This document shows, piece by piece, positions 1 to 64,000 of a stretch of DNA of 64,000 nucleotides. Numbering within the stretch: position 1 is the stretch's first letter; each line of letters starts with the position of its first letter. This DNA comes from Ascidiaceihabitans donghaensis (lineage in GTDB: Bacteria > Pseudomonadota > Alphaproteobacteria > Rhodobacterales > Rhodobacteraceae): the NCBI RefSeq assembly GCF_900302465.1, contig NZ_OMOR01000001.1:2294001-2358000 (forward strand). The letters run 5' to 3'. The translations under genes and the position numbers were made by a program. Below the pieces are notes generated by a model. The model saw only the letters and a list, made by a program, of their open reading frames with translations. It was not told the origin of the DNA and made no database searches.

Positions 1-1
1 C

Positions 2-655
2 GACTATGGCCCCTGCGCCTTCATGGACAGTTTCGATCAGGGGCGTGTGTTCAGCTCCATCGATGCTCAAGGGCGGTATGCCTATGGCAACCAACCGGGG
101 ATCGCGGTGTGGAACATGGCACAATTTGCAACGGCGCTTTTGCAACAGATGGACAACAAAGAAGCGGCATTGGAGCAGGCCACAGCGATTGTGCACGCGA
201 TGCCGGACCGGATCGAAGCACAGTGGCTCACCCGTTTTGGCCAGAAGATCGGCTTGGTGGGCGCAAAAACCGAAGACCGTGTACTAATCGACGATCTTCT
301 GGCCTTGATGCAAAAAGATGGAGCGGATTTCACCAACACCTTTGCAGCACTTGGCACGGACACCGCACGGGACCAATTTGTGGACCGCGACGGTTTTGAT
401 GCTTGGGAAAAAGATTGGATGGCGCGTTTGCAATCCGAAGCCGATGCACAAACAACAATGGCGCGGTGCAACCCCCAGGTCATTCCCCGCAACCACCGCA
501 TTGAAGACATGATTTCCCACGCAGTTGCAGGCGACTACGAACCGCTTGAACGACTGAACAAAGCCCTGAAGACGCCCTACACATCCACGGACCCTGATCT
601 GCACAGCGCCCCGACGACACAGCAAATCGTGCCGGCGACGTTCTGCGGCACGTAA
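2..655 (+). CDS. selO: Protein adenylyltransferase SelO, C-terminal part (cut by window start)
   Basis: The reading frame is open from base 2 and enters with DYGPCAFMD, a signature of the SelO/YdiU pseudokinase family. The Asp of this DYG is the DFG-like metal ligand. SelO transfers AMP from ATP to Ser, Thr or Tyr side chains of target proteins and is linked to redox stress. About 217 residues are visible, and the N-terminal ATP-binding lobe lies outside the window. The tail ends in QQIVPATFCGT; a Cys near the C-terminus is usual for the family. The ATG at base 23 is internal, because the frame continues upstream in family-typical sequence. Downstream lie two short hairpins and a convergent transporter gene. 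Confidence 0.88.
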   Translation, partial: DYGPCAFMDSFDQGRVFSSIDAQGRYAYGNQPGIAVWNMAQFATALLQQMDNKEAALEQATAIVHAMPDRIEAQWLTRFGQKIGLVGAKTEDRVLIDDLLALMQKDGADFTNTFAALGTDTARDQFVDRDGFDAWEKDWMARLQSEADAQTTMARCNPQVIPRNHRIEDMISHAVAGDYEPLERLNKALKTPYTSTDPDLHSAPTTQQIVPATFCGT

Positions 656-685
656 CGCTTCTTTTCGCTAAAAATATCCCGGGAA

Positions 686-715
686 CGCGCGAACAGCGCG
701 GGGGGCAGCGCCCCC
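686..715. terminator. Tandem hairpins between selO and an EamA gene
   Basis: Two adjacent GC-rich inverted repeats are visible: CGCGC/GCGCG (686-690 with 696-700), then GGGGG/CCCCC around a 5-nt loop (701-705 with 711-715). The second reaches into the stop codon of the leftward transporter gene. The leftward transcript would read through AT-rich sequence (TATTTTTAG) after the stems, so this could end transcription from both convergent genes. The assignment rests on shape only. Confidence 0.4.
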
Positions 716-1590
716 TACCGCCGGTTGATCAAGAATATTCCGGCAGCGACCAGACCCAAAGCGGCCCAAATTTGCACCCCCACCTGTTCGTCCAGAACCA
801 ACCACCCAAGGATCACGGCAAACACCGGCGACAAAAAGCTGAACGACGCCACCGTGTTCGCGGGATAAACAGACATAAGCCAGAACCACGCCAAAAACCC
901 CAAGCTGGCAACGGCAATGATCTGATAGGCAAGCCCCACGAGGTGAATGGGCGCTATGTCGCGCACCAACGGCCCGAACAAGGGCGCCAGAAGCAGCAAA
1001 ATGGGCGCGGATACGATCAGTTGCCAATACAGTTGTTGGGCAGGCGGGACTTTGGCCAATGGCGTCAAACGGACGCCCAGCGCGATTGCAGCCCAACACA
1101 TCGCCGCAAACAGCGCCAACGCATCGCCCAACCAGCTGACCTGAACCTGATCGCGTTCAAAAATCGCCAGCACCACACCTGACATTGCCAAAAGCAACCC
1201 CAACGCCCGTTTGCCCGTCAAAGCTTCGCCCGGCAACAACACATGGGCGCCAAGTGCCAACCAGACAGGCATGGAATAGAAAATAATGGAAACACGCGAC
1301 ACAGTGGACAAATCGATGGCCGTGAAAAGTGCGGTGAACTCTGCGGCGAACAACACACCCGACAAGACCCCCGCCCATAGGGTCACCATCGACAACCGCA
1401 GCGAAACACCACGCCACCACATCCAAAGCGTCAGCACCATCACCGCGCCAACAGATCGAAGTCCGGCTGCAAAAACCGGCTCTAACCCGCCATTTGTGAC
1501 TTTAACCACCACCTGATTCACCGCCAAATTCAAGGCGAATGCGGTCAAGGCAATCGTGCCAAACTGATCGAGATGCGCTTTGCGTTCCAT
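715..1590 (-). CDS. EamA/DMT-family transporter
   Basis: A 291-residue protein with about ten hydrophobic segments arranged as two EamA repeats, typical of drug/metabolite transporter permeases of the inner membrane. The first repeat carries the usual pattern of a helix, a Gly/Arg-containing loop (LRSVGAVMVL) and further helices. The substrate cannot be read from sequence. A TTG at 1641 would add 17 residues; I prefer the ATG at 1590 because the first transmembrane helix follows soon after it, though neither start has a strong ribosome site. It converges with selO. A second, unrelated-looking EamA protein is encoded at 6888. Confidence 0.8.
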   Translation of the reverse strand: MERKAHLDQFGTIALTAFALNLAVNQVVVKVTNGGLEPVFAAGLRSVGAVMVLTLWMWWRGVSLRLSMVTLWAGVLSGVLFAAEFTALFTAIDLSTVSRVSIIFYSMPVWLALGAHVLLPGEALTGKRALGLLLAMSGVVLAIFERDQVQVSWLGDALALFAAMCWAAIALGVRLTPLAKVPPAQQLYWQLIVSAPILLLLAPLFGPLVRDIAPIHLVGLAYQIIAVASLGFLAWFWLMSVYPANTVASFSFLSPVFAVILGWLVLDEQVGVQIWAALGLVAAGIFLINRR

Positions 1591-1776
1591 GGGCGCAGCA
1601 AGCGGCAGGACCGAAACAAAGTCAATCACTTGCCGGATCAAAGCTGCACATGGTGGCCGACGGGGTGCGCCGCCGCAGATGTCTCAAAAACACTCTGGGA
1701 CAGGCATTTGTGTGCATAAGCTGCAAAATCTGCCAAATTAACCCAAACGAATCCAATTTACACAGGGAACACTGTC

Positions 1777-2634
1777 ATGAGTCTGATGAAAACACTGGCC
1801 CAAGTCGCTATCGGCGTCGCTGCATCCAAAAAAGCCAAACCTGCGGCCGCGCAAGCCGGCAGTGGTGGTCTTGCCGGACTATTGGGCGGATTGTCAGGCG
1901 GCGGCGGTGGTGGTGGTGCTGCAGATCTGCTGGGCGGGCTTCTGGGTGGCGGTGGTCAAACAGCGGCCAGTGCTGGCGGTGGTGTTCAGGACTTGCTGGG
2001 CGGATTACTGGGCGGCACACAACAAGCTGCGGGCGGTCTTTCAGGCGGTTTGGGCGGTCTGCTGGACAGCCTTGGTGGTGGCGCGAACAACAGTTCTGGC
2101 GGGGGCCTGTCCGATGTCTTGGGCGGTCTGGCAGGGGCCGCAGGCGCCGGTGGGCTTCTGGGCGGACTGGCAGGCGCCTTGGGCAACAAGCCCGCCACCA
2201 GCAACGACAGCTTCGGCTCTGTGCTGAATTCGGCATTTTCGCAAACACCAGAACCTGAAATTGAACCCTCTGCCGATCAGGAAGCCGCAGCAGCATTGAT
2301 GCTGCGCGCCATGATCCAAGCTGCAAAATGCGACGGGAATTTTGACGACGCCGAACGCGACGCGCTTTTGGGTCAGTTGGGCGAAGAGGTCGACACCGAA
2401 GAAGCCGCTTTTGTGCAATCAGAAATGCAATCACCCGTCGATGTGAACGGTTTGGCGTCGCAGGTGCCCGCCGGCATGGAAGAACAGATTTACGCGGTCT
2501 CTGTTCTTGGCATTGATTTGGACAGCCAAGCCGAAGCGCAATATCTGGATCAGCTGAGCAACGCGCTGAACGTGACCCCTCAGACGGTTAACCAAATTCA
2601 CGAAAAGCTCGGAGAGCCTGCGCTTTACACCTGA
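1777..2634 (+). CDS. DUF533 (YebE-like/TerB-like) protein with glycine-rich repeat region
   Basis: 285 residues in two parts. Residues 1-25 are basic and hydrophobic. Residues about 28-150 are built from repeated LLGGLLGG/GGLAG-type units rich in Gly, Leu and Ala. Residues about 170-285 form a helical DUF533 domain related to TerB (AAALMLRAMIQAAKCDGNF, with the acidic CDGNFDDAE segment). YebE-like proteins are usually described as inner-membrane proteins of unknown role. AGGGAA precedes the ATG by a suitable distance. The gene has its own upstream gap and stands alone. The long Gly/Leu stretch may be flexible or membrane-associated; that is inference. Confidence 0.75.
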   Translation: MSLMKTLAQVAIGVAASKKAKPAAAQAGSGGLAGLLGGLSGGGGGGGAADLLGGLLGGGGQTAASAGGGVQDLLGGLLGGTQQAAGGLSGGLGGLLDSLGGGANNSSGGGLSDVLGGLAGAAGAGGLLGGLAGALGNKPATSNDSFGSVLNSAFSQTPEPEIEPSADQEAAAALMLRAMIQAAKCDGNFDDAERDALLGQLGEEVDTEEAAFVQSEMQSPVDVNGLASQVPAGMEEQIYAVSVLGIDLDSQAEAQYLDQLSNALNVTPQTVNQIHEKLGEPALYT

Positions 2635-2651
2635 CACCACATCAACTTGCA

Positions 2652-2918
2652 TAGGGTCAGGACCCATTAATTCTGCGCCGTCAGTTTGACAGATTTTTTC
2701 GCTGACAAGAAGCATCTTGTGCAAGAATAGTGGTTCTATTTCAAACAGATGTGACGCAGTCAGCGGGAAAATCCGTCAAACCCAGAGGGCGACGATTTCA
2801 CTTCATTTCAGCGTCGTGGAACGCTTGCAAATAGAACTACTATTTGCGGCACGCCCCAAACCACTGAAATCTTGTGAAATTGCCGCTGACGGCGCAGAAT
2901 TAATGGGTCCTGACCCTA
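2652..2918. mobile_element. 263-bp MITE-like foldback element with 33-bp perfect terminal inverted repeats
   Basis: Bases 2652-2684 and 2886-2918 are perfect 33-bp inverted repeats starting TAGGGTCAGGACCCATTAA. If the outer TA is a duplicated target dinucleotide, the element proper is 2654-2916. No open frame inside looks like a transposase. Internal structure includes a 19/22-bp inverted pair (2685-2706 with 2759-2780), a 15/16-bp pair (2726-2741 with 2829-2844) and a palindrome GCAAATAG-N5-CTATTTGC (2827-2847). A TA target and a small non-coding body fit a non-autonomous element mobilised by an IS630/Tc1-type transposase, but the family is not proven. It occupies most of the roughly 300-base gap between two genes and disrupts neither. 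Confidence 0.75.
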
Positions 2919-2941
2919 GCCTACACACCAAAACGTGCGGG

Positions 2942-3937
2942 CTATGCGTGCCACTGTGTCAAGATATCTTGTGCCACAGCGCTTGACCCGCCGTAGCTTA
3001 CAATGCGCACGTCCAGTCCGCTGTCTGCAACACATGCCAACCCCTGCAGCACCGCATCCACAATCCAATCCGCGCGATTGCCAAATGCGCCCCCACCCAG
3101 AAGTGTCAAAAACACAAGATTATTGCCCGTGAGCGCCGCATTTTGCACCGCCAAACGCAAAGTCGCCTCATATGCGCCTTTCAAGACCAGTCGCGCAAAA
3201 ATCGACCACGCCACATCGGGGTCTGCGCAATAGGACACAGGCAATGCGCTGCAATAGATTTGGGTGACAGAATGTCCTGCACCGCCCAGTGTCACTTCGA
3301 CGTTTGCGTGATGCCCCACAGCCAAAGCCCCAAGCAGCGCATGTTGCTTTTGATCGTCCATCGCGGTCAAAACCGCGTTCAACCTGTCCAAACCACCGGG
3401 TTTCGGGATCATATAGCCGTTCACCATATCCCAATAACCGTGGCGGGTGTTGTCCAGTGCGGCGTCAATCCCCGACAACCCGTTCAACTGTCTGCTTTCG
3501 GTTTGTCCCAATACCCCACACCCGTCCACGTCTACAAAGTAGTTGCGAAAAATCGTGCCTGCGCCACAGGCAATTGCGCAAGCCGGTCCTTGGGTATGGT
3601 CGTGTTCGTAAATGCCCACACCCTGTTCCGGCGAGACCCGAGGCGACACCATTTCCAGCATGTTGAACTGCGAAGCCACTTGAAACACAGCCCCCGCATT
3701 GGCGGGGTCTGTGTGCAACGCTTGAACGTCTGCCACAACTTCACGCACCCTCAGCGGGCCTGTGGCACGTATTGGCGCCTGTTGTACCTTTGAAAGACGC
3801 GGCATGGTCAAGTGCCCTGCCCCATAATGCTGACCATTGGGCGCGCACATCAGTTTGTCTGCTTGCATGTGCAAATGCTTTTGCACTTGCGCATGGGATT
3901 CTGTCGCAAGTCCGGTCAGCCGCGTCATCCAAGTCAT
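2942..3937 (-). CDS. Uncharacterised protein, possibly macro/PARG-like fold
   Basis: About 331 residues that I do not firmly recognise. Conserved-looking blocks are ASQFNMLEMVSPRVSPE, HDHTQGPACAIACGAG, GQTESRQLNGL, LAVGHHANVEVTL and LTLLGGGAFGN. A Gly-rich loop after a hydrophobic strand, together with an early Asn/Phe/Glu block, recalls the ligand loops of macrodomain and poly(ADP-ribose) glycohydrolase proteins. This is a resemblance only. There is no signal peptide or membrane segment. The frame extends to 3970, but that start lies inside the stem of the upstream rhlE terminator, so I use the ATG at 3937 (GTGGGG upstream). Confidence 0.6.
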   Translation of the reverse strand: MTWMTRLTGLATESHAQVQKHLHMQADKLMCAPNGQHYGAGHLTMPRLSKVQQAPIRATGPLRVREVVADVQALHTDPANAGAVFQVASQFNMLEMVSPRVSPEQGVGIYEHDHTQGPACAIACGAGTIFRNYFVDVDGCGVLGQTESRQLNGLSGIDAALDNTRHGYWDMVNGYMIPKPGGLDRLNAVLTAMDDQKQHALLGALAVGHHANVEVTLGGAGHSVTQIYCSALPVSYCADPDVAWSIFARLVLKGAYEATLRLAVQNAALTGNNLVFLTLLGGGAFGNRADWIVDAVLQGLACVADSGLDVRIVSYGGSSAVAQDILTQWHA

Positions 3938-3954
3938 ATCAAACCCCACAAAAG

Positions 3955-3985
3955 CAAAAACCGCGCCCATTTGTCAGGGCGCGGT
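3955..3985 (-). terminator. Rho-independent terminator after rhlE
   Basis: Nine-base-pair stem ACCGCGCCC/GGGCGCGGT (3960-3968 with 3977-3985) around an 8-nt loop, followed on the minus strand by a T run (3955-3960 read as A on plus). It sits about 50 bases past the rhlE stop codon and just upstream of the next leftward gene. Confidence 0.8.
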
Positions 3986-4036
3986 CCAGTTTAGATCAGT
4001 CCCTGGCAAAAAGCGAAGGACATGCAGGGCAACCTA

Positions 4037-5347
4037 TCAAGCCTTGGGGGCTGGCTTGCGCCGACGACGATTGCCACCACCGGGCTTGCCCGCACCACCA
4101 CCCGAATGTCCTGCACCGCCGCCGGGTTTGCCGCGCCCGCCACTGCGATGCCCGCCCGGTTTGTCACCGGGGCGTCCGCCACGCCCGCGTTGTTTGGGCT
4201 TTTCTTCTTCAGAAGGCTCCCATGCCCGACCAGAGGCCACGGGGATCGGTTTCCCGATAGTTTTCTGAATGTCGCGCAATTCCTTGACCTCGTCAGGGGC
4301 ACAGAATGCCACCGCGGCACCGTCTTTGCCAGCCCGCGCAGTCCGGCCGATGCGGTGGACATAGTTGTCTGGCACATTGGGCAGTTCGTAGTTGTAAACA
4401 TGTTTGACGTCTGGAATATCCAAGCCCCGCGCTGCTACATCTGTGGCCACCAGCACTTTGATCGTACCTGCCTTGAAGGCCGCAATCGCACGGTCGCGTT
4501 GGCCTTGGGATTTGTTGCCGTGAATGGAGCCTGCTGCAAATCCAGCCTTTTCCAGATTGCGCGACAGCTTTTCCATGCCATGTTTTGTGCGGCCAAATAC
4601 CAAAGCGCGTTCGTCTTTGTGGGCGCTGAGCAACTCAATCAGCAGCTTGGATTTTTCAGCCTTGGCGATGTAGTGCAATTCCTGCGTGACTTTATCTGCC
4701 ACCTTGCCCGGAGGTGACACTTCCACGCGAATTGGCGATTTCAGATAGCTGTTGGCGATTTCGTTCATCTGTTTGGGCATGGTTGCCGAAAACAGCATGG
4801 TCTGGCGATCTTCAGGCAACATGGACGAAATCTTGCGCAGCGCGTGGATAAAGCCCAAGTCCAGCATCTGGTCGGCCTCGTCCAAGACCAAAAAGACCGT
4901 TTCATCCAAAAGCAATGCGCGGCGGTCCATCAGGTCGATCAAACGGCCCGGTGTCGCAACCAACAGGTCAATGCCCTTTTCCAAACGCTTGATTTGCGCG
5001 TTGATGGATTGGCCGCCCACCACAATGGCGGTTTTGATGGCGGTTTTCTGCGTCAGCGCCTGCAATTGTTCGGCAATCTGCGTGGCCAGTTCACGGGTTG
5101 GTGCCAAAACCAGCCCCCGCACTGTTTTGGGGTCGGGCTTTTGGCCGTATTCCAACATTTGGGCCACCAAGGGCACACCAAAGGCCAGTGTTTTACCGGT
5201 GCCGGTTTGTGCCAGCCCCATCACGTCACGGCCGTTCAGCCCGTGTGGAATGGCTTGTTTCTGGATCGGTGTGGGTTCTTTGATACCCATCGCTTCAATC
5301 CGTGCCACCAGTTTCGGTGGCAGGTTCATCATGTCAAAATCGCTCAT
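4037..5347 (-). CDS. rhlE: DEAD-box RNA helicase, RhlE type
   Basis: 436 residues. The ATP-dependent RNA helicase core has all the usual motifs: Q motif (EPTPIQKQAIP), I (AQTGTGKT), Ia (PTRELA), II (DEAD), III (SAT), and VI (HRIGRTARAG). After residue about 375 it ends in a basic Arg/Gly-rich tail (RGRGGRPGDKPGG, then GNRRRRKPAPKA) likely to bind RNA. Such helicases remodel RNA during ribosome assembly and mRNA decay, and are often important in the cold. The start codon overlaps the stop of a possible 58-codon ORF by ATGA. A clear terminator follows. Confidence 0.93.
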   Translation of the reverse strand: MSDFDMMNLPPKLVARIEAMGIKEPTPIQKQAIPHGLNGRDVMGLAQTGTGKTLAFGVPLVAQMLEYGQKPDPKTVRGLVLAPTRELATQIAEQLQALTQKTAIKTAIVVGGQSINAQIKRLEKGIDLLVATPGRLIDLMDRRALLLDETVFLVLDEADQMLDLGFIHALRKISSMLPEDRQTMLFSATMPKQMNEIANSYLKSPIRVEVSPPGKVADKVTQELHYIAKAEKSKLLIELLSAHKDERALVFGRTKHGMEKLSRNLEKAGFAAGSIHGNKSQGQRDRAIAAFKAGTIKVLVATDVAARGLDIPDVKHVYNYELPNVPDNYVHRIGRTARAGKDGAAVAFCAPDEVKELRDIQKTIGKPIPVASGRAWEPSEEEKPKQRGRGGRPGDKPGGHRSGGRGKPGGGAGHSGGGAGKPGGGNRRRRKPAPKA

Positions 5348-5520
5348 ATCAGTCCTATCGCGGCTCTGATCATCTCAGGCCACAGCGTTCTTGGGTGCCG
5401 CAGCAACATCACGCCATTGCACCAAACGTACAAAGGCGGCCACCACGGGGTCGGCCCCACGCGTGATTTTGGGAACATCGGCGTTGCTGCTGTTTCATCA
5501 GGACCGTTTTGGTCCGTCAT
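5344..5520 (-). CDS. Possible 58-residue protein coupled to rhlE
   Basis: An ATG-initiated frame of 58 codons ends in TGA overlapping the rhlE ATG by four bases (ATGA). The product has a proline/tryptophan-rich centre (VGPTPWWPPLYVWCNGVMLL) and a charged end (RHPRTLWPEMIRAA). I recognise no family. In favour are the exact ATGA junction, common between real genes in this window, and the non-random composition. Against are the lack of a clear ribosome site and the short length. A start at the internal Met 15 is also possible. The rest of the 346-base gap up to fur (5521-5693) shows no other gene and should contain both divergent promoters. Confidence 0.45.
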   Translation of the reverse strand: MTDQNGPDETAATPMFPKSRVGPTPWWPPLYVWCNGVMLLRHPRTLWPEMIRAAIGLI

Positions 5521-5693
5521 CGAGGCGGATAGACCCGCTCTTACTTGCACTGCTCACGCGGCAGACAGCATCGCTTGGGGGGCAGATGCGCCTTTGCACA
5601 CAATAAGTCAACCCGCAGCCCATTGCCCACTGGCCCCTGTGCGCAAAGGTCGCTACATTGAAGAACCACGATCCGAACACGAGACGCCAGCCC

Positions 5694-6104
5694 ATGCGCC
5701 AATCCATCATTCAGCGTTGCGAAGCCAAAGGGCTGCGCATGACAGCACCTCGCCGCGTCATAGCCCAAGTGTTGCAAGACAGCGACGATCACCCTGATGT
5801 AGAAGAACTCTATGCCCGTGCAAACGCCATAGACGCCGGCATTTCAATCGCCACAGTCTACCGCACCGTGAAACTGTTTGAAGAAGCGAACATTCTCGAT
5901 AAGCTGGAATTCGGCGACGGGCGTGCGCGCTATGAAGACGCCGAACGCGAACATCACGACCATCTGATTGATATGAACTCGGGCGAAGTTATCGAATTTG
6001 TGGACCCCGACATCGAAGAACTGCAAGAACGCATCGCCAAGAAACTTGGCTATGAGCTGCGCGGCCATCGGTTGGAATTGTTTGGTGTGCCGATAAAAAA
6101 GTAA
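5694..6104 (+). CDS. fur: Fur-family metalloregulator (Fur/Mur)
   Basis: 136 residues. The N-terminal winged helix includes GLRMTAPRRVIAQVLQ and the recognition helix region SIATVYRTVKLFEE. The C-terminal dimerisation part has the metal-binding HHDH segment followed by DMNSGEVIEF. It lacks the two C-terminal CxxC zinc pairs of enterobacterial Fur, which is usual for alphaproteobacterial Fur proteins; many of these act as the manganese regulator Mur. The ATG at 5694 is used because it begins the canonical N-terminus; an upstream Met at 5658 would add 12 residues. Its targets are not visible here. Which metal it senses cannot be told from sequence. Confidence 0.88.
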   Translation: MRQSIIQRCEAKGLRMTAPRRVIAQVLQDSDDHPDVEELYARANAIDAGISIATVYRTVKLFEEANILDKLEFGDGRARYEDAEREHHDHLIDMNSGEVIEFVDPDIEELQERIAKKLGYELRGHRLELFGVPIKK

Positions 6105-6169
6105 CGCGGTGGCACAGGCGGCATTTTGTGCCGCAGGGTTTATGTTTTCGCATCTGAAAGGAGCCCACC

Positions 6170-6751
6170 GTGCAAGACACGTCTGCCGATCTGAAAAATG
6201 TTGTCGCTATTGGTGCATCTGCAGGGGGCGTCCGCGCCATTTGTGACCTGATAAAAGAGCGGCCGGCCCATTTGGATGCCCCCATTGTTATTGCGGTTCA
6301 CAGTTTGCCCGATTCCCAATTGACCGAAGTTCTGCAAGCCATCACCCCCCTGCCTGTAAAAAAGGTTGAAGATGGCGACGTGTTACAAAACGGCTGTATT
6401 CATGTTGTGCCTGGCGCAAAACATGTCTTTTTTCAAAACGGTGCGTTGAAGCTGTCGCAATTGGTGCATGATTCCGGTTTTCGCCCGTCGATTGATGCAT
6501 TGTTCATGACCATGGCAGCAGAATACGGCGACCGGGCGGTGGCTGTTGTTTTGTCAGGCACGCTCAAAGATGGAATGCGCGGCGCACAGGTGATCTTTGA
6601 CGTGGGCGGGCGTACCATCGTTCAGGACCCCCGCGAAGCTGCATTTGACGGCATGCCCAACAGCATCATTTTCAACGATCACCCGGAAAAAGTACTGCCT
6701 GCCGCAGACCTTGGCAGATGGTTGACGCAAGAACTGGGCGAAACCGAATAG
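6170..6751 (+). CDS. Stand-alone CheB-type methylesterase domain
   Basis: 193 residues covering only the CheB catalytic domain: nucleophile Ser17 in GASAGG, His44 in VIAVHS, and the Asp region in LSGTLKDGMRG. Classical CheB removes methyl groups from (or deamidates) chemoreceptor glutamates and is activated by an N-terminal receiver domain; that domain is absent. No other chemotaxis genes are nearby. Start is GTG at 6170 with GAAAGGAG upstream. Lone CheB-like proteins are often sensory or stress-related components fused or paired with CheR and PAS proteins, so a non-chemotactic role is likely, but that is inference. Confidence 0.83.
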   Translation: MQDTSADLKNVVAIGASAGGVRAICDLIKERPAHLDAPIVIAVHSLPDSQLTEVLQAITPLPVKKVEDGDVLQNGCIHVVPGAKHVFFQNGALKLSQLVHDSGFRPSIDALFMTMAAEYGDRAVAVVLSGTLKDGMRGAQVIFDVGGRTIVQDPREAAFDGMPNSIIFNDHPEKVLPAADLGRWLTQELGETE

Positions 6752-6887
6752 GCGCGGAGCACTGCGTTAAGACACCCGCAGGTGCGGCGCGGATTGCCGT
6801 GCCCCTTATGACGGTCTGCTTTGATATTGGCCTCGACTTCCCCAACGTTCACTGACACCTGTGCGGCACACGGGCAAAGGACGCATC

Positions 6888-7757
6888 ATGGACAATTTAC
6901 GCGGGGCTGGCATCATGGTGCTGGCGATGCTTGGCTTCGCCATCGAAGACATGTTCATCAAACTTCTGGCAGGCAGCCTGCCTATTGGCCAGATCATCGG
7001 CTTGATGGCCACAGGCGGCGCGATTATCTATGCGATCATCTGCCGCCAAATGGGCCTTGCGATTGTGTCACGCGACATGCTGACCGCCCCTGTGCTGATC
7101 CGCAACTTTGGCGAGTTGTTCGGTACCGTGGGGTTTGTGACCGCGATTGCCCTGACCCCTATTTCAACCGCCTCGGCCATTTTGCAGGCCACCCCCTTGG
7201 TTGTCACACTTGGGGCGGCTGTGTTTTTGGGCGAAAAAGTCGGCTGGCGGCGCTGGTCTGCCATTCTGGTGGGGTTTGTTGGCGTCATGTTGATCATCCG
7301 CCCCGGCATGGAGGGCTTTGATTACCTGTCTCTCTTCACTCTGCAAGGCGTGCTGGGACTTGCCATCCGCGACATCGCCACGCGGCGCATCCCCAAATCC
7401 ATGTCGTCCATGCAACTTAGCTTTTTGGCCTTTGTGGTGCTGATCCCTGCCGCGCTGATCTTGCAAAGTGTAAACGATACGTGGTGGGTTGCGCCCTCGC
7501 CCACAGGCTGGCTTTTGGTGGGATGTTCGATTGTGATCGGTGTGATTGCCTATTACGGGATTGTCGCCGCAATGCGTGTGGGCGAAGTCAGCTTCGTGAC
7601 CCCCTTTCGCTACAGCCGTTTGTTGTTTGCATTGGTTGTCGGGTTCTTTGTGTTTCAAGAACGCCCCGATGCGCTGACATTGTTGGGGTCGGTGATCATC
7701 GTCGCTTCGGGCATCTATACCGTCTGGCGCGAACGCCGCGTCAAAACCACACTTTAA
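6888..7757 (+). CDS. EamA/DMT-family transporter
   Basis: 289 residues with ten predicted hydrophobic helices and two EamA repeats, an inner-membrane permease of the drug/metabolite superfamily. Features include MLGFAIEDMFIKLLAG in helix 1, the PISTASAILQATPLVVTL segment in the first repeat, and VTPFRYSRLLFALVVGF in the second. The start at 6888 has AAAGGA nine bases upstream and begins close to helix 1; an earlier in-frame Met at 6861 is less likely. Substrate unknown. Enolase follows after a short gap. Confidence 0.85.
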   Translation: MDNLRGAGIMVLAMLGFAIEDMFIKLLAGSLPIGQIIGLMATGGAIIYAIICRQMGLAIVSRDMLTAPVLIRNFGELFGTVGFVTAIALTPISTASAILQATPLVVTLGAAVFLGEKVGWRRWSAILVGFVGVMLIIRPGMEGFDYLSLFTLQGVLGLAIRDIATRRIPKSMSSMQLSFLAFVVLIPAALILQSVNDTWWVAPSPTGWLLVGCSIVIGVIAYYGIVAAMRVGEVSFVTPFRYSRLLFALVVGFFVFQERPDALTLLGSVIIVASGIYTVWRERRVKTTL

Positions 7758-7778
7758 CCTTAGCGTCAGGGCTTGTAG

Positions 7779-9579
<1,801 letters not shown>

Positions 9580-9592
<13 letters not shown>

Positions 9593-10653
9593 AAGCGATC
9601 CGGACGGTAAGGCGCAATCAGATCAGCCTGCGCGTTGGTCAAAGGCTGTTCCAGTACCTCTTGCGCCAGAATTTGCGCCACGATTGGCGCCAACGTCACA
9701 CCCGAGTGCATGACTGACGTGAACACGCCGTCTGCACCGCAGGCCCCCACCACTGGCAATCCGTCTTGCGGCACAGGTCGCATGGCAAGGTTGGCTTCTT
9801 CCCAATCAAGTGCGACATCTGGCAATATCTTTTGCAAACGGGCGCAGGCTTGCGTTGCAAGATCGGCTGGCGTGGCGTCGATCGCGCTGCTTTGATCCGC
9901 CTGATGCGCCACAGCCGCTGGCATCACGATACGCCCATCGGGACATTGCCGAAACTCACCAATCGGCGCCACGCAGACGTGCGACACCACGCGTGGCAAA
10001 GGGCGCGTGTGAAAAATAACGCCGGGACGGCGCAACATCGGCAGGTTGACCCCCATGGGCGACAAAAGATCGGGGCTTGCCGTGCCTGCGGCAACCACAA
10101 CTTTATCCGCTTTCAAGACGCCACCCGCAATGCGCACCCCGGTGGCACGTCCCTGCGATGTTTCGATGGCCTCCACAGCACATCCCATAACGCGCCGCGC
10201 ACCGCTGGCCTGTAACAATGCGTGGGTCATGGCCGTCGCGTCTGCAGCCGCCTCTGCCTGAAAGAACAACGCGCGATCCGGTGCTTTGATATGCGGTTCC
10301 ATTGCGGCAATCTGCTTGGATGACAAAATGTCAGCCGCATAGCCGAGATCCACCAAAGCCTGCGCCTGTGCATCCAGCGCCGCCCCTTGATCTTCCCAGC
10401 ACAAACATCCCGAAAACGTCACGGGCAACGCAAGGTCGCTGCAAAGCTTGCGGTAAGCGTCGATACCAGCCGCCCGCAGCCGAAAATGATCTGTGTCATG
10501 AAAAAAGTTGGCGTTGATCCAGCCGAACGACCGGCCAGAGGCTGCAGCCGCAGGCCCGCTTGCATCCACAACCGTGACGCGCGCCCCCGCCTGCGCGACC
10601 GAATATGCCAGACTGGCCCCGATGATCCCGGCGCCGATGATGACCACATGCAT
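9580..10653 (-). CDS. FAD-dependent oxidoreductase (DadA/glycine-oxidase-like)
   Basis: 357 residues. The N-terminal dinucleotide-binding motif MHVVIIGAGIIGASLAYSV is followed by a DAO-family core (SGRSFGWINANFF) and a C-terminal segment RPVPQDGLPVVGACG with Gly/Pro residues that close over FAD. Relatives oxidise D-amino acids, glycine or N-methylated amines to the imine, either with a quinone or with O2. Specificity cannot be assigned. The start at 10653 has AAGGGGA upstream; the frame extends 19 codons further without a better site. It is divergent from the cupin gene. Confidence 0.82.
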
Positions 10654-10698
10654 AGAAGTCCCCTTGGAAGTCCTTTGCGATACCTTTACGCTTTGTGA

Positions 10699-11130
10699 AT
10701 GACAGCTCAAGACATCATCGACCGCTTGAACCTAAGCCCCCATCCAGAAGGCGGCTTTTACCGTCAGACCTGGGTGGCTGATACCGTGGAAGGGGCAGAC
10801 GACCGCCCGTCAGGGACATGCATCTATTTCCTTTTAAAACAGGGCGAAAGCAGCCATTGGCACCATGTCGATGCAACCGAGATCTGGTTGTACCACGCTG
10901 GCGCACCTTTGATATTGTCCCTGTCTGCCACGGACGAAGGCCCCGCCAAAGATCACGTTTTGTCCCCTGACCTGTCCAAAGGCGCGCCCCAGATCATCGT
11001 GCCAAAAGGCCATTGGCAAGCCGCCGCAACAACAGGCGAATACACCTTGGTCAGCTGTACTGTCTCGCCCGGCTTCCGCTTTGACGGTTTCACTTTGGCC
11101 GCGCCCGGTTTCGACATTCCAAGAGACTGA
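10699..11130 (+). CDS. DUF985 cupin-fold protein
   Basis: 143 residues matching the cupin_5 (DUF985) family: DIIDRLNLSPHPEGGFYRQT at the N-terminus, the HWHHVDATEIWLYHAG strand pair with clustered His and Glu, and a C-terminal SCTVSPGFRFDGFTL. Family members are small beta-barrel proteins of uncertain enzymatic role; some have been linked to sugar epimerase-like or metal-binding functions. The desaturase gene begins four bases downstream, so both are probably one transcript. There is no signal peptide. Confidence 0.85.
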   Translation: MTAQDIIDRLNLSPHPEGGFYRQTWVADTVEGADDRPSGTCIYFLLKQGESSHWHHVDATEIWLYHAGAPLILSLSATDEGPAKDHVLSPDLSKGAPQIIVPKGHWQAAATTGEYTLVSCTVSPGFRFDGFTLAAPGFDIPRD

Positions 11131-11133
11131 AAA

Positions 11134-12021
11134 ATGCACACAGACATCATCGCAGGCATCGCGCCGGACACAAAAGCCAGCTTGACGCAAAAAGACACCC
11201 GAAAGGGCCTGCGCCATCTGGCGGTGTATGTCGCGGCTTTGGGTTTCGCCACCGCCTACATCGTGTTGCAAGGCCCGTTCTGGCCGTTGATGATGATCCC
11301 CCAAGGGGTGTTGATCGTGTTTTTATTCACCCTTAGCCATGAATGCACCCACCATACGCCTTTTGCACAAAACTGGATGAACAACTTTGTTGGGCATCTG
11401 ACCGCCCTGCCCTTGATTTTGCCTTTCACGTGGTTCCGTTATTTTCATCTGGCCCACCACCGGTTTACCAACGATCCGGACCGCGACCCCGAACTGGCGG
11501 GCGCAGGACGTCCCGAAACATGGAAGGCTTATGTGCTGTACCTGAGCGGATGGGGCTATTGGACGGGCAATGCCAAAACACTTTTGTCCAACGCGTTTGG
11601 CGCACTGGATGCACCATACCTGCCACCGCGACAACACGGTGCCATGCGTCGCGAAGCCCGTGTGTTGCTGGGGCTCTACGCCCTGATTGCACTGTCGTTG
11701 ACGGTTTCGCCCGTCGCGTTATGGATATGGGTTGTGCCTGCCTTGATCGGTCAACCGGTGTTGCGCTTGTATCTTTTGGCGGAACACGGTCATTGCCCGC
11801 CTGTCGCCGATATGCTGGAAAACACGCGCACCACATACACATCCCGGATGGTGCGCTTCATTGCTTGGAATATGCCCTACCACGCCGAACACCACAGCTA
11901 TCCGACTGTGCCGTTTCACCAATTGCCAGAGCTGCACGCGATCATGCAGCCGCATCTGAAATCGACCTCGCCCAGCTACAGGCGTTTTACGAAAGACTAT
12001 GTGCAGGGCTTGGATAGCTAA
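11134..12021 (+). CDS. Membrane fatty acid desaturase-family protein
   Basis: 295 residues with four or more hydrophobic helices and three His clusters of membrane di-iron desaturases/hydroxylases: HECTHH (from residue 69), HLAHH (about residue 109) and HAEHH (about residue 250). It oxidises a lipid or other hydrocarbon substrate at the inner membrane. The family also includes carotenoid beta-ring ketolases/hydroxylases, so the exact substrate is open. It follows the cupin gene by three bases. Its 3' end overlaps the convergent anmK gene by 35 bases. Confidence 0.82.
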
Positions 12022-13111
12022 GCGTCCCGCCAGACACTGCCGCCCGCACCCCTGTTGTACTGGAACACGATGTGGGCAGCCCCCGCGCCACACGCACAGC
12101 CAGATAGGCAAAAGCCTGCGCTTCCAGCATATCCCCGTCGAGGCCCACGGTTTCCACGGCTGCAACGGGGCAATCCAGCGACACAGACAGCATCTGCATC
12201 AACACCGGATTGTGCCGCCCGCCGCCCGTGACCAAAACGCGGGATGGCGGTGACGGGCAATGTTGCATCGCCTCCATCACGCCCGCCGCACACATGGCAG
12301 TCAATGTGGCCGCAGCATCGGCATCATCCAGTTCGGACACCAAGCCGATCATTTCAGAAAAATCGTTTCTATCCAATGACTTTGGCGGCATTCGGGTAAA
12401 GTAGGGTTCAGCCAGAAACAGTTCCAGCGCACCTTGCTCTACTGTGCCTTTCGCCGCAATCCGGCCGCCGTCATCAAAGGCCAAACCGCAACGTGCCTGC
12501 ACCAGATCGTTGATGGGCGCGTTGGCGGGGCCAGTGTCAAAAGCCAGCACAGCCCCGTCCGTTTGCGGTTGCGGTATACGCGGATCAACCCATGTGATGT
12601 TGCCCACGCCACCGAGGTTCAAAAATGCCAAAGGCGCCTTTTCCTTGATGTACCGTGCGCAGGCATGGTGGAAAAATGGCGCAAGCGGTGCACCTTCGCC
12701 CCCCATCTGCACGTCGGCACTGCGAAAGTCCCAAACCACCGGCGCATTCAGCGCCTGTGCCAATGCCGCCCCATCGCCCACTTGCAACGTGCCTTGCAAG
12801 CGCGGGGCATGCGCAAGGGTCTGACCATGAAAGCCGATCACATCTACAGCCCCGAACCCCTGCAAGGCCTGCGCGTGGGCCGCGTCCACAACCGAGGATG
12901 CAGCGTCAACATCACTGCCCGCCCACTGGCCAAAACCCGCAGCGATGGTCGCCCGTTCCTGCGCAGAATACATCCGGTACTCCGACGGGCCGAAACCGAC
13001 AATATCATGACCGTCTGTTTCCAGCACCGCCGCATCGACACCATCCAATGACGTGCCGCTCATAGCGCCCAAAGCACGCACCACTGCATCTTTTGTCTTA
13101 AGCTTGCTCAT
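11987..13111 (-). CDS. anmK: Anhydro-N-acetylmuramic acid kinase
   Basis: 374 residues, full length. It has the ASKHA-type phosphate loop [14 protein letters not shown] at the N-terminus, [26 protein letters not shown], and the adenosine motif [14 protein letters not shown]. AnmK phosphorylates and opens 1,6-anhydro-MurNAc recovered from the cell wall, producing MurNAc-6-phosphate. It pairs functionally with the muramyl-recycling NagZ encoded at 28.2 kb. It is divergent from tyrS, an arrangement often seen in related genomes. The C-terminus overlaps the convergent desaturase gene. Confidence 0.95.
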
Positions 13112-13191
13112 GGCGCGTTCCCTTTGCCCCTTTTTATTCTCTTGCCCTGCGCCTATAGATTGCCCCGCAAATCAAACCAAGGGCAAGAGCC

Positions 13192-14442
13192 ATGACCTAC
13201 CACCCAAAATCGGAATTCGTCACTGTGATGATGGAGCGCGGCTTTCTTGCCGATTGCACCGACTATCAAGGGTTGGACGAGGCGCTTTTGAAAGGCGGCA
13301 TGCCCGGGTACATCGGATTTGATGCCACGGCCAAGTCTTTGCATGTCGGATCGCTGATCCAGATCATGATGCTGCGCTGGCTACAAAAGACCGGCAACAA
13401 GCCGATCACCCTGATGGGGGGCGGCACAACCAAGGTGGGCGATCCGTCCTTTCGCGCGGATGAGCGACCTTTGTTGGACGCGGCTGCCATCGACGACAAC
13501 ATCGCGGGCATCAAAAAGGTGTTCTCGGCCTACCTCGACTACGGCGACGGCCCCACAGATGCGATGATGATCAACAACGCCGAATGGCTGGACGAGCTGA
13601 ACTACCTCGATTTTCTGCGCGACATCGGGCGGCATTTTTCGATCAACCGGATGTTGTCTTTTGAAAGTGTCAAATCGCGGCTGGACCGTGAACAGTCGCT
13701 GTCGTTTCTGGAATTCAACTATATGATCCTTCAAGCCTATGATTTCATGGAGCTTCACCGTCGCTATGGCTGCATCATGCAGATGGGTGGATCGGATCAA
13801 TGGGGCAACATTGTCAACGGAATCGACCTGACGCGCCGTGTGATTGATGGCGAAGTTTATGGGCTGACCTCGCCCCTTTTGACCACGTCTGATGGCAAGA
13901 AAATGGGCAAATCGCAGTCTGGCGCGGTTTGGTTGAACCCCGACATGCTGTCGCCCTACGAATTCTGGCAATTCTGGCGCAACACCACCGATGCCGATGT
14001 GGGGCGTTTCCTGAAACTATATACTGAACTGCCTGTCGACGAATGTGACCGCCTTGGCGCGTTGGAAGGATCCGAGATCAACGCCGCGAAAGTGCGCCTG
14101 GCCAATGAGGTCACAGGTTTGCTGCACGGGGCCGACGCCGCAGCCGCAGCAGAAGCAACCGCCCGCGAAGTGTTTGAAAAAGGCGGGATCGGGGACGACC
14201 TGCCCACCTTGACGCTGAGTGCCGCGGATGTGGGTGACGGGATTTCCATTGTACAGCTTTTGGTCAAATCCGGGCTTGCAGGGTCTGGCAAAGAAGCCAA
14301 ACGGTTGATTTCTGAAAACGGCGCAAAAATCGATGACGCGCCTTTGACGGATGCAGGGATGATGATCGACGCGGGCGCGTTGGCATCGCCTATCAAGTTG
14401 TCAGCAGGGAAGAAAAGACATGCACTTGTTCAGATGGGCTAG
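13192..14442 (+). CDS. tyrS: Tyrosyl-tRNA synthetase
   Basis: 416 residues, class I aminoacyl-tRNA synthetase charging tRNA-Tyr. The HIGH-like motif is SLHVGSL, tRNA/Tyr recognition includes GGSDQWGNI, and the KMSKS-like loop is [11 protein letters not shown]-terminal S4-type RNA-binding region ([18 protein letters not shown]) completes the protein. Its last 23 bases overlap the start of a small secreted protein gene. AAGGGCAAGAG precedes the ATG. Confidence 0.97.
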
Positions 14443-14818
14443 AACCCTCGCGTTTACAGCAGGCCTGTTCGCCTCAGCCCCATTGCACGCAAGCTGCATG
14501 GGGGGGATGGAACGTTACACGAGGGAATTCGTCGCTCTGGCGATGGCCGCCTGTGAATCGATGCCATTCGAGGTAGGGATCAGCTATATCGACAAACACT
14601 ACCTGGCGTTTTCTACAAAAGACATCCAGCAGCCTCGCAGCATTTTTATCCGATACGGCGGCATGACAACGCGTCGGGGCCACCCTTTGCCGTCGCCGCA
14701 AGTCGCGGAAAAAGAGGCTGGAAAGATGGCACGAAGAACCGGATGCGGCGTGCAGGATCTGAAGTACTCTCGAACGGGTCCGACACTATACACATTGGTG
14801 TGCTCACAATCTGACTGA
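14420..14818 (+). CDS. Small secreted hypothetical protein
   Basis: 132 residues with an N-terminal signal peptide (hydrophobic [15 protein letters not shown], probable cleavage after an Ala-x-Ala). The mature part has four Cys (SCMGG, ACES, GCGV, VCSQ), which could form two disulfides in the periplasm. No family is recognised. The gene begins inside the tyrS 3' end with GGGAAG upstream, suggesting co-transcription with tyrS. Confidence 0.6.
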
Positions 14819-14875
14819 TGTTCCGCACAGTTGGAAATGCCATGCCATTTTACCTTTGATTAAGGTTAATTCGGC

Positions 14876-15715
14876 ATGATGGCGGCCATGTTCGATATGG
14901 CCAACGACCCTGACACATCCTTGATGCAGTCCCATGACTTTGCAGACGCTTTGCGACTGTGTGGTCAGGGTCCTGTTATTTTGCCTGATGGTGCCCTTGT
15001 TCTACACCGCCGTGTCATGGGCATATCCGTGGCCATGCTGCCACGCGCCACGCCCTGTGCAGCCTTAAGCGACCATCTTCGACAGGTCGGACTGCATCGC
15101 CTTCCCCTCATCCTGTCACCTGAAACCTTTACCCGTAAGTATGGGCTGCGCCTGCGCAAACCCGCCTGCGCAGCCAAGATCGACTTGCGTGTTCCGCAGT
15201 CAATCCGCTTTGCCGGATTGCATCAAAAATGGCGCAACCAGTTGCGACATGCACAAAATTCGGACCTGACCGTTGTGCGTGCCCCCATGTTGCCAGATGC
15301 CGCATTGCCCGATCTTGATGCCGCACAGGGACAAAAGCAGGGCTACCGCAATTGGCCAGTCGGGCTGACACGGGCATTTGCGCAAGTGGCCCCCAAGAAA
15401 TGCCAGGTCTTCACTGCCAAATTGAAGGGGCAAACCGTGGCGCAAATGTTGTTTTTGTTACATGGCACCACCCGCGCGACGTATCACATCGGGCACACCA
15501 CAACGCTGGGACGACTTCATCATGCCCATAACCTGATTTTATGGACCGCTCAGAACTGGTTAAGTGATCGGGGTATCGGGCGGCTGGACTTGGGGCTTTT
15601 GGACCCCAAAACACCAAATCTTAACAGGTTCAAGCTGCGCTCGGGGGCGCGCCCATTCAACTTGGGGGGAACTTGGTTGCGTTGGTCGCCCCTTGCACGG
15701 CATGACATCGCGTGA
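14876..15715 (+). CDS. GNAT/FemAB-like acyltransferase
   Basis: 279 residues. The C-terminal half has an acyltransferase pattern: WRNQLRHAQNSDLTVV, then YRNWPVGLTRAFAQ, AKLKGQTVAQMLFLLHGTTR, TYHIGHT and LILWTAQNWLSDRGIGRLDL, fitting the Acetyltransf_6/FemAB-like fold that transfers acyl or aminoacyl groups. Substrate unknown. The first Met codons at 14876-14900 are close together, so the exact start is uncertain. It lies alone between the small secreted protein and an SDR gene. Confidence 0.65.
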   Translation: MMAAMFDMANDPDTSLMQSHDFADALRLCGQGPVILPDGALVLHRRVMGISVAMLPRATPCAALSDHLRQVGLHRLPLILSPETFTRKYGLRLRKPACAAKIDLRVPQSIRFAGLHQKWRNQLRHAQNSDLTVVRAPMLPDAALPDLDAAQGQKQGYRNWPVGLTRAFAQVAPKKCQVFTAKLKGQTVAQMLFLLHGTTRATYHIGHTTTLGRLHHAHNLILWTAQNWLSDRGIGRLDLGLLDPKTPNLNRFKLRSGARPFNLGGTWLRWSPLARHDIA

Positions 15716-15781
15716 TTAACTGAACACATGTTCAAATCAAGGTGGTCTTGTCAGATCGCCCTTCTCACTGCGAGGCGCACC

Positions 15782-16537
15782 ATGGATATTTCATCAACAG
15801 CGGCAATCATTACCGGCGGCGCGTCCGGTCTGGGCGAAGCCACGGCACGCCACTTTGCGTCTTTGGGCGCCTCTGTGACCTTGCTGGACCGCGACGCGGA
15901 CCGCGGCCCGACTGTGGCAGAAGCCATCGGCGGCACATTTGTGCAAACGGACGTCACAGACGAAGCCTCTGTGGCAAATGCCTTGGATATGGCGACCAAA
16001 GCAATGGGCCGCATCACAACGGCGGTGAATTGCGCCGGCATAGCATTGGGCATCAAAACCGTAGGCCGCGAGGGGCCGCATCCGTTGGGGGCGTTCCAGA
16101 AAACCATTGATATCAATCTGGTAGGCAGCTTTAACGTGTCACGCTTGGCAGCAGCAGCCATGGCACAAAACGATCCCGACGCAGATGGCGCACGCGGGGT
16201 CATTATCAACACTGCCTCAATCGCGGCTTTTGACGGCCAAAAAGGCCAAGCTGCCTATGCTGCGTCCAAAGGTGGGATCGTGGGCATGACATTGCCGATG
16301 GCGCGCGATTTGGCATCCAGCGGCATCCGCGTCATGGCGATTGCGCCCGGTATTTTCATGACGCCCATGTTGGCAGGGTTGCCCGAGGACGTTCAGGCAT
16401 CATTGGCCGCAGACGTGCCAAACCCTGCACGTTTGGGTGATCCGAAGGAATACGCAAGACTGGCCGCATTTATCGTGGAAATGGGCTATCTGAACGGCGA
16501 GGTGATCCGGCTGGACGGCGCATTGCGGATGCGGTGA
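15782..16537 (+). CDS. Short-chain dehydrogenase/reductase (3-hydroxyacyl-CoA dehydrogenase type 2-like)
   Basis: 251 residues of the classical SDR fold: cofactor loop TGGASGLGEA, NCAG motif, catalytic Ser in NTASIAAF, and Tyr/Lys in YAASKGG. The sequence, including EGPHPLGAFQKTIDINLVG and the short tail LDGALRMR, resembles the HSD10/3-hydroxyacyl-CoA dehydrogenase type 2 subgroup, NAD-dependent enzymes of beta-oxidation or branched-chain amino acid degradation. The ATG at 15782 precedes the Rossmann strand directly. The stop overlaps the next acetyltransferase start by one base (TGATG). Confidence 0.88.
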   Translation: MDISSTAAIITGGASGLGEATARHFASLGASVTLLDRDADRGPTVAEAIGGTFVQTDVTDEASVANALDMATKAMGRITTAVNCAGIALGIKTVGREGPHPLGAFQKTIDINLVGSFNVSRLAAAAMAQNDPDADGARGVIINTASIAAFDGQKGQAAYAASKGGIVGMTLPMARDLASSGIRVMAIAPGIFMTPMLAGLPEDVQASLAADVPNPARLGDPKEYARLAAFIVEMGYLNGEVIRLDGALRMR

Positions 16538-17082
16538 TGGCATCCGAACTGGAGAAAATGAAGACCGGTCAGTGGTATACCTGTATCGACGCCGAGCTGG
16601 ATGCACTGCGGGCTGTGGCGTTGGATGCCGTCCATGAACACAACACTATGGCCCCCCAAGACCGTGGCCATCTGGCCCCGAAACTGCACGGATTGTTTGG
16701 AAGCATAGGGGCTGATGTGCGCATTGAGACGATGTTTCATTGCCCTTACGGCTTCAACATCCATTTGGGGGATTTGGTCTATTTCAACGCGGGGTGCACG
16801 ATATTGGACACAGCCCCTGTGCGCGTCGGGGACAGATCCATGTTCGGACCGGGCGTCCACATCTATACGGCACAACACCATAAAGATCGCATCAAACGTG
16901 CAGCAGGATTGGAAATTGCCTACCCTGTGACCATCGGGGCCGATGTTTGGGTCGGCGGTGGTGCGATCATCATGCCCGGCGTCACGATCGGCGACGGCGC
17001 GATCATCGGCGCAGGCAGTGTTGTCACGAAAGATGTCGCGGCAAATGCGACGGTTGTCGGCAACCCTGCGCGATCACTCTGA
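16537..17082 (+). CDS. Hexapeptide-repeat O-acetyltransferase (maltose/galactoside type)
   Basis: 181 residues. The N-terminal helical Mac domain (MKTGQWYTCIDAELDALR) precedes a left-handed beta-helix of hexapeptide repeats. The catalytic His lies near HIYTAQHHKD, and the conserved VWVGGGAIIMPGVTIGDG block is present. Enzymes of this group acetylate sugars such as maltose or galactosides with acetyl-CoA. The gene is coupled to the SDR upstream; a GTG one codon earlier (16534) is an alternative start. Its end overlaps the convergent ABC-F gene by nine bases. Confidence 0.88.
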   Translation: MASELEKMKTGQWYTCIDAELDALRAVALDAVHEHNTMAPQDRGHLAPKLHGLFGSIGADVRIETMFHCPYGFNIHLGDLVYFNAGCTILDTAPVRVGDRSMFGPGVHIYTAQHHKDRIKRAAGLEIAYPVTIGADVWVGGGAIIMPGVTIGDGAIIGAGSVVTKDVAANATVVGNPARSL

Positions 17083-18882
17083 GGCTTTTTCCTCAAGCAT
17101 CAGCCATTCTTCTTCGGCTTCCTGCAGCTTTTCGTTGCGCTGTATCAACGCATCGGTGGCTTTCTGGAATTTGACAGGCTCACGCGTGAACAATTCCGGA
17201 TCGCTCATCAGGTCTTCAAGTTTTGCGATCTCGGCGGACAAACGCTCCATTTCGGCAGGCAGCGTTTCCAAACGGTGCTTTTCAGTGAAGCTCAGCCCCG
17301 ATTTAACGGTTTTTTCATCCCTGACCTTTGGCGCAGACCCTTTTGTTTTCACAACACTTTGTGAGAAATCATCTTGCTGGCGTTGCGCGATGTAGTCGGA
17401 CCAGCCGCCTGCATAAACTGTGGCCTTGCCATCGCCCTCCATAGCGATGGTGGTCACAGCGACGCGGTCCAGAAAATCACGGTCGTGGCTGACCAAAAGG
17501 ACAGTGCCGTCATATTGGCTGAGCAAATCTTGCAACAGGTCCAGCGTTTCGACATCCAGATCGTTGGTGGGTTCATCCAACACAAGCACGTTGGATGTGC
17601 GTGCCATGATCTTGGCCAGCAGCAACCGCGCTTTTTCGCCCCCGGACAATGACCGCACCGGTGCGCGCGCCTGCCCTTCATCAAACAGAAATTCTTTCAG
17701 ATACCCCACGACGTGTTTGGGATGGCCGCGCACCATGATCTGGTCCGCTTTGCCAGACACGCGCATCTCCGGGTCCCCTGTCAGGCTGTCCCAAAGGCTC
17801 ATGTCGGGGTCAAGCTGGTCGCGGGCCTGATCAAACAACGCAAGTTCCAGATTGGTGCCCAGTTTGATGGTGCCTGTGTCTGGTTCTTCGCGCCCAATCA
17901 GCATGTTCAAAAGCGTGGTTTTGCCCACACCGTTGGGACCAACCAACGCGATCCGGTCACCGCGTTGCACCGTCAAATCAAAGGGTTTCAGGATGACTTT
18001 GTCGCCATAGGCCTTGGTAATCCCTGTGGCTTCCATCACCTTGCGACCAGATTTTGGCCCCGCATCCAGCGCCATTGCCGCAGCACCCTGACGATTGATC
18101 TGGCTGGCCCGTTCAGAGCGCAGTTCCTGCAACGCCCGCACGCGCCCCTGATTGCGTTTGCGGCGCGCACTGATGCCTTCGACGGCCCATCGCGCTTCGG
18201 CTTTGATCTTGCGGTTCAGCTTGTGGCGCTGGGTGTCTTCTTCATCCCACGTCTCGTCGCGCCATGCCTCAAAGGCTTCAAAGCCTTTTTCCTGTCGCCG
18301 CACAGATCCTCTGTCAATCCAAAGGGTTGCACGGGTAAGTTCACGCAAAAATGCACGGTCGTGGCTGATAATAATGAACCCTTTGCGCGTCGCTTTCAGC
18401 TCTGATTCCAGCCAAGCAATCGCTTCGATATCCAAGTGGTTTGTCGGCTCGTCCAGAAGCATCAAGTCGGGTGCATCCGCCATCAGACGCGCCAAAGCCG
18501 CCCGGCGCCGTTCCCCGCCTGACGCAGTTTCAACGGGGCGCGCCGGATCGAATTTCAACCCTTCGCCTGCCCGTTCCACCTTGTACATCTCGGAAGCATC
18601 AAGCCCCGCTGACGCAAAATCCCCAAGCGTGGCGTAGCCCGACAAGTCCGGGTCCTGTTCCATGTATCCCACTGAGACCCCCGGCCCCGCGATCACTTCA
18701 CCACGGTCGGGTTCGATCAACCCTCCCATGACTTTCATCAAGGTGGATTTACCTGAGCCATTGCGCCCGACCAAAGCGACGCGGTCGCCCGGTTGCGCCA
18801 CCAAAGACAATCCGTCAAAGACAGGGTCGCCTCCGAAGGTCAGAGAGATTTCATTGAGCTGTAAAAGAGGTACACGTGCCAT
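17074..18882 (-). CDS. uup: ABC-F family ATPase, Uup-like
   Basis: 602 residues with two ATP-binding cassettes and no membrane segments: Walker A GRNGSGKST and GPNGVGKTT, signatures SGGERRR and SGGEKAR, and Walker B LMLLDEPTNHLDIE and VLVLDEPTNDLDVE. The C-terminal acidic coiled-coil region (PAEMERLSAEIAKLEDL) is typical of Uup. ABC-F proteins act on ribosomes or DNA rather than in transport. Uup has been linked to precise excision of transposons and to ribosome function. The start is ATG at 18882. Confidence 0.92.
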   Translation of the reverse strand: MARVPLLQLNEISLTFGGDPVFDGLSLVAQPGDRVALVGRNGSGKSTLMKVMGGLIEPDRGEVIAGPGVSVGYMEQDPDLSGYATLGDFASAGLDASEMYKVERAGEGLKFDPARPVETASGGERRRAALARLMADAPDLMLLDEPTNHLDIEAIAWLESELKATRKGFIIISHDRAFLRELTRATLWIDRGSVRRQEKGFEAFEAWRDETWDEEDTQRHKLNRKIKAEARWAVEGISARRKRNQGRVRALQELRSERASQINRQGAAAMALDAGPKSGRKVMEATGITKAYGDKVILKPFDLTVQRGDRIALVGPNGVGKTTLLNMLIGREEPDTGTIKLGTNLELALFDQARDQLDPDMSLWDSLTGDPEMRVSGKADQIMVRGHPKHVVGYLKEFLFDEGQARAPVRSLSGGEKARLLLAKIMARTSNVLVLDEPTNDLDVETLDLLQDLLSQYDGTVLLVSHDRDFLDRVAVTTIAMEGDGKATVYAGGWSDYIAQRQQDDFSQSVVKTKGSAPKVRDEKTVKSGLSFTEKHRLETLPAEMERLSAEIAKLEDLMSDPELFTREPVKFQKATDALIQRNEKLQEAEEEWLMLEEKASE

Positions 18883-18989
18883 GCCTGCCAGCTAGACTGC
18901 GCAGGCCATAGGGTCAACGCCTACCCTTGCGCGGAGCGCAAAATAAGTGGAACCCTACAGCGAGGCGAAAAATAAACTTGCGTCACGCC

Positions 18990-19709
18990 TTAGCCCGCAA
19001 CCGCACGCAAAGCCCGTTTGCGCGACGCAGGGATTGCCGCCACGTCCACCCCTGTAAAGACATGCAGCGTGTTCATGTCATGATCCACAACAGCATGATC
19101 CGACACCCACCCCCCCATCACCAGATAGGTTCGCAACAATGGCGGCATCTGTTTCAGTGCAGCGCTACGGTTGATGGGCTGATCTGATGCGTCAGGAAAT
19201 GCGCACAAATGGGCGGCCTTTGCGTTGGGCAACCATTGCTCCGGCCCAAGATAGCGGGATTTTAGCAACGAAAAGGCATCGCGGTAAGGCGCGGGCCGAA
19301 TACCTGCAAAAGAAGAACACCCGAACAACATTTTCACATTGTTCTCATCGACATAAGACGTGATGGCCCCCCAAACAATGCGCAGAATATTTGGATCAAA
19401 AAGTGCCGGATCAATGCAAAAACGGCCCAGTTCCATCGTTTTGTCAGGATACTGCGACAATGCGCTCAGATCATAGAACTGCGCAGTATAGCTATGCAGG
19501 ATATCGCCACCACGCAACGGTATCATGCGTGCGCAGCACACAAGCACATTATCACGCCGCACAAGGATATGGGCGCATCCCGCATCAAAACGGTCCACAT
19601 CCGGATGTTTGACACCAAAACAGCGCGCACGAAGATCAAAGGCTTCGTTCAAATCTTGTTGGGATGAGGCCAATGCTGCGACGTATCGCCCTTTGTGCAA
19701 CGGCTTCAT
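18990..19709 (-). CDS. olsB: Ornithine lipid N-acyltransferase OlsB-like
   Basis: 239 residues of the Acetyltransf_5 GNAT group, which transfers a 3-hydroxyacyl chain from ACP to the alpha-amine of ornithine, the first step of ornithine lipid synthesis. Supporting segments are EAFDLRARCFGVKH, VDRFDAGCAHILV, MELGRFCIDP and MLFGCSSFAGI. The ATG at 19709 gives the normal N-terminus; upstream in-frame sequence would overlap bamE. The usual partner olsA is not adjacent; a PlsC-like gene at 62.5 kb belongs to a different neighbourhood. Roseobacters commonly make ornithine lipids. Confidence 0.82.
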   Translation of the reverse strand: MKPLHKGRYVAALASSQQDLNEAFDLRARCFGVKHPDVDRFDAGCAHILVRRDNVLVCCARMIPLRGGDILHSYTAQFYDLSALSQYPDKTMELGRFCIDPALFDPNILRIVWGAITSYVDENNVKMLFGCSSFAGIRPAPYRDAFSLLKSRYLGPEQWLPNAKAAHLCAFPDASDQPINRSAALKQMPPLLRTYLVMGGWVSDHAVVDHDMNTLHVFTGVDVAAIPASRKRALRAVAG

Positions 19710-19737
19710 TGGATCAGAACGCTCCGATGGGCGCGGC

Positions 19738-20196
19738 TTACAACGCCCCGGGTGAAAAGCGGCCCAAGTTGCCAAGCAACTGACGCAGGAAGGTCTTGTT
19801 GGTCACACCAGAGCTGGTCACACGGCGCGCCAAGGGCACGACACGACCATCTTCCAACCCGAAGCGTTCAATGTTTTTCACAACGCCCGCTTCGTCAAAA
19901 CTGATGGCCAGCACCTGACGTTCCACAACTGTGGGCTTTTTGAACCCAAAGGTGCGTACCCGCGAAAAGACATAGAAGTAGTCGCCGCCTTCCAACACGC
20001 CCCCCGCAGATGGGGATCCCACTGATTCCTCGACAGACGCACGGGTGTCGATGCCCACAGCCAACAGATCAAGGTCCTCTTGCGGCGGGATATAGCCGTG
20101 GTTGCGAAAGGTCGCTGCACATGCAGTTAAGCTAAAGCCCAAGGCCAGAATTGCGCACGAGCGCACAACCGTGCGGTTCAAATTGCTGCGTGTCAT
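19738..20196 (-). CDS. bamE: Outer membrane assembly lipoprotein BamE
   Basis: 152 residues with a lipoprotein signal peptide ending in the lipobox LTAC (Cys26 lipidated), followed by a small BamE/SmpA/OmlA fold: GIDTRASVEESVGSPS, then YFYVFSRVRTFGFKKP. BamE supports the BAM complex that inserts beta-barrel proteins into the outer membrane. It is divergent from yceD and followed closely by olsB on the same strand. Confidence 0.9.
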   Translation of the reverse strand: MTRSNLNRTVVRSCAILALGFSLTACAATFRNHGYIPPQEDLDLLAVGIDTRASVEESVGSPSAGGVLEGGDYFYVFSRVRTFGFKKPTVVERQVLAISFDEAGVVKNIERFGLEDGRVVPLARRVTSSGVTNKTFLRQLLGNLGRFSPGAL

Positions 20197-20283
20197 TTAC
20201 TCTGCCCTCTTGCCCTAAACCCACTTGGCTTTTATCTCGCCTAACAAAGGAACGGCCCCGTTTCAAGAAATGAAAGCAATAAC

Positions 20284-20835
20284 ATGTGTTCACAGATCGC
20301 TTCACCCACCGCATATCGCGTCGCTGACCTGCCGCAACGTGCGCCAAAACCGTTTGATTTGCGGCCCAACGCTGATGCCATGTCCGAAATTGCAGCACAG
20401 CTTGATCTGACAAGCCTGCGCAAACTGCGATTCTCCGGCTCCATCCGCGCCGTCGGCAAAGCTGACTGGCAGTTGAAAGGCACCCTCGGGGCGACTGTCG
20501 TGCAGCCCTGCACCGTGACTTTGGACCCTGTGACCACACGCATTGATACGCCGGTGGAACGGATGTTTCTGAAATCGATTCCCGAAGTGAACGAAGAAGA
20601 AGTCGAAATGCCTGACGACGATGGCATTGAATTGCTGGGCGCGTTTATCGACCCCGCAGTCGTCATGATTGAAGCCCTGAGCCTTACGGTCCCCGATTAC
20701 CCCCGTGCGCCCGATGCGGCCCTGTCCAACACAGTCTTTACCAAACCGGGTGAAGCGGCGATGACGGACGCAGACGCACGCCCCTTTGCCGGGCTGGTAG
20801 CCCTAAAGGACAAGATGGAAGACAAACCGGACTGA
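20284..20835 (+). CDS. yceD: YceD/DUF177 protein (23S rRNA-accumulation protein family)
   Basis: 183 residues of the DUF177 family: PFDLRPNADAMSEIAAQLDL, SGSIRAVGKADWQLKGTLGA, VVQPCTVTLDPV, and an acidic stretch EEEVEMPDDDGIELLG. YceD proteins are needed for normal 23S rRNA levels in some bacteria and are almost always found upstream of rpmF, as here. The 176-base gap to rpmF contains no recognisable gene and probably holds a promoter for rpmF-plsX. Confidence 0.9.
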   Translation: MCSQIASPTAYRVADLPQRAPKPFDLRPNADAMSEIAAQLDLTSLRKLRFSGSIRAVGKADWQLKGTLGATVVQPCTVTLDPVTTRIDTPVERMFLKSIPEVNEEEVEMPDDDGIELLGAFIDPAVVMIEALSLTVPDYPRAPDAALSNTVFTKPGEAAMTDADARPFAGLVALKDKMEDKPD

Positions 20836-21011
20836 CAGGTCAAAATATCTGCTTGCTTATACACGAATTCGCAGTATTTTGCCGCCCTCATTGCATTTAG
20901 CGTTGGACATGCGGGGCCTTGCACCCTAAACGCTCCAAAAGCTCAAAGAACCGATACGCTGTAACCTTGGTGGCAACATGAACGCCGCCCTCAAACACAA
21001 AGGCCCTTCCT

Positions 21012-21218
21012 ATGGCTGTTCAACAGAACAAAGTCTCCAATTCACGCCGCAACAACCGCCGCGCGCATGATTCCCTGGTGGCTGCAAACCCAAACGAATG
21101 CGACAACTGCGGTGAGCTGAAACGCCCACATCACATTTGCGCGTCTTGCGGTCACTACGACAACAACGAAATTGTTGCGATGACTGAAGAAGTCGATCTG
21201 GAAGACGACGCGGCCTAA
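21012..21218 (+). CDS. rpmF: 50S ribosomal protein L32
   Basis: 68 residues beginning [20 protein letters not shown], with two CxxC pairs (CDNC and CASC) forming a zinc ribbon. It therefore encodes the zinc-binding form of L32. The last residues are acidic ([10 protein letters not shown]), as in alphaproteobacterial homologues. It is part of the yceD-rpmF-plsX-fabH group. Confidence 0.97.
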
Positions 21219-21262
21219 GCTCCTTTGGCCGCCTTGAGGCATCCCGGCAAACAGGCACCCCT

Positions 21263-22366
21263 ATGACACTGGCGCGACCCGATAAGACGGACACCACGCG
21301 CCAGCGGCTTGTGATAGCAGTGGATGCCATGGGCGGAGACAGCGGCCCGGCAACAGTGGTTGCCGGCTGCGCTATCTTCGTCAAACGAAATCCCAACATT
21401 GATCTGATCTTGCACGGCCCCCAAGCCGAGTTGGACGCATTGATCGCAAAACGTAAACCGTTGCGGGACCGTTGCACCGTGCGTGCGGCTGATTCCGTCG
21501 TGACGATGGAAGACAAACCCAGCCATGTCGTCCGCCATGGCAAAGGCACGTCGATGTATTCCACCGTCGAAACGGTGCGCGCCCGCGAAGCCGATGTGGC
21601 CGTCAGCTGCGGCAACACAGGCGCGTTGATGGCGCTTTCCATGATCCGGTTGCGTAAATTGCCGGGCGTGAACCGCCCAGCCATCGCCGTTCTATGGCCG
21701 TCACGCAATCCGCAAGGTTTCAATGTGATGCTGGATGTCGGCGCCGACATTCGCGCCGATGCTGATGATCTGCTGCGTTACGCATTGATGGGCGCGTCTT
21801 ATGCCCGCAATGGTATGGACCTGCCCCGCCCGCGTGTCGGATTGCTGAACGTCGGCACCGAAGAACACAAAGGCCGCGCCGAATTGCACGATGCCTTTGA
21901 TTTGATCAAAGCCAACGAAGCCCAAGCCGAATTCGATTTTGTGGGCTTTGTCGAAGGCAGTGACATTCCGGGGGATGTGGCGGATGTGATCGTCACAGAC
22001 GGATTCACGGGCAATGTGGCTATCAAAACAGGTGAAGGCACTGCGGGCTTGATCGGTGATTTGCTGAAAGAAGCATTCAAGTACACCCCTTTGTCGCGGC
22101 TTGCCTCATTGCTTGCATTTACGTCATTGCAGCGCCTGAAACGGCGCATTGATCCACGCCGCGTCAATGGCGGGGTGTTTTTGGGGCTAAATGGCACAGT
22201 CGTAAAGTCGCACGGGTCGGCAGATGCTACTGGCGTATCAGCTGCTATTTCCCTTGCGGCACAATTGGCGCAGAATGGGTTCAACGACAAACTGGCGGCC
22301 CGAGTCGCCGCCGTTTTGCCCACTGAAGACAAAACGACAGAAGACACAGGACACACGCAGGCATGA
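21263..22366 (+). CDS. plsX: Phosphate acyltransferase PlsX
   Basis: 367 residues, full length. PlsX converts acyl-ACP to acyl-phosphate for phospholipid synthesis at the membrane surface. Motifs are VIAVDAMGGDSGP, SCGNTGALMALSM, LNVGTEEHKGR, and VTDGFTGNVAIKTGEG. It follows rpmF by 44 bases and overlaps fabH by ATGA, a conserved arrangement that links ribosome and lipid production. Confidence 0.96.
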   Translation: MTLARPDKTDTTRQRLVIAVDAMGGDSGPATVVAGCAIFVKRNPNIDLILHGPQAELDALIAKRKPLRDRCTVRAADSVVTMEDKPSHVVRHGKGTSMYSTVETVRAREADVAVSCGNTGALMALSMIRLRKLPGVNRPAIAVLWPSRNPQGFNVMLDVGADIRADADDLLRYALMGASYARNGMDLPRPRVGLLNVGTEEHKGRAELHDAFDLIKANEAQAEFDFVGFVEGSDIPGDVADVIVTDGFTGNVAIKTGEGTAGLIGDLLKEAFKYTPLSRLASLLAFTSLQRLKRRIDPRRVNGGVFLGLNGTVVKSHGSADATGVSAAISLAAQLAQNGFNDKLAARVAAVLPTEDKTTEDTGHTQA

Positions 22367-23334
22367 CACTTCGCGCAACAGTCAAAGGCGTTGGCCACTA
22401 TTTACCCCAGCGCGTTGTACCAAACGCCGAGTTTGAAAAGACCCTGGACACCACCGACGAATGGATCGTGTCGCGATCCGGTATCGAACGCCGGCACTTT
22501 GCAGGCGACGGTGAAACAACATCAATGATGGCCACAGAAGCGGCCAAAGCAGCCTTGGCAGATGCCGGTCTGACAGCCGATGATGTGGATGCCATCGTGC
22601 TTGCCACGTCGACAGCCGACCTGACATTTCCGTCAGCTGCGACCATGGTGCAAGCCAATCTGGGCATGAAAAAAGGCTTTGCTTTTGATATTCAGGCCGT
22701 GTGTGCCGGGTTTATCTTTGCGTTGTCCAACGCCAACGCTTTGGTCTTGTCCGGTCAGGCCAAGCGCGTGTTGGTGATTGGCGCCGAAACCTTCAGCCGC
22801 ATCATGGACTGGACAGACCGTGGCACGTGCGTGTTGTTTGGCGATGGGGCTGGTGCATTGGTGCTGGAAGCCACGGATGGTGAAGGCACAAAAGACGACC
22901 GCGGGATATTGGCCACCGACCTGAATTCGGACGGCACCCACCGCGATTTGCTGTATGTGGACGGCGGCGTCAGCACAGGGACCACCGGATACTTAAGGAT
23001 GCAGGGAAATCAGGTGTTCCGCCATGCCGTCGAAAAACTGGCTGCAACCGCCAACACCGCTATGGCGGACGCCAATGTAACTGCGGACGACATCGATTGG
23101 GTCGTGCCCCACCAAGCCAACATTCGCATCATTCAAGGCACCGCCAAGAAGATGGGTGTGCCGATGGAAAACGTTGTGGTGACGGTTCAGGATCATGGCA
23201 ACACGTCGGCTGCATCGATTCCTCTGGCTTTGTCCGTGGGACGTGATCGCGGACAAATCAAAGACGGTGATTTGATCGTGACAGAAGCAATCGGCGGCGG
23301 TTTGGCGTGGGGTGCGGTGGTTCTACGCTGGTAA
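22363..23334 (+). CDS. fabH: 3-oxoacyl-ACP synthase III
   Basis: 323 residues of the thiolase-fold KAS III family, which condenses acetyl-CoA with malonyl-ACP to start fatty acid synthesis. The N-terminus TTDEWIVSRSGIERRHF, active-site Cys in AVCAGFIFALS, His in VPHQANIRI and Asn in HGNTSAASIP form the Cys-His-Asn triad. It is translationally coupled to plsX. Confidence 0.96.
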   Translation: MTLRATVKGVGHYLPQRVVPNAEFEKTLDTTDEWIVSRSGIERRHFAGDGETTSMMATEAAKAALADAGLTADDVDAIVLATSTADLTFPSAATMVQANLGMKKGFAFDIQAVCAGFIFALSNANALVLSGQAKRVLVIGAETFSRIMDWTDRGTCVLFGDGAGALVLEATDGEGTKDDRGILATDLNSDGTHRDLLYVDGGVSTGTTGYLRMQGNQVFRHAVEKLAATANTAMADANVTADDIDWVVPHQANIRIIQGTAKKMGVPMENVVVTVQDHGNTSAASIPLALSVGRDRGQIKDGDLIVTEAIGGGLAWGAVVLRW

Positions 23335-23442
23335 GCCGCTCTTTATGCGCAAAAAACCTGCAGAAACAACGCAGCACAAGTCATTGATATTGACTCGTAA
23401 ATTCGCAGCACCCTATGGTTGCTCAGAATAAGGGGATGAATG

Positions 23443-23745
23443 ATGGCCGAAAAGACTTTGACACGCATGGACCTAAGCGAAGCGGTATTTCGCGAGGTCG
23501 GATTGTCGCGCAACGAAAGTGCGACATTGGTGGAAAGCGTGCTGGACCACATGTCCGATGCTTTGGTCAAAGGCCAGCAAGTCAAGATTTCGTCCTTTGG
23601 CACCTTTTCTGTGCGTGAAAAATCCGCACGCGTGGGCCGTAACCCGAAAACCGGTGAAGAAGTTCCAATCAATCCTCGTCGCGTTTTGACCTTCCGTCCC
23701 TCGCATCTGATGAAGGACCGTGTGGCGTCAGGCAACAAGTCCTGA
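23443..23745 (+). CDS. ihfA: Integration host factor subunit alpha
   Basis: 100 residues of the HU/IHF family with the IHF-alpha signature: [34 protein letters not shown], and the DNA-inserting arm [12 protein letters not shown]. It pairs with IHF-beta to bend DNA. Two ATG codons lie in tandem (23440 and 23443). The upstream gap from fabH is about 100 bases and includes TTGACT near 23390, a possible -35 element. The MerR gene follows five bases later. Confidence 0.95.
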
Positions 23746-23749
23746 TCAC

Positions 23750-25168
23750 ATGAGTAAATCCGCCGACGCCTTTCGCACAATCTCCGAAGTGGCAGACTGG
23801 CTTGGGGTTCAAACCCATGTTCTGCGGTTTTGGGAAAGCAAATTCACTCAAGTCAAACCTGTCAAACGCGCAGGTGGGCGCCGGTATTACCGTCCTGTTG
23901 ACATGTTGTTGTTGGGCGGCATCAGAAAGCTGCTTCACGACGACGGACTGACGATCAAAGGTGTGCAAAAGGTGTTGCGCGAAAAAGGCATCGCACATGT
24001 GTCTGCAATGTCGTCCAGCTTGGATGAGGCCTCTGCCGCTATTCCCGCCGATGTACCCTTAAAACGACAAAGCCAGACAACCTCAAAAGATATGCAAGAC
24101 GCAAATGACACGTCCACATTGGACCTTTTCGACGATGGTGCAGAGCCGAACACGGACGCCACAATTACAAAGTTTGCCCGTCCGGTAGATGTTCAGCCCA
24201 AAGCACCCGATGACGCGCCGCGCCCGTCTTTTACCCAAGACGCAGTCGTGATGCCGGAAGCAGCGCCATCCGCATCCCAACACCTGCAGACCACTTCTCC
24301 TGTGCCCCCTCCTCCGCCCCTTGTACCGCATGAGCCGCAAACGGTTGAGCCATCCCATGTGGTCCCGGACGACGAAGCCGCAGCGCAAGCCGAACCACCG
24401 CAAGACGAACCACCGCAAGACGATCCCATGCCAGCAGACACCGCGCTTGTGTCGGACGCAGCAGACGAGGTTATCGCTGATACATCATCGTCTGAGGACA
24501 ACGGACCGGATTATGCCGCTGACGTGCCTACGCCTGCACCGGACATGCAGACGACACCAGCGGAGCCAGCCGCGACCTCTTCCCCCGAAGGTGATGGTGA
24601 TGGGGCGGACATTTCGAATACGGTACAAGCAGGTACCGAAATGGTCGATCCAGTTGCGTCGGAACCAGATGTACCAGAGGTGATGTTCAAAGCGTCTGCC
24701 CCGTCTGCGCCAGCCCCTTCTCAGCCTGACCCGACGCCAGACACCGCGGATGATACGCCCGTTTCTGACTCCATGCCACAGATGCCAGCGTTTATCCGGC
24801 GCACATCGCCTTTGTCTCCGCCCCCGGTTGCGGACCAAACCCAAAGCACGCAGATGCAGGCCCCCGAAGCCAAGACAAACGCTGACGTTCAGACAGAACC
24901 TGAGGCTCAGACAGACTCTGACGATCCAGTTTCCGCCAACGATGCAGTCACGACAGATCCAGTAGAAGACATTACGCCAATTCCGGCCCCGGTGCTGAAG
25001 CCCAATATCATTGATGTGCCGGACACGCCGCCCGATTCAGAATTTCCGGCACACCCTGCATTGTTGACGGCACTGACAACAGCCAAATCCGCATCCCCCG
25101 AAGCCACGGCTTTGTTGTCTCAGCTGGCCGCATTACGCGACAGGATGACCGCCGCACATAAAGAGTAA
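23750..25168 (+). CDS. MerR-family regulator with long disordered acidic tail
   Basis: 472 residues. The N-terminal MerR winged helix ([20 protein letters not shown], then [17 protein letters not shown] and [15 protein letters not shown]) spans residues 1-90. After this come about 360 residues rich in Ala, Pro, Asp, Glu, Ser and Thr without evident fold, ending in a short helical piece [20 protein letters not shown] MerR protein downstream of ihfA is conserved in alphaproteobacteria; the long tail varies. No metal-binding Cys cluster is seen. Effector and target unknown. The start at 23750 follows CCTGATCAC and fits the family N-terminus. Confidence 0.82.
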
Positions 25169-25226
25169 GCGAAGTGGCAATTCTTTCTTGCTTGCCGCCC
25201 AAAATCGGGTATGAAGCCCCACAAGT

Positions 25227-25303
25227 CGGGCTATGGCGCAGCCTGGTAGCGCGTCCGTCTGGGGGACGGAAGGTCGCAGGTTCGAGTCCTGCTAGCCCGA
25301 CCA
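25227..25303 (+). tRNA. tRNA-Pro (anticodon GGG)
   Basis: A 77-nt cloverleaf: acceptor CGGGCTA pairs with TAGCCCG, the anticodon stem TCCGT/ACGGA encloses the loop CTGGGGG giving anticodon GGG, and the T arm contains GGTTCGAGTCC. The CCA end is encoded. It reads CCC and CCU proline codons. It lies between merR and dcd; a short hairpin follows. Confidence 0.97.
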
Positions 25304-25322
25304 ATTACCGACTTGCTCAAAT

Positions 25323-25352
25323 CGCCCGCGGCCATCAGGTTGCGGGCGTTTG
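25323..25352 (+). terminator. Terminator after tRNA-Pro
   Basis: Stem CGCCCGC/GCGGGCG (25323-25329 with 25342-25348) followed by TTTG, 20 bases past the tRNA CCA end. The T run is short, so efficiency may be modest. Confidence 0.55.
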
Positions 25353-25374
25353 TCGTAGATAGGAAGCAAAACCT

Positions 25375-26457
25375 GTGACAGGCGTCATCCCAAATCAACA
25401 CATCAGCCAGATGATTGAAACCGGTCAGATCACGGGGTCCCCTGCTGTGACTGTACCACAAATTCAACCCGCAAGCCTTGACCTGCGTCTGGGCACTGTG
25501 GCGTATCGCGTGCGTGCGTCTTTCTTGTCGGGCGCTGGTGCAAAAGTATCGGACAGGTTGCAGGAATTTGAAATGCACCGGGTCGATTTGACCGATGGTG
25601 CAGTGTTGGAAAAAGGCTGCGTGTACGTGGTGCCTTTGATGGAAGGGCTTGCGCTGCCTGCGGGTATGAGTGCTGTGGCCAACGCCAAAAGCTCAACCGG
25701 TCGTCTGGATTTACTGACGCGCACAATTACCGATGGCGGCACAGAATTCGACCGCATCCCCGATGGCTACACCGGCCCGCTTTACGCAGAAATTTGCCCC
25801 CGGTCTTTTTCCGTTCTCGTGCGGCCGGGCATGCGCCTGAACCAGATCCGCTTTCGCACCGGACATGCTGTGCTGGACGATGCCGCCCTCAGCGCGTTGC
25901 ACAACGACACACCGCTTGTGAATGGCACAGCTGTGATTGATGACGGACTTGGGTTTTCCGTCGACCTGAAACTGCCCGGCACATCCTTGGTGGGCTACCG
26001 CGCGAAACCCCACACAGGCGTGATTGATCTGGACCGCATCGGCCACTACGATCCGCGTGCCTATTGGGAAGATGTGCACAGCACAGATGGGCATATCATT
26101 CTAGATCCCGGCGCGTTCTACATTCTTGTCAGCCGCGAGGCCGTGTGCATCCCGCCAAGCTATGCTGCTGAAATGGCACCTTATCTGGCCATGGTCGGAG
26201 AATTCCGCGTGCATTACGCAGGCTTTTTTGATCCCGGCTTTGGCCACGCGACGGCAGGCGGCACAGGGTCACGCGGCGTGTTGGAAGTGCGCTGCCATGA
26301 GGCACCTTTTGTGCTGGAACATGGTCAAGTCGTCGGCCGTTTGGTCTATGAAAAGATGGCTGAAGACCCAACGCAACTTTACGGTGCGGACCTGAAATCC
26401 AATTATCAGGGTCAGGGCTTGAAGCTAAGCAAACACTTCAAAACGCCGACAGTGTAA
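25375..26457 (+). CDS. dcd: 2'-Deoxycytidine 5'-triphosphate deaminase, long alphaproteobacterial form
   Basis: 360 residues, about twice the length of the E. coli enzyme, in the two-domain arrangement found in alphaproteobacteria. It deaminates dCTP to dUTP for thymidylate supply. Segments include PQIQPASLDLRLGTVAYRVR, the catalytic/substrate region NAKSSTGRLDLLTR, YAEICPRSFSVLVRPGMRLN, and a second-half block FDPGFGHATAGGTGSRG repeating the dUTPase-like fold. The start is GTG at 25375 with AGGAAG upstream. Confidence 0.88.
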   Translation: MTGVIPNQHISQMIETGQITGSPAVTVPQIQPASLDLRLGTVAYRVRASFLSGAGAKVSDRLQEFEMHRVDLTDGAVLEKGCVYVVPLMEGLALPAGMSAVANAKSSTGRLDLLTRTITDGGTEFDRIPDGYTGPLYAEICPRSFSVLVRPGMRLNQIRFRTGHAVLDDAALSALHNDTPLVNGTAVIDDGLGFSVDLKLPGTSLVGYRAKPHTGVIDLDRIGHYDPRAYWEDVHSTDGHIILDPGAFYILVSREAVCIPPSYAAEMAPYLAMVGEFRVHYAGFFDPGFGHATAGGTGSRGVLEVRCHEAPFVLEHGQVVGRLVYEKMAEDPTQLYGADLKSNYQGQGLKLSKHFKTPTV

Positions 26458-26463
26458 CACGTA

Positions 26464-26712
26464 TTAATCCTGCTGACGTGCGGCGCGACGCGCCCGACGC
26501 TCTGCCCTGATGCGGTCACGTTCAGAGGTGTCTTTGGGTGCACTACCAGACCGACCAGTGGGGTTTCCATAATCGTCGATCTCACCCATTGGCTGCTGCT
26601 GTTGCTTGCGACGCCGCGCCATACCGCTGGCGCCCTTAAACCCTGCATCAATGCCTTTGCTCATCATTTTGCGCATCACAAGACGCATAAACATGTTCAA
26701 TATCTGGTTCAT
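26464..26712 (-). CDS. Small basic hypothetical protein
   Basis: 82 residues: a Met-rich hydrophobic/basic N-terminus (MNQILNMFMRLVMRKMMSKG), a QQQQ stretch, and a highly charged Arg/Ala-rich tail (RDRIRAERRARRAARQQD). Similar short proteins occur in roseobacters but I know no function. It is convergent with dcd, six bases apart, and lies downstream of scpB on the same strand. In related genomes tatABC often follows scpB; here this gene takes that position. Confidence 0.6.
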   Translation of the reverse strand: MNQILNMFMRLVMRKMMSKGIDAGFKGASGMARRRKQQQQPMGEIDDYGNPTGRSGSAPKDTSERDRIRAERRARRAARQQD

Positions 26713-26775
26713 TGCAGAGCGCTGCCTCGTTTTAGGTATGTCACCAATATAGCATCAAATACGGCGATTTTCAGG

Positions 26776-27438
26776 TTAATCCTCAAAAAGTTCGGATTGC
26801 CCTTCATCGGTTTCGTCTTCTTCAACCTCCCCCGGCCCCGGCATCGACCCTGGTGGCGGCCGATTTTCCAGCAATCCAGCGGATCGCAGTTCTTTCAAGC
26901 CTGGCAAATCACGTGCGTTTTCCAATCCGAAATGGTCCAAAAACCCTTGAGTGACCACAAAGGTCACAGGCCGCCCCGGTGTCATTTTGCGACGGCCAAA
27001 GCGGATCCATTCCATTTCCAACAGCTGGTCAACAGTGCCCCGACTGACCGAAACGCCACGAATTTCCTCTATCTCGGCGCGGGTGACGGGTTGGTGGTAC
27101 GCAATGATGGCCAGTGTTTCGATGGCCGCACGACTGAGCTTGCGGGTTTCCACCGTTTCCTTTTGCATCAAAAACCCAAGGTCGGGGGCGGTGCGCATCG
27201 CCCAGGCATCCCCCACCTTGTTCAACGTCACACCACGCCCGTCATAACGTTTGCGCAAATGAACCAGCGCCTCGGCGGGATCACACCCATGCGGCATCCG
27301 TGCTGCCAGTTCCTTGGCCGTTACAGGTTCGGCTGTCGCAAACAAGATCGCTTCGACCATACGTTCCTGTTCCCCCATCGGAGGGGCTGCGAAAAGGCTT
27401 TGTTCTTCATTTTCGATCTCTTCCACGCGATCCGTCAT
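26776..27438 (-). CDS. scpB: Segregation and condensation protein B
   Basis: 220 residues with the double winged-helix ScpB fold: MVEAILFATAEPVTAKELA, AIETLAIIAYHQPVTRAEIE and GRPVTFVVTQGFLDHFGL. The C-terminus is an acidic tail. It acts with ScpA and SMC in chromosome condensation. The ATG at 27438 lies four bases after the scpA stop; an in-frame extension to 27474 would overlap scpA and is rejected. Confidence 0.94.
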   Translation of the reverse strand: MTDRVEEIENEEQSLFAAPPMGEQERMVEAILFATAEPVTAKELAARMPHGCDPAEALVHLRKRYDGRGVTLNKVGDAWAMRTAPDLGFLMQKETVETRKLSRAAIETLAIIAYHQPVTRAEIEEIRGVSVSRGTVDQLLEMEWIRFGRRKMTPGRPVTFVVTQGFLDHFGLENARDLPGLKELRSAGLLENRPPPGSMPGPGEVEEDETDEGQSELFED

Positions 27439-27442
27439 GCCT

Positions 27443-28225
27443 TTAAACCTTCTTACGCAGCTGGATAGGTGCAAAAATCTCGGTTTGCCTGATTTCCATA
27501 TGCCCTTCTTTCACCAACTCCAGAGATGCCGCAAACGTCGCTGCAGTGGCAGAGCGTAGTTTGACGGGGTCCATGTCCCACCCTTCGGGCAAATAGCTTA
27601 GAATGTCAGTCCATTCCCCCGCATATCCCATAAGGGGACGCATCCGCTCCAAAGCTTGCTCCATCGTGAAAACCGAATCCCTGTCCAGAATAAAAGGGCG
27701 GAAATCGTCACGGGTCCGAATACGCGCGTAGCCTTGCATCAGGTCCAAAAGCGTCGCTGTGTATGTGACACGTTTGACCCGTTCGACGGTTTCAGCCTGC
27801 CCCCGCGCAAAGAAATCCCGCCCCAACTGGTCGCGCCCCATCAAGCGCGCCGCACTGTCGCGCATCGCTTGCAAGCGTTCCAACTGAAACGCCAGATGGG
27901 CGGCCAGTTCTTCACCTGATGGCCCCTCTTCTGTTGGGTCCGGTGGCAACAATAAACGGGACTTCAAGAAGGCCAACCACGCCGCCATCACAAGGTAATC
28001 CGCCGCCAATTCCAGCCGCAGAGCCTTCGCTTTTTCAACAAACGCAAGGTATTGACGTGCCAATTGCAAAACAGAAACTTTGCGCAAATCGACTTTTTGA
28101 GTACGCGATAGAGTCAAGAGCAAGTCAAGCGGGCCTTCAAAGCCGTCCACATCGACAATCAATGCCTCTGCGGCCAAACGGTCGGCCACAGAAACGCGAT
28201 CTTCCTCGAATGTATCTTCAGCCAT
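27443..28225 (-). CDS. scpA: Segregation and condensation protein A (kleisin)
   Basis: 260 residues with the kleisin N-terminus FEGPLDLLLTLSRTQKVDL, the helical part LAADYLVMAAWLAFLKSRLL, and a C-terminal winged helix (ATFAASLELVKEGHMEI). ScpA bridges SMC heads and binds ScpB. It follows nagZ by 15 bases in the dgt-argS-SPOR-nagZ-scpA-scpB order. Confidence 0.94.
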   Translation of the reverse strand: MAEDTFEEDRVSVADRLAAEALIVDVDGFEGPLDLLLTLSRTQKVDLRKVSVLQLARQYLAFVEKAKALRLELAADYLVMAAWLAFLKSRLLLPPDPTEEGPSGEELAAHLAFQLERLQAMRDSAARLMGRDQLGRDFFARGQAETVERVKRVTYTATLLDLMQGYARIRTRDDFRPFILDRDSVFTMEQALERMRPLMGYAGEWTDILSYLPEGWDMDPVKLRSATAATFAASLELVKEGHMEIRQTEIFAPIQLRKKV

Positions 28226-28240
28226 TTGGCCTGCCCCGCT

Positions 28241-29236
28241 TCAGCCCCCTGTCAGCGCTTCAAGTTCGGCGTCATACGCGGAAATGTCAATCTCGTCGGG
28301 GGTTTTGCGCGCATTCAAGGCAGCAATGGCCCGTGTCTGCGCCGCATCTGTCATTTCGCCCGAAGCTTCTGCCACCCTGCGCCGTTCAGCCAGTGTGCCG
28401 TTGCAGTGCAATATCACGTCACATCCAGCTTGCAGAGCCTGACGGCTCAGATCCCCCAGATCACCACTGAGCGCTTTCATGGCAATGTCATCTGTCATGA
28501 TCAAACCATCAAAGCCGATAACATTGCGAATGACATCCATCACAGGTTTGGACAATGTCGCAGGGGCCGTGTCGATGTCGGAATAAACCAGATGCGCGGT
28601 CATCCCCATTGGCAGGTCACAAAGCGCCTTAAACGGCGCAAAATCATGATCTTGCAGATCGTTTTTCATGTTTGCGACATGTGGCAAATCAAAGTGACTG
28701 TCCGCCGTTGCACGCCCGTGGCCCGGCATGTGTTTGACAACAGGCAGAACGCCGCCATCCAACAATCCCTCAGCCGCAGTGCGCCCCAAAGCGGATACAG
28801 TCACAGCATCCGTTCCGTAACACCGGTTGCGAAGAAAATCATGGGTGTTGTCACCCGCAACATCCACCATAGGGGCACAGTTGCTGTCGATGCCAAGCGC
28901 AAACAATTCATGGGCAATCACCCGGTGGCGCAAATACATGGCACGCTCGGCTTTCGGTCCGGCCGCTGTAACAAAATCCATCGGAGGCAACCATTCGCGC
29001 CAGATCGGGGCACGCAACCGCTGCACACGCCCGCCTTCTTGATCAATGGTTATGGGGCAATCGTACCCAACAGCCTCGCGAAAGTCGCCACACAAGGCAC
29101 GTACTTGATCCGGTGTGTCGATGTTACGGGCAAACAGAATGAAGCCGAACGGCTTCACATCTTTGAAAAACGCTATTTCCTCCGACGTCAGCCGCAGCCC
29201 GTCCGCATCAAGGATCGTCGCCCCGAAACGGTTCAT
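28241..29236 (-). CDS. nagZ: Beta-N-acetylhexosaminidase
   Basis: 331 residues of glycoside hydrolase family 3. It removes GlcNAc from muropeptides in cytosolic cell wall recycling. The Lys-His pair and His/Asp dyad lie in VVKHMPGHGRATADSH, and the nucleophile region is GLIMTDDIAMKAL. Its ATG overlaps the SPOR gene stop (ATGA). A Met at 29257 would lie inside the upstream gene. It acts in the same recycling route as the AnmK encoded at 12 kb. Confidence 0.95.
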   Translation of the reverse strand: MNRFGATILDADGLRLTSEEIAFFKDVKPFGFILFARNIDTPDQVRALCGDFREAVGYDCPITIDQEGGRVQRLRAPIWREWLPPMDFVTAAGPKAERAMYLRHRVIAHELFALGIDSNCAPMVDVAGDNTHDFLRNRCYGTDAVTVSALGRTAAEGLLDGGVLPVVKHMPGHGRATADSHFDLPHVANMKNDLQDHDFAPFKALCDLPMGMTAHLVYSDIDTAPATLSKPVMDVIRNVIGFDGLIMTDDIAMKALSGDLGDLSRQALQAGCDVILHCNGTLAERRRVAEASGEMTDAAQTRAIAALNARKTPDEIDISAYDAELEALTGG

Positions 29237-30234
29237 CGCGTGACGACCGGAATACAATCCGCTTTTTCAGCCAGCAGCGCTGAACAGAAACGGCGTGCGT
29301 CGCTCAAGTCTTCGAACCCCATGGCGCGCAGGCGATAAAATGTGCGTCCGCCACTTTTGGCTTTTTGAACAATGCGTTGTTTTCCATACAGATAATCCCC
29401 AAACCGGCCTTCCAGCTTGGTCCATTGGCTGCGCGCAATTTCGGCGCTGTCAAAGGCACCAAGTTGCACCAGACGTGTCCCTGCGGGCAAGGATGCGGCG
29501 TCAACTTCGGCGTTTGCGGGTGCCGCTGCGGGGGTGGCATTTGTTGTGGCCGTGGCAGACGCCACCGCCTTCAAAGCCTTCGGGCGCAGTTGTGGGCGAA
29601 ACGACGTTTTTATGCCAGGGGCATCAATCACCACAGGCGTTGGCATGGCTTCCGGTGTGGGCGGCGTGACTGAGGCCACCACCTGAACAGGCTGAGCTTC
29701 CGTTTCCGCTTCGATCCTGTCTGCGCCCGCTGTCAGCTGGTTCACCAAATCCTCAACCGATCCGCTTTCAAGTGCTGCGGCCACATCCAACGTTTGTGGT
29801 TGCTCGATCGGGGCAGATGATACAACCGGTTGTTGCACAGGCGCCACCATTGCGACGGGTGTTGGCATATCTTCGTGGGTCAAATCCACCGGACGCGGCG
29901 CAAGAACCAGCCGATCAGCAGGCTTTGCAGCCACACCAACAGCAGCCACTTCGTTCACGGCAAGGCCCTGGTTGATAGCAAGTTGCCCACCCGGATCTTC
30001 GGGACGCACCCGCATGTCACCGCTGGCCGCCTGCACCACAGGGATACCGCTGACATCACGCACCATCAACTTGTAACCCCAAACAGCGACCCCAGCCATC
30101 AATGCCAAAGACACCCCCGCTGCGGTCAAATTTGTCAGGTTTGTCAAAGCATTACGCGGCTTTGGTGATGTGTGGGGTGCGGATTGCGCATAGCCACCAG
30201 CGCCCAGATCATGGGTATAGGATACGTTTGCCAT
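29233..30234 (-). CDS. SPOR-domain inner membrane protein
   Basis: 333 residues: a short cytoplasmic N-terminus, one membrane helix (about residues 37-56, VSLALMAGVAVWGYKLMV), a long Pro/Ala/Val-rich periplasmic linker, and a C-terminal SPOR domain (LVQLGAFDSAEIARSQWTKL through FCSALLAEKADCIPVV). SPOR domains bind denuded peptidoglycan glycan strands at the division site. The position next to nagZ fits cell wall work. Coupled to nagZ by ATGA. Confidence 0.9.
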   Translation of the reverse strand: MANVSYTHDLGAGGYAQSAPHTSPKPRNALTNLTNLTAAGVSLALMAGVAVWGYKLMVRDVSGIPVVQAASGDMRVRPEDPGGQLAINQGLAVNEVAAVGVAAKPADRLVLAPRPVDLTHEDMPTPVAMVAPVQQPVVSSAPIEQPQTLDVAAALESGSVEDLVNQLTAGADRIEAETEAQPVQVVASVTPPTPEAMPTPVVIDAPGIKTSFRPQLRPKALKAVASATATTNATPAAAPANAEVDAASLPAGTRLVQLGAFDSAEIARSQWTKLEGRFGDYLYGKQRIVQKAKSGGRTFYRLRAMGFEDLSDARRFCSALLAEKADCIPVVTR

Positions 30235-30312
30235 TTTGCCTCTTTGCCGGTCAGATACATTGCCTGATCGGTCAACTGATTTCGTGCCTGTTCAGCCGAG
30301 GCGGTTATTGGT

Positions 30313-32058
30313 TCAACGCATCTCTTCGGCTGGCTCAACTCCCAAGATACCAAGGCCCGCAGCTATTACAACAGCTGTGGCACGTGCGAGGGCGATTTTT
30401 GCCTGACTTGTGGCATGATCATCGTCCTGAATGGCCCGCAGCCCGTCTTCCGACCGGCCCAGATGGTACAAGCTGTGAAAATCAGACGCCAATTCGTAAA
30501 GATAGAACGCAACCCGGTGCGGCTCATTCGAGCGGGCCGCCGTTTCGACCAAACGGGGCCATTCGCTCAACTTCATGGCCAGCGCCAATTCGGCTGTGTG
30601 ATCCAGCTTGCTCAAATCCGCAGAAGACAAATCCGTATCGTGCACCGCTATGCCAGCATCCGTGGCTTTGCGCAAAATTGACGCGATCCGCGCATGGGCA
30701 TATTGAACGTAATAGACAGGATTGTCTTTGGATTGTTCCAGCACCTTGTCAAAGTCAAAGTCCAACGGCGCGTCGTTTTTGCGCGTCAGCATCACAAACC
30801 GCGTCACGTCGGACCCCACTTGATCCACAACATCGCGCAGGGTGACAAAGGTCCCTGCCCGCTTGGACATTTTGAACGGCTCGCCATTCTTGTACAACTT
30901 CACAAGTTGCGTCAACTTGATGTCCAGCGGCACACGGCCGTCCGACAGGGCCGAAACAGCAGCCTTCATGCGTTTCACATAGCCGCCGTGATCTGCACCG
31001 AACACATCAATCAACATGTCAAATCCGCGCTGCACCTTGTCAAAGTGATAGGCGATGTCGGGCGCAAAATAGGTCCATGCCCCGTCCGATTTCTTCACGG
31101 GGCGATCCACATCGTCGCCATGATCGGTGGATTTGAACAAAGTTTGTTCGCGTGGCTCCCAGTCCTCGGGTTTTTTGCCTTTGGGAGGTTCAAGAACGCC
31201 TTCATAAATCAGGCCCTTGTCATCCAGTGATTTGATGGCGCTTTCAATCAGCCCCGTGCCGTACAGGGATTTTTCAGAAAAGAAATTGTCCATCTTGATG
31301 CCCAGCTGGCCCAGATCCGCGCGGATCAGATCCATCATGGCTTCGGTTGCGTATTCCCGCACGTCTTGCAGCCAAAACTGTTCGCCTTTGTCGACAAACG
31401 CATCGCCCACTTTGGCTTTCAGGGCTATCCCGACATCAATCAGGTAATCACCGGGGTATGTCCCGTCCTCGAACGCGACGTCCTGACCGTGCGCTTCCAG
31501 ATACCGCAGATACACAGACCGCGCCAAAACATCGACCTGTGCGCCGCCATCGTTGATGTAGTATTCACGGGTCACGTTGTAGCCTGCAAAGTCCAGCAAA
31601 GACGCTAAAGCATCGCCAAAGACCGCGCCGCGGGTGTGCCCCACGTGCAAAGGCCCCGTCGGGTTGGCAGAGACATATTCCACCATCACTTTTTTGCCCT
31701 GCCCCAGATCTGACCGGCCAAATCCGGCGCCTTGCTGCAAGACATCCTGAACGACGCCCTGCCACACAGTCGGGGCCAAACGCAGGTTCAAAAAGCCGGG
31801 ACCTGCGACTTCGCAGGATGTGACACGGTCATCAGATGTCAGTTCATCTGCAAGCGCCTGTGCAATGTCGCGCGGCTTCATGCCTGCGGGCTTGGCCAAA
31901 ACCATAGCAGCGTTTGTCGCCATATCTCCGTGCGCCGGATCACGTGGCGGCTCAACCGCGACGTTGTCCATGGAAAGCCCTTCTGGCAACACACCGCGGG
32001 ATTGCAGCGCTTCCAGATCGGACAGGACGCGGGCGCGCATTTGGGCAAAAAGGTTCAT
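30313..32058 (-). CDS. argS: Arginyl-tRNA synthetase
   Basis: 581 residues of the class I enzyme. It has an N-terminal Add-1 domain, the HIGH-type motif [16 protein letters not shown], a KMSK loop FKMSKRAGT, and a C-terminal DALR anticodon-binding domain ([20 protein letters not shown]). The ATG at 32058 has AGGAAAAG upstream; the reading frame runs 19 codons further but without a ribosome site. It follows dgt by 85 bases. Confidence 0.96.
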
Positions 32059-32143
32059 GGGACTTTTCCTAAGATGATGGTGTGCGCGGTGTATCACGCC
32101 GCACAGGCAGGTCAACGGTCAGAGCGGCAAGGTCTTGGGGCGA

Positions 32144-33283
32144 TCACCCGCTGGGGTGCAAGCGCAGATGTTCCAAAAGCGCAAACCGGTCAGTCATGCC
32201 TGAAATATAGTCACTGACCACACGCGCCGTAGCGCTTTCATCCAGATTTCGTGTCATTGCATACCAGTTTTCCGGCATTTTATCGGGATGGTTTAGAAAC
32301 AGTGGAAACAAGTCCTCGATGATCTGGCTGACCTCTGCCCGCTTCTGCATCACGCTGGGTGCGCGGTACATTTGCGTAAACAGAAAGTGACGGATGGCTT
32401 GAAGGTCTTTCCAGACTTGCGACGAAAACTTGATTACGGGGCGCCCCAACATGCGGATGTCACGAGCAGATGTTGCGGCGCTGGTTTCCAGCAGCGTTTG
32501 CGAGGTTTCGATCACATCGGCCACCATCACGCCAAAGACGCGGCGCAACGCTTCGTGGCGGCGGCGCTCAACGTCAAGGTTTGGGTATGCGTCGTCGACC
32601 TGCGCGTAGGCCGCGCCAACAATGGGCAACGCCTGAATATCTGCGTCCGTGAACAGGCCTGCACGCAAGCCATCGTGCAGATCGTGGTTGTTATAGGCGA
32701 TGTCATCAGACAAAGCCGCAACCTGGGCTTCGGCACTTGCGTGTGTGTCCAGTTCCAGATCGTGCAATGCATCATAGGTTGCAAGTGCCACGGGCAATTC
32801 CCCAACGACCGGTCCGTTATGTTTTGCAATACCTTCAAGAGCTTCCCAGGTTAAGTTCAACCCATCAAAGTCTGCGTAATGCTGTTCCAGAGACGTCACA
32901 ATCTTGATGGCTTGGGCGTTGTGATCAAAGCCACCGTACCCTTTCATCAACGCGTGCAAAGTGTCTTCACCGGTGTGCCCAAACGGCGGATGACCCAGAT
33001 CATGTGCCAAGGCCACAGCTTCGGTCAGTTCCGTATTCAGATGTAGCGCGCCGGCGATGGTGCGTGCCACTTGCGCCACTTCAATGGAATGGGTCAGACG
33101 TGTGCGGTAATAATCCCCTTCATGTTCAACAAACACTTGGGTTTTATGTTTCAGCCTGCGAAATGCGCTGGCGTGAATAATACGGTCACGATCGCGTTGA
33201 AAACACGACCGAAAATGCGATTCTTCCTCTGGCACGCGCCGTCCCTTGGACGTGGCAGGGTCACAAGCATATGCGGCATTCAT
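32144..33283 (-). CDS. dgt: dGTP triphosphohydrolase-like protein
   Basis: 379 residues with an HD-type metal phosphohydrolase site: RLTHSIEVAQ, then AHDLGHPPFGHTGE, and DDIAYNNHDLHDGL. Hydrolyses dNTPs to the nucleoside and triphosphate. The DNPSTSKGR-like N-terminus reads CDPATSKGRRVPEEESHFR, typical of the bacterial dGTPase-like type 2 group. It begins the leftward dgt-argS-SPOR-nagZ-scpAB run and is divergent from erpA. Confidence 0.93.
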   Translation of the reverse strand: MNAAYACDPATSKGRRVPEEESHFRSCFQRDRDRIIHASAFRRLKHKTQVFVEHEGDYYRTRLTHSIEVAQVARTIAGALHLNTELTEAVALAHDLGHPPFGHTGEDTLHALMKGYGGFDHNAQAIKIVTSLEQHYADFDGLNLTWEALEGIAKHNGPVVGELPVALATYDALHDLELDTHASAEAQVAALSDDIAYNNHDLHDGLRAGLFTDADIQALPIVGAAYAQVDDAYPNLDVERRRHEALRRVFGVMVADVIETSQTLLETSAATSARDIRMLGRPVIKFSSQVWKDLQAIRHFLFTQMYRAPSVMQKRAEVSQIIEDLFPLFLNHPDKMPENWYAMTRNLDESATARVVSDYISGMTDRFALLEHLRLHPSG

Positions 33284-33377
33284 TGGCCTGTCCTTGTCGC
33301 TTGGCTACAGCCCCTCTATATTGATGTCGAACAGTGATGGAAATATGGCCATCACTTAATTTTCGGAGCCTCAGGTC

Positions 33378-33701
33378 ATGCAACTGCCCCCAAAAGTCAC
33401 AGCCCGCGCATTTGAACGCCTTGCCGAAATTGGAGCCAACGATCAGGGCCAAGCCCTGCGTGTTGCTGTTGAAGGTGGCGGGTGTTCCGGGTTTCAATAT
33501 GAAATTGCGCTCGACACTCCGAAAGAAGATGATCTGGTGCTGGAAGGATCAGGGCAGAAAGTCATTGTGGACGCCGTGTCGCTGCCGTTCTTGTCAAATG
33601 CTGTGATCGACTTTTCAGAGGAGTTGATTGGTGCGCGTTTTGTGATTGAAAACCCGAATGCAACCAGCGCCTGCGGATGCGGAACTTCTTTTTCTATGTA
33701 A
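33378..33701 (+). CDS. erpA: Iron-sulfur cluster insertion protein (ErpA/IscA type)
   Basis: 107 residues of the HesB/IscA A-type carrier family with the three cluster-binding cysteines Cys36 (GGGCSGFQY) and Cys99/Cys101 (SACGCGTSFSM). It hands Fe-S clusters to apoproteins. The position opposite dgt is typical of Rhodobacteraceae. Its stop lies four bases from that of the leftward repeat-protein partner gene. Confidence 0.93.
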   Translation: MQLPPKVTARAFERLAEIGANDQGQALRVAVEGGGCSGFQYEIALDTPKEDDLVLEGSGQKVIVDAVSLPFLSNAVIDFSEELIGARFVIENPNATSACGCGTSFSM

Positions 33702-33705
33702 TGGG

Positions 33706-34770
33706 TTACGATGCGAAGCTAACGCGGGAAAATCCTTCAAAAAACACGTCGAATTCATCTATCGACTGTGCTGCAGATTGCAAGATCAAGTACCCATTTT
33801 CATCAACGGATTGTTCCAGAACAGGACGCATCTTATGCCAGTCCGCGCTGCGCGACCCTTCCATTTGAAACAAGCAGGCTGACATGCTACGCAGCGGACC
33901 CGCTGGCATTGCTGCTGCCGTCAAACGCATACGCCCTTCGGGGATTGTAACATTATGCGCAGTCCCTCCTTTAAGGCGAGACAGCCACCCGCAGACAAAA
34001 AACATGTGGTAGTCGTCAGCGACATCGACATTTTGGCCAGCTTGGACGTCAAAATCCGAAAGCGTTCGCATCACCCAATCTTCCCAAACCTGCGGGGGTG
34101 TTTGGTTTGCATACCGCAGTGCGATGCAGATTTCCGCCAACAGATCGGCGTTTTGATCGAGATAGGCCAAAATACCCGCAAACCGCAGTCCACGAATAGC
34201 ATTGTTGCTTAGTTTCGGATCACAACGCCCGTATTGTGAAAGGTAGAACACGATATGTGTCAGCTCATAGGCTGCTTTTTTGTTGGGCAAAGCAAACGTG
34301 TCCGCCCTATCGATAAATCGGTGCAACCGTTCCGTTAATCCTGTATCGTCTTTCAGGTCCACGCCGCGCCTTGCCAGTAACCGGCGGGCCTCAGCACGTT
34401 GTAAGTCTGACAATTCTGCTTCAGGCAGGCCTTGCGTTACCACCCAATCACACAAGCTTTCGCCTTGCGATCCGCCATACCCAAGGTCTTCCAAATCCAA
34501 GCAGATAGACAGTAAGAACCTGTAATATTGTGGGAAAAAGGCAATTCTTTGCTTTAGACCCGCGTAGAACGCTTGGTGGTTTTCCAAGGCGTTTGGCAAG
34601 ATGTCAGCCGTAGTGCATTCCAGAATATTCAATAATTCCGCATTCTCTTTTAGCCAAAACACATCGTCTGGCCCTCTGCGGTGCTGCCCGAAGCCTGCAA
34701 TCAAATGCGATATTTGATCTTGGTCCGTTTGGCGGCGTGCTGGCACGTTCAAAGTTACGATATTGGTCAT
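33706..34770 (-). CDS. Unknown helical protein, partner of the FSSGSAP repeat protein (possibly DUF6902)
   Basis: 354 residues, predicted soluble and mostly helical, without signal peptide or membrane segments. Notable blocks: ELLNILECTTADILPNALE, FFPQYYRFLLSICLDLEDLG, KKAAYELTHIVFYLSQYGR, ADDYHMFFVCGWLSRLK, and MSACLFQMEGSRSADWHKMR. I recall similar roseobacter proteins labelled DUF6902, but I am not certain. The ELTHIVFYLSQYG helix recalls all-alpha proteins seen near peptide biosynthesis genes; this is a weak impression. Three sampled 60-base lines run 38-43% GC, well below neighbours. The start has AAGGACACC upstream and follows the repeat gene by 46 bases, so they are probably one operon. 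Function unknown. Confidence 0.65.
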   Translation of the reverse strand: MTNIVTLNVPARRQTDQDQISHLIAGFGQHRRGPDDVFWLKENAELLNILECTTADILPNALENHQAFYAGLKQRIAFFPQYYRFLLSICLDLEDLGYGGSQGESLCDWVVTQGLPEAELSDLQRAEARRLLARRGVDLKDDTGLTERLHRFIDRADTFALPNKKAAYELTHIVFYLSQYGRCDPKLSNNAIRGLRFAGILAYLDQNADLLAEICIALRYANQTPPQVWEDWVMRTLSDFDVQAGQNVDVADDYHMFFVCGWLSRLKGGTAHNVTIPEGRMRLTAAAMPAGPLRSMSACLFQMEGSRSADWHKMRPVLEQSVDENGYLILQSAAQSIDEFDVFFEGFSRVSFAS

Positions 34771-34816
34771 AATTCAGGTGTCCTTATGTGACTTCAAACG
34801 TGCCAAAGCGTGGGGG

Positions 34817-35209
34817 TTAAGACCCTGACGAGAACATCTCGGTCGCGTCGCCTGTCACTTGCGATGTGGTAACTGGCGCGGACCCTGACGAAAACATTTG
34901 CACGGCTTCACCGCGTGACGCATCAGATGACATGACCGGCGCCGAGCCCGAAGAAAACATCTCGACAGCATCGCCAGTCAAAGACATCGACGCCAGATTT
35001 GGTGCAGATCCGGACGAAAACAACCCGGTTTCAGCGCCAGTTGTCATCGTCGGCGCAGAGCCGGAAGAAAACGCATCACATAGATCTCCGGTCAGCATTT
35101 CAGAGGCAGACGGGGCCGAACCAGATGAAAACATTTCAACGCCTTCGCCAGCAAAAGCAGCGGTATCGATCAAATCGAATTGAAGGTCGGATTTGCGCAG
35201 TGCAGTCAT
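34817..35209 (-). CDS. Six-repeat FSSGSAP protein, candidate multi-core precursor peptide
   Basis: 130 residues: a 25-residue leader (MTALRKSDLQFDLIDTAAFA, then GEGVE) and six cores beginning at Phe 27, 47, 64, 85, 106 and 126. Five cores read FSSGSAP; the last stops at FSSGS, the very C-terminus. Each core is usually preceded by TG(D/E)AxEM, with spacing 20, 17, 21, 21 and 20 residues. Ser and Gly codons differ from core to core (Gly as GGT, GGC, GGA, GGC, GGG, GGG), so the peptide, not the DNA, is conserved. There is one Cys (44), no transmembrane helix and no classical signal peptide. GGAAG precedes the ATG. I vaguely recall a roseobacter family of this kind (DUF6749), function unknown. 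A multi-core peptide precursor is the leading hypothesis; a self-assembling or secreted repeat protein is the alternative. Confidence 0.8.
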   Translation of the reverse strand: MTALRKSDLQFDLIDTAAFAGEGVEMFSSGSAPSASEMLTGDLCDAFSSGSAPTMTTGAETGLFSSGSAPNLASMSLTGDAVEMFSSGSAPVMSSDASRGEAVQMFSSGSAPVTTSQVTGDATEMFSSGS

Positions 35210-35560
35210 TGTAAACTTCCTTTTTGAGGTTGGTTTGAATGTCTCTTTGCTTGCACGTTAAAGGAGAGTGTTAAAAGAAAAATACAGTTAATAATTGATT
35301 AATGCGTACATTTTTCTACTTTATGTAACACGCATAATTATATGTTTTTACTAGTTATTAATGGCTTATATCCTGATTTCAAAAAACTTTAATTAATCAA
35401 AATGAGCGGGTGTGTATGCCTCAACTCATGTCAAATTAAACAACTTTAAGATGTATTTTCCCGTTAATAGATTCTTTATCGGCGAATCTGTGAAGACACG
35501 CCCCTTGCCCAATCCATCGACTTCGGCGATAGCTTCAGTGCCACTGCAGGGAGCGACCAA
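35210..35560. other. AT-rich divergent intergenic region
   Basis: A 351-base gap without a gene between the FSSGSAP gene and xth. Bases 35281-35340 are 23% GC and 35341-35400 are 20% GC by direct count, against about 50-60% in flanking genes. It contains several TTAA/TAAT runs and must carry the promoters for both divergent genes. Such AT content fits xenogeneic-silencer or nucleoid-protein binding and horizontal origin, but neither is shown. Confidence 0.7.
35337..35342 (-). promoter_or_regulatory. Candidate -10 element for the FSSGSAP operon
   Basis: On the minus strand a perfect TATAAT lies about 128 bases upstream of the FSSGSAP start codon in the AT-rich gap. The hexamer 17 bases further upstream is a poor -35 match. 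In a region this AT-rich the match may be chance. Confidence 0.3.
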
Positions 35561-36343
35561 ATGAAAATCGCCAGTTTCAACATCAACGGTATCAAAGCGC
35601 GCATAAATGCACTTCCCGAATGGTTGGATGAAGCGCAACCAGACGTGGTCGTCTTGCAAGAGATCAAGTCCGTCGATGAAAACTTCCCGCGCGAGCTGTT
35701 TGAGGATCGCGGCTATAACGTCGAAACCCACGGTCAAAAGTCTTTCAACGGGGTTGCCATCCTGTCAAAACTGCCCCTCGAAGACGTCACACGCGGATTG
35801 CCCGGCGACGACAGCGACGAACAAGCGCGTTGGATCGAAGCAACGGTTATGGGCGATCACCACCCCTTGCGCGTGTGCGGCCTGTATTTGCCAAACGGCA
35901 ACCCTGCGCCCGGTCCGAAATACGACTACAAACTGGCTTGGATGCAGCGCCTACAAAATCGCGCCGAACAGCTGATGGCGGAAGAAATGCCTTTTTTGAT
36001 GGCGGGCGATTACAACATCATCCCACAATCCGAAGATGCCGCCCGCCCAGAAGTCTGGACAGAAGACGCCCTTTTCCGGCCCGAAAGCCGCACAGCTTTT
36101 CGTAAATTGATAAACCTTGGTTTGACGGATGCGTTCCGCGCTCGTGATCCGCGGCCCGGTCAGTATTCCTTCTGGGATTATCAGGCAGGGGCATGGAACA
36201 AAAACGACGGCATCCGCATCGACCACTTTTTGCTCAGCCCCACATGCGCCGATACATTAACCAATTGCGCCATTGATAAAGACATCAGAGCACGGGAAAA
36301 GCCATCTGACCACGTGCCCATTTGGGTCGATCTGGCGATCTAA
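35561..36343 (+). CDS. xth: Exodeoxyribonuclease III
   Basis: 260 residues of the exonuclease/endonuclease/phosphatase fold, an AP endonuclease and 3' exonuclease in base excision repair. Motifs: FNINGIKARI, catalytic Glu in VVLQEIKS, GDYNIIPQ, RIDHFLLS, and the His in EKPSDHVPIWVDL. AGGGAG precedes the ATG. The 3' end overlaps the convergent monooxygenase gene by four bases. Confidence 0.95.
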   Translation: MKIASFNINGIKARINALPEWLDEAQPDVVVLQEIKSVDENFPRELFEDRGYNVETHGQKSFNGVAILSKLPLEDVTRGLPGDDSDEQARWIEATVMGDHHPLRVCGLYLPNGNPAPGPKYDYKLAWMQRLQNRAEQLMAEEMPFLMAGDYNIIPQSEDAARPEVWTEDALFRPESRTAFRKLINLGLTDAFRARDPRPGQYSFWDYQAGAWNKNDGIRIDHFLLSPTCADTLTNCAIDKDIRAREKPSDHVPIWVDLAI

Positions 36344-37503
36344 CGCGGTGCTGTGACATCGTGACGATACAGCCAATCGAACTTCCCTAGCATCACGCCA
36401 GGGGCCAGATTGCTGAGCGTCTTCAAACCTAAATGCGCTACAGACCGCATCGGTCCCGGCCGCAAATGATAATTGCGCGCATTCCCGTCAGCCACTTTCA
36501 AAACGCGTGGCACGCGGGCCATGCGAACATCCTGATAGGCTTGCAGGCCATCTAAGCCTTTGTTTTTCAAACATTGTGCCAGAACCCAAACATCTTCCAG
36601 CGCCATATTCGCGCCCTGTGCCAAGAACGGCAGCGTCGGATGGGCAGCATCGCCAACCAACACGACGCCTTCATTGTACCATGTCTTTGCAATCGGATGC
36701 CTGTGCAACCCCCAGACCGACACGTCACCAACTGCGTCCAGTAACGCAGCCGACGGCCCTTCAAAATCGGCAAACCGCGCCCGTAACACGTCGGCGTCGC
36801 CCACGTGATCCCACCCTTCAGCAACCCAAGTATCGCGTTCTTCAACAGCCACAATGTTCACCAACTTACCGTGGCGCAGTGGATAGCTGACGATATGTCG
36901 TCCCGGCCCCATAAACACGCGGGCTTCGGATGGCACATCATGCATGTTTTCAACCATCGCCCGCCATGCCACCTGCCCTGTGAAAAACGGATCGGATGTA
37001 GGGTTCAGGCCGCTGCGACCGACAGAATGTACGCCGTCAGCAGCCACCACAAGTTCGGCACGCAAACACGTGCCATCCATCAGGTCGACCGAGGCCGGCG
37101 CTCCGGAAGAGATCGCCTTCACAGCCATATTGGTCATAATCTGCACACCGGCCTGACGCGCGGCATTGACCAAAACGGTCAACACATCTGCGCGATGAAC
37201 AAAGTAGTATTTTTGATCATTCCCAAGACGTGTCAGATCCAGACGGGCCACCTCACCGGGTCGTTTGTAATCACACAGACACACGGCCTGCGCTTGAACG
37301 GCGCCCGACTGTTGCAAAGGCGTTTCAAGCCCCATGGCCCGCAGAACAGTCAATCCATTCGGACTAATTTGAATGCCTGCGCCCACCTCGCGCAGGGCTG
37401 GGGCCCGTTCCAGAAGTGTAACAGATGCCCCTGCACGACCCAAAAGTGTGGCCGCCGCAAGACCGGCAATTCCGCCACCAACCACAATCACATTTCGAAG
37501 CAT
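36340..37503 (-). CDS. FAD-dependent aromatic monooxygenase (salicylate hydroxylase-like)
   Basis: 387 residues of the class A flavoprotein monooxygenases. GxGxxG motif in VIVVGGGIAGLAAATLLGRA, the FAD/NADPH DG motif in LVVAADGVHSVGR, and the GD motif in VVLVGDAAHPTLPFLAQGA. Relatives hydroxylate salicylate, 3- or 6-hydroxybenzoate or similar rings. No pathway partners are adjacent, so the substrate is unknown. The frame also has a GTG at 37518; the ATG at 37503 leads directly into the Rossmann strand and is preferred. Confidence 0.83.
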   Translation of the reverse strand: MLRNVIVVGGGIAGLAAATLLGRAGASVTLLERAPALREVGAGIQISPNGLTVLRAMGLETPLQQSGAVQAQAVCLCDYKRPGEVARLDLTRLGNDQKYYFVHRADVLTVLVNAARQAGVQIMTNMAVKAISSGAPASVDLMDGTCLRAELVVAADGVHSVGRSGLNPTSDPFFTGQVAWRAMVENMHDVPSEARVFMGPGRHIVSYPLRHGKLVNIVAVEERDTWVAEGWDHVGDADVLRARFADFEGPSAALLDAVGDVSVWGLHRHPIAKTWYNEGVVLVGDAAHPTLPFLAQGANMALEDVWVLAQCLKNKGLDGLQAYQDVRMARVPRVLKVADGNARNYHLRPGPMRSVAHLGLKTLSNLAPGVMLGKFDWLYRHDVTAPR

Positions 37504-37538
37504 CGCCTTGTCACCCACTTAACACATCGCCGAAACGC

Positions 37539-37572
37539 AAAAACGCGCAGGCCGACAGACCCACGCGTTTTT
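37539..37572 (-). terminator. Terminator after dksA
   Basis: Inverted repeat AAAAACGCG/CGCGTTTTT (37539-37547 with 37564-37572) with a 16-nt loop. It lies 21 bases beyond the dksA stop on the minus strand and has T runs on both strands. It separates dksA from the leftward monooxygenase gene. Confidence 0.75.
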
Positions 37573-37593
37573 GAAACTTTATCCAAGACGCAT

Positions 37594-38016
37594 TCAGTCG
37601 TCGCGGTGCACTTTTTCACGGCGCTCGTGACGCTCTTGCGCCTCAAGGCTCATGGTGGCGATTGGACGCGCATCCAGACGTTTCAAAGAAATGGGTTCGC
37701 CCGTGACCGAGCAGTAGCCGAATTCGTCTTCGTCGATACGGCGCAAGGCCGCGTCGATCTTTGCGACCAGTTTGCGTTGGCGGTCACGCGTCCGCAATTC
37801 CAGGGCGCGATCTGTTTCTTCCGACGCACGATCCGTCACATCCGGAATGTTACGTGTTCCGTCTTGCAGCGCTTCAATGGTGTCGCGGCTGCCTGCTTGC
37901 AATTCCGATTTCCAGTTTTGCAGTTTGCGGCGGAAATACTCGACCTGACGGTCGTTCATAAATGGTTCATCTTCGGCAGGACGGTAGTCATCCGGCAAGA
38001 ACGTCTCTTGTTTCAT
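37594..38016 (-). CDS. dksA: DksA-type RNA polymerase-binding factor with a single zinc-finger cysteine
   Basis: 140 residues: an N-terminal MKQETFLPDDYRPAEDEPFM, the coiled-coil with its acidic tip DVTDRASEETDRALELRTRD, and a C-terminal finger GYCSVTGEPISLKRLDARP. DksA enters the RNA polymerase secondary channel and mediates the ppGpp stringent response. Only one of four zinc-ligand cysteines remains, as known for Rhodobacter-type and DksA2-like proteins. GAGGGGGAC precedes the ATG at 38016; another ATG at 38049 with GAGGGA would add 11 residues. Confidence 0.9.
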   Translation of the reverse strand: MKQETFLPDDYRPAEDEPFMNDRQVEYFRRKLQNWKSELQAGSRDTIEALQDGTRNIPDVTDRASEETDRALELRTRDRQRKLVAKIDAALRRIDEDEFGYCSVTGEPISLKRLDARPIATMSLEAQERHERREKVHRDD

Positions 38017-38189
38017 GTCGTCCCCCTCGATCGTTTTGGCATTTGCCATTTCTGATCCCTCAAATTCTATGAAGCCAAGGCTTATGCCGCAGCGTCTATC
38101 GCAGCCCCCGACGATTGTCACTACACAATACTGCGTATTTGTGGCTAAAAGCGGGCAACACGTTACGATATTCTTAAGGGGAAAAGACT

Positions 38190-39032
38190 ATGAAATTCCA
38201 AGGCACTGACAGTTATGTCGCCACCGACGACCTAACGATTGCGGTGAATGCCGCCGTCACTTTGGAGCGCCCCTTGCTCGTTAAAGGCGAACCCGGCACA
38301 GGTAAGACCGAATTGGCCAAGCAAGTGGCCACGTCCCTTGGTCTACGTATGATTGAATGGAACATCAAATCCACAACCCGCGCACAGCAAGGCCTGTATG
38401 AATATGACGCGGTGTCGCGGTTGCGCGACAGCCAGTTGGGCGAAGAAAAAGTGCATGATGTCGCCAACTATATCCGCAAGGGTAAGTTGTGGGAGGCTTT
38501 TGAAGCCGGTGAGAAAGTCGTGCTGCTGATCGACGAGATCGACAAGGCGGATATCGAATTTCCGAATGACCTGCTGCAAGAGCTCGATAAGATGGAGTTC
38601 TATGTCTATGAGACAGGCGAAACAATTCGCGCCGTGAACCGCCCTATCGTCATCATCACGTCCAACAATGAAAAAGAACTGCCAGACGCCTTTTTGCGCC
38701 GCTGTTTCTTTCACTATATCCGGTTCCCCGACATGGACACGATGCGCGCAATTGTCGAAGTCCACCATCCGGGTATCAAAGAACAACTGCTGACGACGGC
38801 ATTGACGCAGTTCTTCGAAATCCGCGAACAAGCGGGTCTAAAGAAAAAGCCGTCTACATCCGAAGTGCTGGACTGGCTCAAGCTGCTGCTTGCCGAAGAC
38901 ATGAGCGCCGAGGATTTGAAAACCGGCGGCGCCAGTGCCTTGCCAAAGCTGCATGGTGCCTTGCTGAAAAACGAACAAGACGTACATCTGTTTGAGCGTC
39001 TCGCATTTATGGCCCGCGGTGAGCGGCGCTAA
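38190..39032 (+). CDS. MoxR-family AAA+ ATPase
   Basis: 280 residues with Walker A GEPGTGKT (33-40), Walker B VVLLIDEIDKAD, sensor 1 IITSNNEKELPDAFLRRC. MoxR ATPases act as chaperones that mature metal enzymes or complexes together with a VWA-domain partner. The VWA/CoxE-like protein encoded at 41.4 kb is the likely partner, although three genes intervene. Start preceded by AAGGGGAAAAG. No terminator of good quality is visible in the 330 bases that follow. Confidence 0.9.
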   Translation: MKFQGTDSYVATDDLTIAVNAAVTLERPLLVKGEPGTGKTELAKQVATSLGLRMIEWNIKSTTRAQQGLYEYDAVSRLRDSQLGEEKVHDVANYIRKGKLWEAFEAGEKVVLLIDEIDKADIEFPNDLLQELDKMEFYVYETGETIRAVNRPIVIITSNNEKELPDAFLRRCFFHYIRFPDMDTMRAIVEVHHPGIKEQLLTTALTQFFEIREQAGLKKKPSTSEVLDWLKLLLAEDMSAEDLKTGGASALPKLHGALLKNEQDVHLFERLAFMARGERR

Positions 39033-39362
39033 CACGCTCTTGATGCCAATCAAATGGCATTTACCAAACTTGGCAGCCGCTTGAGGCATAATTCATTAAC
39101 TCAAGCCCGGTTGCCAAGGATTTGAAATAAGGCAAAAATCGGCTTTCCGCCCCATTTGGGACTTTTTTGCCACGGGCCTCCAAAGTAGCATTTCGTTAAC
39201 CTTAACAATGCCTTAACACCATGAGTGCGCTCGACGCATTCCCGCTTTGCGTGTAATTTTCTGCACCATTTGCCACGTTTTTGCCTTAATTGCTCCCTAT
39301 CAAGGTCGGGTTGAGGGGGCAAAAGACCCTCCAACGGCAATAATATTGGGCAGGCACCAGTA
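39033..39362. other. Intergenic region between MoxR gene and GNAT operon
   Basis: 330 bases without a gene. It holds a weak hairpin TGCCA/TGGCA near 39053-39068 just after the MoxR stop, a CtrA-type site at 39202-39216, and several TTAA sequences. No RNA gene is recognised. Confidence 0.6.
39202..39216. promoter_or_regulatory. Candidate CtrA binding site
   Basis: TTAA-N7-TTAA (TTAACAATGCCTTAA) matches the alphaproteobacterial CtrA consensus exactly, with a further TTAA at 39196. It lies about 150 bases upstream of the GNAT gene that heads a coupled operon. The match is exact but short, so chance cannot be excluded. Confidence 0.5.
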
Positions 39363-39821
39363 ATGACGACAACCAACGCACTCCGTGTGCGGCCTCTTGC
39401 GGCGTCAGACCGCGAACAATGGGCCGCGCTGTGGACAGCATATCTGGAGTTTTACGAAACTTCGGTGCCCACACGCACGTTTGACGTCTACTTTGATCGC
39501 CTTCTCGGAGATGATCCACAAGACTTCTCAGGTCTGGTCGCCGAACTGGATGGCCGCCTTGTCGGATTAACCCACTACCTGTTCCACCGCCACGGCTGGA
39601 AAATCGAGAACACCTGCTACCTGCAAGACCTGTATACGGATCCGGCTGTACGCGGACAGGGTGTCGGCAAAGCCTTGATTGAAGCGGTCTACGCCGCCGC
39701 CGACGCTAAAAATGCCCCGTCCGTCTATTGGAATACGCAAGACAGCAACGCCACAGCCCGCAAACTTTACGACCGCATCGCTCAGTTGACCCCCTTTCTT
39801 AAGTACCAGAGGGCAACATGA
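39363..39821 (+). CDS. GNAT-family N-acetyltransferase
   Basis: 152 residues with the acetyl-CoA loop DLYTDPAVRGQGVGKALIEA and the C-terminal NATARKLYDRIAQLTPFLKY segment typical of small GNAT enzymes. Substrate unknown. Its stop overlaps the next lipoprotein gene by ATGA, and it seems to be the first gene of an operon that continues to 42.6 kb. Confidence 0.87.
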   Translation: MTTTNALRVRPLAASDREQWAALWTAYLEFYETSVPTRTFDVYFDRLLGDDPQDFSGLVAELDGRLVGLTHYLFHRHGWKIENTCYLQDLYTDPAVRGQGVGKALIEAVYAAADAKNAPSVYWNTQDSNATARKLYDRIAQLTPFLKYQRAT

Positions 39822-41185
39822 GACGGTTTCTTCTGCCCCTGGCCCTGACGTTGAATGCCTGTATGCCCACAACGCCCACGGACACAGCCACCCGTGCCGC
39901 GATTGCGAACAGCACATTCCCACCAATGAAAACATTTGGAGCGCCGCGTCCAGTGCGCCCTGCCAAATCGAACAACGATCTGGCGCTGGATTTTGTGGAA
40001 CTGTCTTTCAATTTGGAAAGCGGGCGCGCACTACCGGTTTTCACCCGTTTTGAGACGCCGATTTCAGTGCGTGTCACAGGTGCCCCGCCTGCGTCCCTTG
40101 GATCTGATCTGAACAAGCTGCTGCACAGACTGCGCTCAGAAGCCAGCATCGACATCCAGCAAACCGCATCAAACAAGCCCGCCAACATCACCATTGAAGC
40201 TGTCAGTCGTGCCGATATTCGCCGCGCCCTGCCCCATGCTGCGTGTTTTGTGGTGCCGAACATCACCTCTATCAAGGAATATCGCCAAGCCAAACGCACG
40301 TCGCGCACCAGCTGGGCCGAGATGCGCGAACGCAAACAATTGGCGATTTTCCTGCCCAATGATGCAAGCCCCCAAGAGGTACGCGACTGCCTTCATGAAG
40401 AACTGGCACAAGCCATTGGGCCCTTGAATGACCTGTACCGTTTGCCCGACAGCGTGTTCAACGATGATAACGTGCACACGGTTCTGACAGGCTTCGATAT
40501 GATGATGTTGAAGGCCTATTATGCACCGGAAATCCGGTCCGGTATGACACGCGGCCAAGTGGCGCAGCGTTTGCCGCAGATTTTCAACCGTATCAATCCC
40601 GCGGGCGGCGCCCGTGCCGCCAAATTCGCCACCCGCACACCGCGCGCATGGTCTCAAGCGGTGCAATCCGCACTTGGGCCCGGAACCGCAATGAAGGCCC
40701 GGCTTGTGGCCGCAGACAAAGCGTTGAACATTGCCGCCGCCATGGGTTGGCAAGATCACCGCCGTGCGTTCGCGCATTACGCCAAGGGCCGTATTCTGTT
40801 GGGGTCCGATCCCGAAGCGGCGTACCAGCACTTTTTGATGGCTGACAAATACTACGCCAAGACCCCCGGAGCCACCCTGCACCGTGCCTATGTTGCGACC
40901 CAGTTGGCGGCGCGTGCCGTGACCCAAGGCGACGGCGAACGGGCTTTGCGGCTGATCTCGCCGCACATAGACAAAGCGGCGCAAAACGAAAATGCAGCCC
41001 TGTTGTCCACGCTGCTGTTGTTGCGGGCCGAAGCGCTTGATTTGCAAGGCCGGACCGCAGAAGCACGTACCGTCAGACTGGACAGTCTGGGGTGGGCGCG
41101 ATACGGATTTGGTCCTGACTGGGCCGTGCGGGCCAAGCTGCGTGAAATCTCGTCTCTCAGCCCGCTGAAAAAAGGCCGCATTTAA
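39818..41185 (+). CDS. DUF2927-domain lipoprotein
   Basis: 455 residues. A lipoprotein signal (MRRFLLPLALTLNAC, lipidated Cys15) leads to a DUF2927 region: DLALDFVELSFNLESGRALP, then CFVVPN, and DCLHEELAQAIGPLNDLYRL, whose HEELAQ may be a degenerate metallopeptidase-like helix. The C-terminal third is helical and TPR-like (AFAHYAKGRILLGSDPEAAY and following). Location is presumably the periplasmic side of a membrane; function unknown. Confidence 0.78.
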   Translation: MRRFLLPLALTLNACMPTTPTDTATRAAIANSTFPPMKTFGAPRPVRPAKSNNDLALDFVELSFNLESGRALPVFTRFETPISVRVTGAPPASLGSDLNKLLHRLRSEASIDIQQTASNKPANITIEAVSRADIRRALPHAACFVVPNITSIKEYRQAKRTSRTSWAEMRERKQLAIFLPNDASPQEVRDCLHEELAQAIGPLNDLYRLPDSVFNDDNVHTVLTGFDMMMLKAYYAPEIRSGMTRGQVAQRLPQIFNRINPAGGARAAKFATRTPRAWSQAVQSALGPGTAMKARLVAADKALNIAAAMGWQDHRRAFAHYAKGRILLGSDPEAAYQHFLMADKYYAKTPGATLHRAYVATQLAARAVTQGDGERALRLISPHIDKAAQNENAALLSTLLLLRAEALDLQGRTAEARTVRLDSLGWARYGFGPDWAVRAKLREISSLSPLKKGRI

Positions 41186-41211
41186 TACCTTTTTGCTAAG
41201 GGGCGGACACT

Positions 41212-41379
41212 ATGATCATCTGGGGCGGCGCGGCATTCGGCGCAATTATCGGCGGTTTCACAGCACAAAGACGCGGTGGCAACAAACTGGACATCGCACA
41301 ATATGCAGCGGGTTATGCATTGGCTTTTGCCATTGTCGGCACCATCTGCGTCGTGATCTTGCAGCGCGTGGGCGTCTGA
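41212..41379 (+). CDS. 55-residue membrane protein
   Basis: A short gene (MIIWGGAAFGAIIGGFTAQR at the N-terminus) with two hydrophobic helices around a basic loop (AQRRGGNKLD), ending VVILQRVGV. AAGGGG lies upstream at a suitable distance. Its stop overlaps the ATG of the VWA gene (TGATG), and it lies 26 bases after the lipoprotein gene. Two-helix size and strict packing support a real gene; function unknown. Confidence 0.72.
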   Translation: MIIWGGAAFGAIIGGFTAQRRGGNKLDIAQYAAGYALAFAIVGTICVVILQRVGV

Positions 41380-42566
41380 TGTTCATTCCCTTCTTTGAGA
41401 GCCTGCGCAACAACGGCGTGCCTGTGTCATTGCGCGAATTTTTGGCGTTTCTGGAAGGTATGAAAGCGGGGCTTGCGACCTACGACATCGAAGCCTTCTA
41501 TTATTTGGCCCGCGTCAGCATGGTCAAAGATGAACGCAACATCGACAAATTCGACCGCGCCTTTGCCGCGGCTTTTGAGGGTTTGGAAAACATTTCCATC
41601 GAACTGGTCATGGAGGCTGTCGATATCCCGTCCGATTGGCTGAAGAAGTTGGCCGAAAAACACCTGTCCGAAGACGAAAAAGCCGAGATCGAGGCCATGG
41701 GCGGCTTTGAAAAGTTAATGGAGACGTTGAAAAAGCGTCTTGAGGAACAAAAAGGCCGCCACCAAGGCGGCAATAAATGGGTCGGCACGGCTGGCACCTC
41801 GCCTTTTGGGGCCTACGGCTACAACCCCGAAGGCGTCCGCATCGGCCAAAAAGAATCGCGTCACCAAAAGGCAACCAAAGTCTGGGACAAGCGCGAATTC
41901 AAGAACTTGGACGACACAGTTGAACTGGGCACGCGCAACATCAAGGTCGCTTTGAAGCGATTGCGCAAATGGGCCCGTGATGGCGCACAAGACGAATTGG
42001 ACCTGAATGGGACCATCCGCGCCACGGCTGAAAATGGTTACTTGGATGTGAAAACACGGCCAGAACGCCGCAACGCCGTTAAGGTTTTGCTGTTTTTGGA
42101 CATTGGTGGCTCAATGGACCCGCATGTGAAAGTCGTTGAGGAACTTTTTTCGGCTGCGCGCACAGAATTCAAACACATGGAACACTTCTATTTCCACAAC
42201 TGCCTTTACGAAGGCGTATGGAAAGACAACCGCCGCCGCTGGGACGCACAGCAATCCACCCATGAAGTACTGCGCACCTATGGCCCTGATTACAAATGCA
42301 TTTTTGTGGGCGACGCATCCATGTCGCCCTATGAGATCGCCTACCCCGGGGGCGCGAACGAACACTGGAACCCCGAAAGTGGCCAAGTCTGGCTGGAACG
42401 GGCGCGCGATCAATGGTCGTCACATCTGTGGATTAATCCCATCCAAGAGAAATATTGGAACTACACCCATTCCATCACCATGATCCAAGAGATCTTTGGC
42501 AAAGACCGCATGGTGCCGATGACATTGAACGGGTTGGAGCGCGGGATGAAGGAATTGACCCGTTAG
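41379..42566 (+). CDS. VWA-domain protein (CoxE-like/DUF58-like MoxR partner)
   Basis: 395 residues. The N-terminal part is helical (FFESLRNNGVPVSLREFLAF), the C-terminal half a von Willebrand A-type domain: the MIDAS-like loop is LLFLDIGGSMDPH, where the first Ser of DxSxS is Gly, then FVGDASMSPYEI and NPIQEKYWNYTHSI. Proteins of this type work with MoxR ATPases in assembly of metal enzymes or envelope complexes. The likely ATPase partner is encoded at 38.2 kb. The ATG at 41379 is used; the upstream in-frame extension overlaps the 55-residue gene. Confidence 0.88.
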   Translation: MFIPFFESLRNNGVPVSLREFLAFLEGMKAGLATYDIEAFYYLARVSMVKDERNIDKFDRAFAAAFEGLENISIELVMEAVDIPSDWLKKLAEKHLSEDEKAEIEAMGGFEKLMETLKKRLEEQKGRHQGGNKWVGTAGTSPFGAYGYNPEGVRIGQKESRHQKATKVWDKREFKNLDDTVELGTRNIKVALKRLRKWARDGAQDELDLNGTIRATAENGYLDVKTRPERRNAVKVLLFLDIGGSMDPHVKVVEELFSAARTEFKHMEHFYFHNCLYEGVWKDNRRRWDAQQSTHEVLRTYGPDYKCIFVGDASMSPYEIAYPGGANEHWNPESGQVWLERARDQWSSHLWINPIQEKYWNYTHSITMIQEIFGKDRMVPMTLNGLERGMKELTR

Positions 42567-42583
42567 GCGGCCAAGGGCCGTAT

Positions 42584-43237
42584 TTAGTTCCGGTCTTTAT
42601 GCCGCCGCACATCAATGACAGAGCATTCAAGCAACCCGAGCTTTACGCGCAGTTTGTAAACCTCCGCTGTGTCTTGTCCTTTGAACCGTGCGCCATACCT
42701 GCGGCAATCTGCCAAAGCGTCCGAAACAGCACGCGCTTCATGCCCACGCCCCCACCGCGCAACTGCAAAAAATCCGTTCACAGCAAACGCCGCGTAATCA
42801 CGCGGGTATCGGCGGGTATTTTTCAAATATGTCTGTTCGAAGTACTCTAACTGCGCCAAGGACAGGCCAGTCGCATTTGTAGTGCTAACGGTCAACGAGG
42901 TCGGGATTGATACTGCCACAATTTTGCAATCCGATGTACCGCCCAAGATGTTGCATTTGCCCCGGACAAATTCTTGCACCTTTGCCTGACTGGAAAAACC
43001 TGTTTCTGCATCCCAACGGCCCGTTGACGGGCTTGCAGCAAAGGCCCCGAAATATGAGCGTTTTTTGGTAAAGCTTCGTAACTGCTTTGTTTGCTCTGCG
43101 CTCAAACCGGTGTCGTCGATGACCAAAACCTTTGCTTTTGTGCCGAAGGTTTGAAGCTGTTGCGCCTGAGCCTGCATTGGCACATGCACTGCAAAAGCCG
43201 CGACGGCCACACAAATTAGGTTTGTCAAAAACGTCAT
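42584..43237 (-). CDS. Secreted hypothetical protein
   Basis: 217 residues with a signal peptide (CVAVAAFAVHVPMQAQAQ). The mature protein includes SYFGAFAASPSTGRWDAETG, three Cys in GKCNILGGTSDCKIVAVSI and LADCRRYGARFKG, and a block YAAFAVNGFFAVARWG that resembles the first, as if two related half-domains were present. Patterns of this kind occur in DUF4189-like periplasmic proteins. Function unknown. Confidence 0.65.
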   Translation of the reverse strand: MTFLTNLICVAVAAFAVHVPMQAQAQQLQTFGTKAKVLVIDDTGLSAEQTKQLRSFTKKRSYFGAFAASPSTGRWDAETGFSSQAKVQEFVRGKCNILGGTSDCKIVAVSIPTSLTVSTTNATGLSLAQLEYFEQTYLKNTRRYPRDYAAFAVNGFFAVARWGRGHEARAVSDALADCRRYGARFKGQDTAEVYKLRVKLGLLECSVIDVRRHKDRN

Positions 43238-43271
43238 TTCACTATCTCCACGACCTACTGTTCAAGGGATC

Positions 43272-44753
43272 TCACCCGTCGTCTTGCGTCCCCAACAATG
43301 CCGAAACAGGCGCCAGATCCACGCGGGATGCGCGGTCTTGGAGGCCCCATAAGATCAGCGCCGAAATGGTATCGGCCCGCAAGCGTCCCATCATGATCAC
43401 ACCACCTTCTTGGCCTGCGCGGAATGCGGCCTGATCCAAAAAGCGACGAATGACGGTGGGGGTCTGGTCCGCGCTATCAAAGTCGCGAAACACCGTTGCC
43501 GATGGCACCCCCGCCCGTGCGGCCAGTTTTTGCGCCGTGTTCAGCCCTTTGGATTGGACCACGAAACCGTGACCGGATGCCGCCAAAATCTGGGTCACTT
43601 GATCGGATGCCTCACGGTTTTCCTGCACCCCTGTCGACACACCTTCCAGCACGCCAACGGCTTCGGGCAATGCGGAAAACGCCACATCCAATGTCACTTC
43701 CGCATCAGTTGGCGTGGCACCTGTTGGTAAATCCATCAGGATCAAAACCTCAAAGCCTTGCGCGCGGTACCCTGACATACGTGATGCCGCGTCAGGCAAA
43801 TTCGGGTCAATGGCAAAGGTGATCGGATACGGGAAGCTGCGCAAAGCAGCCAAACCGACAGGTCCTTCGCTTAGGTCCGTGCCTTGGTCGATCAACACAA
43901 TAGACATCAACGGCTTGTCTTCCGATCGCTCAAATGGCTGGGCAAAGGCCACAATCGGACGCGTGTCTGAAGCGGGCTCACTCGGGGCTGGCGCTGTGTC
44001 CACAACTTCGGGGGTATCGTCGGTTCGGTCCACCAAAGAACCGGCAGGCTGCCCGATGGTCGGGCGGCGCTCTGAATCTGCCGCTTGCGCATTTGATGTG
44101 GTGGGCAATGTGGTGTTGTTTTCAGCCTGCGCGTCTGGTTCAGCCGATGTTTCCGGGACCTGCGTTTCTGGCGTGTTGGTGTCTTCCGACGTCACATCGT
44201 CCGGCGCAGCCTGCCCTGTCACGTCAGGGGCTTGCGGCTGCGCGGGCGCATCCGTCGATGGCGTTTCAAAGGCTGTTTCAGCATCAGGCACCGAAGGCGC
44301 CGGAGGCTGCGCGGGGTCCGTGGAAATTGATAGTTCTTCGCGTGTTTCCGCTTCGGGCAAAACGGCTTGCGGGCTTGGCAGTACGGGCGCGTCCCCGTCC
44401 ACATCCACCGCAGCAGAGCTTGCACCTTGTGATGGATCGCCCAACCCCTGAACATTGCCTGCTTGCGGCACTGTCGGTCGATCTTCGCCTGCTTGTTTTG
44501 CCGCATCCACATCGTCGGGTGTCGGTGTTGCGGTTTGCGCGGCACTGTCTTGTACAAGATCTGCGTCTCGCGCGGCTGTGGCTTGTGCTGCAGTTTGTGC
44601 GGCCTCTCCAACAGCTGGCGCGTCCACGCCACCCGGCGCTGCATCAGACACTTGCGGCACGGCCAAATCGCCCGACAAAAGCGATGCTGCCCCTGCCACT
44701 GCAACGCTGACCACGCCGCCCATCACTGCTCCGCTCAGAAATCCCCGTGCCAT
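43272..44753 (-). CDS. Divergent polysaccharide deacetylase-family envelope protein
   Basis: 493 residues: an N-terminal membrane anchor (about residues 7-27), a 200-residue low-complexity Ala/Pro/Asp/Thr-rich periplasmic spacer, and a C-terminal divergent deacetylase (YibQ-like/DUF610) domain beginning LMSIVLIDQGTDLSEGPVGL, with FPYPITFAIDPNLPDA, LILMDLP, and GHGFVVQSKGLN. In this family some catalytic residues of true polysaccharide deacetylases are changed. Likely acts in cell wall or division. It is divergent from trpG. Confidence 0.85.
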   Translation of the reverse strand: MARGFLSGAVMGGVVSVAVAGAASLLSGDLAVPQVSDAAPGGVDAPAVGEAAQTAAQATAARDADLVQDSAAQTATPTPDDVDAAKQAGEDRPTVPQAGNVQGLGDPSQGASSAAVDVDGDAPVLPSPQAVLPEAETREELSISTDPAQPPAPSVPDAETAFETPSTDAPAQPQAPDVTGQAAPDDVTSEDTNTPETQVPETSAEPDAQAENNTTLPTTSNAQAADSERRPTIGQPAGSLVDRTDDTPEVVDTAPAPSEPASDTRPIVAFAQPFERSEDKPLMSIVLIDQGTDLSEGPVGLAALRSFPYPITFAIDPNLPDAASRMSGYRAQGFEVLILMDLPTGATPTDAEVTLDVAFSALPEAVGVLEGVSTGVQENREASDQVTQILAASGHGFVVQSKGLNTAQKLAARAGVPSATVFRDFDSADQTPTVIRRFLDQAAFRAGQEGGVIMMGRLRADTISALILWGLQDRASRVDLAPVSALLGTQDDG

Positions 44754-44917
44754 TGCCCGTCGTCTCCGCCTGTTTGCTCTGTCTCAATTGCCTGATCTTG
44801 GCTTGCCGCACCTCTTGACGCTGGCGCACAAGCCTGAACATGTATGACGCATACTCTACACTGCCCCGCGACGCCTCTCTAGCCCTGAAAACAAAGCCGG
44901 AACCAAAAGTTAATCAC

Positions 44918-45499
44918 ATGCTGCTTCTGATCGACAATTACGACAGTTTTACCTATAACCTCGTGCATTACCTTGGTGTTCTTGGCACCGAAATCGAAGT
45001 GCGCCGCAACGATCAAATTGACGTACAGGCCGCGATGGCAATGAACCCCGCCGGGATTTTGCTGTCACCTGGACCATGCGATCCCGATCAGGCCGGAATA
45101 TGTCTGGCCTTGACGCAAGCCGCTGCCGAAACGCAGACACCGCTTTTGGGGGTTTGTCTGGGGCATCAAACCATTGGTCAGGCCTTCGGTGGTCAAGTCG
45201 TGCGCTGCGATGAAATTGTACACGGTAAAATGGGGCGGATGCATCACACAGGCCAAGGGCTTTTCGCGGGATTGCCCACGCCCTTTGATGCCACGCGGTA
45301 TCATTCGCTTGTGGTCGACCGGGACACCCTGCCCGACAGCTTGAATATCACCGCCGAGCTTGAAAACGGAACCATCATGGGTTTGCAACATCGCAGCCTG
45401 CCCATACACGGCGTGCAGTTTCACCCTGAATCCATTCGCTCCGAACACGGGCACGCCCTTTTGAAAAACTTCGTCGATACAATGAAGGTGCCTGCATGA
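44918..45499 (+). CDS. trpG: Anthranilate synthase component II (glutamine amidotransferase)
   Basis: 193 residues: class I amidotransferase with [30 protein letters not shown], catalytic Cys in [17 protein letters not shown], and the His/Glu pair in [13 protein letters not shown]. It supplies ammonia to TrpE; trpE is not next to it in this window. The ATG at 44918 starts the canonical protein; a longer in-frame extension to 44840 has no support. Overlaps trpD by ATGA. Confidence 0.95.
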
Positions 45500-46518
45500 G
45501 TGACGCTTTAAAACCGCTGATTGATGCCGCGGCCAACGGCCCTTTGACACGTGATCAGGCCCAGCAGGCATTTTCAATACTGTTTGACGGCGAAGCCACC
45601 CCTGCCCAAACGGGTGGTCTGCTGATGGCGTTGCGCACACGCGGCGAAACCGTGGATGAATATGCCGCGGCCGCCGCTGTGATGCGTGCCAAATGCAATT
45701 CGGTACGGGCCCCCGCAGGTGCGATGGACATCGTGGGCACCGGCGGCGACGGCAAAGGCACGCTTAATATTTCCACGGCCACTGCCTTTGTGGTGGCTGG
45801 TGCTGGCGTGGTGGTGGCCAAACACGGCAATCGCAACCTCAGTTCCAAATCCGGCGCGGCGGATGCGTTGACCCAAATGGGGTTGAACGTGATGGTTGGG
45901 CCGGACGTGGTGGAAAAGGCGCTGAACGAAGTCGGCATTGGTTTCATGATGGCCCCGATGCACCATCCTGCCACGGCACATGTTATGCCTGCGCGGGCGG
46001 AATTGGGCACACGCACTATTTTCAACATCCTTGGGCCTCTGACCAACCCTGCCGGTGTAAAGCGACAGCTGACGGGCGCTTTTTCACGCGAATTGATCCG
46101 GCCCATGGCAGAAACGCTTTTGGCGCTTGGTTCCGAAAAGGCATGGTTGGTTCACGGATCCGACGGCACGGATGAGCTGACAATCACCGGAGTAAGCTGG
46201 GTGTCGGCAGTGGAAAACGGCTCTGTGCGCGATTTTGAGATCACCCCCGAAGACGCGGGCCTGCCCGAGCATCCCTTCGAGGACATCATCGGCGGCACCC
46301 CTGAAGAAAACGCGCGTGACTTCAATGCGTTGCTGGACGGCACCCCGTCCGCCTACCGTGATGCCGTGCTTTTGAATTCGGCGGCGGCGTTGGTTGTCGC
46401 GGATGCAGCGCCTGACCTGAAGGCAGGCGTCGAAATGGCGCGTGAAAGCATCGACAGCGGTGCGGCACGCGCTAAAATCACAGCTGTGGCTGCAATAACA
46501 AAAGGTGCATCATCATGA
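45496..46518 (+). CDS. trpD: Anthranilate phosphoribosyltransferase
   Basis: 340 residues, full length; transfers phosphoribosyl to anthranilate. Motifs are the PRPP loop [39 protein letters not shown], and [19 protein letters not shown]. Linked to trpG and trpC by ATGA overlaps. Confidence 0.97.
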
Positions 46519-47327
46519 CCGACACCATTCTGGACAAAATCAAAGCGTACAAGCTTGAGGAAATCGAAGCCGACAAGGCCGCAAAACCACTCGAAGCAGT
46601 CCAAGCAGAGGCGCAATCTGCCCCTGTTGTACGTCCCTTTGCCGATGCGTTACGCGTCAAATCCCGCGAAGGCTATGCACTGATTGCAGAGGTCAAAAAA
46701 GCCAGCCCGTCAAAAGGGTTGATCCGCGATGATTTTGATCCCGCCGCCCATGCCAAAGCCTATGAAGACGGCGGTGCGGCCTGTTTGTCGGTGTTGACAG
46801 ACACGCCCAGTTTCCAAGGCGCCAAAGAATTCTTGGTAGATGCGCGTGCCGCGTGCGAGCTGCCCGTTTTGCGTAAAGATTTCATGTATGACACCTATCA
46901 GGTGGCCGAAGCCCGCGCCCTCGGGGCAGATTGTATTTTGATCGTGATGGCGTCCGTCACCGACGCTCAGGCCGCCGAACTGGAAGCTGCCGCTTTTGAA
47001 TGGGGCATGGACGCCTTGATTGAAGTGCATGATCAGGCAGAACTGGAACGCACAGGCCATTTGAAAAGCCCGTTGATCGGCATCAACAATCGTAATCTCA
47101 AGACGTTCGAGACCACTTTGGACACCACGCGCACCCTATCCAAGCTTGTGCCCGCCGATAAAATGATCATCTGCGAAAGCGGTCTGAACACGCCAAAAGA
47201 ACTGGCTGAAATGGCCATGTACGGTGCGCGTAGTTTCCTGATCGGTGAAAGCCTGATGCGGCAGGACGACGTTATGGCCGCGACCCGCGATCTTTTGGCC
47301 AATCCGCTTATGCCTGGTGGCATGTAA
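46515..47327 (+). CDS. trpC: Indole-3-glycerol phosphate synthase
   Basis: 270 residues forming a TIM barrel that closes the indole ring. Motifs: [18 protein letters not shown] with the catalytic Lys, [34 protein letters not shown], and [14 protein letters not shown]. Not fused to trpF. Its stop overlaps moaC (TAATG). Confidence 0.97.
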
Positions 47328-47800
47328 TGGCACTGACCCATTTTGATGCCAAAGGCGACGCACATATGGTCGACGTCTCTGAAAAGGCCGTCACAGACCG
47401 TATTGCCACGGCGACAGGCTGGATTAAGATGCAGCGCGAAACCTTTGATATCATTACCGAAGGCCGCGCCAAAAAGGGTGATGTTCTGGGTGTTGCACGT
47501 CTGGCTGGTATTATGGCCGCCAAACGCACCAGCGATCTTATCCCGCTGTGCCATCCGCTGCCCATCACCAAAGTCGCGGTCGATTTGACCCCCGACGCAG
47601 ATCTTCCCGGCATCCGCATCACGGCCACCGTGAAAACCACCGGACAGACCGGTGTTGAAATGGAAGCCCTGACGGCCGCCTCCACGGCCGCATTGACCGC
47701 GTACGACATGTCGAAAGCGGTGGATAAAGCGATGGAAATCGGCGGCATTCACGTGGTCCTGAAAGACGGCGGTAAATCAGGGCGTTACGAGGCGTCATGA
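47327..47800 (+). CDS. moaC: Cyclic pyranopterin monophosphate synthase
   Basis: 157 residues, molybdenum cofactor synthesis, working after MoaA. Motifs: [30 protein letters not shown], and [20 protein letters not shown]. It joins trpC and a downstream short ORF by overlapping codons, so Moco synthesis is transcribed with trpGDC. Confidence 0.96.
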
Positions 47801-47904
47801 CGTCAAACGGTAAAGACTGGCGGAATTTAACCAGTCTCGTTTCGGCCATGGACGAAGAAGCCCCACAAATCGATGAACTGGCACAGGAAGGCGAATTGTC
47901 ATGA
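47797..47904 (+). CDS. Possible 35-residue protein between moaC and moeA
   Basis: A 36-codon frame starts at the ATGA overlapping the moaC stop and ends in a TGA overlapping the moeA ATG by four bases. The peptide is hydrophilic and acidic ([20 protein letters not shown], then [14 protein letters not shown]). No family is known. Both junctions being exact ATGA overlaps argues for translation. It may simply be a coupling peptide that leads ribosomes to moeA. Confidence 0.5.
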
Positions 47905-49073
47905 TCACCGTCACAGAGGCTTTGGATGCGCTGTTCGCTTTGGTGTCGCCACTGGCCACCGAAGACGTGCCCTTACGCCACGCCAATGGACGTGTTTTGG
48001 CACGCGATGTTGCTGCACAGCGCACACAGCCGCCTTTTGCGGCGTCTTCGATGGACGGATACGCCGTAAAGGCGGCCGAGGTCGAGGCAGACGCGCTTTT
48101 CAAGGTGATAGGTGAAAGTGCAGCAGGACATCGCTGGGACGGCGTTGTGGGTGCGGGGCAAGCGGTGCGTATTTTCACCGGCGCACCGGTACCGCAGGGC
48201 GCAGATTTTGTCGTCATTCAAGAAGACACGATCCGCCGCGGTGATTTGATTACTCTGGGCCGGAATGTTGGATCCAAAGACAACATTCGAGCGGCTGGCG
48301 TTGATTTCACAAAAGGCACCCCGCTGTCTGCGCCGCGTCTGCTGACGCCTGCCGATATCGCACTGTTGGCGTCAATGAACATCGCCGATGTCCCCGTTGT
48401 GCGCCGACCTGTTGTATCCCTGATTTCAACGGGGGATGAATTGGTCATGCCCGGCGAAGCCCCGGGCCCAGACCAGATCATCGCGTCCAACACCTTTGGG
48501 CTTGCAGCCATGTTGGAAGACCTTGGCGCACACCCCCGCATATTGCCGATTGCTGCCGACACGGAAGGGTCGCTTCGTGCGGCTTTCGATCTGGCCAAAG
48601 GCTCCGATCTGGTGATCACAGTAGGCGGCGCTTCTGTGGGGGACCATGATCTGGTGGCGCCAGTGGCCGCTGAAATGGGCATGGAACAGTCGTTCTACAA
48701 AGTCGCCATGCGACCGGGAAAGCCGCTGATGGCGGGGCGTTTGTCAGGCATGCCAATGGTCGGGTTGCCGGGAAATCCTGTGTCTGCAATGGTCTGCGGC
48801 AGTGTTTTCATAGCACCACTTGTGCGTGCCATGCAGGGTTTGCCTAAAACCGCAGCGCCACGGCAAAAGATGACTTTGGCAGCACCTTTGACCGCAAACG
48901 GACCACGCGAACACTACATGCGCGGCACGACCACTGCCCAGGGGGTCATCAGCGCGGATCTGCAAGACAGCTCATTGTTGTCGGTTCTGTCCACATCGGA
49001 TGTTTTGATCGTGCGCCCCGCCGGCGACCCTGCCCGCGCCATAGGCGATGTCGTCGAAACAATTGCAATTTAA
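47901..49073 (+). CDS. moeA: Molybdopterin molybdenumtransferase
   Basis: 390 residues; inserts molybdate into molybdopterin-AMP. Segments: SMDGYAVKAAEV, VRIFTGAPVPQGADFVVIQE, STGDELVMPGEAPGPDQII, GGASVGDHDLV, and GLPGNPVSAMVCG, covering MoeA domains I-IV. Last gene of the trpG-moeA run before the separately promoted lexA. Confidence 0.96.
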   Translation: MITVTEALDALFALVSPLATEDVPLRHANGRVLARDVAAQRTQPPFAASSMDGYAVKAAEVEADALFKVIGESAAGHRWDGVVGAGQAVRIFTGAPVPQGADFVVIQEDTIRRGDLITLGRNVGSKDNIRAAGVDFTKGTPLSAPRLLTPADIALLASMNIADVPVVRRPVVSLISTGDELVMPGEAPGPDQIIASNTFGLAAMLEDLGAHPRILPIAADTEGSLRAAFDLAKGSDLVITVGGASVGDHDLVAPVAAEMGMEQSFYKVAMRPGKPLMAGRLSGMPMVGLPGNPVSAMVCGSVFIAPLVRAMQGLPKTAAPRQKMTLAAPLTANGPREHYMRGTTTAQGVISADLQDSSLLSVLSTSDVLIVRPAGDPARAIGDVVETIAI

Positions 49074-49111
49074 TGATTTGGTAAGATATTTGCATCAATT
49101 TTAACAAATCG

Positions 49112-49140
49112 TTGACACAAAACAAGAACATGAATAGAAC
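49112..49140 (+). promoter_or_regulatory. lexA promoter with SOS box
   Basis: A -35 match TTGACA (49112-49117) and a 17-base spacer lead to TAGAAC (49135-49140), a 4/6 match to -10. The alphaproteobacterial SOS operator GAAC-N7-GAAC occurs exactly at 49126-49140 and covers the -10 element, so LexA would block its own promoter. Confidence 0.85.
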
Positions 49141-49171
49141 AAACGCAAACCAACAGGCGTGAGGACCAAGT

Positions 49172-49873
49172 ATGCTGACCAAGAAGCAGTTGGATTTGCT
49201 GGGATTTATTCACAAGCGTGTGCAGCGCGACGGTGTCCCCCCCAGCTTTGACGAAATGAAAGAAGCGCTGGATTTGCGTTCCAAATCCGGCATTCACCGA
49301 TTGATCACCGCCTTGGAGGAACGCGGCTTTATCCGCCGCCTTGCCCACCGCGCCCGTGCCATCGAAATTGTGAAGCTGCCCGAAAGCATGGGTGGCGCAC
49401 CCACATCCGGATTTACACCGCGTGTCATTCAGGGCGATCGGCCTGATGGGCCACCCCCTCCGGCTGCCCTGCCCGTCGACGCCATTCACGCGATCGAACT
49501 GCCAGTTATGGGGCAGATCGCTGCGGGTGTTCCCATCGAAGCCATCAGCCATGCATCGCGCAATGTGGCCGTACCCGGGCAGATGTTGGCAGGCCAAGGC
49601 AATCACTATGCCCTTGAAGTCAAAGGCGATTCGATGATCGACGCAGGCATCAATGACGGTGATGTCGTGGTGATCCGCGAAACGTCCGTGGCGGACAACG
49701 GCGATATTGTTGTGGCCCTTGTCGAAGACCACGAAGCCACGCTGAAGCGCTACATGCGCAAGGGCAACACCATCGCTTTGGAAGCCGCCAACCCCGCCTA
49801 TGAAACGCGCGTTTTCACGGACGACAAAGTCAAAGTGCAGGGCAAGCTGGTCGGCCTTATCCGCACCTACTGA
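49172..49873 (+). CDS. lexA: LexA repressor
   Basis: 233 residues. The N-terminal winged helix ([20 protein letters not shown], then [15 protein letters not shown]) binds SOS operators; the C-terminal peptidase domain has an Ala-Gly self-cleavage site in [11 protein letters not shown], nucleophile Ser154 in GDSMIDAGI and the Lys of HEATLKRY. RecA-stimulated autocleavage derepresses DNA repair genes. Its own promoter carries the cognate box; a terminator follows. Confidence 0.97.
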
Positions 49874-49891
49874 CCACACCATTTCTTTTTG

Positions 49892-49926
49892 CAAAGGCGG
49901 TCAGGTTTTGGCCGCCTTTGTCGTTT
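49892..49926 (+). terminator. Terminator after lexA
   Basis: Stem CAAAGGCGG/CCGCCTTTG (49892-49900 with 49912-49920), loop of 11 bases, followed by TCGTTTT. It ends lexA transcription between lexA and the convergent comEC. Confidence 0.8.
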
Positions 49927-51969
49927 TCATTTGGCCCAATTTGACCACAATCTGTCACCCGTCACATCACGTACTGTCACCACATCAAGGCCATCCCCTT
50001 TGGCAAACAAAGCCACGGCGCCGGTCTGTCGTAAACGTTGCGGATCATACACCGGGCATCCGCTGATCTTGAGTGGCGCAGAGGCCACCAAAAGCTGTCG
50101 TGCGTCGCAGTCCAGAACGGCAGATGCAGCTTTTTTACCAATGACATGAACCAGTTCCACCGCCCCGATATGCGTGACTTGCAGCCGTCCCCCGTCCCCC
50201 GGCCACCGCCCTGCAGCATATGATTGACTGCTTGGATCACCATCATTTTCCAACCAGTTGCGTGCGACAAATCCTGCCCCTTTGGCCTTGCTGAGGGCGC
50301 GGCCTGCATCTGTCATAACCCCAACCAATGATCCGTTGTCGGCAATCAGTGCTGTGGGACGCTGTGCGCCCCCCCACATTGCAAAAGCCAAAACAACAGG
50401 AACCGTGCCAAGCCACCGCAATCGGCCGTGCCAGATAATGACCATGCAACCGCCCAATGCCATTACAGGCAGAACCCACGGTCCCGGCCCAGCAACATAG
50501 CCGCGCGCACCCTCCAGCCCAGCCACCCAGTCAGCCACACCAAGGATCCACTGCAAACCCAATCCCATGACCCACAAGCCCAAGCCTTCTAGCCCAAAGG
50601 GCGCCAAAAGGGCGGCAAATACAGCCGCAGGAATGACGATCATGCCCATCAATGGCACGCTCAACAAGTTGGCCACCAATCCGTAATGCGCCACAGCGTT
50701 GAAATGTGCAGCCCCGATTGGCGCCGTGGCCAATCCGGCAATCGCAGAGGACAACACGACCCCAACAACGGGTTGCGCCCAATCCGGTCCTAATTTGATC
50801 TGTGCATCGCGCATCCACCCGAACACGGCAACCAACGCCGTTGTCGCTGCAAAAGACATCTGGAACCCCGGCCCCAACATGGCTTCGGGTTGCAGAACCA
50901 AAACAATGATTGCGGCCATTGCCACGGCACGTAAACTGATGGCGCGTCTGTCACACATCACCGCCGTCAATGCGACCGCAACCATGATAAACGCGCGCTC
51001 TGTGGACACGTTGCCCCCCGACAACGCAAGATAAACCGCAGCGATGCAAAGCGCACCACCGGCCGCCCATTTGCGTGCCGAAATGCGCAATGCCAGCGGC
51101 TGGATCAATGCGATAACAATACGCAACAACGCAAAGACAAAACCGCTTAACAATCCCATATGCAGCCCTGAAATCGCAATCAGGTGTGCGGTGTTGCTGG
51201 CGCGTAGATCATTCAGCGCCTCTTTGCTTAATGCCGACCTGTCCCCTGTTGTAACAGCGGCTGCAAATCCGCCCACATCACCGGGCAACGTCTGCTGGAC
51301 GCGCGCAGAAATCGCCATGCGCAGCCGAAAAATCATCAACGACATGTCGCCACGTTTCGGGGCTTTGATGGCGACCAAGGGCACACGTGTATATCCAACC
51401 GCCCCCAACTGCCCAAACCACGCATGGCGCTGGAAATTGAAACCGCCGGGTTCGACAGGCCCCCCCGGAGGCGACAGGTGCCCGGTTGTCATGATGCGCA
51501 TTCCAGGCAAGGCCGTGACCCCGAAAGCCGCATCACCGTGTAAGGATATGCGAACCCTCAGCGGTGTACGCCGCGGCGACACATCGTCCAGTGTCACCGC
51601 GTCCAACGTCAGTCGCACCGCATCGGAAGACGACCGATCCATCGCAATCACCCGACCCTCGATCGCGCCATAGTACCGCCACCCTAAAATAGGCCCCGCA
51701 ACGCTGTGGGCGCGCCACGCTGCAACAACAAATCCTGCGCAGATGATACAAAGCGCGATTGTCAAAGGTGATCCGAAAGCACGCTTGTGCCAGCCCCAAG
51801 CGGCCGCAGAGACGCCGATCATCGCAACGCTTCCGATGACCCCCAATGATGGCTCAAACCGCAATGAAAAGAAGGCACCTATGCCGATGGCCAAGCACAC
51901 AGGCACCCAAGCAAACAAATGCCCGCGCTGTGCGGCCCAAACGCCGCGCACTGCTTCTAAGGCGCGCAT
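49927..51969 (-). CDS. comEC: ComEC/Rec2-family DNA uptake channel protein
   Basis: 680 residues. An N-terminal DUF4131-like part (VIAMDRSSSDAVRLTLDAVT, HGDAAFG) is followed by the Competence domain with about ten membrane helices (HLIAISGLHMGLLSGFVFAL is the family signature). The C-terminal soluble part lacks a HxHxDH metallo-beta-lactamase motif, so it is not an evident nuclease. ComEC moves single-stranded DNA across the inner membrane in natural transformation. Start ATG 51969 fits homologues; a GTG at 51990 is possible. Confidence 0.9.
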   Translation of the reverse strand: MRALEAVRGVWAAQRGHLFAWVPVCLAIGIGAFFSLRFEPSLGVIGSVAMIGVSAAAWGWHKRAFGSPLTIALCIICAGFVVAAWRAHSVAGPILGWRYYGAIEGRVIAMDRSSSDAVRLTLDAVTLDDVSPRRTPLRVRISLHGDAAFGVTALPGMRIMTTGHLSPPGGPVEPGGFNFQRHAWFGQLGAVGYTRVPLVAIKAPKRGDMSLMIFRLRMAISARVQQTLPGDVGGFAAAVTTGDRSALSKEALNDLRASNTAHLIAISGLHMGLLSGFVFALLRIVIALIQPLALRISARKWAAGGALCIAAVYLALSGGNVSTERAFIMVAVALTAVMCDRRAISLRAVAMAAIIVLVLQPEAMLGPGFQMSFAATTALVAVFGWMRDAQIKLGPDWAQPVVGVVLSSAIAGLATAPIGAAHFNAVAHYGLVANLLSVPLMGMIVIPAAVFAALLAPFGLEGLGLWVMGLGLQWILGVADWVAGLEGARGYVAGPGPWVLPVMALGGCMVIIWHGRLRWLGTVPVVLAFAMWGGAQRPTALIADNGSLVGVMTDAGRALSKAKGAGFVARNWLENDGDPSSQSYAAGRWPGDGGRLQVTHIGAVELVHVIGKKAASAVLDCDARQLLVASAPLKISGCPVYDPQRLRQTGAVALFAKGDGLDVVTVRDVTGDRLWSNWAK

Positions 51970-52048
51970 GCTTGCCCCCGGTTTCTTCACTATATAGACA
52001 GGTCAGAACGCTATCCCCTTTATGGTTACGGAAAGGTAAATTCCGCCA

Positions 52049-53458
52049 ATGACCGATGCAGTCGTCACCCGTTTTGCACCCTCTCCTACTGGCTATTTGC
52101 ACATTGGCGGGGCACGGACAGCCTTGTTCAACTGGCTATATGCGCGCGGTCGCGGCGGAAAGTTCCTGCTGCGTATCGAAGATACCGACCGTGCGCGTTC
52201 GACCCCCGAAGCCACCGAAGCGATTCTGAAAAGCATGGCGTGGCTGGGACTGGATTATGATGGTGATCCCGTCAGCCAGTTCGAAGGCGCCTCCCGTCAC
52301 GCAGAGGTGGCCCACACACTGTTGGCCGCAGGCAAAGCCTATAAGTGTTTCGCAACACAAGATGACATCCAGGCCTTTCGCGACGCGGCGAAAGCGGAAG
52401 GAAAATCAACGCTGTATCACAGCCCATGGCGAGACGCCCAAGATGACACCCACCCCGACGCACCTTACGTTGTACGCATCAAAGCGCCCCGTGATGGCAA
52501 CACCGTCATCAAGGATGCCGTGCAAGGCGATGTGACTATACGCAACGACCAGTTGGACGATATGGTGCTGCTGCGCTCTGATGGCAGTCCCGTTTATATG
52601 TTGGCTGTTGTGGTCGATGATCATGATATGGGTGTAACCCATGTGATCCGCGGCGATGATCATTTGAACAACGCCGCACGCCAGATGATGATCTACAACG
52701 CGATGGACTGGAAGGTGCCAGTTTGGGCACATATTCCACTGATCCATGGGCCAGACGGCAAAAAAATGTCCAAACGGCATGGCGCAACGGGCGCGGAAGA
52801 ATATCAGACGATGGGGTATCCCGCCGCAGGCATGCGCAATTACCTGACGCGGCTGGGCTGGAGCCACGGTGACGATGAATTCTTTAGCGACGCGCAGGCG
52901 CTGGACTGGTTTGATCTGGGTGGAATCGGCAAAAGCCCCGCGCGATTTGATCTTAAAAAGCTGGAAAACCTGTCTGGGCAGCACATTGCGGCGGCAAGTG
53001 ACGCTGCGTTGCAGCGCGAATTGATAGCATTTCTGAACGCGTCTGGCGGCGATGCATTGGATACGGCACAACTGACGGGCTTATTGGCTGCAATGCCATT
53101 TTTGAAAGAACGCTCCAAAACTTTCCCTGAACTTCTTGAAAAGGCAGCATTTGTTCTGTCCAGCCGCCCTATCACGCCAGATGAAAAAGCTTCAAAACAT
53201 CTTGATTTGGTATCCCGTGGTATACTGAGAGAATTGACGCCGCATCTGCAAAATGCTAGCTGGGACAGAGACACACTGGAGACAGTCCTGAATGGCTTTG
53301 CCGAGGCTCAGGGCACCAAGTTCGGTAAGTTGGCTGGGCCTTTAAGGGCGGCACTTGCAGGACGCGCGGTAACCCCTTCGGTTTTCGATATGATGCTTGT
53401 TCTGGGGCGCGAGGAAACCCTTGCCCGACTGAATGAGGCTGCATCCGTCGAGGGTTAA
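52049..53458 (+). CDS. gltX: Glutamyl-tRNA synthetase
   Basis: 469 residues, class I synthetase. [20 protein letters not shown] carries the HIGH-type motif and KKMSKRHGA the KMSKS loop. The C-terminal anticodon-binding region is present, so it is full length rather than a Glu-Q synthetase. Divergent from comEC, with 80 bases between. Confidence 0.96.
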
Positions 53459-53584
53459 GACCTTTGAAAGGGTGCACAGTATAACAACTGCACAACTGCG
53501 GGAATTGAACCGCAAAATTGTGCTGAGCGTCGCTGCTCAAACGCAACCGGGAGAACCCCGGATGATGACATAGGAAGGGATAAC

Positions 53585-54880
53585 ATGACCGACAGTAATA
53601 AATCCGCAACGCTGACGATTGACGGCACCGAGTATGAGTTGCCAATGTTTTCGCCAACCGCAGGCCCGGATGTGGTCGATATTCGCAAACTCTATGCGCA
53701 GGCTGGCGTCTTTACATATGACCCTGGCTTCACCTCAACGGCGAGCTGCGACAGCACAATCACCTTCATTGACGGTGGCAAAGGCGAATTGTTGCACCGT
53801 GGCTATCCCATTGACCAGTTGGCGGGCAAATCCCACTATCTAGAGGTATGCTATCTGCTGCTGTACGGTGAGCTGCCGACACCAGCGGCTTTGGAAGAGT
53901 TCGAGGCGACGATCACGCGCCACACGATGATCCACGAACAAATGCACAACTTTTTCCGTGGGTTCCGCCGCGATGCACACCCGATGGCCACAATGGTCGG
54001 CGTGGTGGGCGCGATGTCTGCGTTCTATCATGACAGCACGGATATTTCCGACGCGTATCAGCGCGAAGTCGCGTCCCACCGTTTGATTGCGAAGATGCCG
54101 ACGATTGCTGCAATGGCGTACAAGTATTCGATCGGGCAACCGTTTGTGTATCCACGCAATGATCTGGATTACGCCGCCAACTTCCTGCACATGTGTTTCT
54201 CTGTTCCTGCAGAAGAATATAACGTCGATCCCATTTTGGCCCGAGCTATGGACCGTATCTTTACGTTACATGCAGACCACGAACAAAACGCATCTACGTC
54301 GACAGTCCGCTTGGCGTCCTCGTCCGGTGCCAATCCGTTTGCGTGCATTGCGGCCGGCATCGCCTGCCTTTGGGGCCCTGCCCACGGTGGTGCAAACCAA
54401 GCATGTCTGGAAATGCTGAATGAAATCGGCACACCGGACCGCATTCCTGAATTCATCGCCCGGGCCAAAGACAAAGACGATCCGTTCCGCTTGATGGGCT
54501 TTGGACACCGCGTCTACAAAAACCACGACCCGCGTGCGACCGTGATGAAGCAATCCGCAGACGAAGTTCTGGAATTGCTGGGTGTGGAAAACAATCCAAT
54601 TTTGCAAGTTGCGAAGGAATTGGAAAAAGCCGCACTGGCCGATCCGTATTTCGCAGAAAAGAAACTGTTCCCGAACGTGGACTTTTATTCAGGCATCATT
54701 CTTGAAGCGATGGGTTTCCCAACGTCCATGTTCACACCGATCTTTGCACTGTCACGGACCGTGGGCTGGATTTCGCAATGGAAAGAGATGATTGCTGATC
54801 CACAAAATAAAATCGGTCGTCCACGCCAATTGTATCTTGGTGACACATCCCGCGACTATGTGGACATCGAAAACCGCTAA
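53585..54880 (+). CDS. gltA: Citrate synthase (type II)
   Basis: 431 residues of the hexameric type found in Gram-negatives. Segments: [28 protein letters not shown], the active-site His region [16 protein letters not shown], and [17 protein letters not shown]. First step of the citric acid cycle. A 126-base leader upstream includes AGGAAGG as ribosome site. A strong terminator follows. Confidence 0.97.
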
Positions 54881-54904
54881 CGAAAATCAAGTTCTAACCA
54901 GTTT

Positions 54905-54941
54905 AAACGCTCCGCGCAGATGCAGCGGGGCGTTTTATTTT
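54905..54941 (+). terminator. Terminator after gltA
   Basis: An 11-bp stem AAACGCTCCGC/GCGGGGCGTTT (54905-54915 with 54925-54935, one G-T pair), followed by TATTTTA. It lies 24 bases past the gltA stop. Confidence 0.85.
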
Positions 54942-55215
54942 ACGCCCACCAAATCACGTAATCTCTGGATACCCCCACACCAAAACAAGCGGTTTTTCGC
55001 TGAATTGGCATCGAAATTAACCTGCAATAAACGCGATAAAAGGCCATTGTTGCCGCAGCTGTCACAATGGCCTTGCGGCGCTTGACCCGGCAATCCATCA
55101 CCCATTAACTAAGCTCAAGACGATTCAAAAACGCAGATTTGGCTGGTATCAGCAGCTGCTAAATGGACCGCACGCAGCTATTTGGACGTGGCGTGCAGAC
55201 AAGAGGCAAGACACC
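54942..55215. other. Gene-free region with a perfect 11-bp hairpin
   Basis: The gap after the gltA terminator contains a perfect inverted repeat AAGGCCATTGT/ACAATGGCCTT (55040-55050 with 55064-55074) with a 13-nt loop. On the minus strand it is followed by TTATCG, a weak terminator-like end. AAGAGGCAAG precedes the next ORF. No RNA gene is recognised. Confidence 0.5.
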
Positions 55216-55506
55216 ATGGCGACACACACGCAACGACCCGCCCCCGAACAGCACTGGGCTGCGTTGATGAAAGCGCCGATGATTGAAACAGAATGTGCCT
55301 TGCTTGCTGACCCTGATACGGAAAATGACCAGATCGTCGTGATCTATGACGCGCAAAACGCGCCCCCCGTCATTACAGTTGATTCAGACGATGCGTCTGC
55401 ACTGATCACATTGCGTGCGGACGGCACCCCTGTGGCAGTGCTGTCACGCGCAGGCGATGTCCCATGTGCCGAAGATGTGCTTTTGGTCGCCCGACACGCG
55501 ACCTAA
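55216..55506 (+). CDS. Small hypothetical protein
   Basis: 96 residues, acidic, soluble, with no signal peptide: HWAALMKAPMIETECALLAD, IVVIYDAQNAPPVITVDSDD, LRADGTPVAVLSRAG. It resembles a single small alpha/beta domain but I know no family. It has its own ribosome site (GAGGCAAG) and converges with the enoyl-CoA hydratase gene. Confidence 0.6.
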   Translation: MATHTQRPAPEQHWAALMKAPMIETECALLADPDTENDQIVVIYDAQNAPPVITVDSDDASALITLRADGTPVAVLSRAGDVPCAEDVLLVARHAT

Positions 55507-55528
55507 AACACAAAGACAGGCGGATCGT

Positions 55529-56305
55529 TTACCGCCCCTCAAAAAGCGCCGGACGCTTTTCTGAAAATGCCAAAACGCCTTCTTTGAAATCGCGGGTGCG
55601 TCCGCAGTTGCCTTGTTCTTTGGCTTCCAGGGCAAGCTGTTCTTCTCGATCGTTGTCCCAAGTGCCTCGAATAGCGATCTTGGCAGAAGCGTAGGCGGCC
55701 GTTGGCCCTTGGGCCAGATGGGCCGCTCTGGCCTTCCAATGCGCGTCAAAGACATCATCCCCGACGTGTTCCCAGATCATGCCCCAATCATCGGCCTGCT
55801 TGGCACTGATTTTGTCCGCAAAAAGCGCAGCCCCCATGGCTTTTGCCATCCCCATGGTGCGCGGCATTGTGTAGGTGCCGCCCGCATCCGGGATCAAGCC
55901 GATACGCGTAAAGGCCTGCATGAAATAGGCGCTTTCAGAAGCAATCACCACATCAAACGCCAGCGCCAGATTGGCCCCTGCGCCTGCTGCGGCCCCGTTT
56001 ACAGCTGCGATCGTAGGCACAGGGCAATCAAAAATCGCACGCAGCATCGGTTCATATTCGTCCCGCAATGACTGCTCGGGATCAGAACCGGTACCATCCC
56101 CACTGTCCCCTAAATCTTGTCCCGAACAAAACGCCCGGCCATTGCCTGTCATGACTACGGCACGCGCAGAGCGCCCGCCTTGTGTCACCGCATGTTGGAT
56201 TTCCGCCCGCATTTGCGTATTCATTGCGTTCATCACGTCCGGGCGATTAAGCGAGATCAGCGCAATGTTGTCAGACAGGTCATATGTCAGTGTTTGGTAA
56301 TCCAT
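55529..56305 (-). CDS. Enoyl-CoA hydratase/isomerase family protein (PaaG-like)
   Basis: 258 residues of the crotonase fold: NRPDVMNAMNTQM, oxyanion-hole loop GRAFCSGQDLGD, AAVNGAAAGAGANLALAFD, and GLIPDAGGTYTMPRTMG. The FCSGQDL segment resembles PaaG-type isomerases of phenylacetate degradation, but no other paa genes are here, so a general fatty acyl-CoA role is equally possible. ATG at 56305 with AAAGGAC upstream. Confidence 0.85.
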   Translation of the reverse strand: MDYQTLTYDLSDNIALISLNRPDVMNAMNTQMRAEIQHAVTQGGRSARAVVMTGNGRAFCSGQDLGDSGDGTGSDPEQSLRDEYEPMLRAIFDCPVPTIAAVNGAAAGAGANLALAFDVVIASESAYFMQAFTRIGLIPDAGGTYTMPRTMGMAKAMGAALFADKISAKQADDWGMIWEHVGDDVFDAHWKARAAHLAQGPTAAYASAKIAIRGTWDNDREEQLALEAKEQGNCGRTRDFKEGVLAFSEKRPALFEGR

Positions 56306-56374
56306 GGGGCGTCCTTTTTCAAAGCTTGCCCCTGACATATCAAAACGGTCCCGCCTGAAAAGCGAAACCGCGCG

Positions 56375-56827
56375 TCATTCTTTCAAAATTTGCCGCAAAC
56401 GTGCTTCTTCTTCAACGCTCAACGCATCCTCTTGTGGCGCTTTGGCACCCGCCCGCTTGCGCACATAGCCAAACCCGATCGCGCCAGCCAGCAAAAGCAT
56501 CAAAGGCCCCGCCGCCCAAAGCAACAGGGTTGATCCGGACGCGCGCGGGTTCAACAGCACATATTCACCATAGCGCTCGACAATGAAATCAACAGTTTGC
56601 GTGTCGCTGTCGCCCGCCACCAACCGTTCACGCACCAGCACCCTTAGGTCTTTGGCCAAAGACGCGTGGCTTTCGTCGATGCTTTCGTTTTGGCACACCA
56701 GACACCGCAATCCTTTTGAAATGTCACGCGCCCGTTGTTCCAGCACTGGATCACTTAACACTTCATCCGGTTCAACAGCCCAAGCAGGGGCAGCCAACAG
56801 GCACAACATCAAGACAAAACGCTTCAT
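56375..56827 (-). CDS. ccmH: Cytochrome c-type biogenesis protein CcmH
   Basis: 150 residues: a signal sequence, the periplasmic RCLVCQNESI motif whose two Cys reduce apocytochrome c or receive electrons from CcmG, and a C-terminal membrane helix (LLLWAAGPLMLLLAGAIGF). It joins CcmF in heme attachment. Its start overlaps the ccmF stop (ATGA). Confidence 0.94.
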   Translation of the reverse strand: MKRFVLMLCLLAAPAWAVEPDEVLSDPVLEQRARDISKGLRCLVCQNESIDESHASLAKDLRVLVRERLVAGDSDTQTVDFIVERYGEYVLLNPRASGSTLLLWAAGPLMLLLAGAIGFGYVRKRAGAKAPQEDALSVEEEARLRQILKE

Positions 56828-58794
56828 TCCGCGGGCACCCCTTGCGGCGTCGCAGCTTTACGGGCGCCCGCGGCCACGCGGAACCTCCGGTCGCTTAGGC
56901 TTAGCAGTCCACCCAAGGCCATCAAAGCGCAGCCAATCCAAATCCAGTTTGTCAAAGGCTTGATGTAGGTCCGAATGGCCCAGCCCCCTGCAGCTTGCGG
57001 GTCGCCAATCACAACGTAGACATCGCGGGCCAGATCATAGTCAATCGCCGCCTCGGTGGTTGGCATTTGTGCCACGGGATAGATCCGCTTTTCAGGACGC
57101 AACTGTGCGATTTCACGCCCGTTTTGCGCCAGTGTCACCAATCCCATGGTGGACAGGTAGTTTGGTCCTTCGAACTCTTCGACACCGTCCAAAGTCAGCG
57201 TATATGCGCCTACATCGAAGGGTTCACCGATCTGGGCGACACGAATGTCCTCTTGCTGCCAAGCCGTTAGCCCAGCGACCCCCATCATAGTGATCCCAAG
57301 CCCCGAATGGGCAACCGTTTTGCCCCAATCAGCACGCGGAAGGCGCAGAAGCCTGCCGAAGCGGTCCCCGCCACGACCAGTGCGCGACAACAGATCCACA
57401 ACGGACCCCATAATCAGCCACGCCGCCAGAAACACCCCAATCGGCCCCAACAAGCTGCGTCCGGTTTGCATCGCCCAAACCAGTCCCCCAATGGCGAAAG
57501 CCAGCAGGAACGCGTATTTCAAAGGCGCCATTGCGCGGGTCAACTGACCACGCTTCCAAGGCAACATGGCGCCGACCGGCAACACCAGGCCCAACACCAA
57601 CATGAAGGGTGTGAACGCCATGTTAAAGAACGGGGGCCCAACGCTGAGCTTTCGGTCAAAAAACATCTCTGCGACCAGCGGCCACATCGTGCCGACAAAC
57701 ACCACAAAGCAACTGACAGCCAACAGCACATTGTTCGTCACCAAAGCGCTTTCACGGCTGACAACCCCAAAGATCCCTTTGGCCTCCATGGTGCTGGCGC
57801 GAAAGGCAAACAACAGCAAAGCCCCACCCATGAAAAAGCCAAGGATCATCAAAATGAACACGCCCCGCTCGGGATCGTTGGCGAAGGCATGCACCGATGT
57901 CAGCAAGCCAGACCGCACAATGAATGTCCCGATCAACGAAAACCCGAACGCCAGAATAGCAAGCAAGATGGTCCAGCTTTTCAAGCTTTCGCGCTTTTCC
58001 ACGACAATAGCGGAATGCAGCAACGCGGCGGCCAACAGCCAAGGCATGAATGATGCGTTTTCGACCGGATCCCAGAACCAGAACCCGCCCCAGCCAAGTT
58101 CATAATACGCCCACCACGATCCAAGCGCGATACCGATGGTCAAAAACACCCATGCGGCTAAGGTCCAAGGACGCACCCAACGGCCCCATGCCGCATCCAC
58201 GCGTCCTTCGATCAAGGCTGCAACCGCAAAGCTGAACGCCATGCTGAGACCAACGTAGCCCAAATACAAGAACGGCGGATGGAACGCCAAACCGGGATCT
58301 TGCAAAAGCGGGTTCAGATCTTGTCCGTCAAACGGAGGAACGCCCAAGCGCACAAACGGGTTGGACGTGAAAATGATGAAAGCGAAAAACGCCACTGCAA
58401 TGGCGGATTGCACCGCAAGAACCCGGGCGCGCAAGGTTGGGGGCAAGTTATTGCCGAACCAGGCGGCTGTCGCGCCGAACAATGTCACGATCAGCACCCA
58501 AAGCAGCATTGATCCTTCGTGATTGCCCCACGTGCCGCTGATTTTGTACAAAAGCGGTTTTGCAGAATGGCTGTTCAACACCACAAGACGCAGGCTGAAA
58601 TCAGATGTCACAAATGCCCAAGTCAGTGCAGCAAACGAAAAAGCCGTCAGCAGGAACTGCGCCGATGCTGCGGGTTCTGCAACCGCCATCCAAGACGACC
58701 AGCGTTTGTGTGCCCCGATCAGGGGAACAATAGTCTGCACGATCGCCACAACAAAGGCGAGCAGCAGTGCGAAATGTCCAAGCTCTGTAATCAT
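56824..58794 (-). CDS. ccmF: Cytochrome c heme lyase subunit CcmF
   Basis: 656 residues with about 15 membrane helices and the tryptophan-rich WWD-type heme domain (GWGGFWFWDPVENASFMPWL). It is the core of the heme lyase that ligates heme to CxxCH motifs in the periplasm. ATG at 58794 begins MITELGHFALLLAF as in homologues. It is separated from ccmE by the holin/endolysin pair. Confidence 0.95.
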   Translation of the reverse strand: MITELGHFALLLAFVVAIVQTIVPLIGAHKRWSSWMAVAEPAASAQFLLTAFSFAALTWAFVTSDFSLRLVVLNSHSAKPLLYKISGTWGNHEGSMLLWVLIVTLFGATAAWFGNNLPPTLRARVLAVQSAIAVAFFAFIIFTSNPFVRLGVPPFDGQDLNPLLQDPGLAFHPPFLYLGYVGLSMAFSFAVAALIEGRVDAAWGRWVRPWTLAAWVFLTIGIALGSWWAYYELGWGGFWFWDPVENASFMPWLLAAALLHSAIVVEKRESLKSWTILLAILAFGFSLIGTFIVRSGLLTSVHAFANDPERGVFILMILGFFMGGALLLFAFRASTMEAKGIFGVVSRESALVTNNVLLAVSCFVVFVGTMWPLVAEMFFDRKLSVGPPFFNMAFTPFMLVLGLVLPVGAMLPWKRGQLTRAMAPLKYAFLLAFAIGGLVWAMQTGRSLLGPIGVFLAAWLIMGSVVDLLSRTGRGGDRFGRLLRLPRADWGKTVAHSGLGITMMGVAGLTAWQQEDIRVAQIGEPFDVGAYTLTLDGVEEFEGPNYLSTMGLVTLAQNGREIAQLRPEKRIYPVAQMPTTEAAIDYDLARDVYVVIGDPQAAGGWAIRTYIKPLTNWIWIGCALMALGGLLSLSDRRFRVAAGARKAATPQGVPAE

Positions 58795-58876
58795 ACCTAA
58801 CGGTATAGGGCCGCATCCGCCCCGCGCCAATGGAATTCCCCAAATTCAGGTGATCACATTGTCGCGGGGAAAAGCA

Positions 58877-59452
58877 TCACGCTTTGCGACGTTTCCAAGC
58901 GTCAAGGGCAGCATTGGCATCAGGCAGGATAGATGCAACACCCAGACGTGCATCTTGCCCGGTATCTGCGGCACCTATGCTGTCCGCCCGCAAGCTGCGC
59001 AGGGCTTGGATGTTTTCCATGACTTGCGGAACATGCGCCATCGATCCCACGATCTCGCGCTGAAATTGCTGGCTTTTGACTTGGTGACGAGCACCAAAAT
59101 AAAAGGATACGATCACCCCCAACAACCACCAAAGGGGTTCAGGCACCAAAGCGATGCCTTGCATACGCTCTGCAAACCAAAGCGGGTTGACCATGGCGGA
59201 CACAAACAGCCCCATCGTGCCCAGTGCCAAAGCAGGCCGCGGCAAACGATTAACGCCATCCATAAACCGGTCAAAACCGCCTTGGCGTGGCACCTCGAAC
59301 TCGCGTCCGTATTGCTGCATGGCTTGACCTTGAATACGCGCTTGACGCCCGGCGCCATTTTCGGCGTTCTCCCGAAAGACATGTGCTGTGTCGCGGATGA
59401 CATTGCTGCCCCCGCCAAAGACCAGACCAAACATACGTTCTATCAACCCCAT
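58877..59452 (-). CDS. GTA-type 3TM holin
   Basis: 191 residues. N-terminal amphipathic segment (MGLIERMFGLVFGGGSNVIR), central hydrophobic helices (LALGTMGLFVSAMV and LWWLLGVIVSFYFG), charged C-terminus ending WKRRKA. This matches the three-transmembrane holins associated with gene transfer agents in Rhodobacterales. The gene overlaps the endolysin gene by ten bases. A holin opens the inner membrane so the endolysin can reach peptidoglycan. Confidence 0.85.
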   Translation of the reverse strand: MGLIERMFGLVFGGGSNVIRDTAHVFRENAENGAGRQARIQGQAMQQYGREFEVPRQGGFDRFMDGVNRLPRPALALGTMGLFVSAMVNPLWFAERMQGIALVPEPLWWLLGVIVSFYFGARHQVKSQQFQREIVGSMAHVPQVMENIQALRSLRADSIGAADTGQDARLGVASILPDANAALDAWKRRKA

Positions 59453-60054
59453 GATGCGATCCTTTGCTGAAATTGTTCCGCTGACAGGTGGTATTTGGGT
59501 GAAATGAATTCTTCTGCGCGGGTGATCCAGCCGCCTTTGCCCCCTGCCCGTGTCCTTGCATATTTTCGACTGGCGCTGCGTTTGTCTGCGATGCGAAAAT
59601 AATAGTTACGGCGTGCGATGCCATATGCGTCCACCATGTAGCCGCGCGCCTGTTTGTGGGCGGCATGTGTGGCGCCGATTGATTGTGGTCCAAGTGCGCC
59701 GTCCACAACAACTGCCTGCCCCATGTCGCGCAACAAGCGTTGCAAAATCTTCACCGCATTGCCACCTGCGTTGACATACATGTCAAACACTGTCGCATGC
59801 AGCACTTTGGGCAGCTCTGCGATTTGGGGGCGCTCAAAGTAGTGCTTTACGAAAATATCAATGGCCTGCGCACGGCTGAGTGCCTGAACGTCACGCGGTG
59901 TGATTGCGCCATCGCGGTCCAGATCCAGCCCCAACCGGCGCATGGTGTGGATGGTTACGCCAAAATTTGTAGCCCCTCCGGGATCATCGGGATCGTTGAC
60001 GTACCCACCTTCACGGTGAACAATCTGGGTTGCAATGTCGTGAACCGTTTGCAT
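59443..60054 (-). CDS. GH108 endolysin (GTA-type lysozyme)
   Basis: 203 residues: glycoside hydrolase family 108 with catalytic Glu15 in VHREGGYVNDP and GATNFGVTIH, then a PG_binding_3 C-terminal region (GALGPQSIGATHA, GWITRAEEFI). It cleaves peptidoglycan. No signal peptide, consistent with release through the adjacent holin. Upstream in-frame starts at 60072 and 60102 are possible. In Rhodobacter capsulatus the endolysin/holin genes lie outside the main gene transfer agent cluster, as seems to be so here. Confidence 0.88.
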   Translation of the reverse strand: MQTVHDIATQIVHREGGYVNDPDDPGGATNFGVTIHTMRRLGLDLDRDGAITPRDVQALSRAQAIDIFVKHYFERPQIAELPKVLHATVFDMYVNAGGNAVKILQRLLRDMGQAVVVDGALGPQSIGATHAAHKQARGYMVDAYGIARRNYYFRIADKRSASRKYARTRAGGKGGWITRAEEFISPKYHLSAEQFQQRIASWG

Positions 60055-60142
60055 GTCGCTGCCTCGCCGCATGTTTCGTTGCGGCAAGACTGCACATATC
60101 AAGGTTAACGCAAGGCTTGGGCTGCGTACGGTGCGGCGCTGT

Positions 60143-60586
60143 TCATGCCTCCGGCTCGACGTAAACGCCTTGTTCTTTCAAAGCGTCGATAACTTCGGAT
60201 GGCATATATGTCTCGTCATGTTTGGCCAATATTTCAGACGCTTCAAAGATGCCGTTCACGTAACGGCCAGTGCCCACCATACCTTGATTCTCTTCGAACA
60301 AGTCCGGCAAAACGCCTGTGTAAACCGCAGGGACCGAGGCCCCGCCGTCCGTCACAACAAACCGAATGCTTTCGCCCTGCCCGCGCACAATAGACCCTTC
60401 TTCAACCAAGCCACCGATGCGAAACACCTCTGTTGGTGGTGGGGGGGCATCAACAACCTGGCTTGGCGAGCGGAAGAAATTGATCCCGTCGCGCATCGCG
60501 TAACCAATCAGAACTGTGGACAAAACCAACGCAACAGCCGCAACAGCAATCACTTGAATACGGCGTTGTTTTTTCAGCGATTTCAT
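60143..60586 (-). CDS. ccmE: Heme chaperone CcmE
   Basis: 147 residues: N-terminal membrane anchor (IQVIAVAAVALVLSTVLIGY), a periplasmic OB-fold (VFRIGGLVEEGSIVRG, VVTDGGASVPAVYTGVLPDL), and heme-binding His123 with Tyr127 in AKHDETYMP. It carries heme to CcmF/CcmH. The gene lies between argC and the endolysin gene. Confidence 0.95.
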   Translation of the reverse strand: MKSLKKQRRIQVIAVAAVALVLSTVLIGYAMRDGINFFRSPSQVVDAPPPPTEVFRIGGLVEEGSIVRGQGESIRFVVTDGGASVPAVYTGVLPDLFEENQGMVGTGRYVNGIFEASEILAKHDETYMPSEVIDALKEQGVYVEPEA

Positions 60587-60601
60587 CAGCAGCTCCTGCG
60601 G

Positions 60602-61630
60602 TTACGGGAACAAAGGCGCCATCATAAGGCCTTCGGTCTCTTCCACACCTAACATCAGATTGGCATTTTGCAACGCCTGCCCGCTGCTACCTTTTGTCAG
60701 GTTATCCAACGCTGCAACAACTATCGCACGGCCATCGATACGATCTTTTATGACGCCGATATGGCAAAAATTCGACCCGCGGATGTGGCGCGTGCTTGGG
60801 GCTTCGCCCATAGGTAGAACTTCGATAAAGGGTTCATTCAAATAGGCTTGCGCCATCGTGTCATAGATCTTTTGTGCATCACCTTTGACATAGGTTGTGG
60901 CCAAAATTCCGCGATTGGCAGGAACCAGATGTGGCGTAAACTGCACATGCACCGGACGTCCCGCCAGGGCTGTGAATTCCTGATCAAACTCCCCCAGATG
61001 CCGATGCGTGCCACCAACGGCGTAGGCATGATAGCCTTCGGACAGTTCTGCATGCAGCAGGTTTTCTTTCAAGGCGCGCCCCGCCCCTGATACCGCACAC
61101 TTTAGGTCCAAGATGATCTCGTCCAGATCAATGACGCCAGCGGCAATCAACGGGCGCAACGCAAATTGGCCAGTGGCCGCATTACATCCGGTGCCCGCAA
61201 CCAAACGGGCCGCTGCGATGTCGTCGCGGTAGAATTCGGTCAAACCGTAGACCGCCTCACCTTGCATCTCAACGGCGCTGTGCGGGTTGCCGTACCACTG
61301 GGCATAGGCTTCCGGATCACGCAGCCTGAAATCGGCACTCAGATCAACGATTTTCAGTGTCTTTGGCAGATCGCGAATGACCTCTTGGCTGGTTTTATGG
61401 GGCAAGGCGCAAAAGCACAGATCAATCCCGGACCAGTCTATTTTATCAAAGCTGACCATATCCGGTAAATCCAGATGGCGCAGATGCGGGAACACTTGCG
61501 CGATGCTTTGTCCGGCTTTGGAATAGGCGCCCAAAGCCTTGATTTGCATAGCGGAATGCCCGTCAATCAGCCGAATAAGTTCGGCACCTGTGTACCCACT
61601 GGCGCCCAGAATTGCGATAGAATGTGTCAT
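60602..61630 (-). CDS. argC: N-acetyl-gamma-glutamyl-phosphate reductase
   Basis: 342 residues; third step of arginine synthesis, NADPH-dependent. [14 protein letters not shown] is the nucleotide loop, the active-site Cys lies in [13 protein letters not shown], and [13 protein letters not shown] and [13 protein letters not shown] are conserved. Followed by ccmE 15 bases downstream. Confidence 0.96.
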
Positions 61631-61656
61631 GTTGGTCTCGTGTGTTTAGATCAGGA

Positions 61657-62466
61657 TCAAGCGGCGTCAAAGCTGATCTGTCGTCGCAAAAATTGCGTCG
61701 CGCGGTCACTGACGCGCTTGGGATCGCCTGTGGTTAGATTGGCGCTTTCGCCTGCTCCGATTTTGTCAGGATGGCGGCCCAGATAGTCAGCCAGGCTTTC
61801 GCCCACCAAATCGGCTTGTGAGAACAGCTTCACATCAGCGCCCAAAGCCGCTTGAAACGCATCTTTCATCAAAGGATAATGCGTACACCCTAAAATGCCC
61901 GCTTGCGGTTGCGGCATCTTACGCATCAACGCATCCACATGGCTGCGCACAAGTGCTTCGGCAAGGATCATGTCACCGTCTTCGATGGCATCTACCACAC
62001 CGCCACAGGCCTGCGCTTCGACGTCGACGCCAATAGCACGGAACGCGAGCTCACGCTGAAATGCGCGGCTGGCCACTGTCGCAGGGGTCGCAAACAACGC
62101 CACGTGTTTTACCTCGACCTCACGGGGCGGAGAATTGTCACCCCACTGCCTTTCAGTCAGCGCCTCGATCAAGGGGACAAACACACCCAAGACACGCTTG
62201 CCTTCCGGTATCCAGCCTTCTTGCATCCGACGCAAAGCGGCAGCAGAGGCTGTGTTGCAGGCCAAAATCACCAAATCGCAACCGGCATCGAACAGGCGTT
62301 GCACGGCTTTACAGGTCAAGTCGTAGATGTCATCGGCTGTGCGCACGCCGTAAGGCGCATTGGCGCTGTCAGCAAGATACACGAATTCGACATCCGGCAA
62401 ACGCTTTTGCACGGCCTCCAGAACGGTCAAGCCGCCTAAACCACTGTCAAAAATACCAACCGCCAT
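61657..62466 (-). CDS. murI: Glutamate racemase
   Basis: 269 residues; makes D-glutamate for peptidoglycan. Motifs are [14 protein letters not shown], the first catalytic Cys in [12 protein letters not shown] and the second in [13 protein letters not shown]. It precedes argC by 26 bases, likely in one transcript with the acyltransferase gene upstream. Confidence 0.96.
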
Positions 62467-62484
62467 CAGGCCACCCCAACTTTG

Positions 62485-63408
62485 CTATCGAAGTTTGGTT
62501 TCAAACTCGTACCCAAGATCAAAGCTTTGATTTGGGCTTGGAGACAGCTCATACGTGGCTTTGCGCAGGAAATCCATCATCTGTTTGCTGTCGCCACGAA
62601 AGCTGTTCAAGACGTCGCGGCCAATCGGATTGCCGATGGCCACGCGCACAGGTGTATCGACGCGTGTTTTGAATTCTTTGATAAGCAATCCAAGGCGCAG
62701 GGTGCTGTGCAAATGGCTGGCGATCTGAAACATCCGGCTGGTGTGCCCGTCAAAATATACGGGTACTACTATGGCATCAGACTGTGCGATCAGCCTGGCC
62801 GTAAAATGACGCCAACCGGGATCCAAAGGCTGGCCAAAAGGCCGCTCTGCCGTGCTTACCGTGCCACCGGGAAACACACCCAGTGCACCGCCGTTGCGCA
62901 AATAAGACAGGGCATCTTTACGGGTTTGAAGATTAAGCAACGCCGCGTCTTTGGATGCGTCAAAAGAGATCGGCAAAACAATCCTGTTCAATGCGTCCGC
63001 TTTACAAAACACCGAATTGGCCAGTATTCGAAAATCTCCACGCGCTTGGGACAACATATGTCCCATCATCAGCCCGTCCAGAATACCATAAGGGTGATTG
63101 GCAATCAAAATAACTGGACCGTTGCGCGGAATGTTGGACAATGCCCCCTCGAAGATGTCCAGTCCAAGGCCATATCGATCCACCATAACGGACCAAAAGT
63201 CGCGGCCCGCAGCCACTTCTGCCTCATAGCCTTGCGCACGTTTTATGAGACCCAAACGTCCAGTGGAATTCTCAATCACGCGTATCACCGCACGTCCTGC
63301 TGTGGAGGATGCGGAATGGGCGTAGGTGATATCGCGTGTGACATCACGGCGTGAAAGCTTTTGTGACGGCACGTATGACGGGGCCATGGCTTTGGTTCCC
63401 AGCGGCAT
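62485..63408 (-). CDS. PlsC-like lysophospholipid acyltransferase
   Basis: 307 residues of the LPLAT family. The HX4D-like catalytic motif appears as NHPYGILDG, with VFPGGTVS as block III, and FDASKDAALLNLQTR between them. The amphipathic N-terminus suggests membrane association. Possible roles are 1-acyl-glycerol-3-phosphate acylation or, given olsB elsewhere in the window, the O-acylation of lyso-ornithine lipid; the sequence alone does not decide. A Met at 63387 is an alternative start. Confidence 0.82.
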   Translation of the reverse strand: MPLGTKAMAPSYVPSQKLSRRDVTRDITYAHSASSTAGRAVIRVIENSTGRLGLIKRAQGYEAEVAAGRDFWSVMVDRYGLGLDIFEGALSNIPRNGPVILIANHPYGILDGLMMGHMLSQARGDFRILANSVFCKADALNRIVLPISFDASKDAALLNLQTRKDALSYLRNGGALGVFPGGTVSTAERPFGQPLDPGWRHFTARLIAQSDAIVVPVYFDGHTSRMFQIASHLHSTLRLGLLIKEFKTRVDTPVRVAIGNPIGRDVLNSFRGDSKQMMDFLRKATYELSPSPNQSFDLGYEFETKLR

Positions 63409-63478
63409 GTTTGATCTGTCAGTGTTTTAGACGCTGCGCTTCATTGTGCACAGACCTTATGACACAGATGTGACATCT

Positions 63479-64000
63479 CTATTCCGCCGCGCGCGCCATA
63501 GGTGCCCCACCTGATTTAATGGCACTTAGCAATTCTTCACGCCGCTTTGCCGCCTTGGCCTCATTTTGGGCCTTCACAGAACCAAAGCCCCTTATTTGCA
63601 AAGGCAGCTCCGCCAACGCCACAATCGCGTCTTTGGTGTCCGCCGTCAGCAGCGGCAAAACAGCTTTCATGTCGGCCTCAAATTGCTTGATCAGGGCACG
63701 TTCCATTTTTCGTTCCGCTGTGTAGCCAAACACATCCAAAGGCGTGCCACGCAAGCGTTTGAACTTGGTTAACATGCGCAGTGGCGTTTCCAACCATTGC
63801 CCAAATTCACGCTTCATCGGGCGCCCTTCGGGTCCCATCTTCGACAACATGGGCGGGGCCAGATTGAAGGTCATTTTGAAGTCGCCATCAAACTCTGCAC
63901 GCGCCTTTTCACGAGAGGTCAAAAGCAGGCGCGCTACTTCGTACTCATCCTTATAAGACAAAAGCTTATGATAGCCTTTTAATGCAGCTTTTTTAACGTC
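63479..64000 (-). CDS. Indolepyruvate ferredoxin oxidoreductase, C-terminal part (cut by window end)
   Basis: The reading frame is open to the right edge; 173 residues are visible. AALKGYHKLLSYKDEYEVAR followed by FNLAPPMLSKMGPEGRPMK, FGQWLETPLRMLTKFKRLRG and a C-terminal FGYTAERKMERALI match the end of the fused alphaproteobacterial indolepyruvate:ferredoxin oxidoreductase, which oxidises aryl pyruvates from aromatic amino acids. TTG at 63961 is internal and not a start. The TPP and Fe-S parts are outside the window. Confidence 0.85.
   Translation of the reverse strand, partial: DVKKAALKGYHKLLSYKDEYEVARLLLTSREKARAEFDGDFKMTFNLAPPMLSKMGPEGRPMKREFGQWLETPLRMLTKFKRLRGTPLDVFGYTAERKMERALIKQFEADMKAVLPLLTADTKDAIVALAELPLQIRGFGSVKAQNEAKAAKRREELLSAIKSGGAPMARAAE

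Follow-up and report, generated by a model that had tools for sequence, protein, structure and literature searches.

A multi-core repeat gene and its DUF6902 partner as a candidate short-peptide cassette in Rhodobacteraceae

A locus of Ascidiaceihabitans donghaensis raises the question of what a small protein built from six near-identical motifs does together with the larger protein encoded beside it. The locus occupies positions 33706–35209 of the window, the 64,000-nucleotide stretch of contig NZ_OMOR01000001.1 that was analysed (Table 1). From the letters alone, it had been proposed that the pair follows the plan of multi-core RiPP precursors, with a leader, repeated cores and a dedicated partner.

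As the original prediction stated, the first gene encodes a 130-residue protein with six cores, and a 354-residue partner follows on the same strand after 46 nt. FSSGS starts at residues 27, 47, 64, 85, 106 and 126, and AP follows five of the six copies, the sixth stopping at residue 130, the C-terminus. We number the core positions 1 (Phe) to 5 (the last Ser). The repeat periods are 20, 17, 21, 21 and 20 residues; the proposed separation of 17–21 residues therefore holds as a period, whereas the gap from one FSSGS to the next is 12–16 residues. The proposed 25-residue leader needs a similar adjustment, as 26 residues precede core 1 and their GEGVEM is already part of repeat unit 1. The TG(D/E)AxEM-like spacer described before each core was recovered in part: a Gly lies six residues upstream of the core in all six copies, but the form G(D/E)(A/G)x(E/Q)M is present in only four, copy 2 reading GDLCDA and copy 3 GAETGL.

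A chance origin of the repeats was rejected, since among 20,000 residue shuffles of the precursor FSSGS appeared once in 154 and twice in none; the most frequent 5-mer in 5,000 shuffles never rose above four copies. The codons vary among the copies while the peptide is kept, as had been noted: pairwise comparison at the five core positions gave 53 synonymous and 0 non-synonymous differences. The partner matched the Pfam family DUF6902 (PF21843) over its full length (residues 1–349; E 9.2e-157; 521.9 bits, cut-off 27).

Table 1. Features of the cassette and its surroundings in the window
Feature	Position	Strand	Basis
Multi-core precursor gene, 130 aa	34817..35209	−	ORF list; relatives also compared
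Core 1, FSSGS	35117..35131	−	Core mapping on precursor
Core 2, FSSGS	35057..35071	−	Core mapping on precursor
Core 3, FSSGS	35006..35020	−	Core mapping on precursor
Core 4, FSSGS	34943..34957	−	Core mapping on precursor
Core 5, FSSGS	34880..34894	−	Core mapping on precursor
Core 6, FSSGS, exact C-terminus	34820..34834	−	Core mapping on precursor
Partner of 354 aa matching DUF6902 and DUF6895; proposed to modify the precursor	33706..34770	−	Pfam; conserved residues; profile match
GTGCAAGC element, conserved before precursors in many relatives	35249..35256	−	Upstream comparison; position from sequence
AGAAAAA element, conserved before relatives' precursors	35311..35317	−	Upstream comparison; position from sequence
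ErpA-like gene, usual downstream neighbour, outside cassette	33378..33701	+	Neighbour survey
xthA-like (exonuclease III) gene, divergently oriented on the upstream side as is usual, outside cassette	35561..36343	+	Neighbour survey

The precursor and DUF6902 genes are linked

Among 295 sampled genomes of the window's family, Rhodobacteraceae, 82 carried DUF6902 and 71 had a precursor match, with 70 of these 71 also carrying DUF6902 (Fisher 6e-54, genomes being treated as independent). The lone precursor match without DUF6902, in G183, was weak (E 7e-4) and lay in a 624-aa frame. Conversely, a window-type precursor was matched in 70 of the 82 DUF6902 genomes and not in the other twelve. The repeat gene and its partner therefore co-occur, a point that the original prediction had set as a check on itself. 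The named relatives were labelled Rhodobacteraceae, Paracoccaceae or with roseobacter genera, a few just Rhodobacterales or Alphaproteobacteria. Of 337 genomes sampled across the class, only four lay above the DUF6902 cut-off, all in the window's family, and one further genome gave a weak DUF6895-like match; a plasmid collection searched for DUF6902 gave no match.

We assembled DUF6902 loci from the best 80 of 308 relatives, a selection biased to close relatives, and from the 82 positives of the 295 genomes. After identical DUF6902 proteins were removed and close strains kept, a multi-copy precursor with 2–20 copies was found upstream in 134 of 140 non-redundant loci, the window included. The gap between the two genes was 16–168 nt, except in L012 (342 nt) and L158 (491 nt). 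Six loci had no core by our rule: one contains masked bases (L031), two end with their contigs (L163 and L164), two have no precursor that we found beside DUF6902 (L145 and L162), and the divergent L161 has, by eye, two YIAGL-like cores, neither of them with Ser at position 3.

The cassette was also detected in another class of the same phylum, where three genomes of one genus carried DUF6902 and EamA, a transporter gene described below; one of four genomes in this genus had no DUF6902. A precursor was visible in two of the three, DUF6902 lying at a contig end in L267 with the precursor region out of view. The L266 precursor (DUF6902, E 2e-102; EamA, E 2e-12) reads GEGTELF-GCYT, GAGTELL-GCYT and GAGSELY-GCYT, so that position 1 is F, L and Y. 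The cores of L277 are GCYA, GCYN and GCYK, and since position 5 varies, the product boundary may differ in this precursor. The EamA proteins encoded downstream in all three genomes were 37–43% identical to roseobacter EamA.

Core tetrapeptides change in concert between precursors

We compared core positions in 129 precursors with at least three copies, the rule being to keep a copy only if it had one mismatch or none. Identity at positions 2, 3, 4 and 5 was 1.00, 1.00, 0.99 and 0.99 within precursors (2,444 divergent-spacer pairs from 128 precursors) and 0.38, 0.75, 0.40 and 0.43 between them. Because the one-mismatch rule inflates within-precursor identity, the comparison was redone with units picked solely by a G.....F anchor, which covered 123 of the 134 precursors. 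The tetrapeptide was then identical in 93.0% of pairs within precursors versus 11.1% between them. A single tetrapeptide was present in 105 of these 123 precursors; the 18 with more than one were in part true mixtures and in part stray anchor matches.

On a FastTree phylogeny of DUF6902 (136 of 140 loci, selected by length), the 132 tips with a core label bore 41 tetrapeptide types and required at least 61 changes (mean 92 with shuffled labels), indicating that whole arrays have switched together repeatedly. Free drift of the cores, which the original prediction had named as evidence against itself, was not seen, as the copies within a precursor change in concert, although their number ranges from 2 to 20. 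Core codon differences over all precursors were 5432 synonymous to 32, a ratio inflated by selecting copies under the one-mismatch rule.

Position 1 does not belong to this uniform block: its residues were F (863), Y (29), M (11), L (9), V (8) and C (5), a few of them mis-registered. Gly occupied position −6 in 96% of copies. Position 3 was S in 0.86, T in 0.11, C in 0.02 and N in 0.01 of cores, and the precursor ended exactly at core position 5 in 93 of 134 (L138 is off by one residue in the core register of this survey). As the tetrapeptide is kept in almost all copies of a precursor but changed in all copies together between species, positions 2–5 probably represent the product, and position 1 may serve as a recognition or cleavage residue. 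Uniformity within precursors also allows the boundary of the product to be tested before any chemistry is known.

Several arrays had a composition of their own. Two tetrapeptides occurred in L053, L067, L075, L085, L108 and L045 (e.g. SSGS at the ends and STSC inside), the Ruegeria-type precursors L053, L067 and L075 mixing SSGS and STSC; such precursors suggest that one gene might yield two products. Compact 8-residue units (FTSGLVQM-FTSGL) stood beside 20/21-residue units in L015, L020, L030, L083, L104 and others, with 35 such spacings, and some arrays consisted of nearly perfect tandem copies.

An EamA transporter gene is associated with the cassette

Of 139 non-redundant loci, 104 had an EamA transporter gene after DUF6902, in the same orientation. 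Among the 137 loci with 400 nt or more of downstream sequence, 33 lacked it, those of the window's genus included. Its extrapolated start lay −24 to +51 nt from the DUF6902 stop in 100 of the 104 loci, with ATGA or GTGA overlapping that stop in 95, and the four examples tested (L040, L077, L186 and L266) matched PF00892. The presence of EamA changed 13 times on the DUF6902 tree, and no EamA match was found at 25 xthA loci without the cassette (about 1.5 kb on each side, some cut by a contig end). The original remark that no exporter is visible holds for the window cassette, which has no EamA gene after DUF6902, but not for the system. The nearest EamA of the window genome, encoded elsewhere, is probably a different transporter, as it is just 30% identical. 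The EamA-less cassette lineage comprises the window locus and L033 of the same genus.

The cassette contains no protease gene. Its outer neighbours in the window are genes that we read, from their sequences, as ErpA-like and xthA-like; in most relatives, EamA lies between DUF6902 and the ErpA-like gene. The cassette sits at a fixed site in most loci: with redundant and short loci counted, 146 of 162 had xthA no more than 2.5 kb upstream and 136 had erpA downstream. In 25 genomes without DUF6902, erpA was still near xthA in 18.

Upstream regions were compared for 125 of the 134 precursors (seven had no chosen ATG and two were too short). The exact box TGTGGATAA occurred in 74 of them, at 107–114 nt before the ATG in 52 and at 160 nt or more in 16, and was found in reverse orientation in twelve regions; the background was 23 occurrences on both strands of 1,487,696 nt of flanking DNA. 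L042 and L022, for instance, have the box about 110 nt before the ATG. Of the 24 assessable cassette-less genomes, none had it in the 500 nt upstream of xthA, L234 having a one-mismatch site and L256 having been dropped because its xthA is cut by the contig start. The box was also absent upstream in L266 and L277 of the other class and in the window, where the best match has three mismatches and GTGCAAGC and AGAAAAA are present. A second, GTGCAAGCG-like element nearer the ATG was found with at most two mismatches in 70 of the 125 regions, 55 of these at 40–50 nt. Consensus folding of the conserved upstream block gave no RNA structure; a sigma-70 scan gave no promoter-like site, and terminator-like matches were near chance. 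We take TGTGGATAA to be the complement of the DnaA-box consensus TTATCCACA, which raises the suggestion of DnaA control of the cassette; for a peptide cassette, this would be unusual if true.

Partner homology, proposed mechanism and related systems

Besides DUF6902, the window partner matched DUF6895 (PF21836), over residues 31–229 only (E 2.1e-21; 77 bits, cut-off 23.8). A DUF6902 profile of 108 proteins, comprising the window protein and 107 of 131 distinct sequences chosen by hand, aligned with a profile of six DUF6895 proteins over 136 columns at about 15% identity (probability 96.1, E 2.9e-9). The two families have the motifs Y-x-x-T-H-x-x-x-Y-x-x-x-x-G and D-x-x-x-E in common and, outside the aligned stretch, a conserved Tyr-His further on; the conserved residues of the window protein are Y168, T171, H172, Y176, G181, D209, E213, Y254 and H255. 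A sequence search of solved structures returned one chance-level match for the window protein (E 1.3) and none for either profile. In Pfam and NCBIfam, the partner matched no known dehydratase, cyclase or transferase and no peptidase family. With only 7 supported independent pairs over 618 column states, a search for enzyme residues that track core position 2 (S or T) had no power.

The literature search returned no paper on DUF6902 and, among the matches listed, none on a roseobacter multi-core RiPP. In the papers searched, DUF6895 came up in the title of a reference in PMC13352647, that of a report by Shi et al. (2026, ACS Catal), according to which it is a lasso-peptide epimerase family. 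The original observation that no known modification-enzyme motif is visible is amended to this extent, the partner belonging to one superfamily with an epimerase reported in that title.

The DUF6895 genes have contexts of their own. Seven of them directly follow a small precursor-like ORF, in L182 (7593–7850, +), L183 (8907–9338, −), L184 (7494–7910, +), L220 (6747–6953, +), L221 (5602–5862, +), L222 (5548–5904, +) and L188; L187 and L223 are not counted among them. These ORFs have a common-looking leader (..SGIINxxxTLDQLLE..), several contain aromatic-rich stretches such as GPWYIYK, GPWFVLAG and WTFVSPNYVYKG, and they look like a second, distant precursor type. Six weaker DUF6895 matches (L268–L273) had no recognisable precursor and lay in other gene contexts, suggesting that the superfamily does more than the peptide cassette. 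L272 (2681–4375, +) joins a DUF6895-like domain with a D-aminopeptidase domain (Peptidase_M55) in one protein, and L273, which looks alike, probably does so too; the L272 fusion would fit, though not prove, a link to D-residues. The DUF6895 protein of L268 (1076–2287, +) weakly resembles the C-terminal domain of squalene-hopene cyclase (E 0.0015, below the Pfam cut-off), from which one may guess that the superfamily has an alpha/alpha barrel fold.

With the linkage, the concerted cores, the exporter association and the partner homology established by sequence comparison, we consider it likely that the system makes a multi-core modified peptide. The plan of leader, repeated cores and dedicated partner survived both the co-occurrence and the core-drift tests, and the original RiPP reading, supported in part, has become firmer and more precise. 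With regard to RiPPs, a gene-encoded precursor with leader and core is present, its core boundaries being drawn from conservation, as is a dedicated co-occurring gene, whose modification of the precursor we infer. In the proposed mechanism, G-[DE]-x-x-x-x-[F] of each repeat unit would serve for recognition, and the four residues after it (SSGS in the window) would be the product. DUF6902 would bind the repeated motif in the cytoplasm and modify every core there, most likely by epimerising one core residue with no change in mass; Ser/Thr at position 2 or 3 are the candidates in the window. A housekeeping protease would cut after the bulky position-1 residue and before A/G-P, giving several copies of one short peptide, which EamA, coupled in most relatives, would export; in the EamA-less lineage, including the window genome, either another export route would be used or the peptide would stay inside. 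We give about even chances to the window pair being a precursor and modifying enzyme of a RiPP-like system that works by this mechanism overall, and slightly less to epimerisation as the chemistry of DUF6902.

The same multi-core plan may be served by another chemistry of DUF6902, such as dehydration of Ser, Thr or Cys, cyclisation, side-chain addition or an acyl shift. Nearly all cores have Ser, Thr, Cys or Asn at position 3, as would be expected of a reacting side chain, and the active site is left unconstrained by any sequence match to a solved structure. This reading is nevertheless a clear second to epimerisation, given the absence of dehydratase, cyclase and transferase matches in the window protein, the invariant residues common to DUF6895, an epimerase by the cited title, and the YIAGL-like cores of L161 that, by eye, have no Ser at position 3.

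It is unlikely that the repeat protein stays unprocessed and binds DUF6902 via FSSGS-like motifs, as a multivalent scaffold, decoy or regulator. A last copy at the free C-terminus in 93 of 134 precursors does resemble C-terminal recognition motifs. Binding motifs, however, usually tolerate variation between copies, whereas positions 2–5 are almost invariant within a precursor and yet switched at least 61 times between lineages, and an EamA transporter typically adjoins. Slightly less probable still is a role of DUF6902 as a peptidase, or as a processing factor that binds peptides, in which case the repeats would be cut and their residues left unmodified. The cassette is otherwise without a protease, the conserved His, Asp, Glu and Tyr-His could make a hydrolase site, and the residues at position 1 (F/Y/M/L/V/C) resemble the P1 preference of chymotrypsin-like enzymes; the window protein, however, matched no peptidase family, and its DUF6895 relative is titled an epimerase. 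Finally, a neutrally expanding tandem repeat without function was rejected as scarcely credible, because despite copy numbers of 2–20 and some nearly perfect tandem arrays, copies with divergent spacers keep the core by synonymous changes (53:0 in the window; 5432:32 overall, the latter rule-biased) and linkage to DUF6902 is near perfect.

If the modified-peptide reading is right, the cassette is a minimal and widespread one (82 of 295 family genomes) that searches for known RiPP enzymes would miss, and it looks like an undescribed way to make short modified peptides. DUF6902 would gain a function, and there would be a candidate peptide epimerase with natural substrates that carry their specificity in their own sequence. 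A possible peptide language would come into view in roseobacters, for which cultured hosts are available; Ruegeria pomeroyi SZCCDBG043 (L075) and Phaeobacter marinintestinus UB-M7 (L044) are examples that have all of the cassette. A more speculative extension, to which we attach little confidence, is a new ribosomal peptide class of species-specific tetrapeptides, probably with a D-residue, with DUF6902 as the only maturase, EamA as exporter and expression tied to replication where a DnaA-box-like site is present, acting as species-specific signals. If true, Gram-negative marine bacteria, namely roseobacters and one lineage of another class, would have a pheromone system based on short peptides.

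Lasso peptide clusters comprise genes for a precursor, a B-type protease and an asparagine-synthetase-like cyclase. By neighbour identities, the usual neighbours of the DUF6902 cassette are xthA and erpA/dgt or EamA, and the B-type protease and the cyclase are not among them. DUF6895 proteins resemble DUF6902 in detectable homology, in the invariant T-H, Y, G, D and E and in the small precursor-like gene before seven members; DUF6902 cassettes differ in their 2–20 short cores with a G[DE]xxxxF motif and in having EamA, not lasso genes, as the usual third gene. In PMC10406935, MslH is described as a calcineurin-like metalloenzyme that epimerises the C-terminal Trp of a ribosomal lasso-peptide precursor. 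Epimerisation of a residue in a ribosomal precursor is likewise what we propose for DUF6902; the Pfam matches of the window protein included no calcineurin-like family, and the DUF6902 profile gave no PDB sequence match. Multi-core RiPP precursors combine a leader, near-identical cores and spacers with an adjacent modifying gene. The window cassette has all of these, the last as a candidate, but matches no known RiPP enzyme class and has no dedicated protease, and its core is just four to five residues long. Yeast alpha-factor-like pheromone precursors carry many copies of a species-specific short peptide between spacers; the repeat plan is the same as that of the cassette, by analogy only, the yeast system being eukaryotic and differently processed.
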